DNA of 64,000 bases from Opitutia bacterium (GTDB lineage Bacteria > Verrucomicrobiota > Verrucomicrobiia > Opitutales > Opitutaceae): contig JACPIS010000009.1 in assembly GCA_016187925.1 (NCBI GenBank), forward strand, positions 124,001 through 188,000, read 5' to 3'. The translations under genes were made by a program, and so were the position numbers. Positions 1 to 64,000 of this stretch are shown piece by piece (position 1 is the first letter of the stretch; every line of letters starts with the position of its first letter). Below the pieces are notes generated by a model. It was not told where the DNA came from and did not search any database. It saw only the letters and a program-made list of their open reading frames with translations.

Positions 1-590
1 CGCAGCCGCAGGCGGCTCGGCGCGAGATAGGTGCCGTTCGGGCCCGGCTGCAGGTCGGCCTTGGTCTGCCAGGAGCCGGCGATGTCGTCGTAATAATCGT
101 AGCTCAGCGCCGTGACATAGGGCGAGAGCACGGCCTTGCGCAGCGGCGCCGACGCGAAGTCGAGTTCGAGCCGCGATTTCCAATAGAGCACGAGGCCGTC
201 CTCGCCGGTCCAACCGAGCGCGCATTGCACCTCGGGCAGCGGCTGCCCGGTCCAGCCCATGACACGGTCCCCCGCGGGCAGGTCGAACTGCAACAGCGTC
301 GCGCGGCCCTGCGGCAACGGGCACTCGGCGGGCACGGCGGCGCCGAGCGTCGTGCCGCTCCGGCGCGCAGCGACCGCGGCCGTTTGCACCAATTCCTCCA
401 CGTGGCGGGCGACTGCGCGCGTGTGCTGGATGAACACGAAATGCTCCTGCCGCCGCGTCCAGACCTCCGTGATGGAGAACACGAACTGGTTGAGCGCGGT
501 CAGCAGCGCCGCCAGCAGCACCAGCGCGAGCAGCACCTCGACGAGCGTGAAGCCGCGCACCCGGCGCGATGAGGTGGAGCGGCGGTTCAT
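1..590 (-). CDS. GspJ-like type II secretion minor pseudopilin (3' end beyond window)
   Basis: Reading from an ATG at 590 leftward, the frame stays open to the window edge (about 196 codons visible). Residues 13-17 are G-F-T-L-V-E, the prepilin peptidase/N-methylation motif, followed by a hydrophobic helix of about 20 residues and then a mostly polar pseudopilin body. Its position after GspG-, H- and I-like genes argues for the GspJ role, a minor pseudopilin at the pseudopilus tip in the periplasm. The start overlaps the stop of the preceding gene as ATGA, so translation is probably coupled. The C-terminus is not in the window, and the J assignment rests on order and size rather than on a specific motif. 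Confidence 0.7.
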   Translation of the reverse strand, partial: MNRRSTSSRRVRGFTLVEVLLALVLLAALLTALNQFVFSITEVWTRRQEHFVFIQHTRAVARHVEELVQTAAVAARRSGTTLGAAVPAECPLPQGRATLLQFDLPAGDRVMGWTGQPLPEVQCALGWTGEDGLVLYWKSRLELDFASAPLRKAVLSPYVTALSYDYYDDIAGSWQTKADLQPGPNGTYLAPSRLRL

Positions 591-1075
591 TGGTTCGTGC
601 GCTGCGCCAGCCGGTCGCGGGCGGCCGCGCGCAGGGCCTCCCGGTCGGCGGGCTGCGACCACGTGGGCCGCAGCAGCCGGAAATCCTCGGTGATGGCCGG
701 CAACGCGCCGCCGTCGGGCGACGTCAGCTCGATCTGCAGGGTGACGTCGAACAGGTCCGCGACGTCGGTGGGTGTGACCGCCGCCTGCCAGCGGGCGCGG
801 TAGCGGTCGGGAAGCTCGAGGTCGTTCCACTCCTCGACCTTCGCCAGATCGGGCTGCGACCACAGCGCCGTGTGCACGAGCCGCCGGACCGACGCGAGAT
901 TGTCGCGCTGCAGCGCGGCCTGCTGGGCGTTGAGCACATTGACGAAGGCGCCGATCAGCACCACGCCCGCGAAGGCAAAGATCGCGAGCGCAACCAGCAC
1001 CTCGATGAGCGTGAACGCCCGCCGGCCGCGCACGCGGAGGGACGAAACGAGAGCGTTGGAGGGCGGCAAGCGCAT
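587..1075 (-). CDS. GspI-like type II secretion minor pseudopilin
   Basis: This 162-residue protein has an N-terminal basic leader and then R-A-F-T-L-I-E-V at about 19-26, the class III prepilin cleavage and methylation site. A hydrophobic helix (L-V-A-L-A-I-F-A-F-A-G) and a globular tail follow. GspI family members are short pseudopilins of this build that form the tip complex with J and K. It starts 1 bp after the end of the upstream H-like gene and overlaps the downstream J-like start by 3 bases, so it lies in the middle of a translationally coupled operon. The I role is inferred from order; pseudopilin class (I, J or V) is hard to fix by eye. Confidence 0.7.
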   Translation of the reverse strand: MRLPPSNALVSSLRVRGRRAFTLIEVLVALAIFAFAGVVLIGAFVNVLNAQQAALQRDNLASVRRLVHTALWSQPDLAKVEEWNDLELPDRYRARWQAAVTPTDVADLFDVTLQIELTSPDGGALPAITEDFRLLRPTWSQPADREALRAAARDRLAQRTNQ

Positions 1076-1076
1076 G

Positions 1077-1601
1077 TCAGGGCCGGCTGGCCGCGGAGGT
1101 CAGCGCCGTGCAGGTCCACGGGTCGATGTTCAGGATGAGGCTCCGGTTGTCGTGCACGAGCTCGAGCCGGAACGGATCGCAGGTGCCGTCGGGATAGAAG
1201 CGCACGGAGGCGATGGTGTTCTCGACCAGCCGGCCGCCGATGAGCACGGACGAGGAAGTCATGCCCAGCAGGCGCGCGGCGCCCTCGCCCTTGAGGTCGG
1301 CGCCGTGGCCGCCCCACTCGAGACGCCGGCCGTCCGCGGCGCCGCGCAGCCGGAGCGTCTGGTTGGTGGTCACCGCCTCGCGCCGGGCGGCGGCGAGCGC
1401 CGTGAGCGCGCTGTTTTCCAGATCGTCGCGCTGGGCCGCGCGGAGCAGCGACTCGCTGCCGATAAAGAGCACGGTCGCGATGAGCCCCCCGATGGCGAGC
1501 ACCATGAGCATTTCCAGCAGGGTGAAGGCGCGGCGGCCGGCGGGCGGCCGGGCGGGCCCGGCGGGAAAACGCAGAGCGGCGGCCGGGCGGCGCATCGTCA
1601 C
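1077..1601 (-). CDS. GspH-like type II secretion minor pseudopilin
   Basis: This 174-residue protein has a basic, proline-rich leader and then R-A-F-T-L-L-E-M-L (about 24-32), the prepilin peptidase site. The transmembrane/assembly helix is L-M-V-L-A-I-G-G-L-I-A-T-V-L-F-I. The remainder looks like a GspH-type beta-rich head. It would be processed by prepilin peptidase and built into the periplasmic pseudopilus. Its start overlaps the stop of gspG by 4 bp and it ends 1 bp before the GspI-like start. The leader is longer than usual and the start could lie a few codons further in. Confidence 0.7.
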   Translation of the reverse strand: MTMRRPAAALRFPAGPARPPAGRRAFTLLEMLMVLAIGGLIATVLFIGSESLLRAAQRDDLENSALTALAAARREAVTTNQTLRLRGAADGRRLEWGGHGADLKGEGAARLLGMTSSSVLIGGRLVENTIASVRFYPDGTCDPFRLELVHDNRSLILNIDPWTCTALTSAASRP

Positions 1602-2053
1602 CAGTTGCCGATGTCGTCGGCCGTATCCGGCGTCTTGTCCGGTCCGCGGGAAAACAGATCGTAGCTGCCGGTGTTCTTCGTGCCGGGATAACGGTATTCG
1701 TAGGGCGAGCCCCAGGGATCGACGGGGAGCTTGTTGCCCGGCGTGTCGAGGTAGGGGCCGCGCCAGCGGTCCGCACCATTCTGCGGTGCCGCGAGCAGCA
1801 CGGCCAAACCCTCGGCGGTCGAGGGATAGTCGCCGAGATCGATGCGATAGCGCGTGAGCGGCGTCTTCATCGAGTCGCGCACGAAGATGCGGGCGACGGC
1901 CTCCTGGCTCTGGCCGAAAATCTTGTCGGTGTTGCTCACGACGAGGCCGACGAGCAGGCCGATGATGGCGAGCACGACCAGAATTTCCAAAAGCGTGAAG
2001 GCCGCGCGGGCGCGGCGGGGGAACGACGAAGGGGGACGGCGGGACATGGACAT
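1598..2053 (-). CDS. gspG: type II secretion major pseudopilin GspG
   Basis: The 151-residue product is the major pseudopilin that polymerises into the type II secretion pseudopilus. It has R-A-A-F-T-L-L-E-I-L-V-V-L-A-I-I-G-L-L at about 16-34 (cleavage site plus assembly helix). The GspG-specific C-terminal pattern is also present: DxGxYP-like (D-L-G-D-Y-P-S-T-A-E-G-L), W-R-G-P-Y-L, then D-P-W-G-S-P-Y-x-Y. A terminal D-x-x-x-D-D-I-G-N-W matches the calcium-binding end of GspG. The ATG at 2053 is chosen because it lies just after the upstream gene; an in-frame ATG at 2047 is an alternative. Normal length for the family. Confidence 0.93.
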   Translation of the reverse strand: MSMSRRPPSSFPRRARAAFTLLEILVVLAIIGLLVGLVVSNTDKIFGQSQEAVARIFVRDSMKTPLTRYRIDLGDYPSTAEGLAVLLAAPQNGADRWRGPYLDTPGNKLPVDPWGSPYEYRYPGTKNTGSYDLFSRGPDKTPDTADDIGNW

Positions 2054-2058
2054 GGTGG

Positions 2059-2679
2059 TCAAGGACGGCGGTTGTTGCCGGCGGCGCCTTGCTGCTGGGC
2101 GCGCTCGGCCGCGGCCGCCGCGCGGCGGCGGCGGAACTCCTCGATCATGGCCCGGGCATCGGGAGGAAGATTGCGGTAAAATTCGCGGGCGCGGCCATCG
2201 TTGGCTTGGGGCGGTTGCTCGCCCGCGGCGGGCTGGGCCGGAGCACCGGCGACCTGCGGCGGCACCGGAGCGGGCAGCGGGACGTTCAGCAGCGAGATGC
2301 GCGCCTGCTTGAACGGCAGGGTCAACTGCCGTCCGCCCTGCGTGACCGTGACGCGGCCGGTCTGGCTGTCGTAGGCACTGACGCGGATGCCGGTGGCCTC
2401 GCCGTTCACCTCGATCCATTGCGCGGTCTTGGTCGCGGGATTGAAAATGTTCACGAAGGTGACGCCGTCCTCCTCCACGACGCCGCGCAACTCCAGTTCG
2501 CCCGCCGCCGGCGCATTGGTGGCGCCGGCCGCCGGCCCGAACGGCGAGTTGCCGAGCAGCGATTGCCAGTCCGACGCGGCGCCGGCGCGCGGCCCGGCCA
2601 GCAGGAGCAGGCCCGTCACCAGCACCCGGACGAGGGTCCGGGACAGCGAAGCGGAGCAGAGCATGGGTGGAAATCGCAT
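2059..2679 (-). CDS. exported GspC-like protein of the type II secretion operon
   Basis: A protein of 206 residues that I do not firmly recognise. An N-terminal signal or anchor (about 11-35, L-V-R-V-L-V-T-G-L-L-L-L) is followed by a small domain at about 60-125 with E-L-R-G-V-V-E-E-D-G-V-T-F-V-N-I-F. That stretch resembles the homology region of GspC/PilP-type inner-membrane-to-secretin linkers. The rest is proline-rich (about 130-170) and then Arg/Ala/Gln-rich. The ATG at 2679 is chosen because it opens the signal sequence, although the frame is open further upstream. It lies 5 bp before gspG and is the first gene of the operon seen here. A role bridging to the secretin is inference from context. 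Confidence 0.6.
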   Translation of the reverse strand: MRFPPMLCSASLSRTLVRVLVTGLLLLAGPRAGAASDWQSLLGNSPFGPAAGATNAPAAGELELRGVVEEDGVTFVNIFNPATKTAQWIEVNGEATGIRVSAYDSQTGRVTVTQGGRQLTLPFKQARISLLNVPLPAPVPPQVAGAPAQPAAGEQPPQANDGRAREFYRNLPPDARAMIEEFRRRRAAAAAERAQQQGAAGNNRRP

Positions 2680-2977
2680 GAGAGGCAGACTGGGTACTGC
2701 TGGGACAGAGAGTATCTTCACAAGTTGCACGACGGGACCGCGAGGAGAAAAGTGCCACCCGCACGGCCCGACGCTTGGTCCCCCGGCGTGCAAATCGCAC
2801 AGATCGTCCGGCGTCCGGGGTTTACGGTCTCTTGCTCCGCCCAGTCCGAGCCGGTTCCAGATTTCCCGCCCGTCGGCCGCCACCTGCCGCAATTTTCCGC
2901 GGTGGTTGTCGTAAGTTTCCGGTTGATGGGCTGATTTTATTGGAATCCCGTCCGAGTCTGGATTCTCTAACCTTCCC

Positions 2978-3853
2978 ATGATTCCCCGCCTGCTCCGTAC
3001 TATCCTGTCGATTATCTCCGGATCGGCCCTCGCGGCCGGTCTGTTCGCCCAAGCTCCCGCTCCGAAGCTCGCCTTCCCCGACGCCAGCCCTGCCGGCTCG
3101 GTCAAGCAGCGCGTCGGCCTGACCGACATCGAGATCAGCTACAACCGCCCGAGCATGAAGGGCCGCGCCGTCTTCGGCCACCTCGTGCCCTACGGCTCGA
3201 TCTGGCGCACCGGCGCCAACACCGCCACCAAGATCACCTTCAGCACCGACGTGAAACTCAACGGCACCGCGGTCCCCGCCGGCACCTACGAGCTGTTCAC
3301 CATCCCCGGCGAGACCGAGTGGACCGTCATCATCCACAAGAACATGTCCCAATGGGGCTCCTACGCCTACGACATGAAAAACGATGTCGCCCGCATCAGC
3401 GCCAAGCCCTCCGCCCTCGGGTTCCCAGTCGAAACGCTCTCCATCTACCTTGACAATTTGCGCGCCGAATCGGCGACACTGAACATTCTTTGGGAAAAGA
3501 CCATAGTCCCCGTCGCCGTCACGGTCGATGTGAAGTCCACGCTCGTCCCGCAGATCGAGGCCGCCATGGCCGCACCCGAGGGCAAGAAGCCCTACTTCCC
3601 CGCCGCCATGTTCTATTACGAGAACAACCTCGACCTGAAGAAGGCCGTCGCCTGGATGGACGCCGGCATCGCCGAGAAACCGGACGCCTATTGGATGATT
3701 TATCGCAAGGGTCTTGTTCTGGCCAAAATGGGCGACAAGGCCGGCGCCATCGCCGCCGCCGAGCAGTCGCTTGCTCTCGCCGAGAAGCAGACCGGCGAAC
3801 TCCGCGAAGAATACGTCCGCCTGAACAAGGCGCTCATCGACAGCCAGCGCTGA
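2978..3853 (+). CDS. exported DUF2911 protein with C-terminal TPR-like helices
   Basis: The protein has 291 residues with a signal peptide at 1-25 (ending L-F-A-Q). A DUF2911 domain follows (about 40-175), recognised by G-L-T-D-I-E-I-S-Y-N-R-P, W-R-T-G-A-N and P-A-G-T-Y-E-L-F-T-I-P. The C-terminal part (about 190-291) is helical with TPR-like spacing (A-A-M-F-Y-Y-E-N-N-L-D-L-K-K-A-V-A-W-M-D). The biochemical role of DUF2911 is unknown; such proteins are exported and common in Bacteroidota and Verrucomicrobiota. It is transcribed alone, divergently from the secretion operon, and is followed 121 bp later by the exported PIG-L protein. Confidence 0.85.
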   Translation: MIPRLLRTILSIISGSALAAGLFAQAPAPKLAFPDASPAGSVKQRVGLTDIEISYNRPSMKGRAVFGHLVPYGSIWRTGANTATKITFSTDVKLNGTAVPAGTYELFTIPGETEWTVIIHKNMSQWGSYAYDMKNDVARISAKPSALGFPVETLSIYLDNLRAESATLNILWEKTIVPVAVTVDVKSTLVPQIEAAMAAPEGKKPYFPAAMFYYENNLDLKKAVAWMDAGIAEKPDAYWMIYRKGLVLAKMGDKAGAIAAAEQSLALAEKQTGELREEYVRLNKALIDSQR

Positions 3854-3974
3854 TCGCAGCGCCCACCTTCCGCCCGGGTTGGCAATATTTGACCACCCGG
3901 GCCGGAATCCCCACCCTCCAGCGGCGTGTTGGCGACCGCCGGTTTCTCTCTGTCTGCCAATCTGCCGGAATCGT

Positions 3975-6467
3975 ATGCGTCACCTCCGCTCCTCGTCCGC
4001 CCCGCTGCTCGCCGCCACCCTCCTCGCCCTCGCGCCGTTCGCCCTCGCCGCCGAGCCGCCGACCGCCGGCGGCATTCTGCAGGAGATGCGGAATTTCCGC
4101 GAAACCGGCAGCGTGCTCTACGTCGCCGCGCATCCCGACGACGAGAACAACCGCCTCCTGCCCTACCTCGCCCGCGGCCGCGCGCTGCGCACCGGCTACC
4201 TCTCGCTCACGCGCGGCGACGGCGGCCAAAACCTCATCGGTCCCGAGCTGGGCGACAAGCTCGGCGTCATCCGCACGCAGGAGCTGCTCGCCGCCCGCCG
4301 CATCGACGGCGCCCAGCAATTCTTCTCCCGCGCCCGCGACTTCGGCTTTTCCAAGGACGCCGCCGACACGCTGCCACGCTGGGACCGTCAGCTCGTGCTC
4401 GCGGACATCGTGCGCACGATCCGCGCCTTCCGGCCCGACGTGATGATCACGCGCTTCTCGCCCGTGCCCGGCGGCACGCACGGCCACCACACCGCATCGG
4501 CCATCCTCGCCGTCGAGGCCTTCAAGCTCGCGGGCGACCCGCAGGCCTTCCCCGAGCAGCTCGCCGCCGGGCTCACGCCCTGGCAACCGAAACGGATTTT
4601 CTGGAACAGTTTCAATCCCGCTAATTTCGGCCCCGACACTACGCCGGGCGTCGTGAAGCTCGAGGCCAACGGCTACGAGCCGCTGCTCGGCGAATCCTTC
4701 AGCGAGATCGGCGCGCGTGGCCGCTCGATGCACAAGAGCCAGGGCGAGGGCCGCAGCGGCATCCGCGGCTCCGTCGTCGAGACCTTCCAACTGCTCGGCG
4801 GCGAACCCGCCACGCAGGACATCCTCGAGGGCCTCGACCTTTCCTGGGCGCGTTTCCCCGGCGGCGCCGAGATCGGCCCGCTGGCCGACGCGCTCGTCGC
4901 GCAGTTCAATCCGCAGAAGCCCGCCGCCAGCGTGCCGGCCATCCTCGAAATCCGCCGCCGCCTCGCCGCGCTCGTGTCCGACCCGCGCCTCGCCGAAAAA
5001 CGCGCGCAGCTCGACCGCATCCTGCAGGCCTGCCTCGGGCTTTTCGTCGAAACGACGGTCCCCTCGGCGCAGGTCGTGCCGGGCGAACAATTGAAGCTGC
5101 GCCACAACGTGATTGTGCGCTCGGGCGTCCCTGTGCGCTGGCTCGGGATGAATTATCCGACCCTGCAGGCCAAGAGCGGCAGCGCGTCCGTGGCGCTCGC
5201 TGACAACATCGTCGCCAGCACCGATGGTGCGCCCGTTCTGCCGGTCGACACTTCCCTGACCCAGCCCTACTGGCTGCGCGACGAGGGCACCGACGGCATG
5301 TTCCGCGTCGAGGAAACCAGCCTGATCGGCCGCGCCGAAAATCCGCCGGTGCTCCCCGTCGAGCAGGTGTTCGAGATCGGCGGCCAGACCCTCGTCGTCG
5401 CCGACGAGCCGGTGCAGATCATCACCGATCCGGTGCGCGGCGAGATTCGCCGCCGGCTCGAAGTAATCGCGCCGGTCGCGGTCAACTGGACGCAGGGCCT
5501 CGAGCTCTTCACGCCCGGCGCCACCAAGTCCGTCACCGTCGAGCTGTCCGCCGCGCGCGGCCACGCCGCCGGCACGCTGCAACCCGAGGCGCCCGCCGGC
5601 TGGCGGATCGCGCCCGCCAGTCAGGATTTCCAGCTCGCCGCGCCGGGCGAGCGCGCCCGCTTCACTTTCCAAGTCACCGCGCCGGCGCAGCCCGCCACCG
5701 CCCAAATCGGCGCCCGCGCGATCATGGGCGAGCGCCACTACCATCGCAGCCGCACCGAGATTGCTTACGACCACATCCCCGCGCAGCTCCTGCAGCCCGA
5801 CGCGCGGCTCAAGGCCGTCGCCGTGGACGTCGCCACGCGCGGCAGGAACATCGGCTATCTCCCCGGCGCGGGCGACGAGGCGCCGGCCGCCCTCCGCCGT
5901 CTCGGCTACACCGTCACCGAACTCACCGGCGCCGACCTCACGCCGGAAAAACTCGCGCCGCTCGACGCTGTCGTCATCGGCGTGCGCGCGTTCAACACCC
6001 GCACGGACCTCGTGCCGCGCCTGCCCGCGCTCTACGCGTGGGTCAAGGTCGGCGGCACGGTCGTCGCGCAATACAGCCGGCCCGGTCGCGACCTCAAGAC
6101 CGACCGGCCCGCGCCCTATGCGCTGAAGTTCGCCGACCTGCGTGTGACGGATGAGACCGCCGCGATGACGATCCTCGCGCCCGACCACCCGGCGCTCAAC
6201 ACCCCGAACAAGATCACCGCCGCCGATTTCGACGGCTGGGTGCAGGAGCGCGGCACGTATTTCGCCGGCGAGTGGGACGCGCACTTCACGCCGCTCATCG
6301 CCAGCCACGATCCCGGCGAGGCCCCGCTGAACGGTGGCCTGCTCGTCGCGCGCCACGGCAAGGGCTGGTTCGTCTACACCGGCCTGTCGTTCTTCCGCCA
6401 GTTGCCCGCCGGCGTGCCGGGCGCCTACCGGCTCTTCGCCAACCTCGTCTCGCTCAAAGGCGAGTGA
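3975..6467 (+). CDS. exported large PIG-L (LmbE-like) deacetylase family protein
   Basis: The product has 830 residues. It has a signal peptide (1-25, ending A-L-A), then a PIG-L/LmbE de-N-acetylase domain at about 40-250 with the metal-binding A-A-H-P-D-D-E-N and a second histidine cluster T-H-G-H-H-T-A-S. The following D-G-G-Q-N-L-I-G motif is typical of the large exported branch of the family. The middle is beta-rich. The end (about 610-830) contains a glutamine-amidotransferase-like fold segment (L-D-A-V-V-I-G-V-R-A-F-N-T-R). The substrate is probably an N-acetylated sugar outside the cytoplasm, but is not determined by the sequence. The ATG at 3975 is preferred over upstream in-frame starts because it opens the signal peptide. 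Confidence 0.85.
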   Translation: MRHLRSSSAPLLAATLLALAPFALAAEPPTAGGILQEMRNFRETGSVLYVAAHPDDENNRLLPYLARGRALRTGYLSLTRGDGGQNLIGPELGDKLGVIRTQELLAARRIDGAQQFFSRARDFGFSKDAADTLPRWDRQLVLADIVRTIRAFRPDVMITRFSPVPGGTHGHHTASAILAVEAFKLAGDPQAFPEQLAAGLTPWQPKRIFWNSFNPANFGPDTTPGVVKLEANGYEPLLGESFSEIGARGRSMHKSQGEGRSGIRGSVVETFQLLGGEPATQDILEGLDLSWARFPGGAEIGPLADALVAQFNPQKPAASVPAILEIRRRLAALVSDPRLAEKRAQLDRILQACLGLFVETTVPSAQVVPGEQLKLRHNVIVRSGVPVRWLGMNYPTLQAKSGSASVALADNIVASTDGAPVLPVDTSLTQPYWLRDEGTDGMFRVEETSLIGRAENPPVLPVEQVFEIGGQTLVVADEPVQIITDPVRGEIRRRLEVIAPVAVNWTQGLELFTPGATKSVTVELSAARGHAAGTLQPEAPAGWRIAPASQDFQLAAPGERARFTFQVTAPAQPATAQIGARAIMGERHYHRSRTEIAYDHIPAQLLQPDARLKAVAVDVATRGRNIGYLPGAGDEAPAALRRLGYTVTELTGADLTPEKLAPLDAVVIGVRAFNTRTDLVPRLPALYAWVKVGGTVVAQYSRPGRDLKTDRPAPYALKFADLRVTDETAAMTILAPDHPALNTPNKITAADFDGWVQERGTYFAGEWDAHFTPLIASHDPGEAPLNGGLLVARHGKGWFVYTGLSFFRQLPAGVPGAYRLFANLVSLKGE

Positions 6468-6493
6468 CCATTATGCCACGCGCGCAATTTCTA

Positions 6494-6660
6494 TTTGACC
6501 ACGGATTGCACGGATAAAATGGAAAACCCGATCACCTGTCATCCTGAGCGAAGCGAAGGATCCAGCCGCATGACCGCTGGCGTGGGTGATTCTGGATTCT
6601 TCGCTTCGCTCAGAATGACGGCCGCAGATCCCATCCGAATTCATCCGTGTCATCGGTGGT
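6494..6660. repeat. composite intergenic repeat (82-bp palindrome inside an outer repeat pair)
   Basis: The inner unit at 6538-6619 starts with GTCATCCTGAGCGAAGCGAA and ends with the near-perfect reverse complement (6594-6619), so it can fold into one long hairpin. It is enclosed by GACCACGGATTGCACGGAT (6497-6515) and an inverted counterpart ATTCATCCGTGTCATCGGTG (from 6639). The same inner unit recurs at 10128-10209 and 11434-11516, and the outer left unit at 10083-10111 and 26236-26264. The gap between the PIG-L gene and the next gene is otherwise empty. Confidence 0.85.
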
Positions 6661-6683
6661 AAACAGAAACGCCCGCCCGCCCC

Positions 6684-6848
6684 ATGCGCTCCGCTCCTGA
6701 AGCCACGTCCGCTCCGTCACCCACCGACGACGAACAGCGCACCGGCCTGCCGGGCCTGCGTTCGTGGCGGTCGGTCTACTGGGTGGTGTTGGGCATATTC
6801 ATCCTCTGGGTCGCGCTGCTGACCTGGCTGACGAGGCACTTCGCGTGA
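6684..6848 (+). CDS. small single-pass membrane protein, symporter companion
   Basis: A 54-residue frame with a polar, charged N-terminus (1-27) and one clear transmembrane helix at about 29-50 (Y-W-V-V-L-G-I-F-I-L-W-V-A-L-L-T-W-L), ending T-R-H-F-A. Its TGA overlaps the GTG of the following sodium symporter (GTGA), the arrangement of a translationally coupled pair. Small one- or two-helix proteins encoded directly before SSS or related symporters are known accessory partners in other systems. That role here is inferred from position only. Confidence 0.65.
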   Translation: MRSAPEATSAPSPTDDEQRTGLPGLRSWRSVYWVVLGIFILWVALLTWLTRHFA

Positions 6849-8593
6849 ACACGGTCGACTACCTCGTCATGCTCGGCGTCCTCGTCGGCATCGCCGTCTA
6901 CGGCATGTGGCGCACGCGCGGCCATGGCGATCTGCGCACCTATCTCAAGGGCGGCAGCACGCACTGGCTCACCATCGGGCTTTCCGTCATGGCGACGCAG
7001 GCCAGCGCCGTGACCTTCCTGTCCACGCCGGGCCAGGGTTTCGAAAGCGGCCTGGGTTTCGTGCAGAATTACTTCGGCGCGCCGCTGGCGCTCATCCTCA
7101 TCGCGATTGTCTTTCTGCCGATCTACCGTCGGCTGAACGTCTACACCGCCTACGAGTATCTCGGGAAACGCTTCGACGCGAAGACGCGGCTGCTCGGCGC
7201 GGTGCTGTTCCTCGTCCAGCGCGGCATCGGCGCCGGCATCACCATCTACGCGCCGGCCATCGTGCTCTCGACCGTCATGGGCTGGCGGCTCGACCTCACC
7301 ATCCTGTGCAGCGGCCTGCTCGTCGTCGCCTACACGGTGAGCGGCGGCACGCCGGCGGTGAATCTCACGCAGAAATACCAGATCGGCGTCATCTTCGCCG
7401 GCATGGTCGCCGCGTTCTTCGTGCTGCTGGCCAAGCTGCCCGCCGGCCTGACGTTCTCCGACGCGCTGACGGTCGCGGGCGGCTTCCACAAGCTCGAGGC
7501 GGTGGACTACTCGTTCAACCCCGAGCGGCGCTATACGTTCTGGTCGGGCCTGCTCGGCGGCCTGTTCCTCGCGCTGTCGTATTTCGGCACCGACCAGTCG
7601 CAGGTGCAGCGCTACCTCGCGGGCGGCTCGCTGCGCGAGAGCCGCCTCGGCCTGATGTTCAACGCCGTCTTCAAGGTGCCGATGCAGTTCTTCATCCTGC
7701 TGCTCGGCACGCTGGTGTTCGTGTTCTACCAGTTCGAGCGCCCACCGGTTTTTTTCAACCAGTCCGCCTGGCACCAGACGGCCGCGCGCGACGCCGGCAC
7801 GGCGGAAAAGCTCCGGACCTTCGAGACGGACTTCAACGCCGCCCACGCCGAGAAGCAGCAGCACCTCAAGGAATGGGTCGCGGCGCGCCACGCCGGCGAC
7901 CCCGCCGCGGCGGAGCAGGCCCGCGCCGCCACGCTGGCCGCGCACACGCGCACCGAGGCCGCGCGCGCCGAAACCCGGGCGGCGCTCAAGGCCGCCGACC
8001 CCGGCGCGCCGACCAACGATTCCGACTACGTCTTCATCAGCTTCATCCTCGGCTACCTGCCGCACGGCCTGATCGGCCTGCTCGTCGCGGTGTTCTTCGC
8101 CGCCACGTTCTCCTCGAAGGCCGGCGAACTCAACGCGCTGGCCTCGACCACGACCGTCGACCTCTACCGGCACTGGCACCAGCTGACCGGCCGCGACGCC
8201 ACCGACGCCCATTACGTCGCCGCCTCGAAATGGTTCACCGCGCTCTGGGGGCTCGGCGCCATCGCCTTCGCGCTCGGCGCGAGCCTGGCGGAGAACCTCA
8301 TCCAGTTCACCAACATCGTCGGCTCCATTTTCTACGGCGTGGTGCTGGCGCTGTTCCTCACGGCCTTCTTCCTCAAGAGCGTGCACGGCACCGCGGCGTT
8401 CAGCGCCGCCGTGATCATCCAGGCCCTCATTCTCGTTTATCATCTCTATCTCCGGGTCGCCTTCCCCGGCATCGAGATTTCCTATCTGTGGTATAACGTG
8501 CTCGGCTGCGCGTTCTGCATGATCCTCGCCGTCGTCATCCAGGCCGCACTCGACTTTCTCCGCCCGCCCTCCTCCCCCGTCCCCGCGTCATGA
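6845..8593 (+). CDS. sodium:solute symporter (SSS family)
   Basis: The product has 582 residues, with about 13 hydrophobic segments and the SSS pattern: T-H-W-L-T-I-G-L-S-V-M-A-T-Q-A-S-A-V-T-F near the start (TM1/2 with the sodium site) and G-T-D-Q-S-Q-V-Q-R-Y-L after TM6-7. It would import an organic solute (sugar, amino acid or similar) with sodium across the inner membrane; the substrate cannot be read. The GTG at 6845 is chosen for its overlap with the preceding stop; the frame is open further upstream but that part is antisense-like and non-hydrophobic. Residues about 299-394 are an unusual Ala/Glu/Arg-rich hydrophilic insertion. The gene ends overlapping the next start as ATGA. Confidence 0.9.
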   Translation: MNTVDYLVMLGVLVGIAVYGMWRTRGHGDLRTYLKGGSTHWLTIGLSVMATQASAVTFLSTPGQGFESGLGFVQNYFGAPLALILIAIVFLPIYRRLNVYTAYEYLGKRFDAKTRLLGAVLFLVQRGIGAGITIYAPAIVLSTVMGWRLDLTILCSGLLVVAYTVSGGTPAVNLTQKYQIGVIFAGMVAAFFVLLAKLPAGLTFSDALTVAGGFHKLEAVDYSFNPERRYTFWSGLLGGLFLALSYFGTDQSQVQRYLAGGSLRESRLGLMFNAVFKVPMQFFILLLGTLVFVFYQFERPPVFFNQSAWHQTAARDAGTAEKLRTFETDFNAAHAEKQQHLKEWVAARHAGDPAAAEQARAATLAAHTRTEAARAETRAALKAADPGAPTNDSDYVFISFILGYLPHGLIGLLVAVFFAATFSSKAGELNALASTTTVDLYRHWHQLTGRDATDAHYVAASKWFTALWGLGAIAFALGASLAENLIQFTNIVGSIFYGVVLALFLTAFFLKSVHGTAAFSAAVIIQALILVYHLYLRVAFPGIEISYLWYNVLGCAFCMILAVVIQAALDFLRPPSSPVPAS

Positions 8594-9363
8594 GCTCCCC
8601 TGTCATCTGTTTCGGCCAGCAACCCTGTGGTTTTTTCCCGCGCCGTTTTCTCTACGCCAAGTTCATGACGGCCCGCCGCCTCCAATCCGAGATCGGCGGC
8701 GAGATCGTGTTCTTCCTGCACGACAGCGACCACGATTGCCGCGAGACGCAGACCACGCTGCGCCACCGCAAGACCGGTGAACCCGCCACGATCAATTTCA
8801 CCTTTGCGAACAAGGTGCAGCGCAAGTGGTCGCCGCTCTTTCTCAAGCGCATCCCGGTCGACTGGCCGGCCAACACTGCGCGCCAACTCGGCGCCTACGT
8901 CGAGCCGCGCGCCATCGAGGCCTTCAAGCAGGTGACGGCGACCAACGCCGCCGACTTCTGCCTCGAGATGTACCGGCACATGGGCCTGCTCGAGGGCGTG
9001 CGCGTCGTCCGCTCGGGCGACCCGGCCGTCCGCCGGGCGGCGTGCGCGATCGACGATTTTTTCGTGGACGTGCCGCACGCCGGCGAGATCGTCCGCGCGC
9101 GTCGGCTCGGCGGCGCGCTGAAGCTCCACGAGGGCGGCGACAGCTACCTCACCCTGCCCGACACCCCCTACACCAAGGAGCAGATCAGCCCGACCCGCGA
9201 CAGCCGGTTGCGCTGGATGCAATCCGTGATTCACTGCACGCATTACATCGCCGGCGCCGGCGAACAGGCTTATCTCAACCAGGCCGACGCCCCCGACATC
9301 AAGTTCGTCAACCGCGACCCCATCGACCGCTCCGATGAAGCCTACTCCGACTTCCCGTCCTGA
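8590..9363 (+). CDS. compact BshC-like protein (putative bacillithiol cysteine-adding enzyme)
   Basis: A 257-residue cytosolic protein. Four BshC-like motifs occur in the right order: F-G-Q-Q-P near residue 8-12 (BshC GGQQ), H-D-S-D-H-D-C-R-E-T at about 44-53 (BshC GEDHDxxE), G-L-L-E-G-V-R-V-V-R-S-G-D-P (BshC GLxxxxSGDP), and I-A-G-A-G-E-Q-A-Y-L at about 222-231 (BshC AGPGExxY). BshC attaches cysteine to GlcN-malate in the last step of bacillithiol synthesis. Family members are about 540 residues with a C-terminal coiled coil that is missing here. It overlaps bshB by 29 bp, and bshA follows. Identification is by motif comparison from memory; the activity is inference. Confidence 0.65.
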   Translation: MSSPVICFGQQPCGFFPRRFLYAKFMTARRLQSEIGGEIVFFLHDSDHDCRETQTTLRHRKTGEPATINFTFANKVQRKWSPLFLKRIPVDWPANTARQLGAYVEPRAIEAFKQVTATNAADFCLEMYRHMGLLEGVRVVRSGDPAVRRAACAIDDFFVDVPHAGEIVRARRLGGALKLHEGGDSYLTLPDTPYTKEQISPTRDSRLRWMQSVIHCTHYIAGAGEQAYLNQADAPDIKFVNRDPIDRSDEAYSDFPS

Positions 9364-10063
9364 ACCCCTCCTCGCCTTCGGCGCCCACCCGGACGACATC
9401 GAGTTCGGCTGCGGCGGCGTCATCGCCCGTGAGGCGCGCGCCGGCCGGCCCGTCCATCTGGTCGTCTGCTCGCGCGGCGAGGCCGGCACCAACGGCTCCC
9501 CGGCCGAGCGCGCCGAGGAGGCCGCCAAGGCCGCCCAACTGCTCGGCGCCACGCTGGAGTTCGTCGAATTCGACGGCGACGCGCATCTCGAAGTGCGCGC
9601 GGCCCACAGCATCAGGCTCGCCGGCATCCTGCGCCGCATCCGTCCGACACTCGTGCTGGCGCCCAGCCTCGAGCAGAACCAGCATCCCGACCACTGGCGC
9701 CTCGGCCAGATCGTGCGCGACGCCACGCGCCTCGCCCGCTACGGCGGCGTGGCGGAACTCAAGACGCAGACGCCGCATGCCATCGGGCAACTGTTCTTCT
9801 ACGCCGTCTCACCCGACGCCGAACCGGCGGGGCTGCCGGTGCTGATCGACATCTCCTCCCCGGAGGTAGTCGCCGCGTGGACCGCCGCCATGGAAGCGCA
9901 CGCTTCGCAACTGAAGACCCGCAATTACGCCGAGCTGCAACTCGCGCGCGCCCGCGTGCACGGCCTGCGTGCCGGCCTCGCCCACGCCCAGCCGCTCTGG
10001 CCGAACGACCCGCTCGTCTTGGACACGCTGGCCCCGCTCGCCCGCTCCGCCCGGCGGTTCTGA
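9335..10063 (+). CDS. bshB1: PIG-L deacetylase BshB (GlcNAc-malate deacetylase)
   Basis: The product has 242 residues and no signal peptide, so unlike the larger PIG-L protein of this window it is cytosolic. The zinc-binding motif A-H-P-D-D-I-E-F-G-C-G-G is at 17-28 and the second motif N-Q-H-P-D-H-W at about 115-121. S-R-G-E-A-G-T-N-G-S and R-x-x-E-x-x-x-A-A match the BshB1 branch. The reaction is removal of acetate from GlcNAc-malate, giving GlcN-malate. The start overlaps the BshC-like gene by 29 bp, an unusually long coupling overlap, and bshA lies downstream after a repeat-filled gap of about 200 bp. Confidence 0.85.
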   Translation: MKPTPTSRPEPLLAFGAHPDDIEFGCGGVIAREARAGRPVHLVVCSRGEAGTNGSPAERAEEAAKAAQLLGATLEFVEFDGDAHLEVRAAHSIRLAGILRRIRPTLVLAPSLEQNQHPDHWRLGQIVRDATRLARYGGVAELKTQTPHAIGQLFFYAVSPDAEPAGLPVLIDISSPEVVAAWTAAMEAHASQLKTRNYAELQLARARVHGLRAGLAHAQPLWPNDPLVLDTLAPLARSARRF

Positions 10064-10082
10064 ATTGAAACGAGCCTTTTTT

Positions 10083-10258
10083 GACCACGGATTCCACGGA
10101 TGAACACGGATCAAGCCGCTCGTTTCTGTCATTCTGAACGCAGTGAAGAATCCAACAGGATGTGCGGTGGCAACCAGACCGGTGAATTCTTCGCTCCGCT
10201 CAGAATGACATGCTGGCGACCACTCGCTGCTTTTGTGTGTTTCGTGTATTTCGTGGTT
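10083..10258. repeat. composite intergenic repeat, second copy
   Basis: The palindromic unit at 10128-10209 (82 bp, GTCATTCTGAACGCAGTGAA at the left and CTTCGCTCCGCTCAGAATGAC at the right) is enclosed by GACCACGGATTCCACGGATG (from 10083) and by TTTTGTGTGTTTCGTGTATT (from 10231), which runs into TTCGTGGTT. It fills the gap between bshB and bshA. The left flank is the same family as at 6497 and 26236; the right flank differs from the copy at 6639, so the flanks are exchangeable modules. Confidence 0.8.
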
Positions 10259-10265
10259 AGCTCCC

Positions 10266-11399
10266 ATGCCTGACCGCCCGCTCAAGATCGGCATCACCTG
10301 CTACCCGTCCGTCGGCGGCAGCGGCATCCTCGCGTCCGAGCTGGGCGAGGAATTGGCGGCGCGCGGACACGAGATCCACTTCATCAGCTACGAGCAGCCG
10401 TTCCGCATGCCGGAGGGGCCGCGGGTGTTTTTCCACCCGGTGATCGTCAACAGCTACGATCTCTTCAAGTATCCCGACTACACCCTGCCGCTCTCGGTGA
10501 AGATGGCCGAGGTGAGCAAGGAGCACGCGCTCGACGTGCTGCACGTGCATTATGCGGTGCCGCACGCCACCGCCGCCGTGCTCGCCCGCGCGATGCTGCA
10601 CGAGGAGCACCGGCTGCGCATCATCACCACGCTGCACGGCACCGACACGACTCTGCTCGGCCGCGACCCCGGCTACGGCCCGGCCATCCGTCATGCGCTG
10701 GAGCACTCCGACGCCATCACGACCGTCTCGGAGTTCATGCGCCGCGAGACCGTGCGGCTGCTCGGCGTGCAACGGCCGATCGAGGTCATCCATAATTTCT
10801 TCGAGCCCCACCACGCCCCGCACCGCCGCACCGAGGTGCGCCGCGAGCTCGGGCTGGCCGACGGCGAAGCGCTGTTGATCCACCTCTCGAATCTCCGGCC
10901 GCTCAAGCGCATCGACCTGCTGCTCGAGACCGCCGCGCGGCTGAAGGAGCGCCTGCCCTTCAAGCTCGTCATCCTCGCCGGCGCGGACTTCTCGCCGTTC
11001 CGGGCCGAGGTGGAGCGGCGCGGGCTGGGCGACCGCGTGCTCGTCCGCGAGCGCGTGACCGACATCGAGGATTACCTCCAAGCGGCCGATCTCGGCCTGT
11101 TCACTTCGGAAACGGAGAGTTTCTGCCTCAGCATCCTCGAACTGATGAGCCTCGGCTGCCCGAGTGCGGCGTTCGACGTCGGCGGCATCCCCGAGGTGAC
11201 CGTTTCCGGCGAGACCGGCCTGCTCGTGCCGTTTGGCGACACCACCGCGCTGGCGGCCGGCATCGAAGCGTTGCTGCGCGACCCGGCCCGGCGCGAGGCC
11301 ATGGGGCAAAACGCCCGCACGCGGGCGCGCGAAGAATTCTCCGCCGCGGCCATCGTCCCACGCTACGAGGCGCTCTACCGGCGTGTCTGCGGGTGCTGA
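10266..11399 (+). CDS. bshA: BshA, N-acetyl-alpha-D-glucosaminyl L-malate synthase (GT4)
   Basis: The product has 377 residues and is a GT-B fold glycosyltransferase of family 4. N-terminal Rossmann signature: C-Y-P-S-V-G-G-S-G-I-L-A-S-E-L-G near residue 8-23. The region H-V-H-Y-A-V-P-H-A is characteristic of BshA, and the E-x7-E motif lies in S-E-T-E-S-F-C-L-S-I-L-E-L-M-S-L-G at about 280-296. It transfers GlcNAc from UDP-GlcNAc to L-malate, the first step of bacillithiol synthesis. The ATG at 10266 opens the first beta strand. It is in the same direction as bshC-like and bshB but separated by a repeat element, so it may have its own promoter. Confidence 0.9.
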   Translation: MPDRPLKIGITCYPSVGGSGILASELGEELAARGHEIHFISYEQPFRMPEGPRVFFHPVIVNSYDLFKYPDYTLPLSVKMAEVSKEHALDVLHVHYAVPHATAAVLARAMLHEEHRLRIITTLHGTDTTLLGRDPGYGPAIRHALEHSDAITTVSEFMRRETVRLLGVQRPIEVIHNFFEPHHAPHRRTEVRRELGLADGEALLIHLSNLRPLKRIDLLLETAARLKERLPFKLVILAGADFSPFRAEVERRGLGDRVLVRERVTDIEDYLQAADLGLFTSETESFCLSILELMSLGCPSAAFDVGGIPEVTVSGETGLLVPFGDTTALAAGIEALLRDPARREAMGQNARTRAREEFSAAAIVPRYEALYRRVCGC

Positions 11400-11433
11400 G
11401 CGAGGCGCGGCGATGCGAGTGGAGGCGCTGCCT

Positions 11434-11516
11434 GTCATCCTGAGCGGAGCGAAGGATCCATGGCCCCCGGCTGAACATGTACAAAAGCCTGGATTCTTCG
11501 CTGCGCTCAGAATGAC
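11434..11516. repeat. palindromic 83-bp intergenic repeat, third copy
   Basis: It starts GTCATCCTGAGCGGAGCGAA and ends ATTCTTCGCTGCGCTCAGAA then TGAC. The arms are reverse complements over about 26 bases; the loop differs from the other two copies. It lies just after the bshA stop, where it could also act as a transcript end. No outer GACCACGGAT module is visible here. Confidence 0.8.
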
Positions 11517-11740
11517 AAGGATGGAGAATTGGCTGGTTCTCGGCCGATGTGCTTCTGCTGGATTGTATCGGCGATACACACGGAGGCGCGACGCGAGGTC
11601 GCACCCTACGACTCTGCTGTCCAGCAGAGCGACGAGCCGCGGCTCATCCGGAGGATTCGCCCTACCCGGACAAACCCGACGGCGACGAATCCATTTAACC
11701 GCCCCGGCACTCTGGAGTCGCATCGGCACCGCGCAAAAAA
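11517..11740. other. gene-free stretch made of several small palindromes
   Basis: About 220 bases between bshA and the phosphofructokinase terminator hold no convincing gene. Several adjacent hairpins are visible: GTATCGGCGATAC, CTCTGCTGTCCAGCAGAG and GAGCCGCGGCTC. Motifs such as GCGACGCGAGGTCGC and CGGAGGATTCGCCCTACCCG look like family words of dispersed repeats. I read it as a repeat mosaic. Confidence 0.5.
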
Positions 11741-11765
11741 GAAGCCCGCGGAATCCGCGGGCTTC
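11741..11765 (-). terminator. Rho-independent terminator of the phosphofructokinase gene
   Basis: An 11-bp perfect stem GAAGCCCGCGG / CCGCGGGCTTC with a 3-base loop is followed on the minus strand by TTTTTT (AAAAAA at 11735-11740 on the plus strand). It lies 30 bp after the stop of the minus-strand pfp gene. Confidence 0.9.
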
Positions 11766-11794
11766 GGGGAGAGAGGAATTCGCTGACGCGTGTC

Positions 11795-13030
11795 TCAGAC
11801 CGCGGCCGCCTTGCGCGGGCGGCCGATCTTCTGGCCGGTGCGGACGAGGATTTCCTGGAACCAGCGCTGGCGCAGGTCGAATTCCTTGCCGCCCTTGATG
11901 CGGGCGTGCTCGATGGCGCGGAGCTGGTGGTTGTGATCGTCGTCCTCGCCGATCAGGCCGGACTCGCCGCGCAGGGCGCACTCGACCGCGTGGACCACGC
12001 AGCGCTCGATGAGCGCCAGGTCGGTCTCGTTGGCCGGCGCGGAGCGGGAGAAATAGCCGCTCTTCTGCACGAGGACCTTGTCGGCCTTGAGCTGCTTGGC
12101 GAATTGCTTGGAGAACCAGCCTCCGACGTTGACCGTGTCGAGCTTTACGTGGCCGAAGGCGTCGCGCTGTACCGGCTCGCCCCTCGATTCCATCTCCGCG
12201 ACCACGGTCTCGACACAGGCGCCTTCGCTGATGAAGAGGTTCACGTTGCCCTGCTTGTCCATCAGGCCGTGCAGGCGCTCGACCTCGGCCTCGAGGTTGA
12301 GCTCCATCTCGGGCAGGTAGACGCCGTGCACGGTCCAGCGCTCCGGGCTGAGCCCGAGCTCGGGCACGAACACGCCGCCGTCGACGAAGCGCAGGTACTC
12401 GCGCGTGGTGGCGGCGGTCAGCCAGCCGCTGTGCCGGCCCATGATCTCGTGGATGATGAGCATGCGCGAGCTGGCGCCGTGCTCGCTGACGACGTTCTGG
12501 AAATACTTCGCGCCCTGCTCGGCCGCGGTGAGCGCACCGAGGCTCTGGCGGACGGGCGAGATGTCGTTGTCGATGGTCTTGGGCAGGCCGATGACGGAAA
12601 GCTCGTAGCCGTGCGAACGGAGGAACGCCGCGAGGTCGGCCGCCGCGGTGTTGGTGTCGTCGCCGCCGATGGTGTGGAGCACGTCGACGCGGTCGCGGCG
12701 CAGCTGCTCGGCGGCCACGCGGCGCGGGTCCTGCCCGGCAAGGACGAGGCCGCGTTTCACGCAGTCGTCGACATTGGTCAGGCGCACGCGGCTGTTGCCG
12801 ATGGGGCTGCCGCCGTAGCGGCGCAGGATGCCGGCCTGGGCGCGCATGTCGTCGGTGACCTTGATGGAATCGCCCTTCAGCAACCCCTTGTAGCCCGAAC
12901 GGTAGCAGATGATCTCGGTCTCGGGGGAGGCTTCGGTATAGACACGGATGAGTTCACCGACGGCGGCGCTCAGGCAGGGCGCGAGACCACCGGCGGTCAG
13001 GATGGCGACTTTGCGAGGTTGGATGGACAC
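11795..13030 (-). CDS. pfp: PPi-dependent 6-phosphofructokinase
   Basis: The product has 411 residues. It interconverts fructose 6-phosphate and fructose 1,6-bisphosphate in glycolysis/gluconeogenesis. The phosphoryl-donor motif is G-G-D-D-T-N-T at about 121-127; Asp-Asp in place of Gly-Asp, together with Lys in P-K-T-I-D-N-D (about 151-157), marks the PPi-using type. M-G-R-H-S-G-W at about 196-202 binds substrate. The ending K-I-G-R-P-R-K-A-A-A-V is basic. The gene stands alone with its own terminator, and upstream are a hairpin in the leader and a 15-bp palindrome that may be an operator. The PPi preference is inference from motifs. Confidence 0.92.
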   Translation of the reverse strand: MSIQPRKVAILTAGGLAPCLSAAVGELIRVYTEASPETEIICYRSGYKGLLKGDSIKVTDDMRAQAGILRRYGGSPIGNSRVRLTNVDDCVKRGLVLAGQDPRRVAAEQLRRDRVDVLHTIGGDDTNTAAADLAAFLRSHGYELSVIGLPKTIDNDISPVRQSLGALTAAEQGAKYFQNVVSEHGASSRMLIIHEIMGRHSGWLTAATTREYLRFVDGGVFVPELGLSPERWTVHGVYLPEMELNLEAEVERLHGLMDKQGNVNLFISEGACVETVVAEMESRGEPVQRDAFGHVKLDTVNVGGWFSKQFAKQLKADKVLVQKSGYFSRSAPANETDLALIERCVVHAVECALRGESGLIGEDDDHNHQLRAIEHARIKGGKEFDLRQRWFQEILVRTGQKIGRPRKAAAV

Positions 13031-13053
13031 GGATTTGACTGTATGCGTTTAGG

Positions 13054-13074
13054 CCCGCCCAACAAGTGGGCGGG
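13054..13074 (-). promoter_or_regulatory. hairpin in the phosphofructokinase leader
   Basis: CCCGCCC (13054-13060) and GGGCGGG (13068-13074) form a 7-bp GC stem with a 7-base loop, 24 bp before the pfp ATG on the minus strand. It would sit in the 5' untranslated region close to the ribosome site. No function is established. Confidence 0.45.
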
Positions 13075-13080
13075 GGAATA

Positions 13081-13095
13081 TGACAGACTCTGTCA
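13081..13095. promoter_or_regulatory. perfect 15-bp palindrome, possible operator of pfp
   Basis: TGACAGA-C-TCTGTCA is a perfect 7-1-7 inverted repeat, 51 bp upstream of the pfp start. Size and position fit a dimeric repressor site over a promoter, but no regulator is encoded alongside and I recognise no known consensus. Confidence 0.4.
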
Positions 13096-13255
13096 CGTGA
13101 GGCATGGAGAAGGACGACTTTTGTAGCCGCCCTCATGCCAGCCAATCCCGCACTGTGTGCACCGGGGAAGTATTAGCGCACTGAAACCATCTCACCAGCC
13201 TGGCTCGCGGAAGTTTTTGATTTCCAGCGACCGCAAGTCGGATAAAACCCCGCAC

Positions 13256-13618
13256 ATGCCCGCCGACGAAGAACCGAAGCCCCGGCAATTCACGCTCAAG
13301 GCGAAGGAATTCGACCGCGTCAACGCGCCGCGCGGTGCGCAGGAGCCGTCGGCCGACCACGATGTCTACGCCATCCGCCAGCAAATCCGCGCGAGAGAGC
13401 AGGCCGCGGGCTTCGACGAACTCAAGCCTCTCCCGCCGCGCCGGAGCCGCCGCCGGCGCGACTACTGGATGCTTATGCTGCTGGGCAACGGCTTCTTCGG
13501 CGCCGCCGCCCTCATCGGCCACAGCAACCCGGTGGTATTCGTCGCCGGACTCGGCGGCGCGATCATCTTCAGCATCGGTCTGACTTGGGTCATGTGGTTC
13601 ATCATGGAGAATTATTAA
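13256..13618 (+). CDS. small two-helix membrane protein, unknown function
   Basis: A protein of 120 residues that I do not recognise. The first 70 residues are hydrophilic and charged (K-A-K-E-F-D-R-V-N then Q-Q-I-R-A-R-E-Q). A basic stretch P-P-R-R-S-R-R-R-R follows, then two transmembrane helices at about 70-88 and 93-115. By the positive-inside rule the N-terminal domain should be cytoplasmic. The ATG at 13256 is chosen because upstream in-frame codons overlap the palindromic leader of pfp. It is divergent from pfp and followed by a long hairpin. Confidence 0.7.
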   Translation: MPADEEPKPRQFTLKAKEFDRVNAPRGAQEPSADHDVYAIRQQIRAREQAAGFDELKPLPPRRSRRRRDYWMLMLLGNGFFGAAALIGHSNPVVFVAGLGGAIIFSIGLTWVMWFIMENY

Positions 13619-13639
13619 AGCCCTCCCGTCATCACGTGG

Positions 13640-13689
13640 GGTATTTTGACCCGGTCGCGTAAAAAGTCTCGCGACCGACCGTTAATACC
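13640..13689 (+). terminator. long imperfect hairpin between a membrane protein and a PEP-CTERM gene
   Basis: Outer arms GGTATT/AATACC and inner arms CGGTCGCG/CGCGACCG (13652-13659 and 13670-13677) form a 50-base imperfect palindrome with an internal bubble and a 10-base loop. TTTTT follows at about 13693-13697. It may terminate the upstream gene or lie over the promoter of the PEP-CTERM gene 15 bp downstream. Confidence 0.5.
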
Positions 13690-13703
13690 TCATTTTTGCA
13701 ATA

Positions 13704-14495
13704 GTGGTCACCTCTCTCTATCGGCCGATCCGGCTCGTTGCCGGTTTGCTCTTGGCTGCCTTTCTAGCCACCCAGCCACTGCGCGCGCAGACGGTGCTGG
13801 TGCTCTTTGGTTCTTCCTCATCGACGTATGGCAATGACGTCGTCACGAAGCTCCAGGGCTCAGGACTGTATCCGGGCGGTGTCACCTTGGCCGGCAATGC
13901 CACCCCCACCTTGGCTCAATTGCAGCAGTACAATGCGGTGCTCGTATTTACCGATAGTGGCGGCTTCGTCGATCCCATCGCCGTCGGCAATGTGCTTGCC
14001 GACTACGTCGACGCCGGCGGCGGCGTGGTGGAAGCCGTGTTCTCCAACGGGAGTATTTCGATTACCGGGCGCTGGCAAACCGGCGGTTACACGGCGTTCA
14101 CCTCAGGCGGCCAAGCATCGGGGACCACCCTCACGCTGGGCACCGTCTACGACTCACTCAGCCCCCTGCTGACCGGAGTGACGACCTTCTCCGGCGGCAC
14201 CTCATCGTACTACTCCACTGGCAGCCTGCGTTCCGGAGCGATCCGCGTCGCAGACTGGAGCAACGGGGTTCCACTCGTAGCCATCAGCCCGGGCTTCAAT
14301 GGTCGGATTGTTTCCCTGAATTTCTTTCCGCCATCATCAGATATCCGCTCGGATTTCTGGGACTCCAGCACCAACGGTCTCAGGCTCATGACCAATTCGC
14401 TGAATTTCGTCTCCATCCCCGAGCCCTCGACCTGCGTGTTGCTCAGCCTCGGCCTCGTTGGGCTCTTTTGGAGGAATCGTCGGCGCCTCTGCTAA
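13704..14495 (+). CDS. PEP-CTERM sorted exported protein
   Basis: The product has 263 residues. Signal peptide 1-29 (L-L-L-A-A-F-L-A-T-Q-P-L-R-A-Q), then a Ser/Thr/Gly-rich beta-strand-rich body. It ends I-P-E-P-S-T-C-V-L-L-S-L-G-L-V-G-L-F-W followed by R-N-R-R-R, a canonical PEP-CTERM sorting tail recognised by an exosortase (EpsH). Such proteins go to the cell surface or exopolysaccharide matrix. Early strands V-L-V-L-F-G-S-S-S and A-V-L-V-F-T-D-S-G-G suggest a flavodoxin/GATase-like fold rather than a pure adhesin. The start is GTG. The following gene carries the same tail; no exosortase is in this window. Confidence 0.85.
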   Translation: MVTSLYRPIRLVAGLLLAAFLATQPLRAQTVLVLFGSSSSTYGNDVVTKLQGSGLYPGGVTLAGNATPTLAQLQQYNAVLVFTDSGGFVDPIAVGNVLADYVDAGGGVVEAVFSNGSISITGRWQTGGYTAFTSGGQASGTTLTLGTVYDSLSPLLTGVTTFSGGTSSYYSTGSLRSGAIRVADWSNGVPLVAISPGFNGRIVSLNFFPPSSDIRSDFWDSSTNGLRLMTNSLNFVSIPEPSTCVLLSLGLVGLFWRNRRRLC

Positions 14496-14528
14496 GCGTC
14501 CGTTTGCTTCAACCGCAGCATCCTTTCC

Positions 14529-15356
14529 GTGATCACTTCGCCCTTCCGACCGTTTCGTCTTCTCGCCGCTGCATTTTGGGCCATTTGTATTCTTTTTGTC
14601 CCAAGCCGCCTGGCGGCACAGCTGGTGGTCTACGGTGTAGCGACAGACAATACCCTTTACTCGGTCAACGTGACAACCGCCACCGTCACGCTCATCGGTT
14701 CAACCGGCATTGGCTCAATGGAAGGACTCGCACTTTCTCCCGGCGGGCTGCTATTCGGCACCGACTCCAATGGGCAGCTCTATTCCATTAGCCTTACCAC
14801 CGGCCTGGCGACGTCGATCGGCAACACTGGTGTTGGCAACATCGAGGCCCTCGACTTCGCCGGCTCCACCCTGCTGGGTGCAACGTTTTCCACGTCCACG
14901 CCAACGATTTTCTCGATCGATACTACGACCGGCAGTATCACGAATCTGATCACGCTCACCTCGCCCTTGAGCGGCTCGACGCGCGCGATGGCCGTGCTTG
15001 ATAGCAATACAGTCTTTTTGACGGCTGATACGACTGGAGGCGCCAACCTATATAGGGTCGACCTTACAACCGGCACATCAACCTTGGTGGGGTTAATGCC
15101 CGGCCTTGGAGCCACGACCCACCAATTTGCCGCGATGGACATCGCTAGTGACGGCCAACTTTACGGCTTGGATAATGACGGCGCTCTCTGGCGCATCAAT
15201 CAGACCGACGCTAGCGTAACCCTGCTCGGCAATACCGGCGGGCATTTCTGGCTCGACGCGACTGCTGTCGCTGTCCCCGAGCCTTCGACCTATGCGCTGA
15301 TGACCCTCGGCCTCGCCGGACTCCTCTGGCGGAACCGCCGGCGTTTCGCTGGCTGA
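14529..15356 (+). CDS. PEP-CTERM sorted exported beta-propeller-like protein
   Basis: The product has 275 residues. Signal peptide 1-30, then repeated blade-like segments with L-Y-S-V-N-V-T-T-A-T-V-T-L-I-G-S-T-G, L-Y-S-I-S-L-T-T-G-L-A-T-S-I-G and L-Y-R-V-D-L-T-T-G-T-S-T-L-V-G. The spacing resembles DUF4394/propeller surface proteins. It ends V-P-E-P-S-T-Y-A-L-M-T-L-G-L-A-G-L-L-W then R-N-R-R-R, the PEP-CTERM exosortase signal. The GTG start lies 33 bp after the previous PEP-CTERM gene, so the two are probably co-transcribed. It ends only 7 bp from the convergent pheA stop. Confidence 0.87.
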   Translation: MITSPFRPFRLLAAAFWAICILFVPSRLAAQLVVYGVATDNTLYSVNVTTATVTLIGSTGIGSMEGLALSPGGLLFGTDSNGQLYSISLTTGLATSIGNTGVGNIEALDFAGSTLLGATFSTSTPTIFSIDTTTGSITNLITLTSPLSGSTRAMAVLDSNTVFLTADTTGGANLYRVDLTTGTSTLVGLMPGLGATTHQFAAMDIASDGQLYGLDNDGALWRINQTDASVTLLGNTGGHFWLDATAVAVPEPSTYALMTLGLAGLLWRNRRRFAG

Positions 15357-15363
15357 GTGCCGC

Positions 15364-16443
15364 TCAGGCCTTGGCCGCCGGGTAGCTGCCGAGCCACTTG
15401 ACCAGCGGACACTGCCGGCGCAGCTCCTTGAGCGCGGCCTGCATCGCCGGGTCGTCGTAGTGGCCGGTGACATCGAGGAAGAAGATGTAGTCCCACGGGC
15501 GCAGCCGGCTGGGGCGTGACTCGATGCGCGTGAGGTTGAGCTTGCGGCGGTTGAACGGCTGCAACGCATGCAGCAACGCGCCGGGCTCGTGGTGCAGCGA
15601 AACGAGCAGGCTCGTCTTGTCGTGCCCGGCGCCGACGCGGCCGGAGGCCTCGCGGCCGAGGATGCCGAAGCGCGACGTGTTGTTCTTCTGGTCCTGGATG
15701 CGCGCGGCAGCCACGGCCACGCCGTAGCGTTCGCCGGCCAGGCGCGGACCGACGGCGGCGGCGCCCTTCTCCTTGGCGGCGCGCTGCACGCCGAGCGCGG
15801 TGCTGTCGACGTCGACCAGCAACGCGTGCGGCAAGTGGCGCTGCAGCCAGCGGCGGCACTGCGCGAGCGCCTGGTCCTTCGAGTAGACCTTTTTGATTTT
15901 CTCCAGCGGCTCGTTCGAGAGCAGCATGTGCTCGATCTCCAGCTGGAGCTCGGCCACGAGCTTGAGCGGCGTCTCCACGAAGAGGTCGAGCGAATCGCGC
16001 ACGGAGCCCTCGGTGGAATTCTCGATCGGCACGACACCGTAGTCGGCCTCGCCCTTCTCGACCGCGGTGAACACGTCGGCGAGCGACGGCATGGGCCGGT
16101 AGTCGACGCTGCCGCCGAATTTCTTCAGCGCGGCGGCGTGCGTGTTGGTGGCCTCGGGCCCGAGGTAGGCGATGACGAGCGGCTTCTCCAGCGCGAGCGC
16201 GGCGGACATGATCTCGCGGTAGATGGCCTGCAACGCCGCGGGCTTGAGCGGGCCGCCGCGACTGGCGGCCTGCACGCGCCGGAGCACGTCGGCCTCGCGC
16301 TCGGCCACGTAGATGCGGCCGCGCGCGCCGTGCTTGAGGTCGCCGATGCGCTGGGCGAGCTTGAGGCGCGCGTTGAGCAGCTGCACGACCTGCTGGTCGA
16401 GGGTGTCGATCTTCCGGCGGATTTGGGCGAGCTGCTTTTTCAT
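15364..16443 (-). CDS. pheA: chorismate mutase / prephenate dehydratase (P-protein)
   Basis: A bifunctional enzyme of 359 residues for phenylalanine synthesis. Residues 1-90 are an AroQ-type chorismate mutase (R-R-K-I-D-T-L-D-Q-Q-V-V-Q-L-L-N-A-R). Residues about 92-270 are prephenate dehydratase with Y-L-G-P-E-A-T-N-T-H-A-A, N-S-T-E-G-S-V (about 142-148) and N-T-S-R-F. Residues about 278-355 are an ACT domain with the phenylalanine-binding E-S-R-P-S-R. It converts chorismate via prephenate to phenylpyruvate. It is followed upstream (same strand) by a DAHP synthase gene, giving an aromatic pathway pair separated by a 212-bp gap. Confidence 0.95.
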   Translation of the reverse strand: MKKQLAQIRRKIDTLDQQVVQLLNARLKLAQRIGDLKHGARGRIYVAEREADVLRRVQAASRGGPLKPAALQAIYREIMSAALALEKPLVIAYLGPEATNTHAAALKKFGGSVDYRPMPSLADVFTAVEKGEADYGVVPIENSTEGSVRDSLDLFVETPLKLVAELQLEIEHMLLSNEPLEKIKKVYSKDQALAQCRRWLQRHLPHALLVDVDSTALGVQRAAKEKGAAAVGPRLAGERYGVAVAAARIQDQKNNTSRFGILGREASGRVGAGHDKTSLLVSLHHEPGALLHALQPFNRRKLNLTRIESRPSRLRPWDYIFFLDVTGHYDDPAMQAALKELRRQCPLVKWLGSYPAAKA

Positions 16444-16655
16444 GCGTGGGCGGTGTGGCGGGGGAGAATCCTGTTCTCGTTACGGGTTGCGCGGGAAAAT
16501 TACCGAAGACGGTGGATGGAAAGTGGGAGGGGCTTCATGCCCCGACACGACCGACGCGGGATGAGCCGGGCGCGGCGTAAAGCCGTTGCCACCTTGGGTG
16601 ATTCCGGCGGGCGCGGCAAGGCTGCGCCGGGCGATGACAGAAATGATCGCAAGCC

Positions 16656-17708
16656 TCATGCGCGGGCGGCGGCGGGCTGCCCGCGGCGCAAAGCGTAGAC
16701 GGCGCGCGTCTGGCTGATGATGTCGGCCAGCGCGGCGGGCGTGACCGCCTGCTTCGGATCGTCGCCGATGCCGTGCGACGGGTTGACGTGCGCCTCGATG
16801 CAGAGGCCGTCGGCGCCATAGGCCACGGCGGCCAGCGCGCAGGCGGGCACATAGGCGGCCTTGCCGACGGAGTGCGAGGGATCGACGACGACGGGCGCCC
16901 ACGTGCGCTCCTTGAGCAGCGGCGTGATGGATTCGTCGGGGTGGTTGCGGTAGCCGTCGAGCCCCGGCTGCGTGCCGCGCGGACAGAGAATGACGTTGGG
17001 GTTGCCGAAGGCTGCGATGTACTCGGCGGCGGAGATGAACTCGTTGAGCGGCCCGAGGTGGATGCTGCGCTTGAGCATGACGGCGGTCGTGCGGCCCGCG
17101 ATGGCGCGGCCGACCTGGCGGAGGAGCGAGTAGTTGAGGGCGTTGCGCGCGCCGATCTGCAGCACATGCACGCCGGCGTCGAGGGCGAGGTTGATGTGCT
17201 CCTGCTCCATGACCTCCGTGACGACCGGCAGGCCGGTGCGGCGCGAGGCGTCCATCAGGATCTCGAGCGAGCGGGCGTCGCCCTGGAAGCTGTAGGGGTT
17301 GGTGCGCGGTTTCCACACCCCGCCGCGGAGCGCCTGCGCGCCGGCCTCCTTCACCGCCTGCGCCGTCTCGAGGAAGTAGTTGGGATTCTTCGGATCGATG
17401 GTGCACTGGCCGGCGATGACCAGCAGCTCCTCGCCCAGGTTCACGCTGCCGACGCGCACGCGGTGCGTGGCGAGGTCGGACTTGATGTCCATGAGCTTGT
17501 GCGGCGACTGGATGGTGTCGACGCGGTCGACGAACGGCAGACCCTCGAGTCGGTTGATCATCAGCTCGTGGCGTTCGTCGCCGACGATGGCGTAGATGGT
17601 GCGCACGGTGCCGACGATGGGTTGGATCTTGCAGCCGAACTCGGTCACGATGGCGGTGAGTTCGCTCAGCTGTTCGGGCGTGAGGCGGTTGGGTTTGGGG
17701 AGGATCAT
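16656..17708 (-). CDS. aroF: DAHP synthase, type I beta with N-terminal ferredoxin-like domain
   Basis: The product has 350 residues. It condenses phosphoenolpyruvate and erythrose 4-phosphate, the first step of the shikimate pathway. Residues 1-75 form the small regulatory ferredoxin-like domain known from Thermotoga-type enzymes. The barrel holds L-R-G-G-V-W-K-P-R-T-N-P-Y-S-F-Q-G, V-V-V-D-P-S-H-S-V-G and A-D-G-L-C-I-E-A-H-V-N-P. The usual A-G-P-C and C-E-R-G motifs read A-G-Q-C and C-P-R-G here; the metal-binding Cys is kept. The ATG at 17708 opens the conserved domain. A dispersed double hairpin lies 37-86 bp upstream. A second, unrelated-type DAHP synthase is at 29459. Confidence 0.9.
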   Translation of the reverse strand: MILPKPNRLTPEQLSELTAIVTEFGCKIQPIVGTVRTIYAIVGDERHELMINRLEGLPFVDRVDTIQSPHKLMDIKSDLATHRVRVGSVNLGEELLVIAGQCTIDPKNPNYFLETAQAVKEAGAQALRGGVWKPRTNPYSFQGDARSLEILMDASRRTGLPVVTEVMEQEHINLALDAGVHVLQIGARNALNYSLLRQVGRAIAGRTTAVMLKRSIHLGPLNEFISAAEYIAAFGNPNVILCPRGTQPGLDGYRNHPDESITPLLKERTWAPVVVDPSHSVGKAAYVPACALAAVAYGADGLCIEAHVNPSHGIGDDPKQAVTPAALADIISQTRAVYALRRGQPAAARA

Positions 17709-17744
17709 GACGGTGATGTGGTTGAAAAAGAGACTCTGGCCGAG

Positions 17745-17794
17745 GGAGGGCTCAGCTCCGGCTGAGCCGCGGCCCACGGGGACGTGGGCCCTCC
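17745..17794. repeat. double-hairpin dispersed repeat in the aroF leader
   Basis: GGAGGG ... CCCTCC ends enclose two hairpins, GGCTCAGC/GCTGAGCC and GGCCCACG/CGTGGGCC. The same architecture with different arm sequences recurs at 24205-24250. It lies 37 bp upstream of the aroF ATG, so it would be transcribed into the leader. Confidence 0.7.
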
Positions 17795-17858
17795 AAGGAA
17801 GGTCATGAACTGGATCGCAAGCGGGTGAAGGAGGTAAGAGGAAGGGCCATAAAACAAA

Positions 17859-17884
17859 AGAGCCGCCCGGGTGAGGGCGGCTCT
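17859..17884 (-). terminator. Rho-independent terminator downstream of glgA
   Basis: A 10-bp perfect stem AGAGCCGCCC / GGGCGGCTCT with loop GGGTGA is followed on the minus strand by TTTGTTTT. It lies 25 bp after the stop of the 27-codon frame at 17909-17992 and 168 bp after the glgA stop. Confidence 0.88.
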
Positions 17885-17908
17885 GGTGCTTAAATCTGGT
17901 GGTTCAGT

Positions 17909-17992
17909 TTACGCGTCGAGGCAGCCGCCGGTGGTTCGCCCGGCAAAAAAGCCGGCGAAGGCAAAAAAATAGGCGGCGGCGTAACGCTTCAT
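17909..17992 (-). CDS. possible 27-residue membrane microprotein
   Basis: ATG at 17992 opens a 27-codon frame: basic M-K-R-Y, a hydrophobic core A-A-A-Y-F-F-A-F-A-G-F-F-A-G, then R-T-T-G-G-C-L-D-A and TAA. It lies between glgA and a strong terminator that would otherwise be far from glgA. The composition is membrane-peptide-like. No clear Shine-Dalgarno is visible, so this may be chance. Confidence 0.35.
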   Translation of the reverse strand: MKRYAAAYFFAFAGFFAGRTTGGCLDA

Positions 17993-18051
17993 GTGGGATC
18001 AGCTCTGACGGCGGCGCCCGGGGCTGTCAACGCCGCGCTCGGAGCCGAGTG

Positions 18052-19521
18052 TCATACGTGACGCTGACCGGTGCGCGCCTCGACCGCCCAGCCGTAGAGC
18101 TCGGCGAAATGCTGCGCACTGCCGCGCCACGAAAAATCCTTGGCCATGCCGCGCTGCTGCAGCCCGGCGAACTCCGCCGGCCGGTCGTAGTAGGTGGCGC
18201 ACGCCCAGCCGATCGTGTCGGCCAGCGCACCGGCGGTGGCGTCGTTGAAGACGAAACCCGTGCCGGCATCGCCCCCCTCCACGTAGTTCTCCACCGTGTC
18301 GACGAGCCCGCCCGTCGCGCGCACGAGCGGCGGCGTGCCGTAGCGCATCGCATACATCTGCGTCAGGCCGCACGGCTCGGAGCGGCTGGGCATCACGAAC
18401 ACATCGGAGCCGCCCTGGACGAGGCGGGAGAGATGGCCGTTGAAGCCCACGTGCGTGCCGATGCGGCCGGGGTAGAGCGCCGGGACGTGGCGGAAAAACT
18501 CCTCCAGCCGCGCGTCGCCGCTGCCGAGCAGGGCGAACTGCACGTCCATCCGCTCCAGCACGCGCGGCAGCGCCTCCGCCAGCAGGTCGAGGCCCTTCTG
18601 GCTCGCAAAACGCGACACCACGCCGAACAGCGGCACGCGCGGATCCGGCGCGAGGCCGAGTTCCTTTTGCAGCGCGGCCTTGCACACGGCCTTGCCCGCG
18701 AGGTCGGCGGCACTGTAGTTGGCCGGGAGGGATTTGTCCGTCGCGGGATTCCACGAGACGGCATCGATGCCGTTGAGGATGCCCACGAGATCGCCGGCGC
18801 GGAACCGCAGCACATGGTCGAGCCCGAAACCGCCGGCGGCCGTGCGGATTTCCTGCGCGTAGGTGGGGCTGACCGTGGTGAGTTTCGTCGAGTGGTAGAG
18901 CCCCGCCTTCATCAGGTTCACGCGACCGTAGCTCTCCAGGCTGTCGGCGCGGAACTCGCTCCACGGCAGCCGCGCGTAGCTCACGACGCCGGTGTCGGCG
19001 TAGCCCTGGTGCTCGAGATTGTGGATGGTGAAAACCGTGGCGGCGCGCGCCAGCGGCGTGCCGCGCAGCGTGGTGTTGAGGAACACCGGCACCAGGCCGA
19101 CCGTCCAGTCGTGGCAATGGATCACGTCCGGGATCCATTCGAGCTGCTGGCACAACGCGAGCGCGGCGCGGGAGAAAAACACGAAACGGTGCGCGTTGTC
19201 GCCCTGCTCGCTGTAGACCTCGGACCGGGCGAAGAACCAGTCGTGCTCGATGAAATACGCCGGCACCGCCGCGCCCGGCAGCGTCGTCTCCCAGACCTTG
19301 GCCCAGCGCGCTTCCGGGCCGACATCGACCCCGAGCGGCTCCGCCCGCTCCCGCCACTCGCCCACGCGCTTCGTCGCGCCGTAGAGCGGGCACACAACGC
19401 GCACGTCGAGGCCGAGCGCCGCGAGCTCCTTGGGCAGAGCGCCGACCATGTCGGCCAGGCCGCCGACCTTGACGAACGGCTCCACTTCGGGGGTGACGAA
19501 CAGCACGCGCAGGGAACGCAT
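18052..19521 (-). CDS. glgA: glycogen synthase (ADP-glucose)
   Basis: The product has 489 residues and is a GT5 family GT-B enzyme extending alpha-1,4-glucan from ADP-glucose. N-terminal donor loop F-V-K-V-G-G-L-A-D-M-V-G-A-L-P-K at about 16-31, then H-D-W-T-V-G-L-V-P. The C-terminal half has V-S-R-F-A-S-Q-K-G-L-D-L and the nucleotide-binding S-R-S-E-P-C-G-L-T-Q-M-Y-A-M-R-Y-G. Full length for the family. The ATG at 19521 opens M-R-S-L-R-V-L-F-V-T-P-E-V-E-P; an in-frame upstream ATG would add 17 atypical residues. It is transcribed towards a terminator at 17859-17884 and divergently from the gene at 19635. Confidence 0.95.
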   Translation of the reverse strand: MRSLRVLFVTPEVEPFVKVGGLADMVGALPKELAALGLDVRVVCPLYGATKRVGEWRERAEPLGVDVGPEARWAKVWETTLPGAAVPAYFIEHDWFFARSEVYSEQGDNAHRFVFFSRAALALCQQLEWIPDVIHCHDWTVGLVPVFLNTTLRGTPLARAATVFTIHNLEHQGYADTGVVSYARLPWSEFRADSLESYGRVNLMKAGLYHSTKLTTVSPTYAQEIRTAAGGFGLDHVLRFRAGDLVGILNGIDAVSWNPATDKSLPANYSAADLAGKAVCKAALQKELGLAPDPRVPLFGVVSRFASQKGLDLLAEALPRVLERMDVQFALLGSGDARLEEFFRHVPALYPGRIGTHVGFNGHLSRLVQGGSDVFVMPSRSEPCGLTQMYAMRYGTPPLVRATGGLVDTVENYVEGGDAGTGFVFNDATAGALADTIGWACATYYDRPAEFAGLQQRGMAKDFSWRGSAQHFAELYGWAVEARTGQRHV

Positions 19522-19634
19522 AGGAAACTCAGGCAAGCCCAACCCCGCCCCGCTGCCGAGCAAAAATCTCAACGTCCAAACCCTCCTGACAGGGGGTTGT
19601 CAGCAGGGGGTGCTATGCTGCGACCGATCCATCC

Positions 19635-20063
19635 ATGAAGAAAATTCCACTCAAAACTCTGTTTCGCACTCTCCTTCGCCGCCTGCTGCCTCTGGGCCTC
19701 ATCGCTCTGGCCTGCACCGCCCGCGCCACTGGACCCACTCTCCCTGCCGAGACGCCCGTCGTGGAGTTCGCCGCCTTCCGCCTCAAGCCCGGGGCCACCG
19801 AGGCCGAGTTGCGCACCGCCTCCCCGTCCGTCGACAAGTTCCTCGCCACCTGCCCGGGCTTCGTTTCCCGCCTGCTCGTGGCGGACAAGGACGGGCTCTA
19901 CACCGACATCGTCGTCTGGCGCAGCCAGCGCGATGCCGACGCTGCGCTCAAGGCGCACGAGCTTCATCCTGACGCCTGCGCCGACTTCATGTGCCTGCTA
20001 AAGGAGGACGAAGTCACTATGAAACACCTGCCGGTGCTGCACGCCACGCCGGCCCCGCGCTGA
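19635..20063 (+). CDS. exported ABM-like dimeric alpha/beta-barrel protein
   Basis: The product has 142 residues with a long basic leader and signal peptide (1-33, L-L-P-L-G-L-I-A-L-A-C-T-A-R-A). The mature part reads V-V-E-F-A-A-F-R-L-K-P-G-A-T-E-A-E-L, later D-I-V-V-W-R-S-Q-R-D-A-D-A-A. This alternation of strand and helix is typical of the antibiotic-biosynthesis-monooxygenase (ABM)/dimeric ferredoxin-like superfamily. Exported members are mostly uncharacterised. It stands alone and converges on the FAD oxidoreductase gene across a perfect hairpin. Confidence 0.7.
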   Translation: MKKIPLKTLFRTLLRRLLPLGLIALACTARATGPTLPAETPVVEFAAFRLKPGATEAELRTASPSVDKFLATCPGFVSRLLVADKDGLYTDIVVWRSQRDADAALKAHELHPDACADFMCLLKEDEVTMKHLPVLHATPAPR

Positions 20064-20108
20064 GCCGGGCGCATGTAGTTGATGCAGGGGCGTCGCTTGA
20101 CGACACCC

Positions 20109-20129
20109 GGGTGCGGTCAAACCGCACCC
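20109..20129. terminator. hairpin between convergent genes, possible two-way terminator
   Basis: GGGTGCGGT CAA ACCGCACCC is a perfect 9-bp stem with a 3-base loop in the gap between convergent genes ending at 20063 and 20154. There is no T tract on either side, so termination is a guess. The neighbouring word GGGGCGTCGCTTGACGACACCC looks like part of a dispersed repeat. Confidence 0.4.
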
Positions 20130-20153
20130 CTGCCCCATTCAGTTTCGCTGAGT

Positions 20154-21278
20154 TCAGCGTTTCGCCGCCCGGGCCAGCAGTTCCGCCCAACCGGACTCCG
20201 CGCCGCAGGCCCGGCGCGCCGCCGCCCGGGCGCACAGCGCCCCGACGATGTTGCCCGTGCCGCTGTAGCCGCCCACGGCCCACGTCTTCGGCCGCACTTC
20301 CTCCAGCACGGGCAGCCCGTCGGTCGTGTACGCGACCGACGCCGCCCAGCGGTGCGTCACCGCCGCGCGCACCTTCAACCGCTCGCGCAGGAACCACTCG
20401 AGCAACTGCTGGATGTAATCCGTCGGCTCCGCGTCCTGCGTCCACTCGGCCTCGAGCGCGTGGTCGCGGAAGCCGCCGAGCGCGACCGAGCGGTCGGAGC
20501 GTTGCTGCCAGTATTCATAGCCGTGACGCCAGTAGACCGGCCGCGGAAAACTCACCTCGGGCGCGGGCGCCGTGCCGAGCATCTGCAGCCGCGCCGTGCG
20601 CACCCGCGGCGCCAGCTCGGGAAAAATTTTCTCCAGCCGCCCGTCCACCGCCACGAGGATCGTGTCGCAATGCACCACGCCGGCATCGGTCACGATCTGA
20701 CCCGGCAGCAATTTGCGCACGGGCGAACATTCATAGAGCAGCGCGCCGGCCTTCCGCAGTCGCAGCGCCTGCGTGCGCACGCGCGCGAGCGGCTGCATCG
20801 AGCCGTCGGTCGGCAGCAGGATGCCTTCGCCTTCCGGGCCGCGATACCATTCCGCGGCGAAGCCGTCGGCCTGCAATGCCGCCAGATGTGCGCGGCAATC
20901 CTCCAGCTCCGCGGCGTCGGCCGCCAGCCGCAACGAGCCTTCGAGCCGGATGACGCCCGGCAGCTCGCGCGCCTGCCGCTGGATTTCCTCCGCCGTCGCG
21001 CGATAGATGCCCGCCGCGATCTCGCGGCCGAATTGCTGCACCGTCTCGTGATAAAACTTGGCCAGCCCGGCGAGCACGAAGCCGCCGTTGCGCCCCGCCG
21101 CGCCGGCGCCGACCGCGCGCGCATCGAGCCCGACGGCGTTGACGCCGAGTGCGCGCAACTCCTCCAGTGCCGCCAGACCCGAGCCGCCGAGCCCGACCAC
21201 GCCCACGTCGGCGCGCACCGCGCCCTCGAGGCGCGGCAGCGGAGCCCAGGCTTGGTCGTCCCACAACGGCGTGTTCAC
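20154..21278 (-). CDS. FAD-dependent oxidoreductase (DAO / PuuB-like)
   Basis: The product has 374 residues from a GTG at 21278. Dinucleotide-binding motif V-G-V-V-G-L-G-G-S-G-L-A-A-L-E-E-L near the N-terminus, then G-A-A-G-R-N-G-G-F, a signature of the amino-acid/polyamine oxidase branch of the DAO family. The C-terminal part has G-L-P-V-L-E-E-V and V-G-G-Y-S-G-T-G-N-I-V-G-A, the closing FAD site. It would oxidise an amine or amino acid with FAD; the substrate is unknown. It is divergent from kynureninase (90 bp between starts), so it may be co-regulated with tryptophan or kynurenine breakdown. The start is uncertain because no ATG is in frame there. Confidence 0.82.
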   Translation of the reverse strand: MNTPLWDDQAWAPLPRLEGAVRADVGVVGLGGSGLAALEELRALGVNAVGLDARAVGAGAAGRNGGFVLAGLAKFYHETVQQFGREIAAGIYRATAEEIQRQARELPGVIRLEGSLRLAADAAELEDCRAHLAALQADGFAAEWYRGPEGEGILLPTDGSMQPLARVRTQALRLRKAGALLYECSPVRKLLPGQIVTDAGVVHCDTILVAVDGRLEKIFPELAPRVRTARLQMLGTAPAPEVSFPRPVYWRHGYEYWQQRSDRSVALGGFRDHALEAEWTQDAEPTDYIQQLLEWFLRERLKVRAAVTHRWAASVAYTTDGLPVLEEVRPKTWAVGGYSGTGNIVGALCARAAARRACGAESGWAELLARAAKR

Positions 21279-21367
21279 CGCCGCATCGTGGGGCCACGCC
21301 GGGCGGCGGCGCGAGCCGATTTTGCTTTCGCGTTTGCGCCGGTGTCGTTTCGGGCAACGCTCCCGCC

Positions 21368-22630
21368 ATGCGTCCGCCCCCCGCGTCCGACCAGGCCGAC
21401 CCGTTCGCCCGCTTCCGGGCCGAGTTCCACCTGCCACCGGGGAAAATCTACCTCGACGGCAACTCGCTGGGGCCGCTCTCGCGCCGCGCCGAGTCGGCGT
21501 TGCAGCGCGTGCTCGGCGAGTGGCGCACGCTCGGCATCAACGGCTGGACCGACGCCGCGCCGCCGTGGGTGACGCTGAGCGAGCACATCGCCGCGCAACT
21601 CGCCCCGCTCGTCGGCGCCGCGCCCGGCGACATCGCCGTCACCGGCTCGACCACGGGCAACCTGCACCAGCTGCTCGCCACGCTCTTCGATCTCGCCGGT
21701 CCGCGAAAAGTCATCCTCGGCGACGAACTGAATTTCCCGTCCGATGCCCACGCGCTGGCCAGCCATCTGCGGCAGCGCGGGCTCGACCCGGCGCGGCACC
21801 TGCGCGAAGTGCGCAGCCGCGACGGCCGTACGCTGCACGAGGACGACATCGTCGCGGCGTTCACGCCCGACGTGCAGCTCGCGGTGTTGCCGGCGGTGCT
21901 CTACGTCAGCGGCCAGTTGCTCGACATCACCTGGCTCACCCGCGAAGCGCACGCGCGCGGCATCCTCATCGGCTGGGATTGCTCGCACTCGATCGGCGCC
22001 GTGCCGCACGCTCTCGCGGCCAGCGGCGCGGACTTCGCCTTCTGGTGTTCCTACAAATACCTCAACGCCGGTCCGGGCGCCGTGGGCGGCCTGTATCTGC
22101 ACCGGCGCCATCACGCCCGCGCGCCGGGCCTCGCCGGCTGGTGGGGCGTGCGCGCGGCGCGGCGCTTCGCGATGTCGCACACGCACGAACCGGCGGCGGA
22201 CGCGGCCGCGCTGCACGTCGGCACGCCGCATGTGCTCAGTCTGGCCCCGTTGCAGGGCTCGCTGGAGCTGTTCGCCGAAGCCGGCGGTGTCGAACCGCTG
22301 CGCGCAAAGTCCCTCACGCTCACGCGCGCGCTCATCGAACTGGCCGACACCGAGCTGGCGGGATTCGGTTTCCGCGTCGTCACCCCGCGCGAGGACGCGC
22401 GTCGCGGCGGCCACGTCGCCCTCGCCCATCCGCAGGCCTGGCAATTTTGCTCGGCGCTCAAGGCCGCCGGCGTCGTGCCGGACTTCCGCCCGCCCGACAT
22501 CATCCGCCTCGCCCCCGCGCCGCTCTACAACACGTTCGCCGATTGCGCCGAAGCGGTCGCCCGCCTGGCCCAGATCGCCCGGACCAAGGCGCACGAGCAG
22601 TTCCCCGCGCAACCCGCCGCCGTCACATGA
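21368..22630 (+). CDS. kynU: kynureninase
   Basis: The product has 420 residues and is a PLP-dependent fold-type I enzyme cleaving kynurenine to anthranilate and alanine. Opening motif Y-L-D-G-N-S-L-G-P-L at about 28-37 is diagnostic, followed by T-G-S-T-T-G-N-L-H-Q, G-W-D-C-S-H-S-I-G-A and the PLP lysine in C-S-Y-K-Y-L-N-A-G-P-G (Lys at 230). C-terminal R-P-P-D-I-I-R-L-A-P-A-P-L-Y fits the family. The ATG at 21368 is the first before the conserved domain. The end overlaps the start of the formamidase gene as ATGA. Confidence 0.95.
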   Translation: MRPPPASDQADPFARFRAEFHLPPGKIYLDGNSLGPLSRRAESALQRVLGEWRTLGINGWTDAAPPWVTLSEHIAAQLAPLVGAAPGDIAVTGSTTGNLHQLLATLFDLAGPRKVILGDELNFPSDAHALASHLRQRGLDPARHLREVRSRDGRTLHEDDIVAAFTPDVQLAVLPAVLYVSGQLLDITWLTREAHARGILIGWDCSHSIGAVPHALAASGADFAFWCSYKYLNAGPGAVGGLYLHRRHHARAPGLAGWWGVRAARRFAMSHTHEPAADAAALHVGTPHVLSLAPLQGSLELFAEAGGVEPLRAKSLTLTRALIELADTELAGFGFRVVTPREDARRGGHVALAHPQAWQFCSALKAAGVVPDFRPPDIIRLAPAPLYNTFADCAEAVARLAQIARTKAHEQFPAQPAAVT

Positions 22631-23253
22631 AGTTCATCGACATCAGCCGCCCCCTGCACACCGGCACGCCCAACTGGCCCGGCGACACCACCGCGGACTT
22701 TTCCATCGTGCTTACGAAAGCCCAGGGCGCCTCCGTCAACGTCGGCCGCCTCGTGATGAGCGTGCACACCGGCACGCATGCCGACGCCCCCTATCACTAC
22801 AACGATGCCGGCGCGAAAATGGACGAGGTGCCGCCCGAAACCTACATCGGCCCGGCTCGCGTGGTCGACGTGCGCAGCCACCGCACCATCACGCCCGCGC
22901 TGCTGGCCGCCCATGACTTCGCCGGCACGCCGCGCGTGCTTTTCAAATCCGACTACTGGACCAACCCCGCCGTTTTTCCGCCCGCCGGCTGGCCGGAGCT
23001 CGCGGTCGAAACGCCCGCGTGGCTGGCGGCGCGCGGCGTGAAGCTCACCGGCTTCGACGTGCCGTCGGTCGACCACCTCACGAGCAAGGACCTGCCGATC
23101 CACCACGCCCTCGACCGCGCCGGCATCGTCATCCTCGAAAGCCTCGACCTGAGCGCCGTCACACCCGGCGCCTACGAACTGATCGCCCTGCCCCTCCGCC
23201 TCCGCGGCGGCGACGGTTCCCCGGTCCGGGCCGTGCTGCGCACCCGCGATTGA
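22627..23253 (+). CDS. kynB: kynurenine formamidase (cyclase family)
   Basis: The product has 208 residues. It hydrolyses N-formylkynurenine to kynurenine. It opens F-I-D-I-S-R-P-L-H-T-G-T-P-N-W-P-G-D, and the metal-binding cyclase motif H-T-G-T-H-A-D-A-P-Y-H lies at 47-57. Later motifs G-F-D-V-P-S-V-D and H-H-A-L-D fit KynB. It is translationally coupled to kynU (4-base overlap). The tryptophan 2,3-dioxygenase that makes the substrate is not within the window. Confidence 0.93.
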   Translation: MKFIDISRPLHTGTPNWPGDTTADFSIVLTKAQGASVNVGRLVMSVHTGTHADAPYHYNDAGAKMDEVPPETYIGPARVVDVRSHRTITPALLAAHDFAGTPRVLFKSDYWTNPAVFPPAGWPELAVETPAWLAARGVKLTGFDVPSVDHLTSKDLPIHHALDRAGIVILESLDLSAVTPGAYELIALPLRLRGGDGSPVRAVLRTRD

Positions 23254-23290
23254 CGCGCCGCGTCGCGCCCGCCTGTATCGCGTCGCGCCC

Positions 23291-24148
23291 ATGAATCCGC
23301 TTTACGATTTCAGCTCACTGCAGGTCGACCGCACGATCGCGCCGAAAGACGGCATGGTCGCCCCCGAATCCCCCGAGCAGTATTTCGACCTCGGCCGGCG
23401 CGCGCTGGAGCTGATCCAGTTTTCCTCGGTACTGTGCGACAAGCCGCATTATCCGAACATTCTCGACCTGCCCTGCGGCCACGGGCGCGTGCTCCGCTGG
23501 CTGCGCGCACACTACGGCTACGCCCACATCACCGCCTGCGACCTCGACCGCGACGGCGTGGATTTCTGCGGCAAGCAGTTCGGCGCCACGCCGGTCTACT
23601 CGCAGATCGATTTGCACGCGCTGCCCTTCGAATCCCAGTTTGACCTCATCTGGGTCGGCTCGCTCGTCACGCACCTCAGCAAGGAGCGCTGGCTCGCCAC
23701 GCTCGACTGCCTCGTGAAGTGGACGAAGGAGTGCGGCGTGATCGTCTTCTCCACCCAGGGCCGCTGCGTGCCCAGCCTGCTCGCCCGCGGCCGGCGCAAC
23801 ATCGCCGAGAACATCGACAAGCCCGCCCTGCTCGCCGAGTTCGCCGCGACGGGCTTCGCCTACCAACGGTATTTCGAGAGCACGCCCGAGGAAGACTACG
23901 GCCTCGCTCTGACCTCGCCCGAGTGGCTGATGCGCACGTTGCAACGCTACCCGGACGTCATCATGCGCGCCTACCTCGAGGAAGCCTGGGGCATGCAGGA
24001 CGTCGTTATCCTCTACAAGAAAGCCGGCCACTACGAACCGCTGCTGGGCGTGCCCGAGCAAAACCTCGCCGCGCTCCAGGCCAAAACCACGGCCCAACCG
24101 CCGGCCCAGCCTGCCCGCGGCTGGTTCTCGAAATTCCTCGGCCGCTGA
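23291..24148 (+). CDS. class I SAM-dependent methyltransferase, unknown substrate
   Basis: The product has 285 residues. Motif I is I-L-D-L-P-C-G-H-G-R-V-L-R-W-L at about 56-70, followed by the acidic end of strand 2 (A-C-D-L-D-R-D-G-V-D-F) and F-D-L-I-W-V-G-S-L-V-T-H-L. These mark a Rossmann-fold methyltransferase. The C-terminal 30 residues are Gln/Pro/Ala-rich and end G-W-F-S-K-F-L-G-R. The N-terminal L-Q-V-D-R-T-I-A-P-K-D-G-M is typical of a group of polysaccharide-associated methyltransferases. It follows kynB by 37 bp but need not belong to that pathway. Confidence 0.8.
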   Translation: MNPLYDFSSLQVDRTIAPKDGMVAPESPEQYFDLGRRALELIQFSSVLCDKPHYPNILDLPCGHGRVLRWLRAHYGYAHITACDLDRDGVDFCGKQFGATPVYSQIDLHALPFESQFDLIWVGSLVTHLSKERWLATLDCLVKWTKECGVIVFSTQGRCVPSLLARGRRNIAENIDKPALLAEFAATGFAYQRYFESTPEEDYGLALTSPEWLMRTLQRYPDVIMRAYLEEAWGMQDVVILYKKAGHYEPLLGVPEQNLAALQAKTTAQPPAQPARGWFSKFLGR

Positions 24149-24204
24149 GGGCCGGGAGTCACGCGCCACGCGCGCTGCGAATCCACCCGCCGATACAAAT
24201 CACC

Positions 24205-24250
24205 GGAGCTCAGCTCCTGCTGAGCCGGCCCAGCGGGAGCTGGGCCCCCC
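24205..24250. repeat. double-hairpin dispersed repeat, second copy
   Basis: Two adjacent hairpins, GGAGCTCAGCTCCTGCTGAG and GGCCCAGCGGGAGCTGGGCC, end in CCCC. It is the same layout as 17745-17794, with arms that vary in sequence but keep pairing. It lies in the 400-bp gap after the methyltransferase gene. Confidence 0.65.
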
Positions 24251-24307
24251 AAGGGACGCACGCCGCGTTCTCTATGGAGTTGTGATATCAATCGCCCATA
24301 GCATTTG

Positions 24308-24498
24308 GACTTTGGCGCGGCAGCGCCGGTAGGGACGGACCGCCGGGCCGTCCGCGAATGTCCTTACGGCGCGCCCAGCGGCGACGAGTGCTTGAGCCTT
24401 GGCGGTCGCGCCCTACCTCGTCGAACCTGCCCCGATAGTCTATTCCCTACGGGCGCTTGGTATGATACCGCGTAACAATCTGGAGCCGCGCCAAAGTC
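24308..24498. repeat. MITE-like element with 14-bp terminal inverted repeats
   Basis: GACTTTGGCGCGGC at 24308-24321 and its exact reverse complement GCCGCGCCAAAGTC at 24485-24498 enclose 191 bp without a gene. Inside are palindromic words (GGACGGACCGCCGGGCCGTCC, then GGCGGTCGCGCCCTAC). No transposase is encoded. The size and ends fit a non-autonomous element or a composite of intergenic repeats. Confidence 0.55.
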
Positions 24499-24548
24499 GA
24501 CTCGTCGTGTCGTGGTTTTAGCGAAAACCAACTTGTCGCGCCGTAGCT

Positions 24549-25313
24549 TCAGCGCTGGCCAAAAAACTCCCAGCAGAGCACGGCGGCGGCGGCGGAGACG
24601 TTGAGTGACTCGACTGTGTCGGCGCCGGGTATCTTCACCAGCCGGTCGCACCCCGCGGCGAGTCCGGGCGCGATGCCTTTCTCCTCGTTGCCGAGGATGA
24701 TCGCCGGCGGACGCGGCAGGCCGCGCGCCTTCGCCTCGGTGGGCGAGAGCTGCTTGCCCGTCAGGCTGGTGCCGATGAGGAAATAGTGCCGCTTCAACTC
24801 GGCGCAGAATTCCGCCAGCGCCGTCACGCGGTAGAAATCGACGAACTCCATGCCGCCCTCCGCCACGCGGTAGGCCGCGTCGCCCGGCAGCGCCTGCGCC
24901 GGGTGGTCGGGCACGACGATGGCCTTCACGCCGAAGAACGCCGCCGTGCGCACGATGGCGCCGAGGTTGTTGGCGTTGCTCACGCGGTCGAGCAGGAGCA
25001 GCGGTGCTTTCGCCGCGGCCCAGTCGGCGAGCACCTCGCGCGTCACGCGCCTGACCGGACGGTCGTTGATGACGGCCACGATGCCGCCGTGATGCACGGT
25101 GCCGGCGACTTTCTCCAACTCCGCCGGCGGCACCTGGCGGTAAACCTTTTTGTGCGTCGCGAGGTAGCTGCAGAGTTCGCCCGCGCGCTTGCCCGTCGCC
25201 GGGTCGAAGAACAGCCGCTTGATCTCGCCCGGGTGGCGGGCAAACAGCGTCGAGACCGCCTGCCAGCCGCAGACGTTCAGTTCCTTGGTCTTGGCGATGA
25301 TGGGGGACTTCAT
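24549..25313 (-). CDS. SpoU/TrmH-family RNA 2'-O-methyltransferase
   Basis: The product has 254 residues. An N-terminal substrate-binding domain (about 1-100) with V-C-G-W-Q-A-V-S-T-L-F is followed by the trefoil-knot catalytic domain: N-A-N-N-L-G-A-I-V-R-T-A (motif 1), I-I-L-G-N-E-E-K-G-I (motif 2) and S-L-N-V-S-A-A-A-A-V-L (motif 3). It would methylate a ribose in rRNA or tRNA. The start at 25313 reads M-K-S-P-I-I-A-K; the same seven codons M-K-S-P-I-I-A recur at 28354-28334, just after the rlmM stop. This suggests that the gene once followed rlmM directly. Confidence 0.9.
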   Translation of the reverse strand: MKSPIIAKTKELNVCGWQAVSTLFARHPGEIKRLFFDPATGKRAGELCSYLATHKKVYRQVPPAELEKVAGTVHHGGIVAVINDRPVRRVTREVLADWAAAKAPLLLLDRVSNANNLGAIVRTAAFFGVKAIVVPDHPAQALPGDAAYRVAEGGMEFVDFYRVTALAEFCAELKRHYFLIGTSLTGKQLSPTEAKARGLPRPPAIILGNEEKGIAPGLAAGCDRLVKIPGADTVESLNVSAAAAVLCWEFFGQR

Positions 25314-25318
25314 GGATG
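25293..25318. repeat. 26-bp duplicated gene-start segment, copy 1
   Basis: GGCGATGAT-G-GGGGACTTCATGGATG covers the first seven codons and 5 upstream bases of the SpoU gene (minus strand). It matches 28334-28359 with one mismatch. The two copies bound the 3-kb block holding the DUF1349 gene, the low-GC gene and the RAYT transposase. Confidence 0.7.
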
Positions 25319-25417
25319 GACTGCGCAACGCGCAGGCAGACCGACCACCGGCCTGCAGGCAAGCCCGGAGGCGGCAGGGAGAGCGGCTTCCCGCGTGGAT
25401 CGGCCGCGGCGCCGCCG

Positions 25418-26098
25418 TCAGTTGCCGTCCCAGAAGTCCTTCGCCTCGCGCCGCTCCACCTGGATCTCGGAAAAGCGCACGGTGCAACCCGCGCCGCCGG
25501 GCGACTGCGCACTGAAGCCGACGCGGAGCGTGTCGGTCTTCGTGAGCCGGAAGGTGCGGATCAGATACCAGGCCCGGCCGTCGGCCGAGGCGTAGAAGGC
25601 GAAGCTTTCCTTCGCCGACGAGCCGACGATGCGGTAATACACCGCGCCCTCGGGCACCGGAGCGGAATTGCAGTCGTCGCCCCGCTCGTTGCACACGACC
25701 GAGACGATCCGCGGTGTGTTCCGGTAGTCGGCCTCGTAGCAGAATTTGGCGTAGTGCCCCGCGTCGTTGTACAGCAGGAGCACGCCGCCGTCCCACTTGT
25801 CGCGGAACTCCGGTTGGAGCCTGGCCGTGAGGATGAACGGACCCTCGGGCTTGAACAGCACGCGCGGCGCGTTGTCCGCGTGGAACCCGCCGTCGGGGCT
25901 GAGGAAGATGTTGCTGCCTGCGGGCGCGCTGATCACCAGCGTGGTGGGATCCTCGACCCGGCAGGCCACGGCCTTGTGCTCGAGCACGGCGGGCCACGGC
26001 GTCGCCAGCGCGGTGAGATCCTGCCCGCGGGCGGACAGGTGGCACGACAGGACGGCCGAGACGGCCAGAATGAGTTTCGTCAGAACAGCGGATTTCAT
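25418..26098 (-). CDS. exported DUF1349-like beta-sandwich protein
   Basis: The product has 226 residues. Signal peptide 1-26 (A-V-S-A-V-L-S-C-H-L-S-A-R-G-Q). The mature part resembles DUF1349/concanavalin-like lectin folds: D-N-A-P-R-V-L-F-K-P-E-G-P-F, K-W-D-G-G-V-L-L-L-Y-N-D and H-Y-A-K-F-C-Y-E. Y-Y-R-I-V-G and R-A-W-Y-L-I-R-T-F follow. Such domains bind or sense carbohydrate in exported proteins, but no enzymatic role is established. The ATG at 26098 opens the signal peptide. It lies inside the block bounded by the 26-bp duplication, 104 bp upstream of the SpoU start. Confidence 0.75.
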   Translation of the reverse strand: MKSAVLTKLILAVSAVLSCHLSARGQDLTALATPWPAVLEHKAVACRVEDPTTLVISAPAGSNIFLSPDGGFHADNAPRVLFKPEGPFILTARLQPEFRDKWDGGVLLLYNDAGHYAKFCYEADYRNTPRIVSVVCNERGDDCNSAPVPEGAVYYRIVGSSAKESFAFYASADGRAWYLIRTFRLTKTDTLRVGFSAQSPGGAGCTVRFSEIQVERREAKDFWDGN

Positions 26099-26419
26099 CG
26101 CCGCGAAAAATCGCGGGCACCGCCGCCCGGCGCCAGAGCAAAGGCTTCGCATTTTTTGCGCAACACGGCGGACGCCGCGCCCATCCGCGTCATAGCGGAC
26201 CCGGCGCCCGTGCCGCGCCCGCCCGTGTTGGTTTTGACCACGGATGGCGCGGATGAAGACGGATACAACTAGCGCCGCTTCGGATCGACGCCCTCGGTCG
26301 GCCCACCACCACCACGTGGCGCACCCTCTCCAACGCCACCTTCTCGGTCGCCGAGCCCCGGTTCTTCGTCACCGTCAATATCAACATCCGCCACCTGCCC
26401 CTCCGGCTCCTGTCCAGCC

Positions 26420-26456
26420 TCAACCCCAAACCCCAAGGCCTGACCCTATTGGCTTG
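26420..26456 (+). repeat. 37-bp perfect inverted repeat, left copy
   Basis: It begins TCAACCCCAAACCCCAAGGC and continues CTGACCCTATTGGCTTG. It is the exact reverse complement of 27281-27317. Next to it on the inner side is a 7-bp hairpin (26459-26476, CCCCCAC-AGTA-GTGGGGG). The pair encloses the low-GC gene at 26516-27145, and the RAYT gene begins 31 bp outside the right copy. Confidence 0.9.
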
Positions 26457-26458
26457 AC

Positions 26459-26476
26459 CCCCCACAGTAGTGGGGG
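26459..26476. repeat. hairpin adjoining the left 37-bp repeat
   Basis: CCCCCAC AGTA GTGGGGG is a perfect 7-bp stem with a 4-base loop, 2 bp inside the left inverted repeat. Y1 transposases recognise small hairpins next to cleavage sites, so this is a candidate recognition structure. Confidence 0.5.
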
Positions 26477-26515
26477 CACGAATCCTGTGCCCAATGGTTA
26501 TCCCGGATTCCCTTG

Positions 26516-27145
26516 ATGAACAACTTCGTGCGGGTGATTCCGCTTATCAGTCTAACGGTCCTTTTGCTGAGTGTTAGCGTGCACGCTCAACTAGAAGAGC
26601 CTCGCATCGGGATGGCGAAACCCGAGGTTATGCGGCTGTTCGGGGCGCACCTCTTCACGCAATCAACGGCCGGGGACAGCGCCACCTTTCGGATGCAGTT
26701 TTTTGGGTACCCGGCGAATGTCTTTGTCGGCTTCGAAGGTGAGAAGGTCACTTTCATCTCAGTATCGTTCACCTCGTTTTTGACGGGTTCCGATCAGACG
26801 AACAGACTGACTTTGTTCAGAGACGTTAGAAAACGACTCCAGGATTTAGGCGGCAATGAATATGCTTATACGCGAATCGATAATATCGACGTGCTGGGAG
26901 AAAGTGGCGGCTGGATCACAGACAAGAGAAGGCGAAATGCTTTTGTCTTTGGCAAGGACCACGGCGGCTTCAGATACCACCTTGAGATTTTTTCCGAATC
27001 GCTGAGTGATTTGAAAATAACTGGGGAGGTAAGCCTGACGATTAACACCGAAGAGTCGGTTCAATTGCCGACAGCCCAAACCGGGATCGGCCAAAATGGT
27101 CAGGCTGCGAAAGTTGATGTCCTGCCGTCGAAGCCAACGCGATGA
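26516..27145 (+). CDS. exported protein of unknown function, lower GC, inside inverted repeats
   Basis: The product has 209 residues and I do not recognise it. Signal peptide 1-24 (L-I-S-L-T-V-L-L-L-S-V-S-V-H-A-Q). After it comes I-G-M-A-K-P-E-V-M-R-L-F-G, which resembles the SmpA/BamE-type opening motif (G-M-x-K-x-E-V-x-x-x-x-G). The rest has F-Y/F-x-G-Y-P-like strands and many polar residues. Base composition is clearly less GC-rich than the neighbours, with codons such as ATA, AGA and TTT that are rare elsewhere in the window, a sign of transfer. An ATG at 26516 is used; TTG at 26513 is also possible. It lies entirely between the two 37-bp inverted repeats. Confidence 0.7.
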   Translation: MNNFVRVIPLISLTVLLLSVSVHAQLEEPRIGMAKPEVMRLFGAHLFTQSTAGDSATFRMQFFGYPANVFVGFEGEKVTFISVSFTSFLTGSDQTNRLTLFRDVRKRLQDLGGNEYAYTRIDNIDVLGESGGWITDKRRRNAFVFGKDHGGFRYHLEIFSESLSDLKITGEVSLTINTEESVQLPTAQTGIGQNGQAAKVDVLPSKPTR

Positions 27146-27280
27146 ACTGTGGCCCGGCGCCGGGTTCGCATTCGAGGTGGCCTCATGATTGCTGAAATTG
27201 ATATTGTCACCAAGTCTTCGCGATAGGCTATTTTTGTTGCCCTTGATACTTGTGCAAATGCACCCGCACGATTTCTCAAA

Positions 27281-27317
27281 CAAGCCAATAGGGTCAGGCC
27301 TTGGGGTTTGGGGTTGA
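27281..27317 (-). repeat. 37-bp perfect inverted repeat, right copy
   Basis: It begins CAAGCCAATAGGGTCAGGCC and continues TTGGGGTTTGGGGTTGA, matching the left copy base for base in inverse orientation. It lies 31 bp upstream of the RAYT start, so it may hold the promoter or the target structure of the transposase. Confidence 0.9.
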
Positions 27318-27348
27318 CGCGGGGCGGGTGCCGGAGGAGAAGGCGGGC

Positions 27349-28329
27349 ATGGCCCGACCGTTGCGCATGGAATCCGCCGCCGGGGTGTATCACGTCCTGA
27401 ACCGCGGCAACTACCGGGCGGACCTCTTCCGGACGGAAAAGGCGAAGGCGGCGTTTTTAAAGTGCCTGGGGGAGACTTGCGCCAAGACCGGCTGGCGGGT
27501 GCACGCGTGGTGCCTGATGTCCAACCACTATCATCTGGCGATCTCGACCCCCGGAGCGAACCTGGTGGACGGCATGCGCTGGTTGCAGGGCACGTTCGCG
27601 GCCCGGTTCAACCAACTGCGGCGCGAGCGGGGACACCTGTTTCAGGGCCGCTACAAGAGCCTGGTGGTCGATCCGGACGAGGGGCTGGGACCGCTGTGCC
27701 ACTACATCCATCTCAACCCGGTGCGGGCGGGGTTGTGCGCGGTGGAGGCGCTGCCGGCGCAGCGGTGGTGCAGTCTGGGCTGGTTGATGCAACCGGGCGC
27801 GCGCACGGAGTGGTACGATCCGGCCGAATGCCTGCGGCATGCCGGGGAGTTGACCGACACCGGCGCCGGGCGGCGGGCCTACCTGAAATACCTCGGGTGG
27901 CTGCAGGAAGACGAGCCGGCCCGCAAGGCGCAGCGCTTCGAGGCGATGTCGCGGGGCTGGATCATCGGGACGCGGGACTTCGCCAAGGCGCTGGTGCGGG
28001 AGCAGCGGGAAATGACCGGCCGGGGGCCGCGCGGGGCGACGGAGATGCAGGTCGCGCGGGAAGCGCTCTGGCAGGAGACGCTGGCCGGCCTGCTGCGCAG
28101 GCTGCGGCGCACGGCAGCGGACCTGCCTGCGGCGGGAAAATCCGTCGCCTGGAAACTGGCGCTGGCCGCGGTGATGAAGGAGCGGACCACCGTGACCAAT
28201 CGCTGGCTCGCCGCGACGCTGCACATGGGCAACCTGCACGAGGTCAGCCGCAAAGTCACCGCCTGGGCCCGGCAGCCCGACCGGCAGTTGCTGGGCAAAC
28301 TGTCCGCGACCACCGGCCCCAAGGGCTGA
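27349..28329 (+). CDS. REP-associated tyrosine transposase (RAYT, Y1/IS200-like)
   Basis: The product has 326 residues. The Y1 domain occupies about 1-140: M-A-R-P-L-R start, Y-H-V-L-N-R-G-N-Y, the histidine pair in S-N-H-Y-H-L (His 60, 62), and the catalytic tyrosine in G-H-L-F-Q-G-R-Y-K-S (Tyr 102). H-L-N-P-V-R-A-G-L follows. This is the single-strand HUH nuclease family that processes REP palindromes. The C-terminal part (about 200-326) has an HTH-like segment T-V-T-N-R-W-L-A-A-T-L-H-M-G. The frame is intact with no sign of decay. The gene is flanked by a 37-bp inverted repeat on one side and the 26-bp duplication on the other. Confidence 0.92.
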   Translation: MARPLRMESAAGVYHVLNRGNYRADLFRTEKAKAAFLKCLGETCAKTGWRVHAWCLMSNHYHLAISTPGANLVDGMRWLQGTFAARFNQLRRERGHLFQGRYKSLVVDPDEGLGPLCHYIHLNPVRAGLCAVEALPAQRWCSLGWLMQPGARTEWYDPAECLRHAGELTDTGAGRRAYLKYLGWLQEDEPARKAQRFEAMSRGWIIGTRDFAKALVREQREMTGRGPRGATEMQVAREALWQETLAGLLRRLRRTAADLPAAGKSVAWKLALAAVMKERTTVTNRWLAATLHMGNLHEVSRKVTAWARQPDRQLLGKLSATTGPKG

Positions 28330-28333
28330 TTTG

Positions 28334-28359
28334 GGCGATGATCGGGGACTTCATGGATG
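28334..28359. repeat. 26-bp duplicated gene-start segment, copy 2
   Basis: GGCGATGAT-C-GGGGACTTCATGGATG. On the minus strand it reads ATG AAG TCC CCG ATC ATC GCC, the first seven codons of the SpoU gene at 25313, overlapping the rlmM stop as ATGA. The frame then runs into unrelated sequence, so this copy is not a gene. Confidence 0.7.
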
Positions 28360-29370
28360 AACCTCGCCGACGAGCGTGAACTCTTCGCGGTCGTGGTAGA
28401 GGTGGCGGATGCGGAGGGCGGTGGCGTGCGTGGCGAAGGGCGAGCCTTTCGCGCGGACCTCGCGCAGGAGCGCGAGCGGGTCGGTGCGGCCGAACTTCAG
28501 GATGATGACGAACCGCCGGCACCAGCCGCGCACGAGCCAGGGCGCGATGAGATTCTGCAACACGTGGTGCGGCTCCTCGACGAGGTCGCAGAAAAGCCAG
28601 TCGAACACCTCGCCGTCGCGCGGCGCGAACTTGAAGGCGTCCTCGCGCCGGTGCTCGATGAGCGGGTGGTCGAGCGCGCCGCCCTTGAGCGGGCCGTTGT
28701 CGACCGCCACGACCTGCGCGCCGCGCTTGGCCGCACTGTAGCTCCAGCCGCCGGGCGCCGCGCCGAGGTCGCACACGGTCTCGTCCGGCGCCGGCTCGCG
28801 CCCGAGCACGACGTAGGCCTCCTCGACCTTGAGGTAGGAACGCGAGGGCGCCTGCTCGTCGTCCGCCATGCGGCGCTGGCCGCCGCGCCAGACCTCGCGG
28901 CCGGCGAAGGCGCGCTGAAAATCCGCGAAAAACACCACGAGCCCGCGCGCCGGCCCCGGCCCGCGCGGCAGGTCGGGCGCGGCGAGCTTGGCGACGCGCC
29001 CGAGCTTCTTCTTCAGGATTTCGTGGAAGGCCTTCTCCACCCCGCTGACCCGCCGGCCGAGTCCGGGCACCTCGGCGGCGCAGAGGAACACGCAGGGCCA
29101 CGCCGCGTCGATCCGCTCGCCGCGGAGACTCTCGAGAAAAAAATCCGCCAGCTGTTGCGCGAGTGCGTTGACCGACTCGCCGCGAAATTCGCGCGGCGCG
29201 AGCAGCGTCAGGTGCGGAAAGCACAGCTCGGCGACCGAGCGCGGCACGGCGTCGCCCGGCACCAGCTCGGCCCCGGCCCAGCCCGGGCCGGTCTCGACCA
29301 CGGTCAGCCCGTCCGCCGCGAGTTCGCGGGCGAGCAGGGATTCGTAGCCGTGCTGGCAGAGGAAGAGCAT
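28351..29370 (-). CDS. rlmM: 23S rRNA 2'-O-ribose methyltransferase, RlmM-like
   Basis: The product has 339 residues. An N-terminal THUMP-like region (about 1-150, opening L-F-L-C-Q-H-G-Y-E-S-L-L-A-R-E-L) precedes an RrmJ/FtsJ methyltransferase domain with motif I C-D-L-G-A-A-P-G-G-W-S-Y at about 198-209. V-A-V-D-N-G-P-L follows, then the catalytic-lysine region V-I-I-L-K-F-G-R-T-D-P. E. coli RlmM methylates C2498 of 23S rRNA. The stop overlaps a 26-bp copy of the SpoU gene start, suggesting that two RNA methyltransferase genes formed an operon before an insertion. It is divergent from the DAHP synthase gene at 29459 (88 bp). Confidence 0.9.
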   Translation of the reverse strand: MLFLCQHGYESLLARELAADGLTVVETGPGWAGAELVPGDAVPRSVAELCFPHLTLLAPREFRGESVNALAQQLADFFLESLRGERIDAAWPCVFLCAAEVPGLGRRVSGVEKAFHEILKKKLGRVAKLAAPDLPRGPGPARGLVVFFADFQRAFAGREVWRGGQRRMADDEQAPSRSYLKVEEAYVVLGREPAPDETVCDLGAAPGGWSYSAAKRGAQVVAVDNGPLKGGALDHPLIEHRREDAFKFAPRDGEVFDWLFCDLVEEPHHVLQNLIAPWLVRGWCRRFVIILKFGRTDPLALLREVRAKGSPFATHATALRIRHLYHDREEFTLVGEVHP

Positions 29371-29458
29371 CCCCGGTGTTTATTTGTCATCGCCGGGGCG
29401 ACGCGACGAAATTCTCCGTGCAATTTCGGGGGCGCTCCGTTCATGCTGGGCCTCCGCC

Positions 29459-30526
29459 ATGCGCCAGCAGACTTCCGACCTCCGCATCCGCACCGCCCGC
29501 CCGCTGCTCTCGCCGGCCATCCTCGAGGAGGATCTGCCGCTGGGCGAGGCCGGCGCCGCGCTGGTGCACCGGGCGCGCCGGGCCGTGAGCGACATCCTCG
29601 CCGGCCGCGATGACCGCCTGCTGGCGCTCGTCGGCCCCTGCTCCATCCACGACCCGAAGGCCGCGCTCGACTACGCGCAGCGCCTCAAGCCAGTGGCCGA
29701 CCGCTTCGCGCGCGACCTGCTGGTGGTGATGCGCGTTTACTTTGAAAAACCCCGCACGACCGTCGGCTGGAAGGGCCTCGTCAACGACCCGCATCTCGAC
29801 GGCAGCTTCATGGTCAACACCGGCCTGCGCCTCGCGCGCCAGCTGATGCTCGACATCAACGCCGCGGGCCTGCCGATCGGCACCGAGTTCCTCGACACGA
29901 CGCTCGGCCAGTATTACGCGGACCTCGTCTCGTGGTCGGCCATCGGCGCGCGCACGACCGAGAGCCAGATCCACCGCGAGCTCGCCTCGGGCCTGTCGAT
30001 GCCGGTCGGGTTCAAGAACCGCACCGACGGCGACCTGCAGGTGGCGGTCGATGCCATCGTCTCCGCGCGACACCCGCACTGGTTCCCCTCGCTCACGCGC
30101 GAGGGTGCGCCCGCCGTGCTCGCGACCACGGGCAACGACCAATGCCACCTCGTGCTCCGCGGCGGCAGCCGCTCCGGCCCGAACCACGACCACGAACACA
30201 TCGCCAAGGCCGTGGCGCTCCTGCAAAAGGCCGGCGTGCCGCCGGTCGTGCTGGTGGATTGCAGCCATGGCAACAGCGGCAAGAAGCACGACCAGCAGCC
30301 GCATGTCGCGCACGACATCGCCGCGCAGGTCGCGGGCGGCGAGCGCGCCATCATCGGTTTCATGCTGGAGAGCAATCTCGTCGCCGGTTGCCAGACGCAC
30401 CAGGCCGGCACGCCGCTCACCTACGGGCAGAGCATCACCGACGCCTGCCTCGGTTTCGAGGAGACGATCCCGGTGCTCGAACAACTCGCCGCCGCCGCGG
30501 CCCGGCGGCGCGCCGCGAACAAGTAG
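29459..30526 (+). CDS. aroG: DAHP synthase, type I alpha (AroG/AroF/AroH type)
   Basis: The product has 355 residues and is a Tyr/Phe/Trp-sensitive type of 3-deoxy-7-phosphoheptulonate synthase. Motifs: V-G-P-C-S-I-H-D (about 58-65), V-Y-F-E-K-P-R-T-T-V-G-W-K-G, G-A-R-T-T-E-S-Q (about 164-171), N-R-T-D-G-D and the C-terminal D-C-S-H-G-N-S-G-K. It lacks the ferredoxin-like domain of the other DAHP synthase at 16656 and keeps the intact G-P-C motif. Two different subclasses in one genome usually respond to different end products. The ATG at 29459 opens the N-terminal extension that forms the inhibitor site in E. coli-type enzymes. It is followed 14 bp later by glycerate kinase. Confidence 0.94.
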   Translation: MRQQTSDLRIRTARPLLSPAILEEDLPLGEAGAALVHRARRAVSDILAGRDDRLLALVGPCSIHDPKAALDYAQRLKPVADRFARDLLVVMRVYFEKPRTTVGWKGLVNDPHLDGSFMVNTGLRLARQLMLDINAAGLPIGTEFLDTTLGQYYADLVSWSAIGARTTESQIHRELASGLSMPVGFKNRTDGDLQVAVDAIVSARHPHWFPSLTREGAPAVLATTGNDQCHLVLRGGSRSGPNHDHEHIAKAVALLQKAGVPPVVLVDCSHGNSGKKHDQQPHVAHDIAAQVAGGERAIIGFMLESNLVAGCQTHQAGTPLTYGQSITDACLGFEETIPVLEQLAAAAARRRAANK

Positions 30527-30540
30527 TTGCCGCCGGCGTC

Positions 30541-31674
30541 ATGCGCGTCCTCGTCGCCTTCGACAAGTTCAAGGACGCGCTCAGCGCCCACGAGGCCGGC
30601 GAAGCCGCCGCGCAGGCCCTGCGGGACAAGCATCCCGACTGGGAGCTCGACGTCTGCGCGCTCACGGACGGTGGCGAGGGTTTTTGCGAAGTCCTGTGCG
30701 AGAGTGCCGCCGGCCGCATCGAGCCGGTCGAGGTCGACGGCCCGCGGCTAACTCCCGTCATCGGTGAATACGGCGTCGTGGCCGCGCGGAGCCTCACGCC
30801 CGCGGTCCGGCAACGCCTCGGCACCGAAGCGCCCATTGCCCTCGTCGAGCTGGCGTCGGCCTCCGGCCTCGATCTCGTGGCGGCGGCCGCGCGCGATCCG
30901 TGGCTGGCCAGCACCTACGGCACCGGGCAACTGCTGCGCGCCGCCGCGCAGGAGGAGCCGGCGCTCCTGCTGCTCGGCATCGGCGGCAGCGCGACCAACG
31001 ACCTCGGACTCGGGGCGCTGATGGCCCTGGGGTTCAGTTTTTTCGACGCTCACGGCAATATCATCGCCGTGCCGACCCCGTCGACGTGGGAGCGCATCGT
31101 CCGCATCGAGCGCGGCGCGCCGCCGGAGCTGCCGCCGCTCTTCATCGCGTGCGACGTGGACAATCCCCTGCTCGGCCCGCGTGGCGCCACGGCGACCTTT
31201 GGTCCGCAAAAGGGCTTGTCGCCGGACGACGCCCCGCGCTTCGAAGCGCAGATGGCGCGCATGGCGACCCTGCTGTGCGAGACGTGCGGCCAATCGCCCG
31301 CGCTGACCGCCACGCCCGGCGCCGGTGCGGCGGGTGGCATCGCCTTCGGACTGATGGTCGCGTGCGGCGCGAAGCTCGTGCCGGGCTTCGAATTCGTGTC
31401 CGACTGGCTGGACTTGCCGGCGCGCATCGCCGCGGCTGACCTGATCCTCACCGGCGAGGGCCGGTTTGATGCGACCTCACTGGCGGGCAAAGGCCCGGGC
31501 GCGCTGGTGCGCGAGGGCCGGCGGCTCGGCAAACCGGTGCACGTCTTCGCCGGCAGCCTCGAGGGCCCGGCCGACGCCACGACCCATGCCATCACCCCGG
31601 CCGGCATGCCGCTCACCGAGGCGTTGCCGCGCACGGCGCAGCTGCTCGCGGCGACGGTGGCGCGTGTCTGGTGA
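30541..31674 (+). CDS. glycerate kinase (GlxK/GarK family)
   Basis: The product has 377 residues. It phosphorylates D-glycerate with ATP (2-phosphoglycerate in this family). It opens V-A-F-D-K-F-K-D-A-L-S-A-H-E-A, the family start motif, then A-L-T-D-G-G-E-G-F. L-G-I-G-G-S-A-T-N-D-L-G-L-G-A-L-M-A-L-G is the core motif, and P-G-A-G-A-A-G-G-I-A-F-G-L and T-G-E-G-R-F-D follow. Full length. It starts 14 bp after the DAHP synthase stop, so the two are probably co-transcribed although no shared pathway is evident. Confidence 0.93.
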   Translation: MRVLVAFDKFKDALSAHEAGEAAAQALRDKHPDWELDVCALTDGGEGFCEVLCESAAGRIEPVEVDGPRLTPVIGEYGVVAARSLTPAVRQRLGTEAPIALVELASASGLDLVAAAARDPWLASTYGTGQLLRAAAQEEPALLLLGIGGSATNDLGLGALMALGFSFFDAHGNIIAVPTPSTWERIVRIERGAPPELPPLFIACDVDNPLLGPRGATATFGPQKGLSPDDAPRFEAQMARMATLLCETCGQSPALTATPGAGAAGGIAFGLMVACGAKLVPGFEFVSDWLDLPARIAAADLILTGEGRFDATSLAGKGPGALVREGRRLGKPVHVFAGSLEGPADATTHAITPAGMPLTEALPRTAQLLAATVARVW

Positions 31675-31729
31675 TTTTCGCCGTGTTTGTCCTCGCCAAG
31701 CGCGGGGGCGTTTCCCCAAATCACGGCAC

Positions 31730-33079
31730 ATGACTCGCCGGTCGCCCGTCACTCTCGCGTTCGTCCTTATCGCCTTCGGCGCGATGCTTTTTGCGGCCGG
31801 TTGCGCCAGCAAGCCCGCGAAGCCCGCCCCGCAGCCGAAGGCGCCGCAGATTGTCACGCCCAAGCCGCCCGAACCCGAGCCGGAGGCGCCGCTGCCGCCG
31901 GTGATGCTGGGCATCGACGTGCTCGAGGCGGAAAATTTCGCCGCCATCGCGGGCAAGAAGATCGGCCTGCTCACCCACCCGGCCGGTGTCAGCCGCCGCG
32001 GCGAAAGCACGGTCGAGGTCATCCGGCGCGCGCGCCAGTCGAAGCTCGTGGCGTTGTTCGCGCCCGAGCACGGCCTCGACGGCAACGGCAAGGCCGGCGA
32101 GAACCTCGCGGACACGACCGACCCGCGCACGGGGTTGCCCGTCTATTCCTTGCACGGCAAATTCCGCAAGCCGTCGAAGGCGATGCTCAAGGGCATCGAT
32201 GCCATGGTCATCGACCTGCAGGACATCGGCTCGCGCTCCTACACCTTCATCAGCTGCCTGCGCTACACGATGGAGGCCTGCTTCGAGAATGGCGTGGAGG
32301 TGATCGTGCTCGACCGGCCCAACCCGCTCGGCGGCCTGAAGGTCGACGGCCCGCCGCTCGACCCCGAGTGGGTGAGCTACGTGGGCGCGTTCCGCGTGCC
32401 CTACGTGCACGGGCTCACCATCGGCGAGCTCGCGCAGATGGCGCGGCAAACCCCGGGCATCCTCGCGGTGAACGACAAGGTCCGCCAGCGCGGCAAACTG
32501 ACGGTCGTACCGATGCGCGGCTGGTCGCGCGTGATGCGCTGGCCCGACACCGGACTCAAGTGGGTCGCAACCTCGCCCTACGTGCCGGATTTCAACGCCG
32601 TCGTCGGCTACGCGATGGTCGGCCTCGGCACCGAGATCGGCGGCTGGACGTGGGGCATCGGCACGTTTTACCCGTTCCGCGGCATCGGCTATCCGAAGAA
32701 GACGCCCGACCAGATCATCGCCGAGCTGGGCCAGTATCGCATCCCCGGCATCGCGCTCGTGAAGAGCCCCGGTGTGGGCCGCGACGGCAAGGTCATCGGC
32801 GGCGTCTACGTCGAGATCACGGACTGGAACACGTGGCGGCCCACCGAGCTGTCGTTCTACCTGATGAAGACCGCCGCGAAATGGAACGCCAAGAATCCGT
32901 TCAGCACGGCGCCCGCCGACCGGCAGAACATGTTCAACAAACTCGTCGGCTCGAGCGCGTGGTGGAAGGCCCTGACGCGCGACGGCGGCCGGGTCGATGT
33001 GGCGGCGTTCATCAAGAACTGGTCGGAGCGCGCCACCGCCTATCAGCTGCAGAGCCGCAAGTACTGGCTCTACCCGTAA
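31730..33079 (+). CDS. DUF1343 lipoprotein, NamZ-like (GH171) exo-N-acetylmuramidase
   Basis: The product has 449 residues. Lipoprotein signal with lipobox F-A-A-G-C (Cys 25), then a proline-rich linker (about 30-55) and the DUF1343 domain: I-G-L-L-T-H-P-A-G-V, F-A-P-E-H-G-L-D-G, D-L-Q-D-I-G-S-R-S-Y-T-F, D-R-P-N-P-L-G-G and W-G-I-G-T-F-Y-P-F. Characterised family members (NamZ) remove N-acetylmuramic acid from the non-reducing end of peptidoglycan chains, so cell-wall recycling in the periplasm is the likely role. The ATG at 31730 opens the signal. It ends 12 bp from the convergent GH127 gene. Confidence 0.88.
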   Translation: MTRRSPVTLAFVLIAFGAMLFAAGCASKPAKPAPQPKAPQIVTPKPPEPEPEAPLPPVMLGIDVLEAENFAAIAGKKIGLLTHPAGVSRRGESTVEVIRRARQSKLVALFAPEHGLDGNGKAGENLADTTDPRTGLPVYSLHGKFRKPSKAMLKGIDAMVIDLQDIGSRSYTFISCLRYTMEACFENGVEVIVLDRPNPLGGLKVDGPPLDPEWVSYVGAFRVPYVHGLTIGELAQMARQTPGILAVNDKVRQRGKLTVVPMRGWSRVMRWPDTGLKWVATSPYVPDFNAVVGYAMVGLGTEIGGWTWGIGTFYPFRGIGYPKKTPDQIIAELGQYRIPGIALVKSPGVGRDGKVIGGVYVEITDWNTWRPTELSFYLMKTAAKWNAKNPFSTAPADRQNMFNKLVGSSAWWKALTRDGGRVDVAAFIKNWSERATAYQLQSRKYWLYP

Positions 33080-33091
33080 GCGGCACCACTC

Positions 33092-34894
33092 CTACTGGTC
33101 GGTGCGGAACCAGATGCGGTATTGCTCACCGGCGGCACCGGTGTCGGCGAAGGGCTGCATGATGAGGTCGCGCGGCGTGTCGTCCCACGGGCCGCGCACT
33201 TTCGCAGTGAAGGCCAGCGCCGCACCGGCCCCAGCGACAAGCACCGGAGGAACATCGCGCGCCAGCCGCAGCTCGGGCAACGCGCTGAGCTTGCCGTTCC
33301 GGGTGGCGTCGGCCGCCAGCACGAAGGGTCCCCACGTGAACGCGGTGCGGGAGTAGTTGGTGTAGTCGCCGCGCACCGCCCGGCCTTGCAGCGTGAACGT
33401 CAGGTCGAGCGCATCACCGTCGCGCCAGTCGCGCGCCGGCAACTCCGCCCAGCCGGCGGCATAGCTCTGGCCGCCCACCTGCAGCGGCGCCGCCCACTCC
33501 GGCACGCGAAACCGCAGCGCGAAACGCGCCGCCTGCGGAACATGGACGGTGAGCTTGGCGTGTCCGGCCCGCGGGAAGGCGCTCTCCTGAGCGAGCTCCA
33601 CAGGCGTCCCGTTGACGATGAACTTCGCCCGGGCGGACTCGAACGTGTTGACGCACAGCGCCGCGTCCGTCTGCAGGAAGGCGAAGGTCGGCGCCAGCGC
33701 CAGACCGCGCGGGCCGCTCGAGTGGCAGCACGTGATGTCCTTGTCGTACTGCTTCACGCCCTCGAGCGCCGTGAAGTAGCACCAGTCGGCACCCGCGGGG
33801 TGCTGGGCGGCGGTGAGGTGATTGTAGAGCGAGCGCTCCAGCTCGTCGGCGTACGCGGGATCGCCCGTCAGGCGCAGCAGCTGCAGGTTCAACTGGATCC
33901 ACGTGACCGTGGCGCAGGTCTCGCCCACGTGGGCGTCGTTGCCGTTGGGCAGCTCGTGGTCGTAGGTGAAATGCTCATACGCGCTGGTCGCCCCGGTGAG
34001 ATACAACCGGTTCGCCACGATATCGGTCCACGCGTTCCCGACCGCTTCCAGAATCGGGCGGTCGCCGGTGCAGCGCGCGTATTCACACAGGCCGACCAGA
34101 TTGGAGAGCATCTCGTAGGCCTTGCCGTTCGCCGTGTGACTGGCGTCCTTGCGGGTCAGCAGCGTGTGCACGATGCCCGGACCGCCGGCCTCGTCGTAAG
34201 CGGTGACGATGTAGCGCGCGAAAGCGAGGTAGCGCTCGTCCCCGGTCAGCCGGTACAACAAAACGATCGGCTCGAGCACGCTGGTGGCGGCCATGCCCTG
34301 ATGGTTGCCCGCCGCGTTGATGCTGCGCACCGCGGGAAAGGTCGCGATCAGCAGGTCGGCCATGCGGCGCGACGCCTGGAGCGCCGGCTCGGAGCCGGTG
34401 TAACGGTAGTAGGTGAGCAGCCCGAGGAGATTGTATTTGTGGCTCCACACGTCCCAGTCCGCGCCCTCGTACATGCCGAGGCGTTTGCCGGGCACGTAGG
34501 TGCCGAGATAGCCGTCCGGCTCCTGCGTGGCGATCAACTCGGCCACGACGCCATCGAGTTTCCGGCGCAACGCCTCGTCGCCGGTGTAGGCCCACGCGAG
34601 CGTGGCGGCGTGCAGCCACTTGCCGACATGCTCGCCGATCCACGGATGCGAGCCGGGCTTCTGCTTGAAGCCCGCCAGCAGCGGCACGGTGTCGACGACC
34701 GCCAGCCGGTTGGCCACGTTTTGGTCGATGCGGCCCCCGAGCCAGCCGGCGACGTGCACGCTGCCCGGCTCGAGCGGGCGGACGGCGTCGGCGAGACGAG
34801 GAGCGACAACATCGGGTATCGGCAACCCGGGCGTCGCACCGAAGACGAAAGTCGAACCGAGGCAGGCGAAAATAAACAGGCAGCGGGAAAGCAT
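33092..34894 (-). CDS. exported GH127 (DUF1680) glycoside hydrolase
   Basis: The product has 600 residues. Signal peptide 1-19 (F-I-F-A-C-L-G-S-T-F-V-F-G-A), an (alpha/alpha)6-barrel-like middle and a beta-sandwich C-terminus. The zinc/catalytic cysteine set of the family is present: G-E-T-C (about 321-324) and I-T-C-C-H-S-S (about 385-391), where a Cys acts as nucleophile in beta-L-arabinofuranosidases. H-K-Y-N-L-L-G-L-L and N-A-A-G-N-H-Q-G also fit. It probably trims arabinose-containing plant glycans, but GH127 relatives vary in substrate. The ATG at 34894 opens the signal peptide. Confidence 0.9.
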   Translation of the reverse strand: MLSRCLFIFACLGSTFVFGATPGLPIPDVVAPRLADAVRPLEPGSVHVAGWLGGRIDQNVANRLAVVDTVPLLAGFKQKPGSHPWIGEHVGKWLHAATLAWAYTGDEALRRKLDGVVAELIATQEPDGYLGTYVPGKRLGMYEGADWDVWSHKYNLLGLLTYYRYTGSEPALQASRRMADLLIATFPAVRSINAAGNHQGMAATSVLEPIVLLYRLTGDERYLAFARYIVTAYDEAGGPGIVHTLLTRKDASHTANGKAYEMLSNLVGLCEYARCTGDRPILEAVGNAWTDIVANRLYLTGATSAYEHFTYDHELPNGNDAHVGETCATVTWIQLNLQLLRLTGDPAYADELERSLYNHLTAAQHPAGADWCYFTALEGVKQYDKDITCCHSSGPRGLALAPTFAFLQTDAALCVNTFESARAKFIVNGTPVELAQESAFPRAGHAKLTVHVPQAARFALRFRVPEWAAPLQVGGQSYAAGWAELPARDWRDGDALDLTFTLQGRAVRGDYTNYSRTAFTWGPFVLAADATRNGKLSALPELRLARDVPPVLVAGAGAALAFTAKVRGPWDDTPRDLIMQPFADTGAAGEQYRIWFRTDQ

Positions 34895-35031
34895 AAGCGC
34901 GATGGACGGGGTTGGGATATCCGGACTCACGGACCGGAGTCCTGATTGCTAACAGAACCACCCCGGCAGGATAAGGAAATACCCGCGAAGTTGCGCACTT
35001 CGCCGGAATGTGCGCAACGAGCCAAAAACAA

Positions 35032-35053
35032 GGGCGGCCGCAGCGGGCCGCCC
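35032..35053 (-). terminator. Rho-independent terminator of msrB
   Basis: An 8-bp stem GGGCGGCC / GGCCGCCC with a 6-base loop is followed on the minus strand by TTGTTTTTG. It lies 6 bp after the msrB stop. Confidence 0.85.
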
Positions 35054-35059
35054 GAGGAC

Positions 35060-35680
35060 TTACTTCGCCGCCGCGGCGCTGCCGCCCTGGGCGACCCACG
35101 CATCGTATTCGGCGCGCGGCATGAACTTCAGCGAAGCCGAGTTGATGCAGTAGCGCTGACCGGTCGGCTCCGGGCCGTCGTCGAAGACGTGGCCGAGGTG
35201 GCTGCCGCAGACGGCGCAATGCGTCTCGACGCGGATCATGCCCCAGCTGACATCGCGCTCCTCGGCGACGAAGAGCTTCTCGAGCGGCTGCCAGTAGCTC
35301 GGCCAGCCGGTGCCGGAGTCGAACTTGTGGCGCGAGTCGAAGAGCGGCGTATCGCAGCCGGCGCAGAAATAGACGCCGTCGGCGTGGTTGTTCCAGTAGG
35401 CGTTGCGGAACGGCGGCTCGGTGCCCTGCTTACGGGCGACGCGGTACTGCTCGGGCGTCAGGCGGGCGCGCCACTCTTCGTCGGTGCGCTGCACGCGGAC
35501 CTTGCTCATGTCGATGACGACCCGCGACGGCAGGCCGCAGGCGGATTTCTCGCCCGGCGCGCAATACGGTTCGGCGGGCTTCTGGTTCTTGGCGTTCATG
35601 GTGGTGTCCTCAGCGGAAAACAAAACCGCCGCACCCGCGGCGGCGAGGGAAAGAGAGAAAAGTGCGGACCACTTTTTCAT
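35060..35680 (-). CDS. msrB: exported peptide-methionine (R)-S-oxide reductase
   Basis: The product has 206 residues. Signal peptide 1-22 ([16 protein letters not shown]), a 35-residue linker with two cysteines, then the MsrB domain. Zinc ligands are in F-C-A-G-C and [10 protein letters not shown]; the catalytic cysteine is in [21 protein letters not shown] is the family core motif. It reduces methionine-R-sulfoxide in proteins, here outside the cytoplasm, so it needs an external electron donor. The linker cysteines ([10 protein letters not shown]) might serve as the resolving pair. Monocistronic with its own terminator. Confidence 0.94.
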
Positions 35681-35739
35681 GGGAGATGAGTTAATGCCAA
35701 AATTACGGGCATGCAACCGGGACGGATGCCGCCACAGGG

Positions 35740-37809
35740 ATGAGAGCAACCCGGCCCGATTCTATTCCGGACGCCGGGCAGGAAATCACTGTTGCCCCGG
35801 CCGCGGGTTTGGCGTGCGCTGGCAGGGTGGACGAAAGCTCCGCGAAACTCTCCCGCCGGAGTCTCTGGGGCATCATGCTCCTGACCCTGTTGTACGGCGG
35901 TCTTCATCTCACGTGGTATTGGGGTACCCCGCTGGGTCGCGCCGCCGTGCTCGATGAACGAGAGAACCTGCAACTGGCGCACGAGTTGGCCACGGGCTCG
36001 TTACCGGCAGAACCGTTCTACCGCGCCATGGGCTATCCGCTATTGCTGGCCGGTCTCGATCGCGCCGGCTTGCTGCCCGAAAGCGCACCCCAAGCCGCCA
36101 CCGCGCTCGGCCTGCTGCTGCACGTGCTCAACACCGCCTTGGCCGTTAAACTGGCGCAACGCTGGTTCCACTCCACCCGTGCCGGGGTTTTGACCGGTCT
36201 GCTCTTCGGTCTGAATCCCGTGTTCATTCACCACGCAACCCAGGTGCTCGACAACACCCTGGCAGGCACACTCGTGTTGGCCGGTTTGCAGTTTCTATCT
36301 GCAGAACCTGATACCCGGACCGGCCGGCCCCATGTGCTCGGACTCTCGTTGTGCTGGTCCGCGGCAAGTTTGGTGCGGCCACAGTTGCTCTTGTTGTGGC
36401 TATCGTTTCCGGCCGTCTGGCTGATCAGCACCGGCACCCGGGGCGGAGGCTGGCGGCAAATTACCCGTCTCGCTCCCGCATTGATTGCAGGCACGGCACT
36501 CTGGCTGGCCCAAGGTATTTGGGCGTGGCGTGTCGGCGGCGAGTTCCGGTTCCTGCCCTGGCACGGTCCCTACAATCTTTGGGCGGCCAACCATCCCGAT
36601 GCCAACGGCCGGTATTACGTCCAGTCCCGGCCGGTTGCGCCGCGCGCTGCCGGCCCCACCGAGTCCTATGAGAATCCTGCCCGGATCGAGTCGATCCAAC
36701 TCTACCGGGAAGCGACCGGTGACCACGGTCCGTTGCGCATCGACGCGATGAACGACTATTGGTCACGCCGTCTGCAGAGAGAGATCGCCGGACAGCCGAT
36801 GCCGTGGCTCGCCTTGGAATTCCGCAAGACCGTCTGGCTGCTCAGCCACGCCGAACAATACAACAACAAGACCTACTCGTTCCACCGCGCCCGCTCACCC
36901 TGGCTGCGCCACAACCCGCTGGGCTGGGCCCCGCTGCTCCTGTTCGGTTCGATCGGATTCGCCAGCTTGGCGTTTGCCCACCGACCGATTGCAACTGCGC
37001 TCGGGTTGGTGATGGCCTCCCTCGCTCTCGGCGCGCTCGCCGCGTATGTTAGCGCACGCTTCCGACTGCCGCTCGCGATGCTGCTCGCCGTGTTGGCCGG
37101 CGGCGCGGTCCATGTCCCGCGCTTGTGGAAAATCTCCGACACCCGGCAGCGGCTGACCCGCTTTGGGCTGCCTGTGACACTCGCGGTGCTGGCTTACGCC
37201 AATCTCTTCGGCGCCGCCGATACCAGTACGTTTCTTCAGGATCATTTGCTGGTCGCTGGCGCTGCCGAGCGGGTGGACGAAGACGCCCTCACGTGGGCGG
37301 AAGCCCGCGCCGCACTCGCTCTGCGGCCGAACCACCCCGACGCGCTGCGGCTGGCCATTACCAGCTACTTCAATCTGCTGCTGACCCAGTCGTCCCGCCT
37401 GCCACCGGAATACGAATGGCTTCAAGCCACCCGTGCGCTCGCCGCGCAGACAAACAACCCCGCGCATCTGCAGCAAGGCAACCTCGTGGGCCTGGCGCTC
37501 TGGCGCAGCGGCGATGCGCGCGGCCTGCAACTCTGGCGCAGCCGCCTGGCCGAGCTCGACGATCTCTCGGCGCTCGCCGCGCTCACCCTGGCCGGTGCAG
37601 CCAGTCCGGCGGAAATGGACCGTCTGCTGGCCGCGCCGTTGGCCGACGATGCCGATGTCTTCACCTTGCTGGCCGCAGCCCGCTACCGGCCGGTCCAACT
37701 GCGGGAGTGGACACATGGACGGCACGACCAGACGTGGCTACTGGCGCTCCAGCAGGCCGCCGATCGGATTTTCCAAAAGGGTCGTGGCGCTACTCCACCC
37801 GGACGTTGA
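35740..37809 (+). CDS. GT-C-like polytopic membrane protein with helical C-terminal domain
   Basis: The product has 689 residues. About 10 transmembrane helices at 40-490 follow a 35-residue N-terminal tail. After TM1 comes a periplasmic loop with acidic residues V-L-D-E-R-E-N-L-Q, as expected for the catalytic loop of GT-C glycosyltransferases (PMT/ArnT type) using polyprenyl-phosphate sugars. Residues about 500-689 form a soluble helical repeat region ([18 protein letters not shown]), TPR-like. The first gene of the polysaccharide region. Its 3' end overlaps the convergent xseA end by 20 bp. Donor and acceptor are unknown; the start could lie further in. Confidence 0.7.
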
Positions 37810-39076
37810 TCCTGCCGTCGTGGAATTCGTTCACGAGCGGCTGGCCGGACTTGATGCCCTTGGCCCGCGCGACGGGCTTGCCCGACTCGTCGCGCACGAT
37901 GGCGTAACCGCGCTTGAGCACCGAGGCCGGGCTGACGGACTCGAGCCGCTTCCAGAGCGCGAGCAACCGATGCGAGTCGGTCTGCACGCGCTTCTCCGGT
38001 GACGCCGCGACCAGCCGGGCGCGGGCGCCGGCCAGTTGTTCGCGACGCGCCTGTGTGGTGTGGCGCAGGGCGGAACCGAGTCGGTTGGCCAGATCATCGA
38101 GTCGCAGATGGCTTTGCTCGATAGCGGCGGCGGGTGAGAGCAACCGCAAACGGCTGCGTGCATGGTCGAGCTGCTGGCGGGCGTGTTCGAGCCGGGCGGC
38201 CGCGATGTCGTCCAGCGCCCCGCCGGCGTTGCCGACACGTTCGACGCAGTTGAGATAATGGCTGGAGATCAGTTCCGCCGCGCCGCTCGGTGTCTCTGCA
38301 CGCACATCGGCGGCGAAGTCGCACAGCGTGAAGTCGATTTCGTGGCCGACGGCCGAGATGATCGGCACGCCGCACGCGGCCACGGCGCGGACCAGCGGCT
38401 CCTCGTTGAACGCCCACAAGTCTTCGACGCTCCCGCCGCCGCGACCGATGACGAGCAGGTCGAAAACTCCCAGTTCCTCGGCCGTGCGCAGCGCCGCGAC
38501 CATCTCCGCCGCGGCACCATCGCCCTGCACCTTGCAGGGCAGCACGACCAATCGGCCGCGCCAGCCGCGGCGCTGGAGGATGCGGATGAAGTCCTGCACG
38601 GCGGCCCCGGTCGGCGAGGTGATGAACCCCACCGTACGCGGCATGTGCGGCAGCGCTTGTTTGCGCGCCGGCTCGAACAGCCCCTCGTCCGCCAGCCGGC
38701 GCTTCAGCTGCTCGAACTCCTGCTGCAGGCGGCCGACACCATGCTCGATGATCGCGCGGACAATGAGCTGGTATTGGCCGCGCGCCTCGTAGACATCGAC
38801 CTCACCGTAGATGAGCAACTGGAGGCCGTCACGCAGTGCGACGCTCTGCCGGGCGGCGTCGCCGCGGAAGAGCACGCACGAGATCTGCGCGCCAGCGTCC
38901 TTGAGCGAAAAATAGACATGGCCGCTGGCCTGGGCGCGGAGATTGGACACCTCGCCGCGCACCCAGCAGGGCGGCAGACCGCCCTTGAGCAGCTCCTTCA
39001 CCCGACGCGTGAACTCCGTGACGGTCTGGATCCGGCCGGATTCGTCGAGCGGGAGCGACTCGTCGGACTTTTTCAC
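37790..39076 (-). CDS. xseA: exodeoxyribonuclease VII large subunit
   Basis: The product has 428 residues. It degrades single-stranded DNA together with the small XseB subunit. OB-fold at about 15-110 (W-V-R-G-E-V-S-N-L, S-G-H-V-Y-F-S-L-K-D). The catalytic domain has T-S-P-T-G-A-A-V-Q-D, I-G-R-G-G-G-S-V-E-D-L-W-A-F-N-E-E and S-A-V-G-H-E-I-D-F-T-L-C-D. Coiled-coil and the terminal R-G-Y-A-I-V motif follow. The GTG at 39076 overlaps the upstream stop (GTGA), which fixes this start although the frame is open for 50 more codons. No xseB is adjacent. Confidence 0.95.
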   Translation of the reverse strand: MKKSDESLPLDESGRIQTVTEFTRRVKELLKGGLPPCWVRGEVSNLRAQASGHVYFSLKDAGAQISCVLFRGDAARQSVALRDGLQLLIYGEVDVYEARGQYQLIVRAIIEHGVGRLQQEFEQLKRRLADEGLFEPARKQALPHMPRTVGFITSPTGAAVQDFIRILQRRGWRGRLVVLPCKVQGDGAAAEMVAALRTAEELGVFDLLVIGRGGGSVEDLWAFNEEPLVRAVAACGVPIISAVGHEIDFTLCDFAADVRAETPSGAAELISSHYLNCVERVGNAGGALDDIAAARLEHARQQLDHARSRLRLLSPAAAIEQSHLRLDDLANRLGSALRHTTQARREQLAGARARLVAASPEKRVQTDSHRLLALWKRLESVSPASVLKRGYAIVRDESGKPVARAKGIKSGQPLVNEFHDGRINVRVE

Positions 39077-39750
39077 GGCTGCTTTTTGCGGCGCTCGTAG
39101 TGCTTGCGCACCAGATGGGTGCCGGCGGTCAAAGCGAGCACGGCGGAAAGCCCGATGAGCGCCATCCGGCCCTTGCCGTGCAGGAGCGCATCGCCGAAGA
39201 GCATGAACGCGATGTTCAGCGGCCACGCGATGAGACAGGAGATGCCAAGATATTTGCCGAAAGGCACCTCAGCGAGACCGAGCAGGTAATTCTGCACAGG
39301 AAACGGCACGCCGGGCGTCACGCGCAGAATGATGACGAGATCGGAGGCGTCGCCCGCCTCGACCTGGGGCAGCTTGTAGCCGAGGCGCGCGAAGAGTTTT
39401 TCCAGCAACGGCCGGAACGCGACATGGGCGAGGAAGTAGGTCAGCGCCATGTTCACCGTGATCGACAGCATCGCGAGGGCGATGACCAGACCCATTCCCA
39501 TCTGCTCACCAAACACCGAGCCGGCCGTGAGCGAAAACGCCGACAGCGGTGCGCCGATCGCCGGCAGGAATGCCATCGCGGTGAAGAAGACCACCGGACC
39601 CGCGCCGCGAATGAGCCCGAGTCCCTGCTGTACGAGCGACTTCACGTCCAGCCCGCGCACGACCAGCACCAACCCCACCAGCCCGACGACAACGGCGGCG
39701 ATCAACTTCAGCAACAGAGCGCGGTTGGGACGCGGAGCAGGTTCGGCCAT
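39073..39750 (-). CDS. TVP38/TMEM64 (VTT domain) membrane protein
   Basis: The product has 225 residues with about 6 hydrophobic segments. VTT/DedA-type features: F-L-P-A-I-G-A-P-L-S-A-F-S-L-T-A-G, the re-entrant loop region R-V-T-P-G-V-P-F-P-V-Q-N-Y-L-L-G, and a basic C-terminal tail K-H-Y-E-R-R-K-K. VTT proteins are implicated in lipid flipping and membrane homeostasis; for a bacterium with a polysaccharide locus alongside, recycling of lipid carriers is conceivable but is inference. It is coupled to xseA by a 4-base overlap. Confidence 0.85.
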   Translation of the reverse strand: MAEPAPRPNRALLLKLIAAVVVGLVGLVLVVRGLDVKSLVQQGLGLIRGAGPVVFFTAMAFLPAIGAPLSAFSLTAGSVFGEQMGMGLVIALAMLSITVNMALTYFLAHVAFRPLLEKLFARLGYKLPQVEAGDASDLVIILRVTPGVPFPVQNYLLGLAEVPFGKYLGISCLIAWPLNIAFMLFGDALLHGKGRMALIGLSAVLALTAGTHLVRKHYERRKKQP

Positions 39751-39850
39751 AGGCGCGACGATGCCCGCCCGGCTTTGCCGCCGTCAAGAGCGGAGCACCG
39801 GCGGGCGTCCGACCAAATGAGGCTCGCGCTCCCGCCCCGCGGAAGCTGCA

Positions 39851-41866
39851 ATGCGGCCGTTGCGCATGAGCCCTGTCCGCCTCCAGCCGGTTGTCCTGCT
39901 TGTCCGATTGCTCTGTTTGGCTGGGCCGGCCTGCCTGGTCCTTGTCACCGTGGTGGACCGTGCCACCTCCCTGATGTTCGCCACCCCGTGGAATTATTTC
40001 TACTGGGGCGCAGTGCTGATGCCGCTGTTGGCCCTGCTGCTGCGTACCGGCTCCGCCGCCGAACCGTTGCGTTTGCCTGAGACACGCTGGCTGGGCCTGC
40101 TCGCACTCGCGGCTGCCGGATTGCTCAGCTCGGCCCTCATCAGCCCGTATCGCACGCCGGGTTTGCAATGGGCTGCCCTGCCCCTCGCCGGTCTGGCGGC
40201 CTTTCTCCTGATTCATGACTGGCTGCAGGCCAACCCGGCCAATCGCGGCCGACTCGCCGTTGCCGCGGCCATCGCCGCCGGCCTGCTCATGGCCCTCTCC
40301 TCCGGCTACTGGTTGCTGGATGTGCGGCAGCTGACCCGCGCGGAATTTTTCTCCACCACGCTGTTTGAGATGCGCAACCCCCACCCGCTCGGGCACTCCA
40401 ATTACACGGCGGGCCTCGCGCTGCTGAGCCTGCCGTGGCTGGCCCAAGCGGGATACCGGCAGCGGGGACTGCTCCGCTGTCTCGCCGCGAGCGGCGCAGG
40501 CCTCGCGCTCTTGGCGCTGTTCACCAGCGGCAGCCGCGGCGGTTTGCTCGGTTTGGCCGCGCTGGGCGTGGTCGCACTGGCCGGCGCCCGGCTGGGCTGG
40601 AGGCGCTTCATCCTGCTCGCCGGCGCCGCCGTGGTCGCGGCCGGACTGCTCGGGCTCGCCAATCTGCGCGTGCGCTCCTTGCTCACTCCGGCCGATCCCG
40701 GCGCCCCGCCGAACATCAGCACGGTGCAGCGCCAGGCCATGCTCACGGCCGGGCTGCGGATGGGTCTCGACCGGCCACTGCTCGGCTGGGGGCTGGCCAC
40801 GACACCGCTCGTCTACCCGCGTTACCGCGCGGGCGTCGAGGGCGGCGCCGAGAACGTCCTACAACTGCACAGCACACCGCTCGAGTTCTGGGCCGGGCTG
40901 GGCGCCACCGGCCTGCTGCTGCTCGGCGGTTTCGTTTTTCTCGCTGCAAGCGGTTGGTCTCGGGCTCCGATAGCCGCTGCAACGCTCGCGGGTTACGGCG
41001 TATTCGCGTTCACCGACTACCAACTGGACGTGCCGGTGTTCGTCTTCGCGCTCGCTGTGCTGGCAGCGCAACTGGCCGCGGCGGCGCCCGCGCCCGCAGG
41101 ATTGAGATGGAGACTTGGACTGGCTGGCACGGTGTTGGGCATACTGGTGTTGCTCGGTGCGTCCGGTCGCGGCGACCGTACACCGGGATTAAACTGTGAG
41201 GCCCTCGCCCTGGTCCGCGATCCTGTCCAAGCCCCGCGCGCCGTCGCGCTACTGCGCGAATCGCTCGCGCTCAACCCTGACCAGGAGATCGCCCATTTCA
41301 ACCTCGGGTGGCTCCTGCTCGTGTCCGAGCCGGCCGCGGCGGAGAAACATTTCCGTGCGGCCGCCCGGCTGGTGCCCGACAAGGGCGGCGTTTATTTCGG
41401 CCTGGGACTGGCGCTGCTGAATCAGAATCGGCCCGCGGATGCCGCGCGCGCCTTCGCCTTCGAGTGCCTGAACGACCCGCGTTTTCTTGCTTCGCCTTGG
41501 TGGAAGGAGCCGGCCATCGCCGCGCAACGCGAAGCCACGGCCGCCGTCCTCACCCAACTCACCGGACAGGCCGGCGCTGCGTTGCCACCGGACACCTGGG
41601 CCGCCCGGCAGACCCGCTCGATCACCGGTCTGGTTCCGCGCCTGGGCACGGTTTCAGCGGGGCCGGAACTGATCTATCGCCGCGAACGGACCGGCTACCC
41701 GGTGTTGATGCGTAATCACGATCTGACCGCGCCAATCGATCTGTTTGACGTGCGCGAGGACCCGCGCTTCGCGGTGAGCATTCCCTCCGCCCTGCCGCCC
41801 AAGGGCTGGCTGTTCTCCCCCCTGCTGCTCAAGCTGCTGGACGACACGCTGCCGCCGGGCCATTAA
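39851..41866 (+). CDS. O-antigen ligase/polymerase-like membrane protein with TPR-like tail
   Basis: The product has 671 residues. About 12 transmembrane helices (20-440) with a large periplasmic loop. Wzy/WaaL-type features are H-P-L-G-H-S-N-Y-T-A-G, F-T-S-G-S-R-G-G-L-L-G (about 222-232) and P-L-L-G-W-G-L. The soluble tail (about 450-560) has TPR-like helices (L-R-E-S-L-A-L-N-P-D-Q-E-I-A-H-F-N-L-G). It would polymerise or ligate lipid-linked glycan in the periplasm. It is followed 6 bp later by the initiating sugar-phosphate transferase, which supports this role. Confidence 0.82.
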   Translation: MRPLRMSPVRLQPVVLLVRLLCLAGPACLVLVTVVDRATSLMFATPWNYFYWGAVLMPLLALLLRTGSAAEPLRLPETRWLGLLALAAAGLLSSALISPYRTPGLQWAALPLAGLAAFLLIHDWLQANPANRGRLAVAAAIAAGLLMALSSGYWLLDVRQLTRAEFFSTTLFEMRNPHPLGHSNYTAGLALLSLPWLAQAGYRQRGLLRCLAASGAGLALLALFTSGSRGGLLGLAALGVVALAGARLGWRRFILLAGAAVVAAGLLGLANLRVRSLLTPADPGAPPNISTVQRQAMLTAGLRMGLDRPLLGWGLATTPLVYPRYRAGVEGGAENVLQLHSTPLEFWAGLGATGLLLLGGFVFLAASGWSRAPIAAATLAGYGVFAFTDYQLDVPVFVFALAVLAAQLAAAAPAPAGLRWRLGLAGTVLGILVLLGASGRGDRTPGLNCEALALVRDPVQAPRAVALLRESLALNPDQEIAHFNLGWLLLVSEPAAAEKHFRAAARLVPDKGGVYFGLGLALLNQNRPADAARAFAFECLNDPRFLASPWWKEPAIAAQREATAAVLTQLTGQAGAALPPDTWAARQTRSITGLVPRLGTVSAGPELIYRRERTGYPVLMRNHDLTAPIDLFDVREDPRFAVSIPSALPPKGWLFSPLLLKLLDDTLPPGH

Positions 41867-41872
41867 ACCTCC

Positions 41873-43291
41873 GTGACCGGCTCCGCACCCAACACCCTGC
41901 GCGAAACCACCCTGCCGGTGATCCAACTGGTCGGGGATGCCGCGATCGCTTTCGGAGGACTCGTCCTAGGTTACTGGCTGCGCTACCACTCGCCGCTCGG
42001 CGCGCTCGGCCTCGATGTGCCTGACGCCCGCTTCGCCGCCTATCTGCCTCTGCTGTTACTCGGCGTAGTGTTCCTCGTCACCGCGTTCGCCCAACTGGGA
42101 CTGTACGACGGCCGCATGCTGCTGCGTAAACAGCAAAGCCTCAACCTGCTCATGCGCGGCACCGTCTACTGGCTCGTCGCCTATCTGGCGTTCTCGCTCG
42201 TCATCAAGTTCGACCCGCCCATCTCGCGGCTCTTCGTGGTGCTCGCCGCGTTCACCACCCTGCTGCTGCTGTGGCTGTGGCGGGAAGCGTTCTATTTCGC
42301 CCTGACGCGCCCCACCCTCCTGCCGCGACTCCAACGTCGCGTGGCCCTGCTCGGGTGGAACGATGATGCCCGCACTCTCACGGCCGAAATCAATGCGTAC
42401 CCAGCGCATCCTTACCGCGTGATCGGACACGTGGCGCTGACCCCGGCGCCCGCCGGCGGCAGTCCCCGGCAACTGGGTCCGCTCGAAGCGCTGCCCGATA
42501 TCCTCGCACGCGAGCGGATCGACGTGCTCATCGCCGCCGACCTCGAGCTGCCGCGCGCCGACATCCTGCGCGTCACCGAACAGTGCGAACGCGCCTACGT
42601 CGAATGGAAGGTGATGCCCACCGCCTTTCAGATTTTCCTCAGCGGACTCAGCCTGCAGACGGTCGGCAGCATTCCCGTGCTCGGCGTGGAGGAGCTCGCC
42701 ATCACCCGTCTGTTGAACCGCGCCGCCAAGCGCTTGCTCGATGTGATCGGCGCGCTGATCGGGTTGACGGTATCGGCCCCGGTCGTCGTCGTGCTCGCCG
42801 CCTTGATCAAGGCGGATTCGCCCGGCGGCCCGGTCTTTTTCCGGCAGACCCGCATCGGTGCCGGCCACCGGTCGTTCACGCTCTACAAGCTGCGCAGCAT
42901 GCGGCCCGATGCCGCTGCCAGCGATGCCGAGTATCAGAGCACGCGCGCCGGCGACCCGCGGTTGTTGCGCATCGGCGCCTTTCTTCGCCGCTGGAATCTC
43001 GACGAGCTTCCGCAGTACTGGAACGTGCTGCGCGGCGACATGAGCCTGGTCGGTCCGCGCCCCGAGCGCCCGCACCACGTCGAGCAGCTCTCCACCATCA
43101 TCCCCCACTACCTGCCGCGCCATCTCGTGAAACCCGGCATGACCGGCTGGGCGCAGGTCCACGGACTGCGCGGCGCCACCGACCTGGAGAAGCGCGTGCG
43201 CTACGACATCTATTACATCGAGAACTGGTCGCTCTGGCTCGACTGCCAGATCATCGCCCTGACGTTCCTGCGCTGGCAGAGCCCGGTTTAG
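41873..43291 (+). CDS. polyprenyl-phosphate sugar-1-phosphate transferase (WcaJ/WbaP-like)
   Basis: The product has 472 residues and is an initiating enzyme of glycan assembly on undecaprenyl phosphate. Four N-terminal transmembrane helices (about 15-135), a nucleotide-binding-like central domain (150-260), then the bacterial sugar transferase domain from about 285: [29 protein letters not shown] and [22 protein letters not shown] and [10 protein letters not shown] complete the pattern. The start is GTG, 6 bp after the ligase-like gene. The sugar (glucose, galactose or other) is not evident. Confidence 0.93.
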
Positions 43292-43301
43292 CTCCGAGAA
43301 T

Positions 43302-44192
43302 TCAAAGCGGCCGCACCTGCCGGTGCCCCCGCCACCGAGCGCGCAGGAGCGCGACCCGCTTCCAGAGGCCGAACATCGCGCGCCACTTCAACCGGGCGAA
43401 CGCCGACGCGCCGAAATGCTTCAGGTACACATCGCGGTTGGCGTCGAAGATCGCTGATGCCATCGTGCCATACTCTTTCGCCACACTCTGCCCCTTCAGG
43501 TGGGTGATCCGCACGCGGCCGTCGTAGACCACCTTGAGACCGGCCCGCGCCACGCGGATGCACAGGTCAAGATCGTCGCCGTACATGAAAAAACTTTCGT
43601 CGAACTGGCCCGTCTCTTCAAGGACCGCGCGGCGCGCGAGCAGGAAGGCACCGTTGATCGCGCCGACCTCGTAGGTGCCGTCCTTGGGCAGGTGGGTGAG
43701 GTTGTAACCGGCCAACAAGGCCGTGCGCGGAAATGCCGCCGCCAATCCACTCGCGCGACAAAACCCATCCCATAGCGTCGGGATACCCCGCCGGCACGCG
43801 AGATCCATCGAGCCGTCCGCCAGCTCCAACCGCGGTGAGAGCAAACCAATGTCCGTCTCGGTCAGTACGCGCCGGACGCAATGCTCCAGCGCGGGTGCGT
43901 TGCACACCGTGTCGGGATTGAGAAAAAGCACGCACTCTCCGGTGGTGGCGCGGTAGCCAAGGTTGTTGGCACGGCCGAAGCCGAGGTTCGCGCCGATCTC
44001 GATGCAACGCACCGCCGGGAACTCCGCTGCCAGCCACGCCGCCACGCCGTCGCCGGGTGAATTATTGACCACACATATCTCGACTGGTCTGCCCAGCAGC
44101 TCGCGCGGCAGCGAGGCCAAGCAGGCAGGCAATTCGTCGCGCGAGCGGTAGGCGACAATGATAACGGAGAGAATCGGGCGGGAGCCGGTCAC
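43302..44192 (-). CDS. family 2 glycosyltransferase (rhamnosyltransferase-like)
   Basis: The product has 296 residues, soluble. GT2 GT-A fold: S-V-I-I-V-A-Y-R-S at about 9-17, E-I-G-A-N-L-G-F-G-R-A-N-N-L-G (donor region typical of the WbbL/rhamnosyltransferase branch), F-L-N-P-D-T (metal-binding strand) and M-Y-G-D-D-L-D-L-C-I-R (catalytic region). Basic C-terminal helices suggest membrane association. It is transcribed opposite to its neighbours, with 10 bp to the convergent sugar transferase. Adds a sugar to the lipid-linked repeat unit; specificity is inferred only. Confidence 0.88.
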   Translation of the reverse strand: MTGSRPILSVIIVAYRSRDELPACLASLPRELLGRPVEICVVNNSPGDGVAAWLAAEFPAVRCIEIGANLGFGRANNLGYRATTGECVLFLNPDTVCNAPALEHCVRRVLTETDIGLLSPRLELADGSMDLACRRGIPTLWDGFCRASGLAAAFPRTALLAGYNLTHLPKDGTYEVGAINGAFLLARRAVLEETGQFDESFFMYGDDLDLCIRVARAGLKVVYDGRVRITHLKGQSVAKEYGTMASAIFDANRDVYLKHFGASAFARLKWRAMFGLWKRVALLRARWRGHRQVRPL

Positions 44193-44246
44193 TCACTCCA
44201 GCCTTGTGGCTCCCGCGGACGACCGCAACGCTGCGGATGCCCTGTC

Positions 44247-44981
44247 ATGCCTGCGCCACTCGTCAGCGTCGTCCTCGTCTGCCGCAACCCCGGTGCGCGT
44301 GTGCGGGAGGCATTGGAGAGCGTCTGGGCACAGCCGGAGACAGATTGCGAGGTGGTCGTCATCGACGGCGCATCCACCGACGGCACCCGCGAATGGCTCG
44401 AGGTCCAGCGGACCCGACTCGGCGCGCTGATCTCGGAACCCGACCGCGGCGTCTACGACGCGATGAACAAAGGGATCGTCGCCGCCCGCGGCGAGTGGAT
44501 CATTTTTCTCGGTGCGGATGACCGGCTCGCCAGTGGCGATGTATTGGTGTGCGCCACCAAGTTTTTGAAAGGAACGGATGCTGGCGTGGTCGTCGGTGAC
44601 GCCCGTTTTGACGACGGGCGAATCTACCGCCTCGCCCCGGCGTCCGACGTCGTGCGCCGCAATTTCGTGCACCATCAGGCGGCGTTCTACCGCCGGCATC
44701 TGCTGGCGGGACCGGGCCGGTTTGACGCCGCGCTCCGCTTGCAAGCCGACTACGACGTCAACCTGCGCCTGCACCGGGCGGGAGTCCGCTTCGCCCCGCT
44801 GAACCTGCTCATCGCCGACTGCACCAGCGGCGGATTGAGCGACGCCGGCCGCTGGGCCAACTACCGCGAGGAGATTACCGTGCGCCACCGCCACTTCCCC
44901 GCTTGGCAATGCTGGCTGTGGGACCTGGGCTCGGTGGCGCGCTACCTGCGCAAGAAAATCGTCCGTTCACGCCATGGCTGA
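44247..44981 (+). CDS. family 2 glycosyltransferase
   Basis: The product has 244 residues. It opens V-S-V-V-L-V-C-R-N-P-G and has V-V-I-D-G-A-S-T-D-G-T, the GT2 nucleotide-binding pair. I-S-E-P-D-R-G-V-Y-D-A-M-N-K-G, F-L-G-A-D-D-R-L (DxD-like) and L-Q-A-D-Y-D-V-N-L-R-L-H-R-A-G follow. The D-x-G-V-Y-D-A-M-N-K-G motif marks a group of WcaE/PGL-type transferases. The gene end overlaps the FkbM gene start by 8 bp. It is divergent from the GT2 gene at 43302 (54 bp between starts). Confidence 0.9.
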   Translation: MPAPLVSVVLVCRNPGARVREALESVWAQPETDCEVVVIDGASTDGTREWLEVQRTRLGALISEPDRGVYDAMNKGIVAARGEWIIFLGADDRLASGDVLVCATKFLKGTDAGVVVGDARFDDGRIYRLAPASDVVRRNFVHHQAAFYRRHLLAGPGRFDAALRLQADYDVNLRLHRAGVRFAPLNLLIADCTSGGLSDAGRWANYREEITVRHRHFPAWQCWLWDLGSVARYLRKKIVRSRHG

Positions 44982-45708
44982 ATCTTTCCGCAGTAAACTG
45001 CAACGTGCCGCCAACCTTGTGCTTGGCCCCATGGGTTTGAATTTGGTGCGCCGTGATCGCGCGTTCACCATGGACGGTTTGCTCGCCCGGGTCTCCGCCC
45101 GCGGCATCAGGCCCGGCACCGTGATCGACATTGGCGCCTCCGACGGGAGCTGGTCCCTGGGCGCCCGGCGTCGTTTCCCCGGCGCCAGCTACCTGCTGTT
45201 CGAACCCTTGGAAGAAAGGCGCGCCGCCCTGGGAAAACTGCAGGACACCCTGGGTTTCAAAATCGTCCACGCGGCCGCCGGCGCCCAACGCGGCACGGTC
45301 GCTTTTTCCGTCGACCCGATGCTCGACGGCAGCGGCGTGGCGGATCCGGCCGACCACCAAGCGCGCACCGTACCGGTCGAAACGATTGATGCCGTGGTCG
45401 CGGAGCATCGCCTGACGGGGCCCTACTGCCTCAAGCTCGACACCCACGGCTACGAGGTGGCGGTGCTCACCGGTGCCACCCGGGTTCTGAAAAACACCGA
45501 GCTGCTGATCATCGAGGCCTACAACTTCCAGCTGACGCCCGGCTGCCTGCGTTTTCACGAACTGTGCGCCTGGCTCGAGGCGCGAGGGTTTCGTTGCTGC
45601 GACCTGGCCGACCCCATGCGGCGACCCGGAGACGGTGTCCTCTGGCAGATGGATCTCGCCTTCGTCCCGGTCGGCAGCCCGGTGTTCACCTCGGCCCGTT
45701 ACACGTAG
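44974..45708 (+). CDS. FkbM family SAM-dependent methyltransferase
   Basis: The product has 244 residues. SAM site V-I-D-I-G-A-S-D-G-S-W at about 50-60, acidic strand 2 L-L-F-E-P-L, T-V-P-V-E-T-I-D, and the FkbM marker L-K-L-D-T-H-G-Y-E-V-A-V-L-T-G-A. The family O-methylates sugars and polyketides, so it probably methylates a hydroxyl of the glycan. It overlaps the preceding glycosyltransferase gene by 8 bp and ends 2 bp from the convergent operon end. Confidence 0.9.
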   Translation: MAESFRSKLQRAANLVLGPMGLNLVRRDRAFTMDGLLARVSARGIRPGTVIDIGASDGSWSLGARRRFPGASYLLFEPLEERRAALGKLQDTLGFKIVHAAAGAQRGTVAFSVDPMLDGSGVADPADHQARTVPVETIDAVVAEHRLTGPYCLKLDTHGYEVAVLTGATRVLKNTELLIIEAYNFQLTPGCLRFHELCAWLEARGFRCCDLADPMRRPGDGVLWQMDLAFVPVGSPVFTSARYT

Positions 45709-45710
45709 GC

Positions 45711-46514
45711 TTACTCGCCCCGCGCCAGCAGCTCGCCAAACGTGATGGGGCCGTGTCGCACGATGCGCTCTGCGTACACGGACAGATTCGCCAGCCGGAA
45801 AACCAACCGCGCCCAGCGGTGCCGCCAAGTGATGCGCGGCGCGGACAAGGCGAGTTTCGCGTGCGCCCGGTTGCTTTCCGCCAGCATCACAGGCAGGTCT
45901 TTGGTGAGCTGGCCGGCCCGGAGCCGAAAGGCCGCCACATCCCGCTGGGTGGCACAAACGAACGGTACGCCCGCCACGCAGGCACGCGCCATGTATTCCG
46001 TGTCACCGCAGAAACGAAAACTGTCGTCGAACAGGCCGATTTTCTCGACCACTTGGCGCGAGAACACCGTGCCGTGCTGATAGACGGGCTCCACCCGTTG
46101 GGCATAGAGCAACCGGTTCAACGTCGGCGCCGGTGATATCGGGATCGAACCCAAGCGCTGGCTGCGGGTGCCGATCAGCCGCACCCCGCCATAGGCGGCA
46201 TTCGCCGAATCAACCCGCAGACATTCCACCACCCGGGTGAACCGGGGCAGCAGCAGATCATCATCATTGATGTAGGTGAACATGTCCCATTCCGACTGCG
46301 TGGTCAGCGCGGCATTGATCGCCGCGTACATGCCGCCACCGGGCTCCGCGATCACCCGCGTGTGTGGAAAGCGCGTGGCCAGTGACACTGTCACCGCGGC
46401 GGGTGCCACCAACACGTGCCGGCAGGCCAGCGGCAGCCGGGCGACACTGGCCACCGTGGCTTCGATCCAAGGCGAGGTTCCCAACGTGGGGGTGATGACC
46501 AGGACGCGCTTCAT
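45711..46514 (-). CDS. glycosyltransferase, GT2-like (last gene of minus-strand operon)
   Basis: The product has 267 residues. It opens V-L-V-I-T-P-T-L-G-T-S-P-W-I-E-A-T-V. E-P-G-G-G-M-Y-A-A-I-N-A-A-L and Y-I-N-D-D-D-L-L-L-P (DxD site) mark a GT-A enzyme close to the WcaE-like group. C-G-D-T-E-Y-M-A-R-A fits the acceptor-side motif. The ATG at 46514 overlaps the preceding gene by 4 bp; a much longer upstream reading is antisense-like. It adds a sugar in the polysaccharide pathway; specificity unknown. Confidence 0.82.
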   Translation of the reverse strand: MKRVLVITPTLGTSPWIEATVASVARLPLACRHVLVAPAAVTVSLATRFPHTRVIAEPGGGMYAAINAALTTQSEWDMFTYINDDDLLLPRFTRVVECLRVDSANAAYGGVRLIGTRSQRLGSIPISPAPTLNRLLYAQRVEPVYQHGTVFSRQVVEKIGLFDDSFRFCGDTEYMARACVAGVPFVCATQRDVAAFRLRAGQLTKDLPVMLAESNRAHAKLALSAPRITWRHRWARLVFRLANLSVYAERIVRHGPITFGELLARGE

Positions 46515-47527
46515 CCCGATGCTCCCCCACCATAGACCAATCGCCCCAGCACACGCCCGTAATAGGGCAGCACCCAACGCGCCTTGAATCGCTCCCACCG
46601 GTCGCGCAGGGACCGGCCGGCATTCAGGCGCTGGTAGGTGAACTGCGCTTCGATCCCGTGTCTTTGCCTCAGGCGCTGCTGCATTTGCACCAGCTTCCGC
46701 AGGTACGGAAGATAAACCAGCTCGCGCACCGGCTTGGTCAGCGACACTTGATACTGCCGCAATCCCGGCTCGAACCAACCGGGAGAGAGCTCCCGGATGC
46801 CCTGGTAATGATAAAACAACAGCGGCTGGCCGTCCACGAGCACGTGATTTCCCCTCTGCGTTGTTTTCGCCTCACCGATATTCCAAGGCGCCGCATCGAT
46901 CCCGGGGTGATGGAGAACCTTAACGCCGGCAAACCTACGCGGGAATTCATCGAGATAACCCTGGTCGGCAAACCGGCCGTACTCCCATCGGTCATGGCAC
47001 CACTCCAAGCAGCGCTTCCGCCACCACTCGAGGCAGGCCAGCCCATTCGCGTCGCGCCGGAACGACACCCACGCGACATTGTAGAGTCCATACTGCTCGC
47101 GCGCCTTAAGATGCGACGGAAACCGGTGCGGCACGATTCCCACCGAGGCTTCGCCCTGCTCCGCAAACACCGCCGAAGCCGGTCCGAAAAAAAACAAATC
47201 TGCATCGAGGTAGGTCACGCGCTCCGCCGCCTCGTCCCTTTCCAAGCAGTGACGTATGATCACAGGCGTGGCGGTGAAAAAGAATTCGACCGGGCTGCGC
47301 TGGGCTTGCACAGCGGCATAGGCCGGATCCGCCCGCAGCACTTCGTCCAGAGCCACGGCCACCAGACTCGGCATCGCCCATGCCCGCACCACCGCCTCGG
47401 TCTCACGATCGAAGCAGAGCACATAAAGCACAAAAGGTTCGCCCTGGTGCACGAGCGACTCGTGCAGGCACAGCAGGCGCGCCGCGTAGCCTTTGTCGCA
47501 GTAGGTGCAGAAACGATGGGTGGTCAT
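46511..47527 (-). CDS. GT8/nucleotide-diphospho-sugar transferase-like glycosyltransferase
   Basis: The product has 338 residues. Conserved H-R-F-C-T-Y-C-D-K-G-Y-A-A-R-L-L opening, then R-V-T-Y-L-D-A-D-L-F-F-F-G at about 103-115 carrying the metal-binding D-x-D. F-A-D-Q-G-Y-L-D-E-F-P and P-G-I-D-A-A-P-W-N are typical of a capsule-associated GT-A family. The C-terminus is basic and helical, likely membrane-associated. The start overlaps the preceding stop by 1 base (TAATG) and the end overlaps the next gene by 4. Confidence 0.8.
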   Translation of the reverse strand: MTTHRFCTYCDKGYAARLLCLHESLVHQGEPFVLYVLCFDRETEAVVRAWAMPSLVAVALDEVLRADPAYAAVQAQRSPVEFFFTATPVIIRHCLERDEAAERVTYLDADLFFFGPASAVFAEQGEASVGIVPHRFPSHLKAREQYGLYNVAWVSFRRDANGLACLEWWRKRCLEWCHDRWEYGRFADQGYLDEFPRRFAGVKVLHHPGIDAAPWNIGEAKTTQRGNHVLVDGQPLLFYHYQGIRELSPGWFEPGLRQYQVSLTKPVRELVYLPYLRKLVQMQQRLRQRHGIEAQFTYQRLNAGRSLRDRWERFKARWVLPYYGRVLGRLVYGGGASG

Positions 47528-48273
47528 TACGCGTCCTTTCCGCCCCGCTTCCGCGCCAATACGATGTTATCGAGGTAAAGATCGGGGTTCGCCGGCAGCA
47601 GCCACCCGGAGACGATGCCTAGCAGATTGACCGGCGCCATCAGCAGCAACGTCGCCGCCCAGTTCAAGAGTCTGTTTTCCGTCCGGGTGATCTTATACAG
47701 GTAGGCGTTCAGCAATTGAAACAGGACGCGGCTGTCGGCGACGGTCTTGCGCTGCACTTCCACCACCAGTCCCGCCCGCTCCAGCTGCGCCGCCAGCCCG
47801 AAGGACGAATAGCGGGCGAAATCGTATGGCTGCTCATGCTCATCCCAGGCAAAAGGCACCGCGAGCAGCAAGCAGCCACCCGGGCGCAGCACACGGTGAA
47901 TCTCCCGCAGGAATTCATCGGGAGTGAACACATGCTCGAAAACCTGGGAGCACAGCACCGCATCGAAACTGCCGGCGGAGAACGGCAGGGTCCGTCCGTC
48001 GTAATACACGTCGGCGGAAAAGTCGGCGCGCGTGCGCGGGGTGTCGATCTCCAGCCCGACATACCGCGCCGCCGGAATGAAGGCCCGGTAGGGCTTGCTG
48101 CCGCAGCCGACATCGAGCACCCCGCCGGTCAGATGCGGAAAGAACTCCCGCAATCCGGCCAGCAGGCCTCGACGGGCAAAATAGAATGGATTGACCAGCC
48201 AGCCCAACCGGCCGGGCTCGAAATTCTGCCGCTTCCGCCAGCGCCGCAGGAAACCGGGATTATCCGCGTTCAT
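47527..48273 (-). CDS. class I SAM-dependent methyltransferase
   Basis: The product has 248 residues. SAM motif I V-L-D-V-G-C-G-S-K-P-Y at about 51-61, strand 2 V-G-L-E-I-D-T-P, then F-D-A-V-L-C-S-Q-V-F-E-H-V and V-L-R-P-G-G-C-L-L-L-A-V-P-F. The C-terminal 60 residues are hydrophobic (W-A-A-T-L-L-L-M-A-P-V-N-L-L-G-I-V), so it may sit at the membrane near lipid-linked substrate. The ATG at 48273 is preferred because longer readings overlap the neighbouring gene. In the seven-gene polysaccharide operon. Confidence 0.85.
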   Translation of the reverse strand: MNADNPGFLRRWRKRQNFEPGRLGWLVNPFYFARRGLLAGLREFFPHLTGGVLDVGCGSKPYRAFIPAARYVGLEIDTPRTRADFSADVYYDGRTLPFSAGSFDAVLCSQVFEHVFTPDEFLREIHRVLRPGGCLLLAVPFAWDEHEQPYDFARYSSFGLAAQLERAGLVVEVQRKTVADSRVLFQLLNAYLYKITRTENRLLNWAATLLLMAPVNLLGIVSGWLLPANPDLYLDNIVLARKRGGKDA

Positions 48274-48310
48274 GGTTCTCTTCCGGCCAATCGTGGCGGC
48301 GTTCTTTGCA

Positions 48311-49126
48311 TCAGATGCGGCCAGCGTGTGGTTTGCGCCGGTAATGAAAACCACGAAATTCCACCCGCCGGTCGCCCACATCGTCGAAGCCGGGCCATTC
48401 CGCCACCAGTTCATACTTGGCGTCGAACAGCTCGGTCATTTGCCGACGATCAAAAATCCAGCACGGATAGCTGCCGCCGCCCAATGCGGGCGGAGTGTGC
48501 TGAACGACCAGCCGCTCGCGCCCGTCACGGGCAAATGAGGTTCGATCTATGATGATATGCGCGAAATCGCGGGCGATCATGTCGGCCAACAACTGGCGCG
48601 GCGTCTCGAGATATTGCAGGACACTGGACAGCAGCAGCGTATTCGGCCGGCCATCCTCACAAGCGGCAGCGACGGTTGGATAAAAACCCAGCGTCGCGTC
48701 CGTGAACTCCCTGCAACCCGCCGCGACAAACGCCGCCTGCTCGACCACCCGCCAGTCCACCCGGGTGAGGCCAGTGAGTTCCGGCCGATGTTGCCACCAC
48801 GTGCTGCCCAAGGCCCCACCAAAATCGAGCACCGCGAGGTGACGCCCATTTTCTTCCGCCGCCCGACGCAAGGCAGCCAGCAACGGAGCATGCACCGCCG
48901 GCTCGGTAAAGAGCGTCCCATCGCGCTCCCACGCCGCCTGCCCTGCCCGTACCGCCCGCGCGGCAGCCACCGCCCGTTGCAGTATGGCAGCATCATCGTA
49001 GCCCACGGACGCCGCCCGCGCCTCCGCCCAGGAGCGACAGTCCCCGCGGAACCACTGCCACTGCCAACGGCGTTGCAGCCAGGCAGGCAGACACGCCAAC
49101 AGCAGCGTCTTGAGCTTCGTCTTCAT
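48311..49126 (-). CDS. TIGR04325-type putative methyltransferase
   Basis: The product has 271 residues. N-terminal hydrophobic helix (A-C-L-P-A-W-L), then the family's W-F-R-G-D-C-R-S-W-A-E-A and S-V-G-Y-D-D signature. The SAM site is L-D-F-G-G-A-L-G-S-T-W-W-Q, with V-L-Q-Y-L-E and I-I-I-D-R-T-S-F in the later strands. The family is often annotated as polysaccharide-associated methyltransferase with unknown target. The ATG at 49126 overlaps the stop of the frameshifted glycosyltransferase as ATGA, which supports both that frame and this start. Confidence 0.8.
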   Translation of the reverse strand: MKTKLKTLLLACLPAWLQRRWQWQWFRGDCRSWAEARAASVGYDDAAILQRAVAAARAVRAGQAAWERDGTLFTEPAVHAPLLAALRRAAEENGRHLAVLDFGGALGSTWWQHRPELTGLTRVDWRVVEQAAFVAAGCREFTDATLGFYPTVAAACEDGRPNTLLLSSVLQYLETPRQLLADMIARDFAHIIIDRTSFARDGRERLVVQHTPPALGGGSYPCWIFDRRQMTELFDAKYELVAEWPGFDDVGDRRVEFRGFHYRRKPHAGRI

Positions 49127-50015
49127 CGATCCGTGATCAACGCAAGCAGCCGTCGCCAGCGTTGGGTCCAGATACCCGGATTGGCCCTTCGCCATAGCGA
49201 ACGGCACGCGGGATGCTCGCGCGATTCAGGCCAGTTATTCGGCACCGGTGGCGCTGCCCGCAAAGGGTCATAGGCCCAGTCCGTGGCCGTCGCCGCGTTG
49301 GTGGCTTTGTTATCGAAGCCGATGTGATCCACCATGGGCCATGGTGGACGAAGACAGAGGCCGCCGTGCAGAAAATGATGATACAACCACCGCACGGCCC
49401 AGATGTTCCGCCTTTGCTCGTATTCCGCCTGCACTGGCAAATCGGCACCATAAGCACTGGGCGACATCCCGTGCCGGGCAGCGAGCCGCATTTTTTCCAA
49501 GGCCGATCGACGTTCATGCCTGTCCAGGAACGCGCCCATGCCCCCCACGCCCAACAGTCTGCCCGCGCATCAAAATACGGCTCGGTGCCTACACCAACCG
49601 GTTTGATCAGGGGATGAGCCCAAGCACTTACACTGAAGACCTTCGTATCCGCCTCATGCCACCACAACGCCGAGCAAAGCCAAGCGTAGGTTCCCGGCAC
49701 GCAAACCAGATCGTACTCCCAGACGACAAAGGCCTCGTGCCGTTGTGCGACCTCTGTCACCGCGGCCAGCACATTGCGGCCAAGGCCGAAGTTCCCGGTG
49801 CGCTCGGTCAGCCGGACTTCACACCAATCGATCCCACGGAGCAATCGCCGCACCTCGGTCACATTGCCGGCATCAACCGTCCCCCGGGGACCATCGGCAA
49901 AAGCATAAACCGGCGGAACCCCCTCCGCACGCAAGCCGGCCAGCACCCGTCGCAAGTGAGCGGGCCGCGCGCAAGCCAGCAGAACAACCGGGATGGTAGG
50001 GACGTCGTTGATCAC
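49123..50015 (-). CDS. glycosyltransferase (GT2-like), interrupted by a one-base frameshift
   Basis: Reads as about 297 residues if one A is added (or a -1 slip occurs) in the A6 run at 49496-49491 (minus strand). The N-terminal frame from 50015 has V-V-L-L-A-C-A-R-P-A-H-L-R-R-V-L and V-V-W-E-Y-D-L-V-C-V-P. After the run it turns arginine/cysteine-rich and ends at 49137. The alternative frame after the run reads M-R-L-A-A-R-H-G-M-S, N-I-W-A-V-R-W-L-Y-H-H-F-L, D-N-K-A-T-N-A, and ends at 49123 overlapping the next ATG. That continuation is the native C-terminus. The family resembles GNT-I-like GT2 enzymes. Whether the gene is dead, mis-sequenced or recoded is open. Confidence 0.75.
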
Positions 50016-50026
50016 AGCGGCGCAAG

Positions 50027-51436
50027 CTACCTCGGGGCGCGAATCCTGCCGCAGAAAAGATGACGGTTGGGTTCCAACACTTCATCGTGGGTAAGGTCGA
50101 ACTCGCGGGCAAATTCCGTCCTGAACCACTCCGCATTGTACCACTCCGGAATCGGTGGCGCCTTCGTGCCATCCCACAGCCCCAAGGGCATGAATTCCAC
50201 CCCCACAAAACGGCGGGCATAGGCCGCGATGCTTTTCAACACCCGCTCGATCGGCACGCGCTGGGTGAGCAGGAGATGGTGGGTGACTGCCAGTGCGACG
50301 GCCCCGTCGCACTGCAAGCGCTTGACGGGTGGCTCGCCGAAGGGGCTGGCCATGGGATGGATGAAATCCAGAACGGCCATCCGCAACTTGCTGCCGGCCG
50401 CCTGGCTTCGGACGTAGGCCTGATCGACGGCCGTCTCGTCGGCATCCGTGCAGACCGCCTGATGCACGGCTCCCGACGACAGCAGCAAATCGCAAAAATG
50501 CCCCTGATTGCCCCCGAGTTCGATGACCGAATCCAAGCCTTCCCCAGTGATGATCTTCGCCACCCGCCGGAACCGCGGTGTATCGACAAACGAAGCGCCC
50601 CCTTTTTGATACTGGCCCCACGAACCTTCCGGGCCTCTGCGCGGGCGGTTCAGGACTTTCGCCCTCAAGCGCTGCTGGTCGAGCTTTTGTCCCGGGAGCA
50701 GGCCCGATTGCAGCGCCTTCACCGCCAGGGTGCGCAGGCCAAACGGTATTCGCGCCTCAATCCGCTCACGGGTCATGCGCGAACTCTCCCGGTAGCGATA
50801 CCATCCATGCCGCCACTTGGTATATTGTGCCGCCGCGCCATACCTTAGCCACGGCCACCGATACAAGCCGTAGTCGGCGTGCTCCATCAGGTCGCTGGCG
50901 GCCACCAGCCGCCGGGCAATGAACCCTCCCCCGTCACTCCAGATGCGCAGCGGATACTCATAGGAGCGGACAAACGTCTCCAATCCGGCCCAATTCTCCG
51001 CCTGGCCGGGCAAAGGTGCCAGACCGCCGAGATCCACATACTTGGGCCGGGGACCGTCGAACACGATGTTGAAGCACTGGCAGTCCGAGAGCTCGTAGCC
51101 GAAACGGTTAGCGATCCGGTTCACATCCAACACGCATACCGCCGCGGCCCGCAGCATCCCGTAGCTCCATTCGTAAGGATACGACACCAACGGCAGCCGT
51201 GGATGTTCGAGCACAAAATCGCCTCCCGGCAACACCTGGTCGCTGATGCGCGTCTCCGGCATCAGTCCCTCGGCCGCCAGTGCGTCCGGCAGTCCGCTTG
51301 CCAGCAGGGCCCGCACTTGCCTCGCCGCCGACCGGGGCACGGCCCGGAACACTTTGTCGGGCCCCATGTAGACCCGCCCCGCCTCATCCATGAGCGAAAG
51401 GGGCGAGGGCACCGGGTCTTTGGCGTCGGGCGGCAT
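50027..51436 (-). CDS. SAM methyltransferase with N-terminal kinase-like region (NoeA-like)
   Basis: The product has 469 residues in two parts. Residues about 1-250: G-R-V-Y-M-G-P-D-K-V-F-R-A-V, later D-C-Q-C-F-N-I-V-F-D-G and P-K-Y-V-D-L-G-G-L. This D-x-x-x-x-N ... V-D-L-G pattern recalls a protein-kinase-like catalytic core. Residues about 280-469 hold a class I methyltransferase with V-I-E-L-G-G-N-Q-G-H-F-C-D and the strand A-V-C-T-D-A-D-E-T-A-V. The whole resembles the NoeA-type nodulation/polysaccharide methyltransferases, by recollection only. It lies 11 bp upstream of the frameshifted glycosyltransferase in the operon. Confidence 0.7.
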   Translation of the reverse strand: MPPDAKDPVPSPLSLMDEAGRVYMGPDKVFRAVPRSAARQVRALLASGLPDALAAEGLMPETRISDQVLPGGDFVLEHPRLPLVSYPYEWSYGMLRAAAVCVLDVNRIANRFGYELSDCQCFNIVFDGPRPKYVDLGGLAPLPGQAENWAGLETFVRSYEYPLRIWSDGGGFIARRLVAASDLMEHADYGLYRWPWLRYGAAAQYTKWRHGWYRYRESSRMTRERIEARIPFGLRTLAVKALQSGLLPGQKLDQQRLRAKVLNRPRRGPEGSWGQYQKGGASFVDTPRFRRVAKIITGEGLDSVIELGGNQGHFCDLLLSSGAVHQAVCTDADETAVDQAYVRSQAAGSKLRMAVLDFIHPMASPFGEPPVKRLQCDGAVALAVTHHLLLTQRVPIERVLKSIAAYARRFVGVEFMPLGLWDGTKAPPIPEWYNAEWFRTEFAREFDLTHDEVLEPNRHLFCGRIRAPR

Positions 51437-51448
51437 GGCGAAAGAAAG

Positions 51449-52741
51449 TCAAATATCCCCTTTATTGGCCAGTCCACACCACCGCCGCATGAACCGCGCC
51501 GGGCCGGCCGCCAGCCACGGCAACACCAAGGCCGACGCTCCCCAGGCCAGCACGCCCGACCAGGCCGCACCCACCGCGCCATAGACCGGAATCAGCCACC
51601 AGTTACCGAGCACGTTCGCGACCGCCGTTACCGCCGAGATCGCGAGGATCCAACCCGTCTTCCCCTCCACCACCCACAGCCGGGAGCGGATGGAGACGAT
51701 GGAAATGAAGACCAAAGTCCAGACCTGCACCCCCCAGACACCGGCAGTGGCCCGGTAGGCACCGCCGAGCACGGCCGGGATCATGTGCGGCGCCAGGAGC
51801 GAGCACCCCGCCGCCAGTCCCCCTGTGACCGCCACCACAATCAGGCCAGCCTTGCGGGCCATGCGCAGGTAGCCGGCAGGGTCGCTGGCGTGCAATGCCG
51901 CAAAACGCGGGAGAAAGGCCGCGCCCAACGCAACCGGCAGTACATGCATCAGCTCGGTCAACCGCGCGGCGGCGGCGTAAATGCCTGCCGCTGCTTCGCC
52001 CGAAAGCCGCACCAGCAGCAATCGGTCGCAGTGCATCGTGATCACCACCAAAAATCCGGAAAAGAGCAGCGGTCCCCCCTCTTTCAACATCTGCCCGGCC
52101 GTCACTCTTACCCACTGCCCTTCGTGAAGCGGGCGCGGCCGCGCATCACCGTATAGCCACAGCAGCCCCAGCCCCAGTGCCGTCAGCCCCGTCTCCAGCG
52201 CCACCGCTGCGGCAAAGCACCACAACGGGGCCTGCGCGGCCACCAATCCCAGTCGCACGACCGCCGCCGCCACCATTGCAGCCTGCCGCGCCAGGACCGG
52301 CTGCTTCATCCGCTCCCGTGATTGATACCACAGGTCGACCACGTCCGCCGGCGCGAAGAAAAAGCCGATCGATACCCAGGCCACCAGCGCCAGCACAGGC
52401 CAGTCACCCGGCCGCCAGATCCATCCCCCGACGAGCGCGAGCCCGCCGGCCACCACCGCACCCGTCAGTTTGATGCGCACGCCCATGGCCAGTAGCGAAT
52501 GCGCCGCCGCGGGCTGGCGCACCAGCTCGCGGGCCAGAACATCATCTATGCCGAAGCCGGCCACTGCGCCCACAATGGCGCAGAGCGAAGAGGCGTAACT
52601 GAGCAATCCAAGATCCGCCGGCCCGAGATAACGTGCGACAATCAGACTGACTACCAACCCCAGCACCACACGCCAGCCACGCTCGGCCAGCAACCAGATG
52701 AAATTGGTCCGCAGTGAAGCGCGTGGCGGCAGATCACTCAT
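51449..52741 (-). CDS. Wzx-like polysaccharide flippase (MOP superfamily)
   Basis: The product has 430 residues with about 12-14 transmembrane helices. The N-terminal F-I-W-L-L-A-E-R-G-W-R-V-V-L-G-L-V-V-S-L-I-V-A-type stretch, then R-Y-L-G-P-A-D-L-G-L-L-S-Y-A, is the RfbX/Wzx signature. V-I-T-M-H-C-D-R-L-L-L and the second-half repeat with I-Y-A-A-A-A-R-L-T-E are also typical. It would move the undecaprenyl-linked repeat unit to the periplasmic face. First gene of the minus-strand operon with glycosyltransferases and methyltransferases (12 bp to the next gene). Confidence 0.92.
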   Translation of the reverse strand: MSDLPPRASLRTNFIWLLAERGWRVVLGLVVSLIVARYLGPADLGLLSYASSLCAIVGAVAGFGIDDVLARELVRQPAAAHSLLAMGVRIKLTGAVVAGGLALVGGWIWRPGDWPVLALVAWVSIGFFFAPADVVDLWYQSRERMKQPVLARQAAMVAAAVVRLGLVAAQAPLWCFAAAVALETGLTALGLGLLWLYGDARPRPLHEGQWVRVTAGQMLKEGGPLLFSGFLVVITMHCDRLLLVRLSGEAAAGIYAAAARLTELMHVLPVALGAAFLPRFAALHASDPAGYLRMARKAGLIVVAVTGGLAAGCSLLAPHMIPAVLGGAYRATAGVWGVQVWTLVFISIVSIRSRLWVVEGKTGWILAISAVTAVANVLGNWWLIPVYGAVGAAWSGVLAWGASALVLPWLAAGPARFMRRWCGLANKGDI

Positions 52742-52971
52742 GGTCTGGCATGCTTCTCTCGCTGCCGGGCAGTCCCGTGGGGCGCTTTCTGTTCATCTGG
52801 TTTGTTTTCTTCAGCCTTCGACCTGTCACCCCGAAAGCGGGACTCGGGTGGGGGGCAAACATGAAGTTGTCTTCATAAGGCAGTCCCTTTCCATTGGTCA
52901 ACCCCCCTTCCTCCATTGAGGAAAGGGCTTCCCTCGGCTACCGACCTTCCTAGCCTTCCGTCCACTCTCGC
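52742..52971. other. divergent promoter region of the polysaccharide locus
   Basis: About 230 bases of lower GC between the flippase (minus) and a GT2 gene (plus), with no convincing gene. It must hold the promoters of both transcription units. I see no clear paired operator; TTTGTTTTCTTCAG-like runs are AT-rich. Confidence 0.5.
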
Positions 52972-53661
52972 ATGAAGCTTTCCATCGTCATCCCTTGCTA
53001 CAACGAGCGCCACACCATCCGCACCCTCGTCGAGGCGGTGCGCGCCGCGCCGGTGGCGGACAAGGAGATCATCGTCGTCGACGACTGCTCGACGGACGGC
53101 ACGCGCGACATTCTGAAGCGCGAGATCGAGCCCCTCGTAGCCAAGGTGCTTTATCATGCCGTGAACCAGGGCAAGGGCGCCGCGCTGCGCACCGGCTTCG
53201 CCGCTGCGACGGGCGATGCCGTCATCGTGCAGGATGCGGATCTCGAATACGATCCGCAGGAGTATCCGAAGCTGCTCAAGCCCGTCGCCGACGGGAAGGC
53301 CGACGTGGTCTTTGGTTCGCGCTTCACGGGCGGCGAGGCGCACCGCGTGGTCTATTTCTGGCACATGATCGGCAACCGTTTCCTCACGCTGCTCTCGAAC
53401 ATGTGCACGAACATCAATCTCACGGACATGGAGACGTGCTACAAGCTGTTCCGTCGAGATGTGCTCCAGAAAATCACGATCGAGGAGGATCGCTTCGGCT
53501 TCGAGCCGGAGATCACGGCGAAAGTCGCCGCGCTCGAGGACTGCCGCATCTTCGAAGTCGGCATCGCCTACTACGGTCGCACCTACGCCGAAGGCAAAAA
53601 GATCGGCTGGCGCGACGGCTTCCGTGCGATCTACGCCATCGTGAAATACAATCTGTTCTGA
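52972..53661 (+). CDS. family 2 glycosyltransferase, dolichol-phosphate-mannose-synthase-like
   Basis: The product has 229 residues, soluble. [14 protein letters not shown] at 3-16, [12 protein letters not shown], then [10 protein letters not shown] (metal site) and [16 protein letters not shown] and [10 protein letters not shown] complete the DPM1-like pattern. It makes a polyprenyl-phosphate sugar from a nucleotide sugar, supplying donors to the GT-C enzymes encoded downstream. Codon use is normal; it is 49 bp upstream of a second GT2 gene. Confidence 0.93.
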
Positions 53662-53709
53662 TTGGCTGAATCGATTCCAACTTCCGCGCTCATCCAGCCA
53701 CCATTCCCC

Positions 53710-54651
53710 ATGCGCCCGACCTCCGCCCACCCCCTGATCAGCGTGGTCATCCCAATCTACAACGAGGAGGAGGTGCTGCCAGAGCTGTTCACGCGCCTGA
53801 CGGGGGTGTTCAACGCCCAAACCGACGCCGTCTGGCAGGCCGTGTTCGTCAACGACGGCAGTCGCGACCGCTCGGCGGAGCTGGTGCGCACCCAGGCCGC
53901 CGCGGACCCGCGATTCGAATTGGTGGAGCTAAGCCGCAACTTCGGCTTCCAAGCGGCCCTCGCGGCCGGACTGGCCCAAGCCCGAGGGGATGCCGTAGTG
54001 ACCATGGACGCTGATCTGCAGGACCCGCCCGAATGCATTCCCGCCATGGTCGCCGCCTGGCGCAACGGCGCGGAAGTCGTGCAAGCCGTGCGGCGCTCGC
54101 GTCAGGAAACAGGACTGCGCCGACTGGGCATGGATTTTTTCCACCGCACCTTCAGCCGTATCTCGGATTTCCCCATAACCTCCAACACCGGCACTTTCGG
54201 GCTCATGGATCGCGTGGCGGTGGACGCCCTAAATTGCCTGCCGGAACGCAACCGCTTTTTCCCCGGACTGCGCTCATGGGTGGGATTCACCACAACGGAA
54301 ATCCTGTATGATCGCCAGGAGCGTGCCGCCGGGCGGCCGCAGCAGACTTTCCGCCGGTTGCTGCGCTACGCCACGGACGGCGTGTTCAGCTTCTCCTACC
54401 TGCCGTTGCGCCTGCTGACCTACACGGGCACGTGCGTCAGTTTGCTGGGCTTCATCGTGGGCATGTTTTTTATCGTGCGCCGTCTGCTCGGCATAGAAGT
54501 GGCGCAGACCGGATTCACGACGCTGGTGACCCTGGTGCTCTTCCTCGGCGGCGTGCAGCTCATCGGCATCGGCGTGCTCGGCGAGTACCTCGGCCGCATC
54601 TATGACGAGGTGAAGCAGCGCCCCACCTATATCGTTCGCCGCAAGCCATGA
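53710..54651 (+). CDS. membrane-anchored GT2 polyprenyl-phosphate glycosyltransferase (GtrB/ArnC-like)
   Basis: The product has 313 residues. The GT-A domain (1-230) has V-V-I-P-I-Y-N-E-E-E-V-L, F-V-N-D-G-S-R-D-R-S, N-F-G-F-Q-A-A-L-A-A-G, M-D-A-D-L-Q-D-P-P-E and N-R-F-F-P-G-L-R-S-W-V-G. Two transmembrane helices (about 240-260 and 275-298) follow. Enzymes of this build transfer sugar to undecaprenyl phosphate at the cytoplasmic face. ATG at 53710 is preferred over TTG at 53662. Its stop overlaps the next ATG (ATGA), linking it to a GT-C protein that could use its product. Confidence 0.92.
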   Translation: MRPTSAHPLISVVIPIYNEEEVLPELFTRLTGVFNAQTDAVWQAVFVNDGSRDRSAELVRTQAAADPRFELVELSRNFGFQAALAAGLAQARGDAVVTMDADLQDPPECIPAMVAAWRNGAEVVQAVRRSRQETGLRRLGMDFFHRTFSRISDFPITSNTGTFGLMDRVAVDALNCLPERNRFFPGLRSWVGFTTTEILYDRQERAAGRPQQTFRRLLRYATDGVFSFSYLPLRLLTYTGTCVSLLGFIVGMFFIVRRLLGIEVAQTGFTTLVTLVLFLGGVQLIGIGVLGEYLGRIYDEVKQRPTYIVRRKP

Positions 54652-56885
54652 GGCAGGGCGCGCTGCATGCGTTGCTGTGGTCCGGGCTGGCCGCGACGCT
54701 TTGGGGCACCGCCTATTTGCTCATCAGCACAACCTTCATGCTGTACGACGATGAGGGATATTTGCTGTACTCGCTTCGCAGCTACCTCGAGGGTCATCGA
54801 CTCTACGACGAGATTTTCAGCCAATATGGCCCCTGGCCCTATGTTTACCATCAGCTCGTCACCAGCGTCCTCCAGCATCCACTCACGCACACGCTCGGGC
54901 GGATACTCACGTCGTTTCACTGGGTCGCCGCCGCGATTTTGGGCGGCATGCTCACCCGGCGGCTAACCGGCCGGATCAGTCTCGGGCTTGCCGCGACTGT
55001 GATCATCTTCGGCTTGCTCTGGCAAATGTGCTCCGAGCCCAACCACCCCGGCAGCATGATCAGCGTGCTGGTTGCACTGGCGGTCCTCGGCGGCACGCAG
55101 CTGCCCGAGTCCCGTCGCGCGCCTGTGATCGCGGGAATCATCGGTGCCTTGGCCGCCCTGCTCTGTCTGAGCAAGATCAATGTCGGACTGCTTCTGATCG
55201 CCGGCGCTGGCTGCGCCTGCATCCGCTGCATCGGCTGGCCCGGGCGATGGCGGCAGATTGTCGACCGCATGGCCGCGATCGGTCTGCTGGCTGTGCCCTG
55301 GGTGCTGATGGCTAAAAAGCTCAGCGACCCGTGGGCTCTGACTTTCGCTTTGCACTTCACCGCTGGAGCCGCTGGCCTGCTCTGGGTGACGCCGGAGAGG
55401 TGGACCGGCCGACCACTGCGCCCAAGCATCTTGGCAGCCGCAGCCGCCGGTTTCATCGCGACTGGATTTGCCGTGGGCACTGTAGTGTGGGTCCATGGCA
55501 GTTCGTGGTCCGCCATCACCGAAGCCGTCCTCATCACACCGCTGAGGCAGCCGAGCAATTTCAGCCTCGGCTTCACATGGGTGCCGGCAGTCTGGCCAGT
55601 GGCCGTCGGCGCTTGGTTGCTGACCGCCATGGCCGGCATGGAAATGCGGCGGGACGACCGCGTTTCGCGGCTGGTGCGCAGTCTGCTGATTACCGCGCGC
55701 ATCGCCGCATTGATTGTCTTCGCCTTCCACGCTCAAGCATGGGTCACGATCAACGGCGTAGGCCGGTTCATCGTTTTCTGCCTGCCTCTCCTGCCGGTTT
55801 TCCTCGTACCGCTCGGTTCCCGGGAACAAGCCGCGACCGGCAGCGCACCACGATCTGCCGTTTGGTGCGCCGCCTTTTTCGCGTTGCCGCAAGTGCTGCA
55901 TGCTTTCCCGGTGGCGGGCAGCCAGCTGGGCTGGGGCACTTTCCTGCTCGTGCCTTTCTTTGTCTCCGGTCTGTACGAGGCGTGGGTGAGCCTCGAAGAA
56001 CTTGTGACTCCGACACGACGCTGGCTGGTCCCCACCAGCACGGCTGCGTTGCTAGCCATCAGCAGCTACCAATTGTGGCTGCTCGTGAGCAATGGAGGGG
56101 AACGCTACCACACCTCCCGCCCCTTGGATTTGCCCGGCGCCGAGGATATTCGGCTCGATGAGCCGACCCGGATGCGCCTTCGCATCCTCACTCTCAACGC
56201 CAGCATCCATGCTGATACACTTTTCTCCCGGCCCGGCATGTTCAGCTACAACCTGTGGAGTGGTGCGCCCACCCCCACGACGGAGAATGCCACCCACTGG
56301 TTCTGGCTGTTGAGCCATCCGCAGCAGCTTCGAATTGCGGAAAAGCTGCAGTCCGCCCGGCGCAGCGCCATCATCACAAACCAATCGCTGGAGGAATTCA
56401 TGGTGAAATACAACGTGCCGACCGCCGGGCCGTTGCAGGATTTCATCGCGATCCATTACCAACCGCTGTTCACCCTGCCCGATTTCAGGTTCCTCGTGCC
56501 CCACGGCAGCAAAGCTGTGCCTTTCGGCCTTGTCGAACGGTTCGAAAAGACGACCGGGGACGCAGCGGATGCCGATCATCTGATGCTGCGCGTCAATCTC
56601 GCCTTGGACGGAGTTCCAGCCAGCCTCCGCGCGGAAACCAGCCGTTACCCTTGGCCGGTGGTGCGTGATTACAATAACGCCACCGTCCGCGCCTACATTG
56701 AGCCGATCAATTCGTCCGGCCAGATCCTCGGTCCTGCTCTGCCGATGCCAACGACCGTTGCGCTGCACGGCCTGTATCGCCTCACGATCCTAGAAGCACA
56801 GTCCGCTCAAAATCCAAACCCGGGGGCCGTGCTCATCGTCACCGATCCCAAGGGCCGGGTACTGGGCGAAGCGCTCTTCCAGTAG
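54648..56885 (+). CDS. GT-C-like polytopic membrane glycosyltransferase with large soluble tail
   Basis: The product has 745 residues. About 11 transmembrane helices; after TM1 L-Y-D-D-E-G-Y-L-L-Y-S-L-R-S-Y (33-47) holds the acidic pair expected of GT-C catalysis, then Y-G-P-W-P-Y-V. Residues about 490-745 are soluble and periplasmic (A-S-I-H-A-D-T-L-F-S-R-P-G-M-F-S-Y-N-L-W), possibly acceptor-binding. Coupled to the GtrB/ArnC-like gene by ATGA. Ends 3 bp from the convergent methyltransferase gene. Confidence 0.75.
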   Translation: MRQGALHALLWSGLAATLWGTAYLLISTTFMLYDDEGYLLYSLRSYLEGHRLYDEIFSQYGPWPYVYHQLVTSVLQHPLTHTLGRILTSFHWVAAAILGGMLTRRLTGRISLGLAATVIIFGLLWQMCSEPNHPGSMISVLVALAVLGGTQLPESRRAPVIAGIIGALAALLCLSKINVGLLLIAGAGCACIRCIGWPGRWRQIVDRMAAIGLLAVPWVLMAKKLSDPWALTFALHFTAGAAGLLWVTPERWTGRPLRPSILAAAAAGFIATGFAVGTVVWVHGSSWSAITEAVLITPLRQPSNFSLGFTWVPAVWPVAVGAWLLTAMAGMEMRRDDRVSRLVRSLLITARIAALIVFAFHAQAWVTINGVGRFIVFCLPLLPVFLVPLGSREQAATGSAPRSAVWCAAFFALPQVLHAFPVAGSQLGWGTFLLVPFFVSGLYEAWVSLEELVTPTRRWLVPTSTAALLAISSYQLWLLVSNGGERYHTSRPLDLPGAEDIRLDEPTRMRLRILTLNASIHADTLFSRPGMFSYNLWSGAPTPTTENATHWFWLLSHPQQLRIAEKLQSARRSAIITNQSLEEFMVKYNVPTAGPLQDFIAIHYQPLFTLPDFRFLVPHGSKAVPFGLVERFEKTTGDAADADHLMLRVNLALDGVPASLRAETSRYPWPVVRDYNNATVRAYIEPINSSGQILGPALPMPTTVALHGLYRLTILEAQSAQNPNPGAVLIVTDPKGRVLGEALFQ

Positions 56886-56888
56886 GGC

Positions 56889-57638
56889 TCAGCGCCGTCG
56901 CGCCACCAACAGCAGACTCACCCCAAAGGGAAACGGCACGCGCGACCGTGCGCAACGTACGAAGACCCCCTTGAGTGCTGCGTTCAACCACACCGGTAGC
57001 GGGCGGTCCTCGGAGCGCGAGGCACCTGCCGGAGCAGGGAACCAACGTCGCCACCGCCGAACGAACCACACCACCGGGTAGACCAACACATTGGTGTAAT
57101 TCACATGCAGGATTTCCCACTCCGCAGACGGGAACAGCGCCTTTAACTGGGGTCGGTCGTAGCGCCGATAGTGATGCAGCGCCACGTCCCAATCGCTCCA
57201 CAGCGCCTTGCCCGCGGGCACCGTCACCAACGCAATGCCGCCCGGTTTAAGCAGGCGGTGAAAGCCCGCGACAACCGCCCGGTCGTCCGGCGTGTGCTCC
57301 AGCACATCGAGCGCGGTCACATACTCGAGCGATCCATCCGGCAACGGCACGCGGTCGCCCGTCAGGCTGATGATCTGGTCGGCGCGGAAGCGTTTCCGCA
57401 GCAGCTTGAGCGCCTCCTCGTGGTCATCGAGCACCATGACGCGGCAATGCGCCTCCATCTCCTGCGCAAAACGCCCCGTGCCCGCCCCGCAGTCGAGCAG
57501 CAGATGCTCAGGGAGCAATACGGCCACCCGCATCAGCCAAAGGCTCGCGATTTCTCGCTTGCCGACATAGTACCAATGGGTGCGCTCGATGATTGCAAGG
57601 TTGGTATATTCGGCCGGATCCATGAGAGGTGTTGCCAA
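56889..57638 (-). CDS. class I SAM-dependent methyltransferase
   Basis: The product has 249 residues. SAM motif L-L-L-D-C-G-A-G-T-G-R-F-A-Q-E-M at about 46-61, V-M-V-L-D-D-H-E, then Y-V-T-A-L-D-V-L-E-H and L-L-K-P-G-G-I-A-L-V-T-V-P. The acceptor side has H-H-Y-R-R-Y-D-R. A hydrophobic/basic C-terminus (V-V-W-F-V-R-R-W-R-R-W) suggests membrane contact. Start at 57638; an in-frame ATG at 57623 is also possible. Divergent from the GT-C gene at 57679. Confidence 0.87.
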   Translation of the reverse strand: MATPLMDPAEYTNLAIIERTHWYYVGKREIASLWLMRVAVLLPEHLLLDCGAGTGRFAQEMEAHCRVMVLDDHEEALKLLRKRFRADQIISLTGDRVPLPDGSLEYVTALDVLEHTPDDRAVVAGFHRLLKPGGIALVTVPAGKALWSDWDVALHHYRRYDRPQLKALFPSAEWEILHVNYTNVLVYPVVWFVRRWRRWFPAPAGASRSEDRPLPVWLNAALKGVFVRCARSRVPFPFGVSLLLVARRR

Positions 57639-57678
57639 AAAGTTGTTTTATCTCGGCGACTTGTCCAAGGTGAAAAGT

Positions 57679-59706
57679 ATGAGCGGCGTTACCCCCGACT
57701 TCACCCAGAGCACCAGTCGACCCTCCTTCGCCGTTCTCGCTACGGCCATCTTTCTACTGGCCCTCTATTTTGCCATGGCTGTGGGTAGTAAGAGACACGA
57801 GAGCACGACTTCCGATGAACTCGTACACCTGACTGCCGGTGTTAGCTACTGGCAAAACCGCGATTTCCGACTGCACCCCGAAAACGGTATTTTGCCTCAG
57901 TATTGGGCCGCACTGCCCGCTTTGTTCGGCGGAGCGAAGTTCCCCGCTTTGGCCGATAATCCCTATTGGCGCACTAGCAACGCGTGGCATATAGGCTACC
58001 AATTCTTCTACGAGACCGGCGAGGATCACTTCCCTCGCCTTATGGCTGGTCGAGCAATGATCGCCCTGTTTGGTGTCGCTACCGGCTGCCTAGTCTTCTG
58101 TTGGTCGCGACGGCTCTTTGGCAATATCGGCGCACTGGTGTCGCTGACATTCTTCGCTTTCTGTCCAACCTTTCTGGCCCATGGAGCCCTCGTGACCTCG
58201 GACATGTGCATGTCTTTCTTCTTCCTCGCAACCGTAGGTACTTGGTGGTGGCACCTGCATGATGAACGCATGTGGGTCTGGTGGCTGTCCGCCCTAGTCC
58301 TTGGACTAGCCTTTGTCGCCAAATATTCTGCGGTGCTTCTGTTGCCAATGCTAGTCGCGATGGCCGCAGTGCGCGTAATCGCTAGTGAGCCTCTTGCCCT
58401 CGTCGGCCGAGTATTTGTCAATCGCAGAGAGAAAATTACCGCCATAGCTCTATCCACGATCGCTCACGGCGTTGTGGTCGTACTCATCATCTGGGCTTTC
58501 TATGGTTTTCGTTTTTCTGCCTTCAACCCTCATCTGCCATCGGCCGACCGCTTCATACGCCCTTGGTCATTCGTTATGGATCTGACCACGCCATCCGGTC
58601 GACTGATCCATATTCTCTTGGGTTGGCGGGCTTTACCTGAAAGTTACCTGTACGGTCTCGCTTATGTATTTAAAACCATAGCGACCCGCGCAGCATTTCT
58701 CAATGGCGAGTACAGTCTGACGGGGTGGCCAGCCTTCTTCCCTTGGGCTTTCTTGTTAAAAACAACCCCCTCCGTCTTGCTCGCCTTGCCTCTGACTGGA
58801 TGGATTGGGTGGCGCCGTTGGACGGATGGTGCGCTTAGGCGCCAAGACATTTACCGGACCACCCCTCTCATTGTACTGTTTGTCATCTATTGGGTTTCAT
58901 CACTGACCAGTCATTTGAATATTGGTCACCGTCATTTGATGCCGACCTATCCTGCTCTTTTCATTGCAGTAGGCATATTGGGTTCGTGGTTTGTGATTCG
59001 CCGGTGGATGCAATTCGTCCTCGTTGCCACTCTACTGACTAGTCATGTCGCCGCTTCCGTTAATATCGCCCCGCACTATCTCGCCTATTTTAACGCTCTC
59101 GGCGGCGGACCGGCGCAAAGCTGGCGTCATCTAGTAGACAGCTCCCTCGACTGGGGCCAAGATCTGCCGACCTTGAAGCTTTGGCTGACCGCACATGCAG
59201 GACATGAGCGAGTGTATCTCGCTTATTTTGGTACGAGTGAACCGGACTATTACGCCATTCGGGCCATGCGAATGCCTTTTCTGAATCTATTTAATAAGGT
59301 GAATCCTTGGTATGAAGTCCAAGGGGGCATATACTGCATCAGTGCTACTATTCTGCAGCATGTTTACAGCCCGTTACGAGGCGAATGGCGGCTAGCTTGG
59401 GAAAAAGAATATCAGGAAGGCCGGGCCAAAGAATCGCTCTTCCGTGAATACTGGAATAATTCAATCATACGACAGGAATTGGCGCAGAACGGTTATGCTG
59501 CGGCCTTCGAATCCACCTGGGTACGATATGATCAGCTGCGATTTGCTAGATTTTGCCACTACCTGCGCATGCGTGGCCCAGACGCGAATGCGGGGCACTC
59601 AATCCTGATCTACCGCCTCACAGACGAGGAAATCGCCAATGCGATTGGAGGTAATCTGTCGACCTGGACCGCATTGCTGGAAAAGACGGCCGCGGCGAAG
59701 CCATGA
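57679..59706 (+). CDS. GT-C (ArnT/PMT-like) membrane glycosyltransferase, copy 1 of a tandem pair
   Basis: The product has 675 residues. T-T-S-D-E-L-V-H-L (Asp 46, Glu 47) after TM1 is the GT-C catalytic acidic pair; then R-L-H-P-E-N-G-I-L-P-Q, S-H-L-N-I-G-H-R-H-L-M-P-T-Y-P and L-V-D-S-S-L-D-W-G-Q-D-L-P. The same motifs, at the same spacing, occur in the next gene. About 11 transmembrane helices. It transfers a sugar from polyprenyl phosphate to an acceptor in the periplasm. Its DNA is visibly less GC-rich than that of the second copy. In-frame ATGs at 57580 and 57622 are alternatives. The stop overlaps the next start (ATGA). Confidence 0.85.
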   Translation: MSGVTPDFTQSTSRPSFAVLATAIFLLALYFAMAVGSKRHESTTSDELVHLTAGVSYWQNRDFRLHPENGILPQYWAALPALFGGAKFPALADNPYWRTSNAWHIGYQFFYETGEDHFPRLMAGRAMIALFGVATGCLVFCWSRRLFGNIGALVSLTFFAFCPTFLAHGALVTSDMCMSFFFLATVGTWWWHLHDERMWVWWLSALVLGLAFVAKYSAVLLLPMLVAMAAVRVIASEPLALVGRVFVNRREKITAIALSTIAHGVVVVLIIWAFYGFRFSAFNPHLPSADRFIRPWSFVMDLTTPSGRLIHILLGWRALPESYLYGLAYVFKTIATRAAFLNGEYSLTGWPAFFPWAFLLKTTPSVLLALPLTGWIGWRRWTDGALRRQDIYRTTPLIVLFVIYWVSSLTSHLNIGHRHLMPTYPALFIAVGILGSWFVIRRWMQFVLVATLLTSHVAASVNIAPHYLAYFNALGGGPAQSWRHLVDSSLDWGQDLPTLKLWLTAHAGHERVYLAYFGTSEPDYYAIRAMRMPFLNLFNKVNPWYEVQGGIYCISATILQHVYSPLRGEWRLAWEKEYQEGRAKESLFREYWNNSIIRQELAQNGYAAAFESTWVRYDQLRFARFCHYLRMRGPDANAGHSILIYRLTDEEIANAIGGNLSTWTALLEKTAAAKP

Positions 59707-61742
59707 CACATACGTCCACTCCTCCCTCCCACGGATTTCTAATTACGCTTTGTGTGTTCATTGCGCTGCTGCATGCCTTGATCGGGGTCAGAGCTACTGT
59801 TGGAAAATCAATGGGTGCGGATGAAATGGCCCATGTGGTCGGCGGCTACACTTTCAATCACTGGAACGATTACCGGCTGCATCCGGAAAACGGCATCCTG
59901 CCGCAACGCTGGCAAGCGCTGCCCGCGACTCTGGCCCGTATCGCTTATCCCCCGCTGCAGACTCCTTACTGGCACGAGTCCGATGTCTGGATGATCGGGC
60001 ACGCCTGCTTTTATGAGCTGGGCAACGACCTCGACTGGTTGCTGCAGTCGGCCCGTGCCATGAACGCGGTGTTCGGCGCCGGCACGGTTTTGCTCGTCAG
60101 CTGGTGGGCCCGCCGATTGTTCGGGTGGGCCGGCGCATTGACCGCTGCGACCTTTTGCGCGCTGTGTCCGACGATGCTCGCTCATACCGCCCTGGCCACC
60201 TCCGACATGGCTATGTCGTTTTTCCTGCTGGCTTCGGGCACAGCCTACTGGATGCACCTGCATGACGGCCGGGCGCGCATGTGGTGGTTGAGCGCCGGGG
60301 TGTTCGGATTGGCCTGCGTGGCGAAATACACGGCGGTGCTGCTGCTCCCCCTCTTTGCCTTGCTGGCCCTGTGGCGGGTCTTTCGCTCCGAACCGCTCTT
60401 CTGGTTAGGCCGGACCGCCACAACGCGTTGGGCTCGCCTTTGGGTTGTGCTCGCCTCAACCCTTGGACACGGCTTGGTGGCGACGACGATCATCTGGGCG
60501 TTTTTCGGTTTCCGTTACTCGGCCATGAATCCGGCCCTGCCGGGCGGCGAGTTCAGCATCCCCTGGGTCGCGATTCTCTATGGTGGCGGCTGGAAGGCCG
60601 ACGTCGTGCAATTCTGCCGCGACTGGCGTCTGCTTCCGGAAGGTTTTCTTTACGGCTTCGCCTTCGTCCTGAAGCACGCCGGACAGCGCGGCGCCTTTCT
60701 GGATGGCGACTACAGCATCTACGGTTGGGTCGAGTTCTTCCCCAAGGCTTTTCTGTACAAGACGCCTCCCTCCCTGCTGGTGAGCCTTGCGGTCAGCATG
60801 CTGTTCGTCGGATTGCATTCGCTCGGCCGGAGCCGGCAGCTGCTCCAGCGACTCTACGACTTCGCACCCGTCGCGCTGATGTTCTTGCTGTATTGGGCCG
60901 TCTCATTGCCGAGTCACCTGAACATTGGGCACCGCCACATTTTGCCCACCTACCCGCTGCTGTTCATTCTTACGGGTGCGCTGGGCTGGGCGACGGTCCG
61001 TTCCTGGCAAAAATCCGGATCGGCCGGACTGATCCTAGGAACGCTGTCCTGCCTGCTTCTCGGGTGGCAGGCCTATACGGCAGCCCGCATCCATCCCCAC
61101 TACCTCGCGTACTTCAGTCCGGCAGCCGGAGGGCCCGAGCAAGGGTATCGTCACTTGGTCGACAGCTCATTGGACTGGGGCCAGGACTTGCCCGGCTTGA
61201 AGGTCTGGCTCGATCAGAACCGCCGTCCGGGCGAGAATCTCTACCTGTCTTACTTTGGGACCGGCGAACCCTCTTATTACGGCATCGAGGCCATCCGCAT
61301 GCCGACGCTGCATAATTTCAAACACGCCACTCCCTGGTATTGGCCCGGTCCTGGGCTCTACGCGATCAGTGCCACGATGCTGCAGCATGTCTACTCCGGC
61401 ATCCGTGGTCCCTGGACCGCGGAACTGGAACACCGCTACCAAATGCTGCGAGTCAACAATGCCAACTTTCGCCTGATCCAGACGCGCGCGCCCGGTTACG
61501 AACAACTGCTCGCATCCACCAGTCAGCAGGAATGGGAAACCGCGTGGCGCCTCTACGAGGAGTTGCGATTTGCCCGGCTCTGCCACTACCTGAGCGCGAG
61601 ACCGCCCGACGCCCAGATCGGATTTTCCATCATGGTCTATCGTTTGCGCCCTGAGGAACTGACACTGGCCCTCGACGAGCCGGCCTCGAATTTGGTCCGA
61701 GCGATCGGTCGCATGTCCGGACCGGACGGCATCAAGCCGTAA
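59703..61742 (+). CDS. GT-C (ArnT/PMT-like) membrane glycosyltransferase, copy 2 of a tandem pair
   Basis: The product has 679 residues. G-A-D-E-M-A-H-V (Asp 40, Glu 41) after TM1, R-L-H-P-E-N-G-I-L-P-Q-R-W, S-H-L-N-I-G-H-R-H-I-L-P-T-Y-P, P-H-Y-L-A-Y-F and R-H-L-V-D-S-S-L-D-W-G-Q-D mirror copy 1. The C-terminal periplasmic part ends differently (E-L-T-L-A-L-D-E-P-A-S-N-L). Normal high GC, unlike copy 1. Tandem paralogs may act on successive positions of one glycan. The 3' end overlaps the convergent GT87-like gene by 11 bp. Confidence 0.85.
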   Translation: MTHTSTPPSHGFLITLCVFIALLHALIGVRATVGKSMGADEMAHVVGGYTFNHWNDYRLHPENGILPQRWQALPATLARIAYPPLQTPYWHESDVWMIGHACFYELGNDLDWLLQSARAMNAVFGAGTVLLVSWWARRLFGWAGALTAATFCALCPTMLAHTALATSDMAMSFFLLASGTAYWMHLHDGRARMWWLSAGVFGLACVAKYTAVLLLPLFALLALWRVFRSEPLFWLGRTATTRWARLWVVLASTLGHGLVATTIIWAFFGFRYSAMNPALPGGEFSIPWVAILYGGGWKADVVQFCRDWRLLPEGFLYGFAFVLKHAGQRGAFLDGDYSIYGWVEFFPKAFLYKTPPSLLVSLAVSMLFVGLHSLGRSRQLLQRLYDFAPVALMFLLYWAVSLPSHLNIGHRHILPTYPLLFILTGALGWATVRSWQKSGSAGLILGTLSCLLLGWQAYTAARIHPHYLAYFSPAAGGPEQGYRHLVDSSLDWGQDLPGLKVWLDQNRRPGENLYLSYFGTGEPSYYGIEAIRMPTLHNFKHATPWYWPGPGLYAISATMLQHVYSGIRGPWTAELEHRYQMLRVNNANFRLIQTRAPGYEQLLASTSQQEWETAWRLYEELRFARLCHYLSARPPDAQIGFSIMVYRLRPEELTLALDEPASNLVRAIGRMSGPDGIKP

Positions 61743-62994
61743 CCGAATTCCCCGGTCGGTCGGTTGGTTTCCTCAGCGCCCGCACGGCGGCAACCAAGGC
61801 CTCCATCAGCCAACCCGTCAGCAGGGCCATCAGCAGCCAATGGCTTGCCTGCATCGCCTGGAGACAGAACATCTCCCCCGTCGGCTGAAGCGCGATCCAC
61901 CGGATGTTAGTCACAAAGCAATAAGCGCCGTCGCCCCAGAGTGCGACCACCAGGAAAGCCAACGACCAACAGGCCGCACGGGACCCGGTGCGAATCTGCA
62001 GCGATAACCACGGCCAGAGCCAGAGTGCGAAAATCCAACGGTACGCATAGCTGCTCCCGATCAGAAAACAGCCCGCAAGCAGCAACGCTCCCAAGGCAAA
62101 AGTGAGTCTTGCGCGAAATGTCTCCGGCGGTCCGTCCGCCAGTCCCTTGGTCCAACCGCGCCAAGCCAAGAACAGCGCCCCCGTCGCCAAGAGCAGCAGG
62201 TTGGCTAGCGTCAACCATTCTCCCTCCATATTCCAATTGCTCCACCATACGCGCGCCCCGAAAACATAAAGAGAACCGGGCAGGCGGAACATGGCTCGGA
62301 CTATTTCCGTCCGCTCCAGCCACAGCACAGCCATGGCCGCAAGCACCGTCAGGAGACCGGTTCCTAACCAGTGTCGCAGCGGTCGCCCGATCAGCGCAAA
62401 AACCAGCACGCCGACAACCGGGTAGTACTTCAGACCCGTGCCAAGCACGATCATCAGACCCAGCCATGCCCGCGCCCACCCGCCGCCATTTGACCTCTGG
62501 GGCATCAATCCGGAGCCCAAGAGAATGAAGATGATGAGGTCATTGTTCGCCCGGTTGATCGCCAGAAGCATTGGCGGGGAAAGCAGCAGCGCCGCGGTGC
62601 ACAGTGCCTCGACATAAGAGCGCGGCTTATTTGCGATCAGCGCAATAATGAGGAAGCCCAGCACACAGACTCCTCCAAAATAGAAATTATGCTCCCGCGT
62701 GAGGCCGAGTCGTCCCAACAACAGCCACCAGTCGGAATACACATGAGACCGCATCAGCGCATCAAGCGGATTGGCCGCGTAAGGATTCATGCCGGCCCGG
62801 ACCGCGTCGTTGGCCGCGAGGACTGCATACGAATCGAGGAACCAGTGGCCGTAGTCGGGCAACCCGAGCAGCATGAGGATGCGGGGAAACAGGACTACCG
62901 CGGATAGACCCGCGACAACCAGGCCGATTAGCACGTAGCGTGGCGTTATCAGTCGCGGAATCCGGTTCAACGAACTGGAGGCGGGATGCTCCAT
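61732..62994 (-). CDS. GT87-like (DUF2029) polyprenyl-phosphate mannosyltransferase-like protein
   Basis: The product has 420 residues with about 10 transmembrane helices. N-terminal loop D-Y-G-H-W-F-L-D-S-Y-A-V-L-A with G-M-N-P-Y-A-A-N-P-L, N-R-A-N-N-D-L-I-I-F and L-G-T-G-L-K-Y-Y-P match DUF2029/GT87 enzymes that use polyprenyl-phosphate mannose. Substrate uncertain. The ATG at 62994 starts 1 bp after the stop of the preceding gene; an in-frame ATG at 63006 is an alternative. Overlaps the convergent GT-C gene by 11 bp. Confidence 0.8.
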   Translation of the reverse strand: MEHPASSSLNRIPRLITPRYVLIGLVVAGLSAVVLFPRILMLLGLPDYGHWFLDSYAVLAANDAVRAGMNPYAANPLDALMRSHVYSDWWLLLGRLGLTREHNFYFGGVCVLGFLIIALIANKPRSYVEALCTAALLLSPPMLLAINRANNDLIIFILLGSGLMPQRSNGGGWARAWLGLMIVLGTGLKYYPVVGVLVFALIGRPLRHWLGTGLLTVLAAMAVLWLERTEIVRAMFRLPGSLYVFGARVWWSNWNMEGEWLTLANLLLLATGALFLAWRGWTKGLADGPPETFRARLTFALGALLLAGCFLIGSSYAYRWIFALWLWPWLSLQIRTGSRAACWSLAFLVVALWGDGAYCFVTNIRWIALQPTGEMFCLQAMQASHWLLMALLTGWLMEALVAAVRALRKPTDRPGNSVTA

Positions 62995-62995
62995 G

Positions 62996-64000
62996 CTATT
63001 TCGCATCCTGCGATGGCTCCAAAGCGAACAGGAGGTAGGTGTCGTTGGTACGCACGGTTTTCAGGTTTCCCTTCAATCGACCGGCTGCGCCCGTACGGAT
63101 CAAGAAATCAAAGCTGATCGAAGATCTTTTCAGCAAGAGGTGAGAATAACCCAGAGCCCGCAAGCGCTCGACCGCATTCTCGCCGGGGTTGGAATCGAAA
63201 AGAAAAGCGACTTCCGGGCTCCACAAAGGAACAAGCTCCCGGCCCGCCTTCCGAAAAATCCCCTGTGCTCCCGCCGAATCGGAGAGCACCTTCCCGGTAG
63301 GCAGCGCAGCTACCGCCGCAAGAAATGGCTTTTCGTTCTCGGCAAAATCCCTCTGCAAATCATATCCCGCCCGGGGCCACTCGTGCAGGGCAATACGATA
63401 AGGATTGGCAGGCAGCGTCCAGGCCCGGAGCGCCGCGTCCATTCCCCAAAGAGACAAGCCTGCGATCAGCAAGATTCTCCCGCGTCGCTGCTCGATTCTT
63501 GCGACCAGCCAAGCTCCACCCCAGGCGCAACCGAGCACGAGGAGCGGGCCAAGCACGCGCATCGCGTAGAACAAGCCGCCTCCGGTGTATGGGACCGAAG
63601 TCAGCCAGCAATAGGCGGCCAAGGCAGCAACCACCAAGGTGCCCAGCCAACCGGGCCGGCCACGAAAGCCCACGACACCCGCTAGCAAACCCAACAAAGC
63701 CGGCAGCGCACTGATTCCCAACAACCGCACGATCTCAATCCAGCCACCCCAATGACGCAATGCCACGCCGTAGGTTCGGACGTGGCCGTCCAGCCACTCG
63801 GCAAAGACCGCGTTCACTGGGAACAATCCACCCAAATCGAGCGGATAGAGCGGATTCCCTGTTCGGCTAAGATTCCGCAGATACCAGAGTCCTGGCAGCG
63901 CCAGCGCCATCAGCGCGAAAACGAGCGCCCGGCCCGGTTGGCGACGGATTACCCCCACCCAAGCGGCTCCAGCGAGGGTGAAACCCATTCCATATTCACG
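62996..64000 (-). CDS. GT-C-like polytopic membrane protein (5' part beyond window)
   Basis: About 335 residues of the C-terminal part are visible; the frame stays open to the right edge, so the start lies outside. Several transmembrane helices, then L-P-G-L-W-Y-L-R-N and N-P-L-Y-P-L-D-L-G-G-L-F. W-Y-x-R-N-x-x-x-T-G-N-P-x-Y-P is a recurring motif of periplasmic loops in GT-C-type membrane proteins. The last 120 residues are soluble (V-L-S-D-S-A-G-A-Q-G-I-F-R-K-A-G). It is the upstream member of an operon with the GT87-like gene. Confidence 0.65.
   Translation of the reverse strand, partial: REYGMGFTLAGAAWVGVIRRQPGRALVFALMALALPGLWYLRNLSRTGNPLYPLDLGGLFPVNAVFAEWLDGHVRTYGVALRHWGGWIEIVRLLGISALPALLGLLAGVVGFRGRPGWLGTLVVAALAAYCWLTSVPYTGGGLFYAMRVLGPLLVLGCAWGGAWLVARIEQRRGRILLIAGLSLWGMDAALRAWTLPANPYRIALHEWPRAGYDLQRDFAENEKPFLAAVAALPTGKVLSDSAGAQGIFRKAGRELVPLWSPEVAFLFDSNPGENAVERLRALGYSHLLLKRSSISFDFLIRTGAAGRLKGNLKTVRTNDTYLLFALEPSQDAK

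Follow-up and report, generated by a model that had tools for sequence, protein, structure and literature searches.

A compact, half-length BshC-like protein lacking the coiled-coil domain in a bacillithiol-type gene cluster of an Opitutia bacterium

In the bacillithiol pathway, BshA couples UDP-GlcNAc and malate, BshB deacetylates the product, and BshC presumably adds cysteine (PMC4360819). According to the same 2015 review, no in vitro activity had ever been demonstrated for BshC, ADP occupied a second pocket in the crystal, and the coiled coil is needed for dimerisation (PMC4360819). No later in vitro demonstration of BshC activity was seen in our limited literature search. Regarding recycling, a 2014 review stated that Bca presumably permits that of GlcN-malate (PMC4101496). 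CysRS and MshC bind zinc through Cys/His residues. A 2018 survey listed Verrucomicrobia as a group for which a low-molecular-weight thiol was neither documented nor predicted (PMC6282198), and we found no paper on BshC in Opitut-type bacteria within the open-access literature searched. A 2025 survey required more than 80% coverage and a length similar to that of the full-length BshC query (PMC12719100); because of these length and coverage filters, a compact form would escape it.

We analysed a 64,000-nucleotide stretch of DNA from an Opitutia bacterium, hereafter the window. It contains a short gene, with an ATG start and 257 codons, within a cluster of five genes on the same strand (Table 1). 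An earlier note, made from the sequence alone, had described a 257-residue protein with four motifs in the BshC order, encoded before BshB- and BshA-like genes. This description held, as confirmed by the translation and the profile scores: the motifs are GQQ, DSDHDxxE, SGDP (S142-G-D-P), and AGAGExxY, in the same order as in BshC. The note's account of the cluster was incomplete, since it omitted the two upstream genes (3879-6467 and 6764-8593) that are present in most carriers.

Table 1. Features of the cluster and of the compact BshC-like protein, in window coordinates
Feature	Coordinates	Strand	Basis and remarks
Large PIG-L hydrolase, ~830 aa	3879..6467	+	PF02585 6e-14; N-terminal signal-like stretch (by eye)
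SSF sodium:solute symporter	6764..8593	+	PF00474 1.3e-34; conserved neighbour of compact BshC gene
Compact BshC-like protein, Rossmann-type core only	8590..9363	+	257 aa; translation, fold, profiles, conservation
GQQ motif, residues 9-11	8614..8622	+	Translation; invariant in 107/107 distinct copies
DSDHDCRE motif, residues 45-52	8722..8745	+	D45, D47, H48, D49, R51, E52 invariant
AGAGEQAY motif, residues 221-228	9250..9273	+	G222, E225, Y228 invariant
BshB-like PIG-L de-N-acetylase, 242 aa	9335..10063	+	TIGR04001 134 bits, PF02585 9e-24; HPDD, SRG, HPDH motifs
BshA, GlcNAc-malate synthase	10233..11399	+	TIGR03999 408.4 bits

The compact gene overlaps the stop of the SSF gene at its 5′ end (ATGA) and the BshB-like gene by 29 nt at its 3′ end. 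For the BshB-like protein, TIGR04001 (BshB1) was the best match, under the equivalog cut-off of 182.5 bits, and this criterion was not met. BshA passed its equivalog cut-off (408.4 bits vs. 273.7), and the true start of its gene is probably the ATG near 10266, as judged by eye.

A single-protein query of a one-genome-per-species collection retrieved 249 relatives of the window protein. Only the best 80 were taken, which are the closest ones and not a random sample, and every one of their record titles was Verrucomicrobia-type. No match to the window protein was found by sequence search of plasmids. Across 93 loci (the best 80 relatives and 13 from other genomes), the open reading frame encoded 253-282 aa. 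The conservation set comprised 110 loci (the 80 closest relatives, 29 class neighbourhoods, and the window), with 107 distinct copies and pairwise identities down to 49%. All 110 loci had an open copy with 240 residues or more, the one in G241 being truncated by a contig end. GQQ, K24, D45, D47, H48, D49, E52, R141, S142, R169, R171, R203, R206, Q211, G222, E225, Y228, and R242 were constant in the 107 distinct copies, and so was a Cys/His set formed by C13, H44, C124, C216, and H218; residue 7 was Cys in 105 copies. The SGDP motif was laxer than the others: position 143 was Ser in 58 copies, Gly in 47, and Ala in 2, whereas D144 was kept in 103 and P145 in 89.

At the structural level, the AlphaFold2 model of the window protein, built with 81 aligned sequences, reached a pLDDT of 95.5 and a pTM of 0.92. 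When compared to the PDB with Foldseek, the sole entry at E ≤ 0.001 was B. subtilis BshC (4wbd, E 1.7e-10). In VIA-align, whose input is limited to the top chains from Foldseek, 241 of the 257 residues aligned to 4wbd with a Z of 20.6, an rmsd of 2.7, and 18% identity. The alignment spans 4wbd residues 82-518, and the compact protein has no counterpart for about 80 N-terminal BshC residues and for 196 residues inside that span. The window protein, as predicted by the model, has the BshC Rossmann-core fold. The runner-up was a class I LysRS (1irx; Z 14.5, 209 residues aligned), which stands 6 Z units under BshC and differs in gene context, and the remaining displayed rows had a Z of at most 8.9. 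MshC and CysRS have the broad class I fold in common with the compact protein, but their structural match is far weaker than that of BshC (CysRS 3sp1_A, Z 8.0; MshC 8hfn, Foldseek E 0.21).

Compared to BshC (PF10079 plus PF24850, TIGR03998; 4wbd), the compact protein presents the same Rossmann core, the GQQ, DHDxxE, R..Q, and AGxGExxY elements in the same order, the position adjoining BshB and BshA, and a one-for-one replacement across genomes. However, it has 257 residues, whereas the five full-length BshC compared here (B. velezensis, Paenibacillus, Deinococcus, and two Verrucomicrobiota) have 521-554, and its family lacks both the PF24850 coiled coil and the BshC N-terminus, as the alignment begins at 4wbd residue 82. 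The compact family also has its own conserved Cys/His set, at whose positions the five full-length BshC hold V, G, A, F/S, T/V/A/N, and A, and it scores below the curated cut-off.

By sequence, the window protein itself matched no family of any kind in Pfam and NCBIfam at E ≤ 10. PDB searches with the protein alone and with an 81-sequence profile retrieved chance-level matches only, and not 4wbd. At the same threshold of E ≤ 10, PF10079 was matched by one member of the 81-member set (at 0.056) and by three of 13 diverse short members; three of those 13 also matched TIGR03998, the best at 7e-4. The curated BshC cut-off (PF10079 or TIGR03998) was unmet, and the best member, a divergent one with 55% identity to the window protein (L121, from genome G336), was also short of it, with a PF10079 E-value of 8.9e-05 and 22.4 bits against a cut-off of 27. 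PF24850 was absent at E ≤ 10 from the families matched by the 81-member and 13-member sets, which overlap. It was present in both full-length BshC scanned, starting at residues 366 and 377. Among six neighbouring ORFs, none matched PF24850, so that no separately encoded coiled coil was found within this limited set. Residues 2-243 of the short protein align by sequence to residues 82-386 of B. velezensis BshC.

For profile-profile comparison, the hhalign probability stayed low across runs, at 3-10% (8.0%; 9.6% local and 3.4% global; 9.2% and 9.9%), with a shallow short-family alignment (Neff 1.7-1.8), and for this reason we used column shuffles. The local score of 30.2 was reached by none of 200 column shuffles (mean 16.4, maximum 28.6), and the global score of 20.0 by none of 200 (maximum 13.8). 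A permissive local alignment of the short family to BshC was collinear across the motifs. The five full-length BshC share 37 invariant core positions, and the short family has the identical residue at 16 of these, including GQQ, K24, DHDxxE, R206, Q211, G222, E225, and Y228 in the BshC order, and the other 21 were unmatched or unaligned. By sequence, the relation to BshC is real at the level of the short family, though the window protein taken alone shows it only weakly.

The gene order was conserved among the relatives, bearing in mind that the layout counts for the 80 loci come from the closest ones and not from a random sample. In 79 of the 80 loci, a BshB homologue starts at most 324 nt past the end of the short gene; the exception, L062, had only 414 nt of sequence left past it. 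Where at least 2.5 kb was available downstream, BshB was found in 71 of 71 loci and BshA in 67 of 71 (without BshA: L012, L014, L034, and L039). An SSF gene lies directly 5′ of the short gene in 69 of the 74 loci with at least 1.5 kb upstream, and the large PIG-L protein is encoded upstream in 54 of the 58 with at least 6 kb.

Among 30 carriers of the class (29 plus the window), BshA was present in all 30, SSF in 29 (missing in G315), and the large PIG-L protein as a neighbour of the short gene in 27 (missing in G315, G354, and G091). The cluster was interrupted by contig ends in G241. BshB adjoins the short gene in 24 carriers, and the six without it (G359, G197, G225, G228, G253, and G342) all retain the large PIG-L protein. 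G359 has a BshB1-like gene elsewhere in the genome. For the other five, no BshB1 match was found anywhere at E ≤ 1e-15 (10 genomes searched), and the pathway is therefore not plainly complete in these five class carriers. Two of the six, G253 and G342, had no PIG-L match in the genome other than the large protein (six genomes searched, E ≤ 1e-5).

Conventional full-length BshC does occur in two of the 194 phylum genomes sampled. The loci of full-length BshC in Verrucomicrobiota G046 and G126 show the same bshC-bshB-bshA order, but differ from the window in encoding the full-length protein and in having a methyltransferase-like gene in front. Their 18-kb stretches gave no match to the large PIG-L or SSF proteins of the window, and both genes were absent from the annotations of one Deinococcus bshC neighbourhood.

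At the genome level, 30 of the 236 class genomes, from 19 genera and 10 families, carried the short protein, and BshA exceeded its cut-off in exactly these 30. No genome of the 236 had a full-length BshC above the cut-off, and the sole weak PF10079 match in this sample (G336) was the short gene itself. In the phylum sample of 194 genomes, where the short protein was searched with a single-sequence query, the 15 genomes with BshA over cut-off divided into 13 with the short protein and two with full-length BshC (G046 and G126). No sampled genome had both forms over threshold together, and none had BshA over cut-off with neither; G168 presented a BshA-like match of 140 bits, under cut-off, and neither BshC form. 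In genus g6, three genomes encode both the short protein and BshA, and G155 encodes neither; in genus g16, two encode both and G108 neither. These mixed genera indicate joint loss, or joint gain, more than once. The two samples share members. The sampled genomes are related, so that 30 of 30 does not represent 30 independent events; because the genomes share ancestry, we set aside the chance-coincidence figures (1e-38 and 1e-22) as evidence.

Taken together, the data show that the compact protein has the core fold of BshC and conserved core residues, with neither the N-terminal region nor the coiled-coil domain. They also show that it substitutes one for one for full-length BshC in the sampled phylum genomes where BshA is over cut-off, from which we infer that it fills the place of the third pathway step. 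We consider it likely that the 257-aa protein is a compact BshC that joins cysteine to GlcN-malate; the activity is inferred, with no enzyme or thiol data. The earlier note had proposed a compact cysteine-adding enzyme that kept only the Rossmann core, and this reading is supported by structure, profile comparison, gene order, and genome-wide co-occurrence. It had also stated that a predicted structure not superposing on the BshC core would refute it; the model superposes on the B. subtilis BshC core, so this refutation did not occur. The HMM-HMM comparison that it suggested scored above all 200 shuffles, with the low hhalign probability given above. Regarding the second full-length bshC that it suggested searching for, none was found in the organism's own genome, where PF10079 was unmatched at E ≤ 1; the B. 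subtilis control was positive, and E. coli also matched at the lax threshold, under cut-off. The note's other refuting condition, a full-length bshC elsewhere together with a compact gene lacking the active-site residues, was thus not fulfilled either.

In the mechanism that we propose, BshA would form GlcNAc-malate and the BshB-like protein would deacetylate it to GlcN-malate, both being known steps of their families and inferred here. The Rossmann pocket of the compact BshC would then accommodate cysteine along with GlcN-malate; the cysteine would probably be activated by a nucleotide, as inferred from the fold, and the enzyme would form the amide bond of bacillithiol. By analogy with CysRS and MshC, the Cys/His set of the short form may bind metal and cysteine, a possibility without metal data so far.

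The best-surviving alternative, which the earlier note had also raised and which remains as a rival, is that the protein, with fold and pathway place unchanged, joins GlcN-malate to some other amino acid or to a modified cysteine, giving another product. In its favour, identity to BshC in the structural alignment is only 18%, the pocket may differ, as the Cys/His set is missing at the aligned places of the five full-length BshC, and YpdA over cut-off and BrxA/B were not found in 236 genomes. Against it, the residues in common with BshC include GQQ, DHDxxE, R206, Q211, G222, E225, and Y228, BshA passes its equivalog cut-off, and each sampled genome with BshA over cut-off has either the compact protein or BshC. 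We regard this alternative as unlikely.

Less plausible still, and in our view very unlikely, is that the protein, as a relative of BshC, serves in regulation or binding, or that it acts on tRNA or another acceptor as further class I synthetase-fold proteins do, cysteine being ligated by an unknown enzyme. The second structural match, class I LysRS at Z 14.5, and the lack of an in vitro demonstration of BshC activity according to the 2015 review (PMC4360819) speak for it. However, active-site-type residues are constant in 107 copies, the protein swaps one for one with BshC, and the genome has no other BshC candidate at E ≤ 1. Chance resemblance or an annotation artefact, suggested by the lack of a sequence-family match for the window protein, is all but excluded by the open copy of at least 240 residues in 110 of 110 loci and by the structure, context, and co-occurrence.

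Returning to the compact BshC reading, what is new is a BshC-like form that fails the family's coiled-coil and score criteria and yet, with activity inferred, likely works like BshC. The protein goes unrecognised by current family models, and it is found in bacteria without a previously predicted thiol in the 2018 survey (PMC6282198). If this reading is true, the sampled carriers, which belong to ten families of one class, are predicted to make bacillithiol or a near relative, and catalysis requires neither the coiled coil nor anything that relies on it. A half-size natural BshC devoid of the coiled coil isolates the catalytic core, and assays might be simpler with it. BrxA/B (PF06491) was found in none of the 236 class genomes, and neither was YpdA (TIGR04018) over cut-off, with sub-cut-off matches in 17 of the 236, seven of them among the 30 carriers. 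Should the carriers make bacillithiol, a different route therefore probably serves to reduce its disulfide.

As for the upstream genes, the large PIG-L protein has a beta-rich middle with a NEW3-like match, and its top NCBIfam match is mycothiol-conjugate amidase (TIGR03446, 2e-12), under cut-off. The window copy contains HPDDE...HGHH, and H54, D56, D57, H170, and H173 are constant in 29 aligned copies. Its model has a pLDDT of 85.9, with residues 1-26 below 50, and resembles diacetylchitobiose deacetylases over about 217 columns (E 3.7e-09). The stretches N-terminal of HPDD in the copies viewed looked signal-peptide-like by eye, uncounted and without a predictor (in G233 the extraction did not reach the motif), and from this we infer that the protein is apparently exported.

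An exported PIG-L hydrolase together with a sodium symporter and BshC would fit a salvage loop, which we put forward only as a possibility. A bolder reading, inferred and with a low probability, is that of a second bacillithiol architecture, in which a minimal BshC within a five-gene unit recharges reimported GlcN-malate. The exported Mca/Bca-like PIG-L hydrolase would free GlcN-malate outside the cytoplasm, either from exported S-conjugates or, in genomes without BshB, from GlcNAc-malate. The SSF symporter would reimport it, and the compact BshC would charge it again with cysteine, possibly through its own zinc-thiolate cysteine site (C13, C124, C216, H44, and H218; no metal data). On this reading, as the large PIG-L protein is the only such match in G253 and G342, some of the synthesis might even take place outside the cytoplasm. 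Separately, plasmid records contained relatives both of the large PIG-L protein and of the SSF protein.

Short BshC, the compact BshC-like protein, and BshA were both present in five carriers of the class sample (G197, G225, G228, G253, and G342), and genome searches there gave no match to BshB1, the TIGR04001 de-N-acetylase family, at E <= 1e-15.

Two further cluster members, a large PIG-L hydrolase (window 3879-6467), which appears to be exported, and an SSF symporter (6764-8593), were kept in most examined carriers. Three copies of an interspersed repeat of ~30 nt (TGTCATCCTGAGCGAAGCGAAGGATC-like) lie around the cluster genes, and two adjacent window proteins end in a PEP-CTERM-like sorting signal.

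Among Opitutae-type relatives, the locus L075 carries the short gene (73% identity) under the record title Akkermansia muciniphila, a label that may be mistaken.

In both Verrucomicrobiota genomes with full-length BshC (loci L153 and L154), a SAM-methyltransferase-like gene overlaps the bshC start; it could conceivably be NmbA, which would make N-methyl-bacillithiol the product.

Coordinates of the repeat copies and by-eye features
Feature	Position	Remark
Repeat copy, TGTCATCCTGAGCGAAGCGAAGGATC-like	window 6535-6564	gap between large PIG-L and SSF genes
Repeat copy, TGTCATCCTGAGCGAAGCGAAGGATC-like	window 10125-10154	gap between BshB and BshA genes
Repeat copy, TGTCATCCTGAGCGAAGCGAAGGATC-like	window 11431-11460	immediately past BshA gene
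Protein with terminal PEP-CTERM-like signal	window 13704-14495	by eye
Protein with terminal PEP-CTERM-like signal	window 14529-15356	by eye
SAM-methyltransferase-like gene	L153 738-1496	by eye
SAM-methyltransferase-like gene	L154 699-1496	by eye
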